A stretch of DNA of 20,112 nucleotides, taken from positions 1-20,112 of the IMG/VR virus record IMGVR_UViG_3300021376_000462. The stretch is one strand, 5' to 3'. The DNA comes from a virus. Shown piece after piece: positions 1 to 20,112 of this stretch. A program made the translations under genes and the position numbers. The notes under the pieces are model-generated. The model was not told the DNA's origin. It made no database searches and saw only the letters and a program-made list of their open reading frames with translations. Every line of letters starts with the position of its first letter. Position 1 is the stretch's first letter.

Positions 1-257
1 ACGCAAAAGAAACTGGGACGTGCAGACATCTGGCAGAGTGGGGTATATATTGGTTTAACAGATTCCAAGAAAAAGGAATTTTAAAGCCTTGGTTATTTAA
101 CGTCGAGGAAATCGAGCAGGACGTTAGAAAGGAATTACGTTTAACTAGCAGATACGTTGAAGAGTCAACAGTTGGCGCCAAAACAAAAAATAAGATTTGG
201 AAATTGTTTATTTTGCAATCAATAAGCAATAACGCAAAACTTGACGAATTGATATGA
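1..257 (+). CDS. Truncated hypothetical protein (C-terminal 84 residues)
   Basis: This is an open frame already running at the window edge (first complete codon at base 3) and ending in TGA at 255-257. The visible product is 84 residues, basic, mostly helix-like, and rich in aromatic residues near its start (EWGIYWFNRFQEKG). I do not recognise the family. The stop overlaps the next start as ATGA, so it is cotranscribed with the following small gene. The start lies upstream of the window, so full length, domains and function cannot be judged. Its position before RusA and other DNA-metabolism genes fits a replication or early-region gene, but that is context only. Confidence 0.6.
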   Translation, partial: AKETGTCRHLAEWGIYWFNRFQEKGILKPWLFNVEEIEQDVRKELRLTSRYVEESTVGAKTKNKIWKLFILQSISNNAKLDELI

Positions 258-445
258 CAGTTTTTTTAGGCGATCAAGCTAAACGACTTTATTTTACTAG
301 GGATATGCCTGTAAATTCTATAGGCGTATTTTTAGGGCCAGATGGCAATTATCTATATTGGTATTGCGAAGGTCATACCTACGATACTGGAAGCGCTGAA
401 ACGGAACAAGAAGCGTTGGAAATAGCAAAGAGAAATTTTAAATAA
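254..445 (+). CDS. Small hypothetical protein, 63 aa
   Basis: The 63-residue protein starts at an ATG that overlaps the upstream stop (ATGA). It has a beta-rich N-terminal half with aromatic strands (GNYLYWYCEG) and ends in a short helix (TEQEALEIAKRNF). This looks like a compact single domain. There is no signal peptide, membrane segment or metal-binding cluster, and only one cysteine. I do not recognise the family and assign no function. It sits in a tightly packed run of small genes ahead of a RusA resolvase, which suggests an accessory role in phage DNA metabolism. Confidence 0.6.
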   Translation: MTVFLGDQAKRLYFTRDMPVNSIGVFLGPDGNYLYWYCEGHTYDTGSAETEQEALEIAKRNFK

Positions 446-464
446 ACTAAACAAATAAAAAACA

Positions 465-764
465 ATGGACAAAATTTATGTTGGCGCAGGCCGTATTTTA
501 CAGACGCAATTTGGAATTTTACCAAAGGTTGCATTTAGTAGAAAAGATTTAAACAAGCTAATTGCTTATCTAGATGCAAATGGTTCTGAGTGGGTTAATT
601 TAGATATGAAAGAAAAAAAGGAAAAGACAGAGGGAAAGGCAACGCATTATTTTGAGGTTAGTACTTATCTAAACGATAAGCCAAATGAAAAAAATGAATG
701 GGTTCCAGTTGTAGCTAAAAAAGAAATAATTGAAAAATATGAAAAAGATACTTTACCATTTTAA
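465..764 (+). CDS. Small acidic/basic protein with SSB-like C-terminal tip, 99 aa
   Basis: This 99-residue protein is preceded by an A-rich leader and no Shine-Dalgarno sequence, which is normal for Bacteroidota. The N-terminal half is beta-rich and the middle is charged (residues 48-58, KEKKEKTEGK). The last residues, YEKDTLPF, resemble the DDDIPF-type tip that single-stranded DNA-binding proteins use to recruit partner proteins. The general shape (short beta domain, charged linker, LPF tip) recalls small SSB-like proteins next to recombination genes in Bacteroidota phages, and a RusA gene follows shortly downstream. An ssDNA-binding or SSB-mimic role is inference. The 3' end overlaps the next small gene. 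Confidence 0.65.
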   Translation: MDKIYVGAGRILQTQFGILPKVAFSRKDLNKLIAYLDANGSEWVNLDMKEKKEKTEGKATHYFEVSTYLNDKPNEKNEWVPVVAKKEIIEKYEKDTLPF

Positions 765-915
765 GCCTAAAAAAAGGGATTTGTTTAGCATTGTAAGTAC
801 TTGTCTAGCAATATTTCTTTTTATTTATTTTCAAATGCCTTTTGGCCTTTTGTTTATGTGTTCTGTATTTATGTTTACAATCTTTCTAGACTTTATTTAT
901 AGCCTTTGTGAATGA
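739..915 (+). CDS. Small membrane protein with two hydrophobic segments, 58 aa
   Basis: The ATG at 739 gives a 58-residue product; a TTG at 730 would add three residues (MKN) and is less likely. The protein begins with a basic stretch (HFKPKKRD). Two hydrophobic segments follow, roughly residues 16-30 and 34-50, separated by a QMP turn. This pattern predicts a two-pass inner-membrane protein with a cytoplasmic positive N-terminus. It overlaps the end of the previous gene by 26 bases and shares ATGA with the RusA gene that follows, so it is translationally coupled. Function is unknown. The size would allow a holin-like or superinfection role, but nothing beyond topology supports either. Confidence 0.5.
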   Translation: MKKILYHFKPKKRDLFSIVSTCLAIFLFIYFQMPFGLLFMCSVFMFTIFLDFIYSLCE

Positions 916-1253
916 TTAGTTTTAAGCTAAACCAAAAGCCGTTAAGCATAAACGAAGCCTGGCAGGGCAAACGCTTTAAAACTCTAGCTTATAATGCTTA
1001 CGAAAAAGCGATGCTTTTACAAATGCCAAAGGGAAAAATTGATGCAGAACAAATGCTTAGGATTGAGTTTTTTTTTGGCTTTAGCAACAAGGCAAGCGAC
1101 TTAGATAATCCGGTAAAACTTCTTTTGGATATTGCGCAGAAAAAATACGGCTTTAACGATAAAAACGTTTTTGAGCTTAACGTTCGCAAATGCATTGTAA
1201 AGAAAGGCGAGGAATTTATACAGATGGTTATTTATCAGCTTTTGCCTTTTTAA
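912..1253 (+). CDS. rusA: RusA-family Holliday junction resolvase
   Basis: The 113-residue protein has the RusA layout. The acidic catalytic motif SDLDNPVK (D63, D65, N66, K69) is followed by LLLDIAQ and then by FNDKNV, which supplies D83. The spacing matches the essential residues of E. coli RusA (D70, D72, K76, D91). RusA enzymes are homodimeric, Mg2+-dependent nucleases that cut four-way junctions symmetrically. Phages use them to resolve recombination or replication intermediates before packaging. Length is normal for the family (about 110-130 aa). The start overlaps the upstream stop (ATGA) and the next ATG follows the stop directly. The C-terminus also ends in LPF. Confidence 0.85.
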   Translation: MISFKLNQKPLSINEAWQGKRFKTLAYNAYEKAMLLQMPKGKIDAEQMLRIEFFFGFSNKASDLDNPVKLLLDIAQKKYGFNDKNVFELNVRKCIVKKGEEFIQMVIYQLLPF

Positions 1254-2057
1254 ATGAAAACAATACACAGTTTATCTGGAGGTAAAACGTCAAGCTTTAT
1301 GGCTCTGCATTACCCAGCAGATTTTAACGTTTTTGCATTGGTTACAATTGACGAAATTAAATGCAAGCCTTTAGATGCTGGAATTGTTAGATACGTTTCT
1401 GAAAAGCTTAATTACGATTTTATAGCAACCGCAGAAAGTGACGCAACTCTTTACGCAATGCGAGACCTTGAGCAATTGTTAGGGAAGGAAATAACTTGGG
1501 TGAAAGGTCAATCCTTTGATAAGCTAAACAAAAGCCGTAAAGCTTTGCCAAATCAAATGTGGAGGTTTTGCACGACTGAAATGAAGATGCGACCAATATT
1601 TGATTGGTGGTTTAAAAACATAGGCGAAAAGGTAAAAATGGGCGTTGGATTTAGATATGACGAAAAAGAAAGAGCAGAAAATTTCTCCCAAACCTTTAAA
1701 GGAATAACAGGAAAAAGAGGAACGTTAAACCGCTGGGAGGAAATAGAGTGGAGAGAGGGTTGGTTTCCTTTGATTGAAGATAGACTAACTCACTACCCTA
1801 TTTATCAATGGGCAGAAAAAAGCGGAATATCTTTTCCTGCTGATAGCAATTGTGTAGGATGCTTTTGGAAACCTGTGCAGCAGCTTAGAAAAAATTGGAA
1901 TAATGAACCTAAGAAAATGCAATGGTTTTCAGACCAAGAAAAAAATGCGCAATGGAAAAAGGAAATGAGTTTTGAGCAAATTAAAAAAGTGGGTTTACAA
2001 CAAGACTTTTTTTTTGGCACTGGTTCTGGTTGCCAAGCTGGATTTTGTACGGATTAA
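1254..2057 (+). CDS. PP-loop ATPase, PAPS reductase-like (adenine nucleotide alpha hydrolase fold)
   Basis: The 267-residue protein opens with a PP-loop, SLSGGKTSS (residues 6-14), the pyrophosphate-binding signature of the PAPS reductase/N-type ATP pyrophosphatase superfamily. Downstream is the family-type RFCTTEMK motif (C106). It is followed by NCVGC (C200, C203) and a C-terminal GCQAGFC (C260, C265); together these could bind a Zn ion or an Fe-S cluster. Phage members are usually annotated as PAPS reductase. DndC, the sulfur-transfer enzyme of phosphorothioate DNA modification, shares the fold. No dnd-type or cysteine desulfurase partner is visible here, so the substrate is open: sulfur, nucleotide or DNA modification are all possible. 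The ATG directly follows the rusA stop. Confidence 0.75.
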   Translation: MKTIHSLSGGKTSSFMALHYPADFNVFALVTIDEIKCKPLDAGIVRYVSEKLNYDFIATAESDATLYAMRDLEQLLGKEITWVKGQSFDKLNKSRKALPNQMWRFCTTEMKMRPIFDWWFKNIGEKVKMGVGFRYDEKERAENFSQTFKGITGKRGTLNRWEEIEWREGWFPLIEDRLTHYPIYQWAEKSGISFPADSNCVGCFWKPVQQLRKNWNNEPKKMQWFSDQEKNAQWKKEMSFEQIKKVGLQQDFFFGTGSGCQAGFCTD

Positions 2058-2077
2058 TACAAAATCTATCTTTTTGA

Positions 2078-2105
2078 TTGGATAATTGTTTTAAAGTTAT
2101 ATTTG
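2078..2105 (+). promoter_or_regulatory. Bacteroidota-type promoter for the XRE regulator gene
   Basis: TTG at 2078-2080 is followed after 17 bases by TATATTTG at 2098-2105, matching the TTG / TAnnTTTG pattern of Bacteroidota sigma factor promoters. It lies in the 66-base gap after the PAPS-reductase-like gene. The transcript would have a short A-rich leader before the ATG at 2124. The downstream bases (AAAC, then AGC) weakly resemble the repeated element seen before three structural genes. Confidence 0.55.
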
Positions 2106-2123
2106 TGGAAACAAAAGCAAAAA

Positions 2124-2327
2124 ATGAGTTTAGAGGAAGGTTTACTAATTAGAAAAGCAAGAAAGGCTAGCGGTTATACTCAGCTAGAATTGTGCGATAA
2201 ATTAGAAATGAGTCACGCGCCAATTAATCAAGTAGAAAATGGTTGGGAGTCTATTTCTTTACATAACTTGCGTAAAATATGCGATGCAATAGGATTAGAG
2301 GTTATTATTAGGCATAAAAATGGCTAA
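2124..2327 (+). CDS. XRE-family helix-turn-helix transcriptional regulator
   Basis: This is a 67-residue single-domain HTH protein. RKARKASGYTQLELCDKLEM, SHAPINQVENG and SLHNLRKICDAIGLEV are the five-helix Cro/cI-like (HTH_3) pattern, which binds operator DNA as a dimer. There is no C-terminal dimerisation or protease domain, so it is Cro-sized and not a full cI repressor. I chose ATG 2124 over the in-frame TTG at 2103 because that TTG lies inside the predicted -7 box (2098-2105). It has its own promoter just before the packaging module, so it may regulate the switch between modules. That regulatory role is inference. It overlaps the next gene by 8 bases. Confidence 0.8.
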   Translation: MSLEEGLLIRKARKASGYTQLELCDKLEMSHAPINQVENGWESISLHNLRKICDAIGLEVIIRHKNG

Positions 2328-2571
2328 AGCTTTACCTAAATCAAAAACAGATTATTCTTTGGAAATACGTTACAGGCTAAGAGATGGACAATGGTCTGAA
2401 TGGTCTAATAAAGGAAAAGGTTTATTTGAAAGCATAGAAATAGTACAGAGACAGATTAGAACTCTTGCAAGCGCTTATCAAGGTAGAGAAAAGGAAGTAC
2501 GATTTGAATGGAACGGATGGCTCTGCGATTTCCAGGGAAAGCCTACCGGACAAGTAATTGAGTTAAAATAG
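2320..2571 (+). CDS. Hypothetical protein, 83 aa
   Basis: The 83-residue protein starts inside the end of the XRE gene (ATGGCTAA overlap), so the two are probably translated together. It reads as a beta-strand protein with one helix: strands around YSLEIRYRLRDGQWSEW, a helix around IEIVQRQIRTLASAY, then strands KEVRFEWNGWLCDF. It is tryptophan-rich (five W). It has no signal peptide or membrane segment. I do not recognise the family. It is the last gene before the terminator at 2601, so it closes the upstream transcription unit. Confidence 0.65.
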   Translation: MAKALPKSKTDYSLEIRYRLRDGQWSEWSNKGKGLFESIEIVQRQIRTLASAYQGREKEVRFEWNGWLCDFQGKPTGQVIELK

Positions 2572-2600
2572 ATAGTTTTTTTGGGTTTATGTTAACTGCG

Positions 2601-2631
2601 AAAAGCCTTGCTCAATCGGGCAAGGTTTTTT
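2601..2631 (+). terminator. Rho-independent terminator closing the upstream module
   Basis: CCTTGCTC at 2606-2613 pairs with GGGCAAGG at 2618-2625 (eight pairs, one of them G-T) around an AATC loop. The stem is preceded by AAAAG and followed by TTTTTT (2626-2631), so the A and T tracts can extend it. It separates the DNA-metabolism/regulator module from the terminase genes. Confidence 0.85.
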
Positions 2632-2632
2632 G

Positions 2633-2640
2633 TAAATTTG
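2633..2640 (+). promoter_or_regulatory. TAnnTTTG -7 box before the small terminase gene
   Basis: TAAATTTG ends four bases before the TerS ATG at 2645. If it is active, the transcript would be leaderless or nearly so. The nearest upstream TTG (2608-2610) is 22 bases away and lies inside the terminator stem, so the -33 region is weak or absent. Confidence rests on the perfect -7 box and on the need for a promoter after the terminator. Confidence 0.4.
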
Positions 2641-2644
2641 TACT

Positions 2645-3025
2645 ATGAGCGGAAGACCAAAAGCAATATTTGATTTACCAGAAAACTGGTATAATGAGGT
2701 ACTAAGCCTTTACAAAGAGGGCGCCTCAGATGTAGAGATTAAAGCGCTTATTTATCAATGGAGAGGATCATTTTCCAATGATTTATGGGATCGTTGGATA
2801 AAAGAAGAGGAACAATTTTCGGAAACCATAAAAATGGGAAAGCTTTTATCAGAGGCTTGGTGGAGTAAATCTGGCCGTAAAAACTTGGAAAATAGAGACT
2901 TTAATTATACTGGTTGGTATATGAATATGAAAAACAGATTTGGTTGGACTGATAAACAAGCGGTGGATATTACAAGCCAAGGAGAAAAAATGACTCCGCC
3001 AATCGAATGGTTGCCAAGTAATTAA
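2645..3025 (+). CDS. terS: Terminase small subunit
   Basis: The 126-residue protein sits directly upstream of, and overlaps by one base (TAATG), the large terminase gene. The N-terminus (residues 1-35; [20 protein letters not shown] then DVEIKALI) has the helix-turn-helix layout used by small terminase subunits to recognise packaging sites. The middle ([20 protein letters not shown]) and the end ([14 protein letters not shown]) resemble TerS proteins in which MKNRFGW-type segments precede the oligomerisation tail. It would bind pac/cos DNA as a ring and hand it to TerL. Length is in the normal range. It is the first gene after the terminator. Confidence 0.8.
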
Positions 3026-4242
3026 TGGAATCAATAAAACTGCTAGATAAATACAAGCCTTTATTTTACGAAAGGCCTAAAACTAGATATTATCTAATAA
3101 CTGGCGGACGTGGCTCTGGTAAGTCTTGGACTTTATCCCTTTTCCTTTTAAATCTAACTTACGAGGAAGGCCACGTTATTCTTTTTACCCGTTGGACGCT
3201 AACAAGTGCCTTTATTTCGATTATTCCAGAATTTATTGACAAAATAGAGTTAATGAATAAAGAGGGCGACTTTGAAATTACCCAAAGCGAAATAATTAAC
3301 AAGGTAACCGGCTCAAAGATTCTATTTCGTGGAATTAAGACTAGCCAAGGAACGGCAACGGCAAACCTTAAATCAATCGCTGGAGTTACAACTTTTATTC
3401 TTGACGAATCAGAGGAACTAAACGATGAGGATGTATTCGACCGCATAGACCTTTCGATTAGAGCGGCAAATAAGCCTAACAGAGTCATTCTTGTTATGAA
3501 TCCTAGTTACAAGTCGCATTGGATTTATAATCGTTTTGTAAAGCAGAAAACAAGCAACTGTACTTACATTCATACAACGTATTTAGATAATCAGAGAAAC
3601 CTTTCGCAAAGCTTTATTGACCAGGCGGAAAGAGTTAAGCAAGAAAACCTCCACAGATTTGAGCATTTATTTTTAGGCAAATGGCTAGAGGATTCTGAAG
3701 GCTTACTTTGGTCAAAGCCTTTGATTGATAAAATAAAGGTCATTTCAAAACCAGATTTGGAAAGAATAGTTGTTGCGATTGACCCAGCTGCTTCGGCAAA
3801 TTTAGACTCGGACGAAACCGGTATTGTTGTACTCGGAAAAGATAAGCAAGGCAAAGGCTACGTCTTGGAGGATTTATCTGGCAAGTATTCGCCTAATGAA
3901 TGGGCAAAAGTAGCGAGCCAAGCCTTTAAGAATTGGGATGCGGATTGCATAGTAGCAGAAAAGAACCAAGGAGGCGATATGGTAGAAAGCGTTTTAAGGT
4001 CGCAAAACGCGACTGCAAGAATAAAGCTTGTAACTGCAACAAAGGGAAAGTATGTCAGGGCAGAGCCTATCTATAGCCTTTATGAACAAAATAAAATTTA
4101 CCACGTTGGGCAATTTCCAATACTTGAAAGGCAAATGGTTACCTTTGATCCAGATAAAGGCAAATCGCCTGATAGAGTAGACGCCTTGGTTTGGGGTCTA
4201 ACTGAATTAATGCTTGGAACTAAATTTGAGTTTTCAATATGA
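3025..4242 (+). CDS. terL: Terminase large subunit (ATPase/nuclease, PBSX-like)
   Basis: The 405-residue packaging motor has both expected domains. The N-terminal ATPase has Walker A GGRGSGKS (27-34), Walker B FILDESEE (124-131) with catalytic Glu, and a coupling-type segment ILVMNPSYKSHW (155-166). The C-terminal RNase H-like nuclease has AIDPAA (D253), CIVAEKNQGG (E312) and SPDRVDALVWGL (D383 and D386), giving the metal-binding acidic residues. It drives DNA into the prohead through the portal and cuts the genome. Length is typical of PBSX-type terminases (about 400-430 aa). The TAATG overlap couples it to TerS, and its stop overlaps the small membrane ORF downstream (ATGA). Confidence 0.95.
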   Translation: MESIKLLDKYKPLFYERPKTRYYLITGGRGSGKSWTLSLFLLNLTYEEGHVILFTRWTLTSAFISIIPEFIDKIELMNKEGDFEITQSEIINKVTGSKILFRGIKTSQGTATANLKSIAGVTTFILDESEELNDEDVFDRIDLSIRAANKPNRVILVMNPSYKSHWIYNRFVKQKTSNCTYIHTTYLDNQRNLSQSFIDQAERVKQENLHRFEHLFLGKWLEDSEGLLWSKPLIDKIKVISKPDLERIVVAIDPAASANLDSDETGIVVLGKDKQGKGYVLEDLSGKYSPNEWAKVASQAFKNWDADCIVAEKNQGGDMVESVLRSQNATARIKLVTATKGKYVRAEPIYSLYEQNKIYHVGQFPILERQMVTFDPDKGKSPDRVDALVWGLTELMLGTKFEFSI

Positions 4243-4403
4243 AAAGAGAAACGATTGCTTTAATACTTTGGATGATATGTTGTTACCTTTTAATTTCATT
4301 TGTTTTCCTTTCTTTTAATATTTTTTTATGGGAATGGTATGGGCGTTTGGGCCTTATTGGACTTTGGTTTTGGGGAGTAGGATATTTTGAAAAAAATATT
4401 TAG
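4239..4403 (+). CDS. Small membrane protein, 54 aa
   Basis: The 54-residue frame begins at an ATG overlapping the terL stop (ATGA, 4239-4242) and ends in TAG at 4401-4403. After MKRET it is almost continuously hydrophobic, with segments at about residues 6-30 and 36-50. It is rich in W, F, L and I, with a WEWYGR turn between the segments. This predicts a two-pass inner-membrane protein. The overlap and spacing argue that it is real, since it exactly fills the space between terL and the promoter for the portal gene. I do not recognise it. A membrane protein between terminase and portal is not a core packaging function. Confidence 0.6.
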   Translation: MKRETIALILWMICCYLLISFVFLSFNIFLWEWYGRLGLIGLWFWGVGYFEKNI

Positions 4404-4404
4404 G

Positions 4405-4428
4405 TATATTTGTTAAAACGAATATGCT
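4405..4428 (+). promoter_or_regulatory. Repeated promoter-leader element, copy 1 (portal)
   Basis: TATATTTG (4405-4412) is followed by TTAAAACGAATATGCT, ending at the portal ATG at 4429. It matches the copies at 7694 and 13846 at nearly every position. The TTTTG at 4385-4389 leaves only a 15-base spacer, so the -33 contact is poor in this copy. It probably starts transcription of the portal/MuF genes with a very short leader. Confidence 0.6.
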
Positions 4429-5811
4429 ATGCTATTAAAGGCTCTCAGGGATTACATAACTCCAGCGGTTATTTCGACGCCTCAGAAACCAGATGTAAAC
4501 CTATTAAATCAGATTCTATACGGCCAATTTACGGCCTCTACGCTTGTTGTTTGGTACGACTCAAATCAGCAAACATTTATAGACAAAGGATACAAAGGCA
4601 ACGCCTTGGTTTATTCAATCATTCGTAAAATAGCAGAAAAGGGTAAGCAATGCCCAACTTTCGTTTACAAAGAGACAGAGGCAAGCAAGAGATATAGAGG
4701 AGCTAAATACACGACTAAGGAATTAAACCGCTTGCAATCAATCGCAATGCGTAAAAAGGAGTTGGTTGACGTTACCTATTCAGACCCAGTTAGTCAGTTG
4801 ATTAAGAATCCTAACCCGATGCAAACTTGGTCGGAATTCTTGGACAATATGCTAACGTGGTACAATACTAGCGGAGAAATATTTGTTTATGGATTTCAGC
4901 CTACTGAAGGCCTTAATAAAGGAAAAATAAAGGAAATGTATGTGATGCCTTCTAACTATGTGGAAATAGTTGCTGGCAACCTATTCGAGCCGGTTTGTGG
5001 CTATAAATTGATTATTGGAGACCAAAATATTGAGATTCCAGCGAGTCAAGTTTTGCATATTAAAAACACAAACCTTACTTGGGATTTAAACGGTGCGCAA
5101 CTTCGTGGAATGCCTCCGCTTTTAGCTGGATTAAAGACTTTGCAAGCTAACAACGAAGCAACTGAAGCCAAGCAAAAGACTTTCCAAAATGGAGGTGCAA
5201 AAGGCATTATTTCGCCTAACATTACAAATCCTGAGTTTTGGCCGTCTCCAGAGCAAAGAGCTAAGATGGACGAAAGAATAGACGAAAGAATTAATGGAAA
5301 TAAAAACATTAATAAAATTGTAGCGTCTTCTATTCCATTGCGATATGATTCGATCGGATTGAGTCCGGTTGCAATGGATATTATTAATTCTCAAAATATG
5401 GACTTGCAAACGCTTTGCGGATTGTGGGGTGTTAACCCAGTTTTGTTTAGTTCAAACGCTACCTATGCGAATTTGGAAGGAGCGCAAAAGGCTTTGGTTA
5501 CTGACGTGATTATGCCGCAACTTCAGATGATTGAGGAGAAGTTTACTCAATGGCTTTGCAAGTCATATGGAATGGATTACGTCATTGATTTTGATATTTC
5601 TTCTTTCTCCGAACTTCAGCCAGATGTAAAGGTTATTTTAGAAACGTATGGTAAATCACCGTACTTTACCGGTAATGAAGTTAGAAGTTTATTGAACTGG
5701 CACGCTAGCGAAGACCCAGCAATGGATATTCATTGGATTCCAAATAATGTAATTCCAAGCGACGAAGCTTTAGGAAATGCAGCAACGGATTTTACCGATT
5801 TCCAAGCTTAA
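4429..5811 (+). CDS. Portal protein (HK97 family)
   Basis: The 460-residue protein has the HK97/lambda-type portal layout. An early GNALVYSIIRKIAEKGKQCP segment (residues 57-76) is followed by the wing region with SGEIFVYG and the VLHIKN strand. Next comes the GMPPLLAGLKTLQANNEATE helix leading into the channel, with FQNGGAKGIISP, and then the stem/crown helices with FSSNATYANLEGAQKALVTD. As a dodecamer at one head vertex it forms the DNA entry channel and docks terminase, then neck proteins. Length is close to the family norm. ATG 4429 follows the conserved leader element. An overlapping frame starting at 4410 is a shadow. Confidence 0.93.
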   Translation: MLLKALRDYITPAVISTPQKPDVNLLNQILYGQFTASTLVVWYDSNQQTFIDKGYKGNALVYSIIRKIAEKGKQCPTFVYKETEASKRYRGAKYTTKELNRLQSIAMRKKELVDVTYSDPVSQLIKNPNPMQTWSEFLDNMLTWYNTSGEIFVYGFQPTEGLNKGKIKEMYVMPSNYVEIVAGNLFEPVCGYKLIIGDQNIEIPASQVLHIKNTNLTWDLNGAQLRGMPPLLAGLKTLQANNEATEAKQKTFQNGGAKGIISPNITNPEFWPSPEQRAKMDERIDERINGNKNINKIVASSIPLRYDSIGLSPVAMDIINSQNMDLQTLCGLWGVNPVLFSSNATYANLEGAQKALVTDVIMPQLQMIEEKFTQWLCKSYGMDYVIDFDISSFSELQPDVKVILETYGKSPYFTGNEVRSLLNWHASEDPAMDIHWIPNNVIPSDEALGNAATDFTDFQA

Positions 5812-5814
5812 AAA

Positions 5815-7440
5815 ATGAGGCTTATTAATTACTCCAAGGTTAGAAGGTCGGCGCAAGCTGATTTAAAGAGATACGAACGCCTTGGGGTAAAGATTTTTTT
5901 TGAGGCTCTAAAGCTTCAGTCTAAGCCAAATCCTTCGCCTATACCGATGCAAAAGGCTTATATTAAATTTTATCAAGATGTATTTATAGATTCGGCAAAA
6001 AAGGAGTTTAACCGTATACGTCAAGACAACCGAGAAAAGGCTTACGTTCCGGATGAATTTTTTTTAAATACTTGGAAAGAGTGGATCAAAGATTGGGTTT
6101 TGCAAAACCTTAGCCAACTTATTTTTGATGTCAATACCAATACAGATAATAAGATTAAACAAATAATTGCAGAGGGTATTGAGGCTGGTTTAAATCCTTT
6201 TCAGATTGAAAGACTTTTACTTGAGCAAATACCAGACCCAAAGCGAGCAAGAGCAATAGCAAGAACTGAATCGACAAGAGCGTTTAACGAAGGCAAAAAG
6301 AAAAGCGCACAAGATTGGGCCAATCAAACCGGTACAAACCTTTGGAAAATATGGATACACGGCGGATCTAAAGAGCCGAGGTTTCAGCATATTCAAGCGC
6401 AAAACAAACCAATCCCAGCCAATTCCTTTTTCGAGTTTACTTCGCCTAAAATTGGGGTTGTTCAGATGGACAAACCAGGAGACATAAACGGTGGAGCGGC
6501 TCAGACGGTTAATTGTTCGTGCGTTGTGGTTTACGTTTCCGAGGCTTACGCAAGACGTAATTTCCGAGAATGGTTTACTGAAACACCTAGAAGGCCTTTA
6601 CAACCATCTCAAAATATAACTCCAACAATTGAAGTAGTAGAAGAATTTATACCAAATCAAGCAAAGTTTACAGATTTCAATCAATTTAAGGATCAATATC
6701 TTACTTTAGCAAAAGGTAATAAGAACATCCAGAATAATAGTATGGGTGAGCTTATAGATGGTAAATACGAAACTGTACAAAATGCATTTGCTGAAATACA
6801 AGGATTTAGAGGTTTACCAAAAGTTTTATCGGATCAGGAATTTTTAAGATTGTCAAAAGACCCTAATTATACTTTAATTTATAGAGGGATTTCAGATGTA
6901 CCTAGTCAAAATCTAAAAGCAGATAAATTAATTGACAAATACATTAAAGGGGATTTGTACGGAGCAAGAGATAACACTTACGGAAACGGTACATATTGGG
7001 CCAGTAAAGATCAGTATGCTATAGCTAATGGATATGCTATAGGAATTGATAAAAATGTTTTACCAGCCCTTATAAATAAATCTGAAATGAAGGTTGGCGA
7101 TTTCTCTATATTAGAGCAACAATGGGTTAAGGAAACTAAAAAATACAAAGAAGAGGTAATAAAAAAGTGGGAGCAAAAATTTAACTTTAGGGCTGCTTCA
7201 AACAATTTGTTTTCTAATGATTTTAGAAAAAATAACCCAGAGGCATTTGCAGAATTTATTACTGAGTTAAAAGCTTTTGCTGAATTTGGAGGTTGGGCAA
7301 CTTCTAAAGGATATGACGCATACACAATTAAAGGGCCAAGCCCTAATTTTAATCAATTTGGATTTGATCAAGTAGATTTTGTTGTTACTCTAAATAGAAC
7401 AAAAACAATTGTACCAAAAACTTTAAGAGGTAAGTTATGA
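5815..7440 (+). CDS. Mu-F/SPP1 gp7-type head morphogenesis protein with C-terminal ADP-ribosyltransferase-like domain
   Basis: The 541-residue protein is nearly twice the size of a plain Mu-F minor head protein. Residues 1-245 are the Mu-F part: a helical N-terminus, the RARAIARTESTRAFNEGKK motif (144-162), then a small region with HGGSKEPR and the closing NCSC pair (C234, C236). A proline-rich linker (255-282) follows. Residues about 285-541 look like an ADP-ribosyltransferase: LIYRGIS (R357), GNGTYWAS (390-397), a YAIANGYA helix, then GYDAYTIKG and VDFVVTLNRTKTIV near the end. The usual catalytic Glu is not obvious; D521 is in about the right place. The MuF part helps head assembly. The second domain may be packaged and ejected, like phage T4 Alt. 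It overlaps the next gene (ATGA). Confidence 0.85.
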   Translation: MRLINYSKVRRSAQADLKRYERLGVKIFFEALKLQSKPNPSPIPMQKAYIKFYQDVFIDSAKKEFNRIRQDNREKAYVPDEFFLNTWKEWIKDWVLQNLSQLIFDVNTNTDNKIKQIIAEGIEAGLNPFQIERLLLEQIPDPKRARAIARTESTRAFNEGKKKSAQDWANQTGTNLWKIWIHGGSKEPRFQHIQAQNKPIPANSFFEFTSPKIGVVQMDKPGDINGGAAQTVNCSCVVVYVSEAYARRNFREWFTETPRRPLQPSQNITPTIEVVEEFIPNQAKFTDFNQFKDQYLTLAKGNKNIQNNSMGELIDGKYETVQNAFAEIQGFRGLPKVLSDQEFLRLSKDPNYTLIYRGISDVPSQNLKADKLIDKYIKGDLYGARDNTYGNGTYWASKDQYAIANGYAIGIDKNVLPALINKSEMKVGDFSILEQQWVKETKKYKEEVIKKWEQKFNFRAASNNLFSNDFRKNNPEAFAEFITELKAFAEFGGWATSKGYDAYTIKGPSPNFNQFGFDQVDFVVTLNRTKTIVPKTLRGKL

Positions 7441-7649
7441 TAGGTAAAATATTAGAATTTCGAGAAACGGAAAAAGAGATAACTAGAAAAATAGCTAAAT
7501 ATTTAGGGTATTTAGATGAGTTACACAATGGGAAAATTCCAGAAAGTAAATCTCAATTGGTATTTGATTTCTATAAATATTCATTAAGTCATATAATCAC
7601 AAATTTAGATGACATTCCAAAAAAGTACCGAGAAATATTTGCTGACTGA
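7437..7649 (+). CDS. Small helical protein, possible partner of the ADP-ribosyltransferase-like domain
   Basis: The 70-residue protein starts in the stop of the MuF/ART gene (ATGA). It is charged and predicted all-helical: helix 1 covers EFRETEKEITRKIAKYLGYL and helix 2 covers SQLVFDFYKYSLSHIITNL. There is no signal peptide, membrane segment or cysteine. It has the same AT-rich character as the ART-like 3' half of the preceding gene, unlike the MuF part. I do not recognise it. Its coupling to the ART-like domain raises the possibility of an inhibitor or chaperone for that activity, but no direct evidence supports this. About 70 bases without a gene follow, ending in the protease promoter. Confidence 0.6.
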   Translation: MIGKILEFRETEKEITRKIAKYLGYLDELHNGKIPESKSQLVFDFYKYSLSHIITNLDDIPKKYREIFAD

Positions 7650-7693
7650 TTTTTGGCATTTATCGCCTTTTGTTTCCTAATTTTTTTTATTTG

Positions 7694-7719
7694 TATATTT
7701 GCTTAAACGAATAAGCTAA
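7694..7719 (+). promoter_or_regulatory. Repeated promoter-leader element, copy 2 (prohead protease)
   Basis: TATATTTG (7694-7701) is followed by CTTAAACGAATAAGCTAA, leading straight into the protease ATG at 7720. It is almost identical to the copies at 4405 and 13846, with two extra bases before the start. The best upstream TTTG (7669-7672) is 21 bases away. It would drive the protease and major capsid genes up to the terminator at 10032. Confidence 0.6.
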
Positions 7720-8748
7720 ATGGCTGACGAAAACGAAAAGAGTTTTACAGATTATCCAGAGGCGGTAAAGAACAACGCTAGACGTGTTTTAGATTACGTT
7801 GAGGAGAATGGATGGGGACCGTGCGGAACGCCAGTAGGCAAGCAACGAGCCAACCAGCTCGCAAGCGGTTTTCCGATTTCGTTGGACGTTTTAAAAAGAA
7901 TGTATTCTTATTTAAGCCGTCACGAAGTAGATTTGGAAACCTCCACATCCTATTCAGATGGATGCGGTTTATTAATGTACGATGCTTGGGGCGGTAAAGC
8001 GGCTCTCGTTTGGAGTAAAAGAAAGCTTAGGGAATTAGGCGAAATAAAGGAAAACAAAACGACAATGATATTAAAAGGAATTAATCAAGGTTTTGCAGAT
8101 AGCGATATGAAGCAAGGAATCGTTTCTGGCTATTTTGCCGTTTTCGGTAACAAGGATTTGGACGGAGACGTAATTGAACCAGGAGCGTTTAGCAAGACAA
8201 TCCAAGAGCGTGGCCCAGCTGGAAAGCAGTTGATTAAGTACCTACTCGACCACGACAAGAATAAAGTTGTCGCAAAAATTACAAACCTTTACGAAGACCA
8301 GAAAGGTTTGAGATACGAGGCTAAGATTGGTAGCCACGCAGCCGGTCAAGACTTTCAGAAAATGATTGAGAGTGAATTGATTAACCAACATTCTTTTGGA
8401 TTCCGTACAATAAAGGAAATGTACGACGACCAAGCCAAGGCGAATTTGATTAAGGAGGTAATGATGTACGAAGGTTCAGCGGTTCAATTCTTGGGTGCTA
8501 ATCCTGAGACTACATTTATCGACCTTAAAAGCGAGGCGGATGCCTTTGAATATTTGAGCAGACTAGAAAAGTTTGTAAAGACTTCAGATGCAACCGACGA
8601 AACACTTGAGAAATTAGAAAATCAACTTAAATCACTTATGGATTTATTAAAGCCAGCCGAAGCTACTTTAGTAGAGAAACAAGCCGTGGAAGTTGAGACA
8701 CTAACTATAAACCAACTAAAAAAAGAACTTGAAAAATGGAAAATTTAA
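7720..8748 (+). CDS. Prohead protease (HK97/U35 family) with extra N-terminal domain
   Basis: The 342-residue protein has two parts. Residues about 12-108 form a separate domain (VKNNARRVLDYVEENGWG, GTPVGKQRANQLASG, KRMYSYLSRHEVD, GCGLLMYDAWGGKAALVW), a module seen near head-maturation genes in Bacteroidota phages. Residues about 115-270 are the HK97-type serine protease: SGYFAVFGNKDLDGDVIEPG, LLDHD (H178), NQHSFGFR (S225) and MMYEGSAV (E251), the likely His-Ser-Glu triad. The C-terminus is helical and charged. The protease cleaves scaffold/delta regions of the capsid protein during head maturation. It overlaps the capsid gene by 13 bases. The N-terminal domain has no assigned role. Confidence 0.88.
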   Translation: MADENEKSFTDYPEAVKNNARRVLDYVEENGWGPCGTPVGKQRANQLASGFPISLDVLKRMYSYLSRHEVDLETSTSYSDGCGLLMYDAWGGKAALVWSKRKLRELGEIKENKTTMILKGINQGFADSDMKQGIVSGYFAVFGNKDLDGDVIEPGAFSKTIQERGPAGKQLIKYLLDHDKNKVVAKITNLYEDQKGLRYEAKIGSHAAGQDFQKMIESELINQHSFGFRTIKEMYDDQAKANLIKEVMMYEGSAVQFLGANPETTFIDLKSEADAFEYLSRLEKFVKTSDATDETLEKLENQLKSLMDLLKPAEATLVEKQAVEVETLTINQLKKELEKWKI

Positions 8749-10007
8749 CTATTGATGCCGTTAAGGCGGTAATCGCAGAGGCTGGCGAGGCTTTGAAAGC
8801 TAAAGCAGCAAATGCAGAAGTAAAAGCCAATGAGGCTTTTGAAAAGGCTGAAGCTTTGTTGAAATCTTTCGACAATGTAGTAAGCAAAGAAGAGGCTGCG
8901 GAAATGCAGAAGCAACTTGACAAATTGGATATTGCTTTGCAAAAGAGTGCAGTTGAAAAAGAGGTAAGCGCTGAAGATTTTAAAAGCGCTTTTATTAAGG
9001 CTTATGCGCCTGTACAAGCTGAAATCGAAAGACTAAAGAATGAGCCTAATTCTCGTTTGAAAGCTCCTTTGGTTTTTGAAATTAATGAGAAAGCAGTTGG
9101 AACCATTACTTTGGCCTCAACCATTGCTAACGCTAACTCTAGCTCTCAAGTAACTATTTCTGAGTTTACTGGTGTTGTTTCTCCAGTTAGACAAAGATTG
9201 CTTGTTTACCTTTCTAACGTATCTGTTGGCGCAATCGGGACTCAGTATGCCGTTTGGGTTGAAGAATACGACCAAGAAGGTACTCCAGTAATGATCGGTG
9301 AAGGTGTTGAGAAAACTCAAATTGACGTTCAATACAAAGAGCAAAGAGCTAAAGTTGAGAAAATTGGCGTTCATATGAAAGTTTCTATGGAAATGTTGGA
9401 AGATGCTGCTTACTTGGCTTCTTACATCCAATCCAATGGTGTTAAGCGTGTTGAAACTGTAATCGAAAACCAACTATTTACTGGTAACGGTTCTTCACCT
9501 CAACTTGCTGGTTTGCTTTCTAAGTCTACTGCTTTCACTGGAGCTTCTATGGCTGGCGGTGTTGAGTCTGCAACTAACTGGGATGTAATTCACGGAATCA
9601 TAGCACAAGTAAAAGCTGCTAATGGAACTGCTAACGGAGTATTCGTTGAGACTGGAGCTTATCACTTGATGCTTTCTGAGAAAGATGCTGAAAAGCAATA
9701 TATCCTACCAGCTGGCGTTACTTTCAACGCTAACGGCGGAATCAACGCTTGGGGAGTTCAAATCATCCCAACTAACGCTTTGACTGGAACTGCTGCCGAC
9801 TTTGTAGGTGGTGATCTTTCAGTTATTAACGTTCGTTTGCGTAGCGGATTGCAAGTTGCTATTGGAGAGTCTGGCGATGACTTTATTGACAACTTGAAAA
9901 CTGTTAGAATCGAGCAGCGTTTGGTACAATTCGTATCTGCTAACGATACTCCAGTTTTGGTTAAGGGAACTTTTGCAGCTGCAAAGGCTATTCTTGAGAC
10001 TACCTAA
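8736..10007 (+). CDS. Major capsid protein (HK97 fold)
   Basis: The 423-residue protein follows the protease, as expected. Residues 1 to about 108 are an Ala/Lys/Glu-rich helix with coiled-coil character (KAVIAEAGEALKAKAANAEV and on), the scaffolding delta domain normally cut off by the protease. The rest is the HK97 core: VSPVRQRLLVYLSNVSVG, the E-loop/P-domain region (VEEYDQEGTPVMIGEG, VHMKVSMEMLEDAAYLASYI), NQLFTGNGSSPQLAGLLS, and the A-domain with GVQIIPTNALT near the end. It forms the icosahedral shell. Codon use and GC look higher than in the flanking small genes, as expected for a very highly expressed gene. A strong terminator follows. Confidence 0.93.
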   Translation: MENLTIDAVKAVIAEAGEALKAKAANAEVKANEAFEKAEALLKSFDNVVSKEEAAEMQKQLDKLDIALQKSAVEKEVSAEDFKSAFIKAYAPVQAEIERLKNEPNSRLKAPLVFEINEKAVGTITLASTIANANSSSQVTISEFTGVVSPVRQRLLVYLSNVSVGAIGTQYAVWVEEYDQEGTPVMIGEGVEKTQIDVQYKEQRAKVEKIGVHMKVSMEMLEDAAYLASYIQSNGVKRVETVIENQLFTGNGSSPQLAGLLSKSTAFTGASMAGGVESATNWDVIHGIIAQVKAANGTANGVFVETGAYHLMLSEKDAEKQYILPAGVTFNANGGINAWGVQIIPTNALTGTAADFVGGDLSVINVRLRSGLQVAIGESGDDFIDNLKTVRIEQRLVQFVSANDTPVLVKGTFAAAKAILETT

Positions 10008-10031
10008 TTTCATAAGGTGTTTATTTTGGTT

Positions 10032-10061
10032 AAAAGGGGAAGCATTTTGCTTCCCTTTTTT
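10032..10061 (+). terminator. Rho-independent terminator after the major capsid gene
   Basis: GGGAAGCA (10037-10044) pairs perfectly with TGCTTCCC (10048-10055) around a TTT loop. It is flanked by AAAA before and TTTTTT after (10056-10061). It ends the protease/capsid unit, so downstream genes need readthrough, antitermination or a new promoter. Confidence 0.9.
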
Positions 10062-10123
10062 ATTACAAATACTTGAAAATCACTATAGAAAAAAATATTT
10101 ATTACATTTAAAGAAAAAAAACG

Positions 10124-10300
10124 ATGGCAGACTTTACATTATGCAAGCCGCAAAGATGTAAACTTAAAATTAGTTGCGAGCGATATTTAACTAAACCAGG
10201 AGAGGCGCAAGCATATTTTCAAAAAGAGCCTTGTAATCAAGAAGGGACTGAATGCCCAATGTATTTTAAAAAGAATTGTAAAACTTGCGGTGAAATATGA
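10124..10300 (+). CDS. Small cysteine-rich protein, 58 aa, seven Cys
   Basis: The ATG at 10124 opens a 58-codon frame whose TGA (10298-10300) overlaps the methyltransferase start (ATGA), which supports it as real. Cysteines are at 7, 12, 18, 37, 44, 52 and 55, giving C-x4-C-x5-C, then C-x6-C, then C-x7-C-x2-C. A pattern this dense suggests a Zn-binding or Fe-S mini-domain. No signal peptide is present, so disulfides are unlikely. Short proteins with CKP-x2-C and C-x5-C-x-R-Y motifs occur beside phage structural genes, but I know no defined function. It is the first gene of the cassette after the capsid terminator. Confidence 0.65.
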   Translation: MADFTLCKPQRCKLKISCERYLTKPGEAQAYFQKEPCNQEGTECPMYFKKNCKTCGEI

Positions 10301-10830
10301 CTTTAACAGAACAAGAATTTTTAGAAGCAGAAATAAAAGAGTTTAAACTCACTATGGCCAATTCTGATTTTGTGGCATTGGCTAAAGAAGTCGCAGAATA
10401 CTGCAAGAAATTTAATCCAGAAAGCGTTTTGGATTTTGGATGTGGAACTGGCGTTTATTCCGAAGTTTTAAGGCAAGAAGGTTTTAATATTGTTGGTCAG
10501 GATATATTTAAAAGTCATCGAGATTATTGCAAAGAAAATTATCCTTTGCTAAAGGTTTATCAAAAGCCAAAAGAAGCCGATTTAATGCTTTGGATTGAGG
10601 TTGCTGAACATATGAACGACCAACAGATTGCAAAGGCTTTAAATGCAGTAAAACCACGAATTATTTTATTTTCCTCAACACATAATAAAACAGATTTTGA
10701 TCAGGCCTGGGGACATATTAATATTAAAAGCGAAAAAGAATGGATTGATTTATTTAAAGGTTTAGGCTTTAAGTTAATAGAGAAACCAAAAACTCCAACT
10801 GTATGGGCGTTAACGTTCCAAAAAATCTAA
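10297..10830 (+). CDS. Class I SAM-dependent methyltransferase (Methyltransf_23-like)
   Basis: The 177-residue protein has SAM-binding motif I, VLDFGCGTG (44-52), a motif II acidic position in NIVGQDI (64-70), LMLWIEVAEHM (96-106), and a late WGHINIKSEKEWIDLFKGLGF stretch (138-158). This order matches small-molecule and sugar methyltransferases of the Methyltransf_11/23 type. There is no DPPY or PC motif of N6A/C5 DNA methyltransferases, so DNA methylation is unlikely. With two glycosyltransferase-like genes immediately downstream, a plausible role is methylating a sugar or a glycosylated phage or host component; this is inference. It overlaps genes on both sides (ATGA upstream, 28 bases downstream). 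Confidence 0.8.
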   Translation: MTLTEQEFLEAEIKEFKLTMANSDFVALAKEVAEYCKKFNPESVLDFGCGTGVYSEVLRQEGFNIVGQDIFKSHRDYCKENYPLLKVYQKPKEADLMLWIEVAEHMNDQQIAKALNAVKPRIILFSSTHNKTDFDQAWGHINIKSEKEWIDLFKGLGFKLIEKPKTPTVWALTFQKI

Positions 10831-11444
10831 TTTACTTCATTTACTACGGAGGAAAAATAACACATTACCATAAGCTTAATTTAAGCCTATTAAACAAATA
10901 TTGGAGCTTATTTGATGGTAAAAAGGTGGTAAAGGTTGCCATTGATGGAAGATTGTTCCTAGAGCCTTTAAAATCGCTTTTGCCAAAGGACTGCCAAATT
11001 GAGTTGGTTGAAAATAACCGCGTCTTAGGTGAGTCCGTGCATTTTATTGATTCAATTAAACGCGTGAACGATGGGATTACGTTTTATGCACATTGCAAGG
11101 GAGTATCTAGACCAATTTGGCGAGGCTTAGACCTTTGGATTGAGCATAGCTACAAAGGAAACTTGGAAAATATTCCAGACCTTTCTAATAAACTATTTTC
11201 AGGCGTTTGCGGTAAGCTTTTGCCTTGTCCTCCATACGTTCCGCAAAACTTCCATTATTCAGGCTCTTTTTATTGGTTTAATACAGAAAAAGTAAAGGTT
11301 AGATTGGGTAAATATGAAATGGATAGATATTTAACCGAGCGCTTCCCAGCTATAATTGCAAAGCCAAGTGAATGTTTTTTTGGATATCCTAGCTCAGAAA
11401 AGAATTTGAACTTTTACGACGAAAAAACGTGGACCAGACTTTAA
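10803..11444 (+). CDS. Glycosyltransferase-like protein
   Basis: The 213-residue protein begins with a strand-turn NLIYFIYYGGK and carries FYAHCKGVSRP (94-104). It also carries FHYSGSFYWFNTEKV (150-164) and ends with KPSECFFGYPSSE. HTKG-like and hFSGnFWW-like segments are recurrent in putative glycosyltransferases of polysaccharide loci and phages. No clear DxD pair is seen, so it could be an unusual GT or a GT partner. It starts within the methyltransferase gene (28-base overlap), because no other ATG lies nearby, and ends within the next GT gene (16-base overlap). The target may be a phage structural protein, DNA base or host glycan; the sequence does not decide. Confidence 0.6.
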   Translation: MGVNVPKNLIYFIYYGGKITHYHKLNLSLLNKYWSLFDGKKVVKVAIDGRLFLEPLKSLLPKDCQIELVENNRVLGESVHFIDSIKRVNDGITFYAHCKGVSRPIWRGLDLWIEHSYKGNLENIPDLSNKLFSGVCGKLLPCPPYVPQNFHYSGSFYWFNTEKVKVRLGKYEMDRYLTERFPAIIAKPSECFFGYPSSEKNLNFYDEKTWTRL

Positions 11445-11983
11445 AGATATTTTACTCGAATCCTTTTGACTTAAATAAAAATATAGGTAAAGCCTATAAT
11501 GAATATTTAATGAGTTTAAATGCTCAAGACGATGACTGGATAGTAATGCAAGATGGTGATATTTTGTATTTAACGTCCGATTGGGGAAAAAGAATTTACG
11601 ATGCTTTGGCTTTAGATGGAGATAAATTTGGATTGATTGGATGTTACACTAACAGATTAAGAGCAAAGCATCAACTCCATAAAAACGAGTTTAGTTACGA
11701 TCTAAACGTGCGGGACCATTACGAAATCGCAATGGCCTATCAAGGCGAAGGCATAAAAGAAATAAAGCAGTATGTTGCTGGATTTTTTATGGCTTTTCAG
11801 TATAAGACTTGGAAAAAAATTAAGTTCGTTGAAAATAGTTTGGCCTTTGATTCTTTGTTTTCTATGCGAGTTAAAGAGCTAGGTTTCAAGATTGGATTAA
11901 TTAGGTCGTTATATGTATTCCATGGCTACCGATTATGGTCTGATTTTGAGCCTTGGAATGATAAAAAACATTTGACAAAATAA
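11429..11983 (+). CDS. GT-A-type glycosyltransferase
   Basis: The 184-residue protein has a GT-A (GT2-like) pattern. An N-terminal strand LKIFYSNPFDLNKNIGKAYN (residues 5-24) binds the nucleotide-sugar. DDDWIVMQDGDILYL (34-48) has the DxD metal-binding motif at D42/D44. VAGFFMAFQYKTWKKI and FDSLFSMRVKELGFKIGLI follow, then FHGYRLW with a late His. It is short for a full GT2 enzyme. The start is GTG 11429; the in-frame ATG is about 25 residues in and would remove the nucleotide-binding strand. It is not a continuation of the previous frame, whose product already ends. Likely cytoplasmic; acceptor unknown. It is the last gene of the modification cassette. Confidence 0.72.
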   Translation: MDQTLKIFYSNPFDLNKNIGKAYNEYLMSLNAQDDDWIVMQDGDILYLTSDWGKRIYDALALDGDKFGLIGCYTNRLRAKHQLHKNEFSYDLNVRDHYEIAMAYQGEGIKEIKQYVAGFFMAFQYKTWKKIKFVENSLAFDSLFSMRVKELGFKIGLIRSLYVFHGYRLWSDFEPWNDKKHLTK

Positions 11984-11994
11984 ATAGTATCTTT

Positions 11995-12135
11995 ATGATA
12001 AAATTACTCGTGGACTTAGTCCCCTTTCAAAAAGGCGAAATAATATGCGTAGGGAAAACCTACAACACTTATTTGGTCAATAAGGGACTAGCCGTATGGA
12101 TCAAAGTTGAAAAACAAGACTTTAAAACAAAATGA
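11995..12135 (+). CDS. Small beta protein between capsid/cassette and connector genes, 46 aa
   Basis: The ATG at 11995 opens a 46-codon frame ending in TGA at 12133-12135, which overlaps the connector start (ATGA). The sequence pattern is strand, FQKGEIICVG, KTYNTYLVNKGLAVWIKVE. This fits small proteins in phage head-neck regions that carry a KGE-type turn followed by LV-x-KG-x-A, with an SH3-like or beta-barrel look. There is no catalytic motif. The overlap and position support it as part of the connector unit. A minor role in head completion is possible but unproved. Confidence 0.6.
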   Translation: MIKLLVDLVPFQKGEIICVGKTYNTYLVNKGLAVWIKVEKQDFKTK

Positions 12136-12593
12136 GCAAACCTTTAGACATTAGATATGCTTCGCAAGTAGCTACTGAGCCAATTACCTTAGCAGAGGCC
12201 AAGGCTTGGCTTCAAATAGATTATTCCGATTGGGATAGCTTAATTACAAATACCTTAATTCCAGACGCAAGGATTGAATCAGAGAAAGCTTCCGGTATGC
12301 TTTACGTTCAAAGAAATGTGGTTATCACGGATAATAAAAGAGCTGAGAGAATTTATCCTATTGGGCCTTGGGTAGCTGATGTAACAACAGACGAAACTGA
12401 GGTAACTAATTACACTTATACGGCTGGATTTAACAACTCTAATCCTTTGCCTCAAGATTTAAAAATAGCAATGCTTAAAAGAATTGCAACTGAATTTCTT
12501 TATAAGCAAAATATTATTAATGAGCAGGATTATTACGCTCAAAAGAATAGCATTACCGCTGAAACTAAGTATAGAGCTGATTATTTCGTATAA
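12132..12593 (+). CDS. Head-tail connector protein (phiE125 gp8 / gp6-like)
   Basis: The 153-residue protein starts with the family pattern PITLAEAKAWLQIDYSDWDS followed by LITNTLIPDARIESEKASG (helices 1-2, residues 17-56). It has a beta-rich middle (NVVITDNKRAERIYPIG) and ends in helices KIAMLKRIATEFLYKQ. This is the gp6-like/phiE125 gp8 adaptor layout, which docks under the portal as a ring to seal DNA and receive the next neck protein. It follows the 46-aa gene by ATGA overlap and precedes the head-closure gene by two bases, the canonical order. Confidence 0.82.
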   Translation: MSKPLDIRYASQVATEPITLAEAKAWLQIDYSDWDSLITNTLIPDARIESEKASGMLYVQRNVVITDNKRAERIYPIGPWVADVTTDETEVTNYTYTAGFNNSNPLPQDLKIAMLKRIATEFLYKQNIINEQDYYAQKNSITAETKYRADYFV

Positions 12594-12595
12594 AA

Positions 12596-12919
12596 ATGAA
12601 CTTTGGCCAATATAACGAGAAAATATCCTTTATGGGATTTTCAAATACTAGCGATGGAGCTGGAGGTATTTTATCTAGCGCAGTTTCTGTATTAACAACC
12701 TTTGCAAGGGTTAAACAAACTAGAGGATCGGATGCGATTGAATCTAACGACTTAACTTTGCCTAAAACTTATTCAGTTGGCATTCAATATAGAAACAACT
12801 TTACTCCTAACGAAAATTACCAAATCTTTTATAGGAGTAAGTATTACAAAATAACCTCAATCGTTTTAAATGAGGAAAGACAAAAAATGGAGTATTTAAT
12901 AACAATGGTTGGCATCTAA
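12596..12919 (+). CDS. Head closure / head-tail joining protein (SPP1 gp16-like)
   Basis: The 107-residue all-beta protein has the Phage_H_T_join order: EKISFMGF, SDGAGG, TFARVKQTRG, TYSVGIQYRN, then the closing YQIFYRSKYYKITSIVLNEE and a last strand. These proteins bind the connector ring and plug the head after packaging. Length is typical (100-120 aa). It comes directly after the connector gene and shares TAATG with the HK97 gp10-like gene downstream. Confidence 0.8.
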   Translation: MNFGQYNEKISFMGFSNTSDGAGGILSSAVSVLTTFARVKQTRGSDAIESNDLTLPKTYSVGIQYRNNFTPNENYQIFYRSKYYKITSIVLNEERQKMEYLITMVGI

Positions 12920-13383
12920 TGGCGGTAACTGTTAAAGGATTGGATAAGGCTTTAGCTGACCTAGATAAAAAAGGTGATAAAGTTATTGAGGCAGTAAAAG
13001 AAAAGCTTGCCGATGTAGCTACAGAGATTGAAATTAAAGCTATACAAAGAGCGCCAAGCCAATGGGAAGGATTGCCATTATCAATTAAGCAAAGAATTGA
13101 TAAAGTTGCTGAAAATAACGGTTTAAATTGGCGAGTAGGCGTTCAAAGCGGAAGTTCTGATTTTGAAATTGAGGCTTGGCTTGAATTTGGAACGGGACTA
13201 AGTGCAAGGGAAATATTAGGTCGACCTCAATATACTCCAGAAATAAGGGCAGTTGCTCAAAGATTTTATAGAAATGGTAAAGGGCGAATAATTGGACAAC
13301 CTTATTTATTCCCCTCTTATTTTGAAGCAACTAATAATTTAGTCCAGGAAATGGAAAAAGAAATAAACGACAATATCAAATGA
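12919..13383 (+). CDS. HK97 gp10-like neck/tail completion protein
   Basis: The 154-residue protein shows the HK97 gp10 pattern. The N-terminus has helices LDKALADLDKKGDKVIEAVK and VATEIEIKAIQRAP. The mid-part is basic. EAWLEFGTG (residues 85-93) follows, and the late IIGQPYLFPSYFEA supplies the GxPYLxPA-like segment. Members join the neck to the tail tube or complete the tail. The stop overlaps the next start (ATGA). It is slightly longer than average, with an insertion around residues 50-80. Confidence 0.85.
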   Translation: MAVTVKGLDKALADLDKKGDKVIEAVKEKLADVATEIEIKAIQRAPSQWEGLPLSIKQRIDKVAENNGLNWRVGVQSGSSDFEIEAWLEFGTGLSAREILGRPQYTPEIRAVAQRFYRNGKGRIIGQPYLFPSYFEATNNLVQEMEKEINDNIK

Positions 13384-13829
13384 GAGAAATAGCAACCGAT
13401 ATTCGAGTATCTGTTTTAAATGCAATCACGCCTTTGGTAGTTAGCGCGACTACAATTCCCGTTAGGGATACTTTTATGCCTCCAAGCGTTACAATTCCAG
13501 ACTTTCAAACTGGTAAAGCTTATGTTTTATTAACAGATCAAAACGAAGCAGAAACAACAAATAATGATTGCTCAATTAGGCAAAGCGTCAATTTCAATAT
13601 TAATATTATTACCAAATTTCCTGTAGGTAGCGGAGGTAAAAAGGCAAGCGAGTTAATTTCAAATGCAATTCAGTTAAAAATGACTGAGGATTACCTTATT
13701 TTACCTGGAGATTTGCAGCTAATTAATATCCGCAAAAGTTTTTCAAGGGTTCAAATAGAGCAAGGGACTACAGAAATTGCCTATCAAAAAATTCTTGGCT
13801 ATACCTTGGATATTTTTCAAGTATCTTGA
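13380..13829 (+). CDS. Tail completion/terminator protein (DUF3168/gpU-like position)
   Basis: The 149-residue protein sits between the gp10-like gene and the major tail protein, where tail terminator proteins are usually encoded. It has an N-terminal helix (REIATDIRVSVLNAITPLV), a central beta sheet (KAYVLLTDQNEAE, SVNFNINIITKF), a helix ASELISNAIQLKM and final strands ending YTLDIFQVS. This alpha-beta layout fits terminator proteins that cap the tail tube and bind the neck. Similarity is structural and positional; I see no signature motif, so the name is provisional. The stop overlaps the promoter -33 region of the next gene. Confidence 0.68.
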   Translation: MREIATDIRVSVLNAITPLVVSATTIPVRDTFMPPSVTIPDFQTGKAYVLLTDQNEAETTNNDCSIRQSVNFNINIITKFPVGSGGKKASELISNAIQLKMTEDYLILPGDLQLINIRKSFSRVQIEQGTTEIAYQKILGYTLDIFQVS

Positions 13830-13869
13830 TAAATAAAAATTTATGTATATTTGTTAAAACGAATAAGCT
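13826..13869 (+). promoter_or_regulatory. Repeated promoter-leader element, copy 3 (major tail protein)
   Basis: TTG (13826-13828), 17 bases, then TATATTTG (13846-13853) and TTAAAACGAATAAGCT, ending at the ATG at 13870. This is the best copy, with a well-spaced -33 TTG that overlaps the end of the upstream gene. It provides a separate start for the most highly needed tail protein and the tail genes after it. Confidence 0.7.
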
Positions 13870-14286
13870 ATGGCAACCTATCAACTTGGAAATTTCTTTA
13901 CATTCGAGTGGAACTCTCTTCCAGTCGTTTGCAAAACTTCCGCTTCTGTTTCTATTTCAAATGAGTCTGTAGTTGTACGAAATGACTGCACGGGTGATTA
14001 CGGAGTAAGACTTGAAGGCGGAGACAAATCTGGTTCATTCTCTTTTTCTGGAGACTTGGACTTTGCTTCAACTGGAGCTTCTAATCTTTCAGCATTTGAT
14101 TTGATGGAAGATATTGGTAAAGTATTTGAATTAATTTTCGGTGGAGTTGATCCAGGTGATAAAATTATTACCGTTGATGCTCAACTTAATTCAATCGAAA
14201 TTACTGCCGAGAGAAACTCACAAGTTTCTTTTACCGGTACTTTTGACTTTGCTGGCGCTCCTGCAATTACAGTAATACCAACCTAA
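13870..14286 (+). CDS. Major tail (tube) protein
   Basis: The 138-residue, beta-rich protein has the TP901-1-type tail tube pattern: KTSASVSISNESVVVRNDC near the N-terminus, GDKSGSFSFSGDLDF, and a mirrored end NSIEITAERNSQVSF then FTGTFDFAGA. Many copies stack into the tail tube. Size is normal. It has its own promoter-leader element and is followed by the chaperone genes and the tape measure gene, the standard order. The sequence is polar with low charge, as expected for a structural protein. Confidence 0.87.
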   Translation: MATYQLGNFFTFEWNSLPVVCKTSASVSISNESVVVRNDCTGDYGVRLEGGDKSGSFSFSGDLDFASTGASNLSAFDLMEDIGKVFELIFGGVDPGDKIITVDAQLNSIEITAERNSQVSFTGTFDFAGAPAITVIPT

Positions 14287-14295
14287 AAATAATTT

Positions 14296-14622
14296 ATGGC
14301 TAAATACCATTCTGCGCCTTATAAGGAGGCGGAAATTTTCTTTTATCCTAATTTAGGAGCTTTAGCAAATTTTGAGGATTTTACAGGACAAGGAATTTCA
14401 GAGGCCTTTAGCGGTAACTCAATCCCAAGACTAGATTTAATCTATGCTTTATTAATTGAATGCCACAAGGTGGCTTGTATAAGAAAAAGTATAAATCCTA
14501 TTTCTCTAGAAGAATTAAAGATTTGGGTTGAAGGCCCGGATGTAATGAAGTTATTTAACGAAGTACTTGCTGATTTGTTGTTGGAACTTGGCCTTGGGGA
14601 AACTCAAGAAAAAAAAATTTAA
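14296..14622 (+). CDS. Tail assembly chaperone (gpG-like, zero-frame product)
   Basis: The 108-residue protein lies between the major tail protein and tape measure genes, the expected place for gpG-type chaperones. The N-terminus (KEAEIFFYPNLGALANFED) and the following LDLIYALLIECHKVACIRKS helix match this class. It ends ETQEKKI just after an A9 run (14609-14617), where ribosomes can slip into the next frame. It is the majority product. The longer fusion binds the tape measure and recruits tube subunits. No catalytic residues. Confidence 0.82.
   Translation: MAKYHSAPYKEAEIFFYPNLGALANFEDFTGQGISEAFSGNSIPRLDLIYALLIECHKVACIRKSINPISLEELKIWVEGPDVMKLFNEVLADLLLELGLGETQEKKI
14610..14616 (+). other. 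Predicted -1 programmed frameshift site (A AAA AAA)
   Basis: The zero frame reads GAA AAA AAA ATT TAA. Slipping -1 on A AAA AAA re-reads base 14616 and continues AAT TTA AGT CAA GAC without a stop into the frame of the next ORF, ending at 14987. The fusion would be 230 residues. This mirrors lambda gpG/gpGT. No stable downstream hairpin is obvious. Confidence 0.8.
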
Positions 14623-14987
14623 GTCAAGACCAAGAAGAGCAAGAAACTTATTCAGCGAGAGAGAATTTAATGCTGATCGTGGGTAGAACAAAAATACCAT
14701 ACGATCAGCTTTTTGCTTTATCCCGTAAAGAGATAAAAGCATTAATTAAAGGTCACGAAATAGACCAAAAGGATTTAGTAGAATCTTTAAGAGTTCACGC
14801 AATTTTAGGTCTACAACCTCATTTAAAGAAAGGAGCTAATATTAATCCAATGCAAATTTGGCCTTTGCCTTGGGATAGCAAGCCTAAACCATTTCAGTCA
14901 AATGACGACGATTTTGCTAAAGCCAAGAAATTGTTGGAAATTGCATCTAAACTAAATAAAAATGGCAAATCCAAGAATAGAAGTTGA
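14616..14987 (+). CDS. Tail assembly chaperone extension (gpT-like), expressed as -1 fusion
   Basis: This frame is open from the slip site and carries 123 residues, first an acidic linker (NLSQDQEEQETYSARENL), then a domain beginning at Met (14670; MLIVGRTKIPYDQLFALSRK). The rest is helix-like with KALIKGHEIDQKDLVESL and ends in a basic tail that overlaps the tape measure start by 26 bases. As the T half of a G-T fusion it would bind the tape measure protein. An independent start at ATG 14670 (105 aa) cannot be excluded. The clean -1 register and the A9 run favour fusion. Confidence 0.75.
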   Translation, partial: NLSQDQEEQETYSARENLMLIVGRTKIPYDQLFALSRKEIKALIKGHEIDQKDLVESLRVHAILGLQPHLKKGANINPMQIWPLPWDSKPKPFQSNDDDFAKAKKLLEIASKLNKNGKSKNRS

Positions 14988-16839
14988 GATAGGCGCAAAA
15001 GTAGAAGGCTTATCGGCTGGAGTAAACCAAGCAACAAGCCAACTTGATAAACTAGGAAAAGCGGCTCAGACAACCGCTCCACAAGTTCAAAAATTAACTC
15101 AAGCAACTAGTGGATATAATTCTGTAGGTATTGATTTTGCTAGAATCATTCAAGATGCACCATTTGGAATTATTGGGGTTGGTAATAACATTACACAATT
15201 AGCTGGCTCTTTTCAAGTATTAAAGAATCAAACTGGATCAACAGGTGCAGCTGTAAAAGCTGCTTTAGGTTCAATTCTAAGCTCTGGAAATGCTTTAGTT
15301 TTGGGTATTTCAATTTTGACATCTGCATTTACTTTTTTACAGATGAAAGGATTTTTTAAGACTGAAGAAGCAACCAAAAGTTTAGACGAAACTTTAAAAG
15401 ATTATCAAGAAACTTTAACTGGGGTTGCAGCGGCTACTTTAAAGGGTGCGCAAGATGCTCAAAAAGAATTAGCGGTTTTAAAAAGCTTAGAAATTCAAGC
15501 TACAAATACTGCGGTAAGTACGGATAAAAGACTAGAGGCGGTTAATGAATTACAAAAGCAATATCCAGATTATTTTGGTAATCTAACTAAAGAGCAAATT
15601 TTAAATGGAGACGTTGGAGATGCTTATTTAAAGGTAGCTGCTAATTTGTTAGCTAAGGCTAAAGCACAAGCGGCAACAAATCAAATTGCTCAAAATGGCA
15701 TTGACCTTTTAAGAATTGAAACAAAATTAGAGGAGCAAAGAGCTAAAAGATTACTAGAAACTTCAGCAGCTCAAGCCCAAATTGACGCTTTAATAGAAAA
15801 AAGACAAAAAGAAGGTTTTTTAACTCAAGGAGATTTACAGAGATATGATACTTTAATTAAAAGCATAAATACCTCAAATGAATCATTAAAAGAAGAAGAA
15901 ACTCTAAAACAAGAAATTGCAAGAATAAATAAAGAAAATGACCAGTTAACAAAAGAGATTACTAAACAAATTGAGGCTGGAGCAACATTTACAAAAGCTA
16001 CAAAACAAGAGGCAGAAGGTGTAAAAAGGACTTTTGAGGATATTCGTGACCTTGATTTTTTTGTAGAAACCGCTGGCGCTGAAAGAAGGGGCGCTTTTTT
16101 TGAAGATATAGAAAAACAATTAATCTCAATTGAATCTGGAGTTGCTAGTACTAGAGGTATTTATACTCAAAATATTTCTGCAATTACTAAAGCGAATGAA
16201 GCTCTTTCTCAATCTTTACAAGGTACTGGAATAAGCTCAGAACAGTTTTATGCAGCTATAGCTAATGGAGCTGCTCAAGGATTTAGTTCTTTAGAATCAT
16301 TTATATCTAAACTTTCAGAAACTCAAGCATTTATTAATAAAACTTTTGAAATATTAGAGCAAGGTGCAGAAAATACTTTAGGAGATGTTGCATTTGCTAT
16401 TGGAGACGCTTTAGCGAGTGGAGGTAATGTAATAAAAGCAGCTGGAGCCGCTTTACTTGGTGGATTGGCTGGAATATTAAACCAATTAGGACAATTAGCC
16501 ATTTCGACAGGGTTAACAATTGAATCAATTAAAAAAGCTTTAAAGACTTTAAAAGGACCCGTAGCGATTGCAGCTGGAGTTGCTTTAGTTGCTTTAGCTG
16601 GATTTGTTTCCTCAAAAGCAAAAAGTCTTGGTACAGCTAGTCTTGGAGCCGGTGGCGGTGGTGGAGGTGGTGGTGTTGCAGTTGGAGGTGCTGGAGTTGG
16701 CGGAGGCTCTTCATTTGTAGGCGGCGCACAAGGTGGATTATTTCAGCAAAATAGAGACGTAAGTGGTGAATTTGTAGTTAGGGGTCAAGACCTTGTATAC
16801 GTTTTAGGACAAGCAAATAACAGAATAAATAAAGGATAA
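14962..16839 (+). CDS. Tape measure protein
   Basis: The 625-residue protein follows the chaperones and is by far the longest helix/Ala-rich protein before the tail tip. It has an N-terminal region with SAGVNQATSQLDKLGKAAQT and the RIIQDAPFGIIGVGNNITQL segment that is common in Bacteroidota phage tape measures. A hydrophobic patch follows at about 98-130, then long charged coiled coils (140-360). A second hydrophobic stretch is at about 495-552. The end is Gly-rich (560-592) with SGEFVVRGQDLVYVL. At the usual 1.5 A per residue the tail would be roughly 90-95 nm. It overlaps the chaperone gene and shares TAATG with the next. Confidence 0.88.
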   Translation: MANPRIEVEIGAKVEGLSAGVNQATSQLDKLGKAAQTTAPQVQKLTQATSGYNSVGIDFARIIQDAPFGIIGVGNNITQLAGSFQVLKNQTGSTGAAVKAALGSILSSGNALVLGISILTSAFTFLQMKGFFKTEEATKSLDETLKDYQETLTGVAAATLKGAQDAQKELAVLKSLEIQATNTAVSTDKRLEAVNELQKQYPDYFGNLTKEQILNGDVGDAYLKVAANLLAKAKAQAATNQIAQNGIDLLRIETKLEEQRAKRLLETSAAQAQIDALIEKRQKEGFLTQGDLQRYDTLIKSINTSNESLKEEETLKQEIARINKENDQLTKEITKQIEAGATFTKATKQEAEGVKRTFEDIRDLDFFVETAGAERRGAFFEDIEKQLISIESGVASTRGIYTQNISAITKANEALSQSLQGTGISSEQFYAAIANGAAQGFSSLESFISKLSETQAFINKTFEILEQGAENTLGDVAFAIGDALASGGNVIKAAGAALLGGLAGILNQLGQLAISTGLTIESIKKALKTLKGPVAIAAGVALVALAGFVSSKAKSLGTASLGAGGGGGGGGVAVGGAGVGGGSSFVGGAQGGLFQQNRDVSGEFVVRGQDLVYVLGQANNRINKG

Positions 16840-19800
16840 TGAATGACTACAGGCTAATTTCCGCAGTTAGGACTGGATTAGGTACAATAACAATTAATGG
16901 CGTTGCTCCTGTAGAATTTTATACCGAAGGCGACGTTTTAACGATTGCAATAACTCCAGAGTCTGGTTTTCATACGGCTAAATGGTATGCAACTCCTGGA
17001 AATACTTTAATATCGTCCGCTTTATCATTTAACTATACAATGCCAGCTCAAGACGTAAAAATGTACGTTGAATTGACTGGACAAAATACTCCTGTAAATG
17101 ATTACGGCTTAAAATACCAAGGCGGATATGCTACGAATTACGGAGGCTTGGTTTGGGATTTGCAAATACAAAAGCAAGGCTATTCTGGTGCCGTTACTCC
17201 TTTATTGATTAACGATATTACCTATAATTGGGGAAATACAGGAGACGATCCTTTAAATACGTTTATAGGCTCATCCGTAGATTTTACCATTGCTGGAGAA
17301 ACTGGAGATTTTAATGAATTTCTAGTAGGCGGAAACAGAACTTGGAAAGTGGTTTTAAGCCAGATTGGAACAAATAATGTAATTACAAATTGGCAACAAG
17401 TTACAAATACTAACAACTTTATTGGAGTTGCTTTTGGTAATGAGACTTTTGTAGCTACTCGCTCAAATGGAGTTCATTATTCAATCAATGGAATTACTTG
17501 GAGTGCAACTAACCCAGTTGGTTTTGTTGGAGGTAAAATTGCCTTTGGAAATGGTTTATTTGTAAACGTTGGTATTTCTGGAGGGACGGCTTATGTTGCG
17601 ACTTCTTCAGATGGTTTTGTTTGGACAAGCAGAACTCCAGCCTCAAACGATTCTTGGTCAAACATTGCTTACGGCAACGGATTATTTGTTGCAGTTGCTC
17701 AAAGCTGGAGTATTGGAGGTGGAATAATGACCTCTCCAGATGGAATTAACTGGACTTTACGAGCAGCGCCAGCGGTTAGCGGAGGTTTTACAGATATAGC
17801 TTATGGAAAAGGAATTTGGGTTGCAACCGTAAGCGGTTCACCTGGTACAATAGTAACTTCTTATGATGGAGTTACTTGGAGTGACCAAACGACTGGATTC
17901 TCAAGTTTAACCGTCTATTATGCCAACGGATTGTTTACAACTAGCAAAAAATATTCTGAGGATGGTATTAACTGGAACTCTGCAACCTCTCCAAATACTG
18001 CGGTTTCTATAACTTACGGAAACGGCTATTTTTACGCCGTTACAGATACTGAAATAAAATACCTATATTCTATTGACGGAATTACTTGGACGGCTATAAA
18101 TACGCCTAACCTATCAAATTTTAAAGATATAACATTTGGTAAAGATACCTTTGTAACTGTTGGTAGTGGAGGAACAAATAGAATTAATTACCTTTTATTT
18201 GAAGGTTTAAACCCTTATTTCTCAGGCTATATTGCTCCTGACTTTATTACTTCCCAATTTAAAAGCGGACAGAAATTATTTGAGTTTACTGCTATAGATG
18301 GAATAAAAGGATTTGATTCTATACGTTCTAATTTCTCTAGTTGGCCTGATCCAAGAACGCAAGCTTTATCTGCTATTATTGGCGCATTAAATCAATCATT
18401 TGTAGATCAAAGGGAAGTCGTTATTGGATGCGAGGTACACGAAACAAGAATGGACGACTCAATAACTCCATTTAGGCAATTTAACGTTCCTTTAAATGCA
18501 GTTTATTCAGATGGAGAAACGGCTAAATTTACTAATGGAGTAAGGATAGAAAATGAGCAGTTATATTTAAGTGAAACAATAGAAAGGATGGTTAATCCAT
18601 TCCTTTGCCGTGTATTTTTGTGGGAGGACAAGTTTTATGTTATAAGACTGCCAGAATTTATGAAAATAAGCTATCCGGCTTATACTTTTGATCCATATCA
18701 AAGCTTGCAGGCTACAACAAATATTCTTAATGGCGACGATATTAATGCGGACATAAATAGACCAGAGGAAACGGCAAGGAGAGTATTTACGGAGTTTAAT
18801 TCATTTCTAAACCTTGGTATTTTAGATAAAGATAGCCAAGGCGGTGTTTTTGATGCTAAATTTGCGTCTCCAGAATGGGGTTTAAACTCTTCAGCTTCGC
18901 CTTATCCAAATACTTACCAGCTTTTGCTTTGGGATTACGTTAGGGCAATTCCTAGCAATCAGCCTAGTAGCGTTCCAAGTGGTTCAACTGCTTTGGTTCA
19001 GTACGTTTCCGATTCTAGCGGTGAATATTGCCAGATTTGGACTACAACAACAACTTCTGGAACTAGTGACCCAAATATTAGCTGGATTTCAGCTAATAGC
19101 TCAAGTACAGGCGGAGCAATTACAATAGCACAAGAAACGGCAAATACAATTAGCTTGTCTTTTGAATATATGGTAGAAAGGGTTTCAACAAGCTATTCTT
19201 TAACGCCAGCGGCTGGTACGCATTCAGTTGGTGTAATGGTAAAAATTGGAAATCAATTTTTATATAGAGACACCTCAACAACTTTTGATTGGACAGGAAC
19301 AACAACTGTAATGCAATTTGCGGTTACGGCTGGCTCTGTTTTTAATTCAATCGCAATTAATAATATTCCAGTCCCTACGGATGGCGAAGTAGAAATAAGA
19401 CTTTACCAATTAATTTGCAATTCAGGGACGGCAAATAGATATGTAATTAGATACAAAAATTTAAGTTTTAAGATTGAGAAAACTGAAGGTTTATCTCTGT
19501 CTAAATTAGGAGTTAAAGCGGTTACAGGTTCGCCTTATTCTAATGTGCATCCTGATTACAATACCTATATTGGCGATGCGATTACAAATAATAGCGCAAG
19601 TGCAATAAAATTGCTTTTGGCTGGCGATCCTGTTTCGGAAGGTTGGTCTAGAGATGGAGTTGAGGATTTACCTTTATTAGATATTATTGTACAAGAATTA
19701 GCTAACTTGAAGGGGCGAACTAATTACAGAATTTTAGCAACTTTAGAAAGAAGAGAAATAGTGCCGTATAGATCATTTTTGTACAATGGTAGATATTGGG

Positions 19801-19883
19801 CATTAATTAGCTACCAATTAAATTGCAGAACCGGAACGGCTCAAATTGAATTATACGATTTAGGAATTGAACCAGGAACATAA
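16839..19883 (+). CDS. Large tail-tip/baseplate protein with inserted propeller-like domain
   Basis: This 1014-residue protein follows the tape measure, where distal tail/baseplate proteins lie. Residues 4-80 resemble an InlB B-repeat-like beta domain (GTITING, GDVLTIAITPESGFHTAKWY, YTMPAQDV). Residues 86-175 begin the tail domain (SSVDFTIAGETGDFNEF, RTWKVVLSQ). Residues about 180-452 are a run of BNR/sialidase-like blades: repeats of IAYGNGLFVAV plus SPDGINWTL. The tail domain then resumes with LNPYFSGYIAPDF and FEFTAIDGIKGFDSI. A later beta-rich stretch (about 695-880) may be another carbohydrate-binding-type sandwich, and the end (YRILATLERREIVPYRSFLY) is conserved-looking. A receptor-contact role is likely but inferred. 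No signal peptide. Confidence 0.75.
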   Translation: MNDYRLISAVRTGLGTITINGVAPVEFYTEGDVLTIAITPESGFHTAKWYATPGNTLISSALSFNYTMPAQDVKMYVELTGQNTPVNDYGLKYQGGYATNYGGLVWDLQIQKQGYSGAVTPLLINDITYNWGNTGDDPLNTFIGSSVDFTIAGETGDFNEFLVGGNRTWKVVLSQIGTNNVITNWQQVTNTNNFIGVAFGNETFVATRSNGVHYSINGITWSATNPVGFVGGKIAFGNGLFVNVGISGGTAYVATSSDGFVWTSRTPASNDSWSNIAYGNGLFVAVAQSWSIGGGIMTSPDGINWTLRAAPAVSGGFTDIAYGKGIWVATVSGSPGTIVTSYDGVTWSDQTTGFSSLTVYYANGLFTTSKKYSEDGINWNSATSPNTAVSITYGNGYFYAVTDTEIKYLYSIDGITWTAINTPNLSNFKDITFGKDTFVTVGSGGTNRINYLLFEGLNPYFSGYIAPDFITSQFKSGQKLFEFTAIDGIKGFDSIRSNFSSWPDPRTQALSAIIGALNQSFVDQREVVIGCEVHETRMDDSITPFRQFNVPLNAVYSDGETAKFTNGVRIENEQLYLSETIERMVNPFLCRVFLWEDKFYVIRLPEFMKISYPAYTFDPYQSLQATTNILNGDDINADINRPEETARRVFTEFNSFLNLGILDKDSQGGVFDAKFASPEWGLNSSASPYPNTYQLLLWDYVRAIPSNQPSSVPSGSTALVQYVSDSSGEYCQIWTTTTTSGTSDPNISWISANSSSTGGAITIAQETANTISLSFEYMVERVSTSYSLTPAAGTHSVGVMVKIGNQFLYRDTSTTFDWTGTTTVMQFAVTAGSVFNSIAINNIPVPTDGEVEIRLYQLICNSGTANRYVIRYKNLSFKIEKTEGLSLSKLGVKAVTGSPYSNVHPDYNTYIGDAITNNSASAIKLLLAGDPVSEGWSRDGVEDLPLLDIIVQELANLKGRTNYRILATLERREIVPYRSFLYNGRYWALISYQLNCRTGTAQIELYDLGIEPGT

Positions 19884-20112
19884 ATGGCAGACGTAAATAT
19901 TAGCAAATACAGGGCAAGCGTTGTAAGGGATGGCAGTAAACCAGCTACTCAAGGCTTTGTTGTTTCTGAAGGGCAAGACCCAGTCAATCCTCCGGGCAAT
20001 GCTCAAAACCATTTACCAGTAACAATTAATGCAACGGCTACAGCATTAAGCATTACAGAAAGCCAAATTTTAAGTGGTGCCGGTACGGTTGGCCAATACA
20101 TCCGAGGCGATG
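19884..20112 (+). CDS. Start of a tail or structural protein (truncated by window end)
   Basis: The ATG directly follows the stop of the tail-tip gene, and the frame is open to the window edge (76 codons). The visible part is polar and Ala/Thr/Ser/Gln-rich, with NVSKYRA-like and LPVTINATATALSITESQIL segments. That composition suits a fibre, baseplate or tail-associated structural protein. There is no signal peptide or catalytic motif. Cotranscription with the upstream gene is clear from the zero-base spacing. No family can be named from this fragment. Confidence 0.6.
   Translation, partial: MADVNISKYRASVVRDGSKPATQGFVVSEGQDPVNPPGNAQNHLPVTINATATALSITESQILSGAGTVGQYIRGD

Follow-up and report, generated by a model that had tools for sequence, protein, structure and literature searches.

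A near-palindrome overlapping the -7 box and predicted start site of three probable late promoters in uncultured Bacteroidota phages, a putative operator

Introduction

Why should three genes for virion structure, lying in different parts of one phage genome, carry nearly the same short sequence immediately in front of their start codons? The DNA analyzed here (the window) is the whole IMG/VR record IMGVR_UViG_3300021376_000462 (20,112 bases), a tailed-phage fragment from an uncultured, freshwater-type Bacteroidota phage. A preliminary description placed copies of a shared element at 4405, 7694, and 13846, before the portal, protease, and major tail protein genes respectively, which we found to be correct. 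It suggested that the element might be a phage-specific regulator site or a leader that boosts translation. We examined the element in the window, in relatives of the phage, and in Bacteroidia genomes, and weighed five explanations for it.

Results

Three copies in the window

The late genes of the window run rightward in the order terminase, portal, MuF head protein, protease, major capsid, connectors, tail tube, and tape measure. The element, roughly 20 bases long, consists of TATATTTG-NNW-AAACGAATA, with the ATG 4-6 bases downstream, and the genes behind its three copies encode the portal, the prohead protease (S78), and the major tail protein. Allowing up to three mismatches, these copies constitute the only three-copy family of 24-mers in the window (none in 20 shuffled windows), and the exact pattern TATTYG-N6-CRAATA likewise occurs three times. 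The invariant core of the element is AAACRAATA, and the two bases following TTTG vary, which corrects the first description.

All features below lie on the plus strand. The portal copy reads TATATTTGTTAAAACGAATATGCT then ATG; its -7 box TATATTTG, invariant in relatives, occupies 4405..4412, and the portal protein gene (PF04860, 4e-47) 4429..5811. The protease copy, TATATTTGCTTAAACGAATAAGCTAA then ATG, has its -7 box at 7694..7701 and precedes the protease gene (7720..8748; PF04586, 4e-24), which forms one unit with the major capsid gene (8736-10007; PF05065, 1.5e-19). The copy before the major tail (tail tube) protein gene (13870..14286; phrog_1407, 4e-9, and PF06199) reads TATATTTGTTAAAACGAATAAGCT then ATG, with the -7 box at 13846..13853. 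Separate late transcription units would fit the positions of two terminator-like hairpins, a strong one of the intrinsic type 3' of the major capsid gene at 10032..10064 (MFE -18.4 kcal/mol, z -4.2), at the end of the protease-capsid unit, and a second at 2597-2634 before terS. Judging from the function of their genes, the three structural operons would be expressed late.

Other features of the gene content deserve mention. The MuF head protein (5815-7440) has 541 aa here and about 255 aa in several relatives; the additional half, at the C-terminus, has YRG and GNGTYWA motifs and resembles an effector domain of the ADP-ribosyltransferase type, for which Pfam and PHROGs gave no call, and the 70-aa gene that follows (7437-7649) could be the partner of this domain. 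Between the capsid and connector genes, a glycosyltransferase-like cassette (10803-11983) differs in gene content among relatives. One relative (G002:C1) carries similar, non-identical major capsid genes with their following cysteine-rich genes at both record ends, which may reflect duplication or a joined population assembly.

Phasing and predicted start sites

The box TATATTTG, present at all three sites and invariant within the group, matches the housekeeping-sigma consensus TAnnTTTG. Upstream of it, where a -33 TTTG-like element would be expected, each gene has a different AT-rich sequence. Variable -33 spacing had been taken to point to an activator or alternative sigma factor; we do not follow this, since the -33 element is weak in Flavobacterium (F. 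johnsoniae) anyway (PMC6847099) and the -7 box is of the normal housekeeping type.

Within the group, the block always begins three bases (NNW) after TTTG and its distance from the -7 box never changed, whereas the gap from block to ATG varies by gene and lineage. The fixed end before the ATG that had been proposed needs correction: phasing is to the -7 box, with no more than a loose relation to the start codon. In F. johnsoniae promoters, the box is numbered T-12...G-5 and transcription starts 4-5 bases on (PMC6847099). With this spacing, transcription is predicted to start at about 4417, 7706, and 13858, giving leaders of 12-14 nt (for the portal, the 12-nt AACGAATATGCT at 4417..4428, directly before the ATG at 4429). 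The block would then extend from about -2 to about +9 and straddle the start, instead of lying wholly downstream of it as first described.

These positions bear on an RNA-level explanation, in which the block forms the 5' end of late mRNAs (AACGAAUAAGCU..AUG) and serves initiation without a Shine-Dalgarno (SD) sequence, or protects or marks phage mRNA 5' ends. The block does span the whole predicted leader of 12-14 nt, and little structure is predicted for the 5' ends. Moreover, CRAATAAGC is still near the ATG in one distant relative (L495) despite an 8 bp change in its distance from the -7 box, and AAAC(G/A)A recurs, with the spacing shifted by one base, at the start of the lysis and some HTH and terS transcripts. 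On the other hand, the phasing within the group is to the -7 box and not to the ATG, and the invariance of T-10 and A-9 is left unexplained. The initiation context of F. johnsoniae is Kozak-like and favors A at -3 (PMC6847099); the portal, protease, and tail genes have G, T, and G there, and thus show neither this A nor phasing to the ATG. Further, the major capsid gene, which encodes the most abundant product, lacks the leader, and the leader was never seen without the promoter. Pairing of the leader with 16S rRNA was also considered and set aside: against one Bacteroidota 16S rRNA, the leader core gave only scattered, G-U-rich matches, none of them at the 3' end and none amounting to convincing complementarity. 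With its varying ATG spacing, missing A at -3, and leaderless capsid gene, the translation-boosting leader is the less supported of the options first proposed, and we regard an RNA-level signal as unlikely.

Conservation before the same three genes in relatives

Relatives were fetched by protein, so that the element played no part in selecting loci, and the counts refer to distinct upstream haplotypes at protein-anchored loci only (an earlier count included pattern-fetched loci). The element precedes the portal gene in 42/42 haplotypes and the tail gene in 55/55. Before the protease gene it is present in 58 of 62, 52 of them recognized by script and six by inspection, the latter being mis-called starts with the box just inside the gene; the four loci without it (L427, L428, L429, and L431) belong to an outgroup. 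It was found before none of the other genes tested in protein-anchored relatives (MuF, capsid, tape measure, and others). Sixteen of twenty long records carry three copies and four carry two, every copy on the late strand, and each of ten assembled long relatives (26-37 kb) contains exactly three exact dyads and no others (0.018 expected per shuffled genome). The scan for further copies thus returned them before the same three genes, and the preliminary view that a Bacteroidota -7 box with a conserved second half is shared, in a phage-specific manner, by three structural operons is borne out in relatives.

Similarity among the copies might simply mean that three promoter cassettes were duplicated recently and have lacked time to diverge. 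The portal and tail copies were indeed not seen in the distant lineages examined, where the protease copy alone remains (with proteases about 50-65% identical). However, pairwise difference in the portal block is 0.025 (2.5% of sites), as against 23-36% in the DNA just upstream, and the block stays constant among relatives with 8-36% per-site difference immediately upstream. Two bases inside the element also vary freely while the rest does not (29% pairwise difference for the two bases after TTTG at the portal). Recent duplication is thereby largely refuted, and we consider it barely credible.

The element is lacking in the cultured relatives Flavobacterium phage 11b and Cellulophaga phi18:1 (portal about 29% identical), and a short blastn search of the phage collection gave background matches only. 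In a contig labelled Acidimicrobiaceae (L239, CANGZK010000086.1, 5030-5133), the promoter and opening codons of the phage portal gene are fused to unrelated DNA; this contig is probably a chimeric assembly and was not accepted as an occurrence in Acidimicrobiaceae. In three relatives (G005, G009, and G010), the protease lacks about 115 N-terminal aa and the element stands immediately 5' of the truncated gene, as though promoter cassette and start codon stayed together.

A near-palindrome joining the two halves

The preliminary description took the conserved second half as an mRNA leader element and missed that the two halves form a near-palindrome. TATTTG (-10 to -5), part of the -7 box, is mirrored across a 6-base center by CRAATA (+3 to +8) within the supposed leader block, with 5/6 or 6/6 positions matching; CRAATA would be expected by chance within 0-12 bases of TATTTG in about 1-2% of cases. 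The dyad, a putative operator, reads TATTTG-TTAAAA-CGAATA at the portal (4407..4424; 42/42 protein-anchored haplotypes) and at the tail gene (13848..13865; 55/55 haplotypes), and TATTTG-CTTAAA-CGAATA at the protease (7696..7713), the copy that the most distant relatives keep.

Distant protease promoters keep both half-sites around different centers, namely CTTAAG (L458), TTTAAC (L460), and CTTATA (L461, L466, and L519). In L460, L464, and L466, T-12 has become C (CATATTTG), while T-10, A-9, and the half-sites are kept; T-10 and A-9 are barely specified by sigma, unlike T-12 (PMC6847099). In addition, one clade shows the same G to A change, which completes the palindrome, at the portal, at the tail gene, and in some members at the protease, where other members retain G. 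Retention of the half-sites despite changes of the center and T-12, together with the parallel G to A change, favors a two-fold symmetric DNA site rather than a promoter alone. The spacing of the half-sites is fixed at six bases within the group and in L456-L466. In L495, it is 14, owing to an 8-bp insertion between them (TATATTTGGTAAACCGTTTAAGCAAATAAGCTATTATG) with CAAATAAGC kept, and this, along with the lysis promoter that has AAACGA without a dyad (see below), disfavors a rigid dyad. The dyad also offers no reason for the good conservation of AAGC past the right half-site. An overlapping divergent promoter was rejected on reading the sequence, as the opposite strand has no T-12/A-11 pair of a -7 box.

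Related promoters without the dyad, and host genomes

The lysis promoter of the same phages (G001-G007, G009, and G010), about 8-11 kb after the tail gene and conserved in nearly all haplotypes, precedes an operon of holin-like genes and an endolysin. It reads TATTTTTG-RT-AAACGAA, with AAACGA conserved, spacing one base shorter, and no dyad. AAACRA also occurs in some HTH and terS promoters, and a promoter of the same layout, TATATTTG-TGGAAACAAAAGCAAAAA-ATG, lies in the window at 2098..2123 (plus strand) before a small XRE-type HTH gene (dyad in 0/24 haplotypes). It may be that AAACGA at the start point has a function of its own, apart from the dyad.

The block could be an intrinsic promoter element that needs no regulator, aids start-site selection, open-complex formation, or escape of the host RNA polymerase, and is retained because strong promoters are required here. 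Its position across the predicted start, its rigid spacing from the -7 box, and AAACRA at other promoters of the same phages all agree with this. In contrast, 59 host promoter-like sites (400 kb of two Bacteroidia genomes) share no consensus beyond the -7 box, and the element is missing from the Bacteroidia genomes sampled: TATATTTGNNWAAACGAATA was found in 2/295 of them, a chance-like frequency, and the dyad in 1/60, compared to 1/60 for a spacer-shifted control. Neither a sequence-specific need as far as +9 nor the same base change at three promoters of one clade would be expected of such an element, and we hold it to be about as unlikely as an RNA-level signal. As the site is not enriched in the sampled Bacteroidia genomes, a host-encoded regulon hijacked by the phage was also rejected. 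Across the genomes sampled, the comparison excludes a general Bacteroidota signal; one specific to the phage's own host may exist.

Candidate regulators

The XRE-type HTH protein (67 aa from ATG; 2124-2327, plus strand; PF01381) was down-weighted as regulator, because it was not found in G001, G003, and G004, which keep the three elements. Two kinds of early region were seen: the kind with the XRE HTH gene lies on the late strand, the kind without it on the opposite strand, and both keep the three elements (G001, G003, and G004 versus G002 and G005-G010).

A small tandem-HTH protein of 110-148 aa, encoded in the early region, is a better candidate. BLAST found it in 7/10 assembled relatives; in the other three (G001, G003, and G004), a longer HTH protein corresponds to it in a profile comparison based on few sequences (92% probability), and a profile search added more long records as well as four distant carriers (L456, L457, L464, and L465). 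Examples of its gene are G006:C1:19566-19895 and L368:2101-2430. The same search did not find it in G012 or in short fragments, and it is absent from the INPHARED collection, whose records examined here all lack the element. Its gene region is not included in the window fragment. The predicted structure has two three-helix units (pLDDT 84), and a PDB fold search with this model returned only weak bipartite HTH matches (best, Tc3 transposase, E 0.13). The tandem-HTH protein is therefore our best candidate regulator, put forward from co-occurrence alone. The failure to find it in G012 and the few-sequence profile comparison behind the three type-B records weaken the link, and co-occurrence within one phage family may reflect mere shared ancestry.

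The protein also shows weak Sigma70 region-4-like matches, which would suit a different mechanism, in which an early phage protein rides on the host RNA polymerase and reads the start-region block in an activator-like or sigma-like manner, rendering the late promoters selective. The phasing to the -7 box, the phage specificity, and AAACGA common to structural and lysis promoters at a spacing one base different are in line with this. However, contacts made by activators or by region 4 are normally upstream, the -7 box already matches the full consensus, and the dyad would be accidental, which makes a phage-modified polymerase very improbable.

Discussion

In the explanation we prefer, all three copies are late promoters of the Bacteroidota housekeeping type (-7 box TATATTTG), and a phage DNA-binding protein has an operator that overlaps them, part of the -7 box forming one half-site. 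The start region would be an 18-bp operator, TATTTG-NNWANN-CRAATA, whose right half-site lies at about +3 to +8. A protein made or modified in infection would bind the DNA at both half-sites, cover the -7 box and the start point, and set the timing or level of the three structural operons jointly; in the simplest form, the operons would be held shut until late. We infer the binding of a protein, its identity, and repression by its binding.

Several observations favor this reading: the restriction of the element to exactly three copies in each long genome, every one in front of a structural gene; the rigid -7 box phasing, the invariant T-10 and A-9, and the half-sites kept while T-12 and the center change; the low divergence of the block relative to upstream DNA, the low chance expectation for the dyad, and the parallel G to A change in one clade; and the absence of the element from host genomes as a promoter feature, together with the tandem-HTH protein in most long carrier records and in distant carriers. 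It is weakened by the portal and tail copies missing from the distant lineages examined, and we set its likelihood just short of an even chance because AAACGA possibly carries its own function, as the lysis, HTH, and terS promoters suggest. Of the options raised at the outset, a phage-specific regulator site is thus the one that now leads. In its most specific form, sigma and the small tandem-HTH phage protein would be competitors for shared bases in the three virion-structure promoters, and an operator half built from the host -7 box would give uncultured Bacteroidota phages one shared late switch; we offer this more tentatively, as somewhat unlikely in all its parts.

A compact, conserved, three-copy element provides a handle on these phages, with a candidate regulator, defined putative binding sites, and positions predicted for the 5' ends. 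For work in Bacteroidota, where tools based on the SD sequence fail, it could also yield a promoter that is strong or can be switched.

No description of such an element, or of late-gene control for such phages, was found in the open literature searched, and comparison is therefore with better-known systems. In T7-type phage promoters, conserved bases extend into the transcript. The element resembles these in being conserved from 5' of the start as far as about +6 to +9, in its several copies per genome, and in the structural genes downstream, but it contains the host sigma box, and we noticed no gene for a phage RNA polymerase in the gene lists read. Its A-rich, SD-less leader is like that of the Bacteroidota Kozak-like context (A at -3; PMC6847099), from which it differs by G, T, and G at -3. 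With Bacteroidota sigma-ABfr promoters (-33 TTTG / -7 TAnnTTTG), it shares the perfect box, the AT-rich upstream sequence, and the short SD-less leader (PMC6847099, PMC9723704). Whereas the hosts have no conserved sequence after the box, the phage has AAACRAATA at a fixed distance, in addition to the invariant T-10/A-9. Operators of the lambda type overlap the -10 region or the start site of lytic or late phage promoters. At P3 of GIL01, LexA-gp7 represses by binding boxes inside the promoter (PMC6182141). No signs of lysogeny were seen in the gene lists read for the present phages. The inverted repeat described here likewise lies inside a late-gene promoter and covers the sigma contact; unlike in those systems, one of its half-sites is the -7 box itself, one site serves three separate operons, and the regulator is a candidate only.
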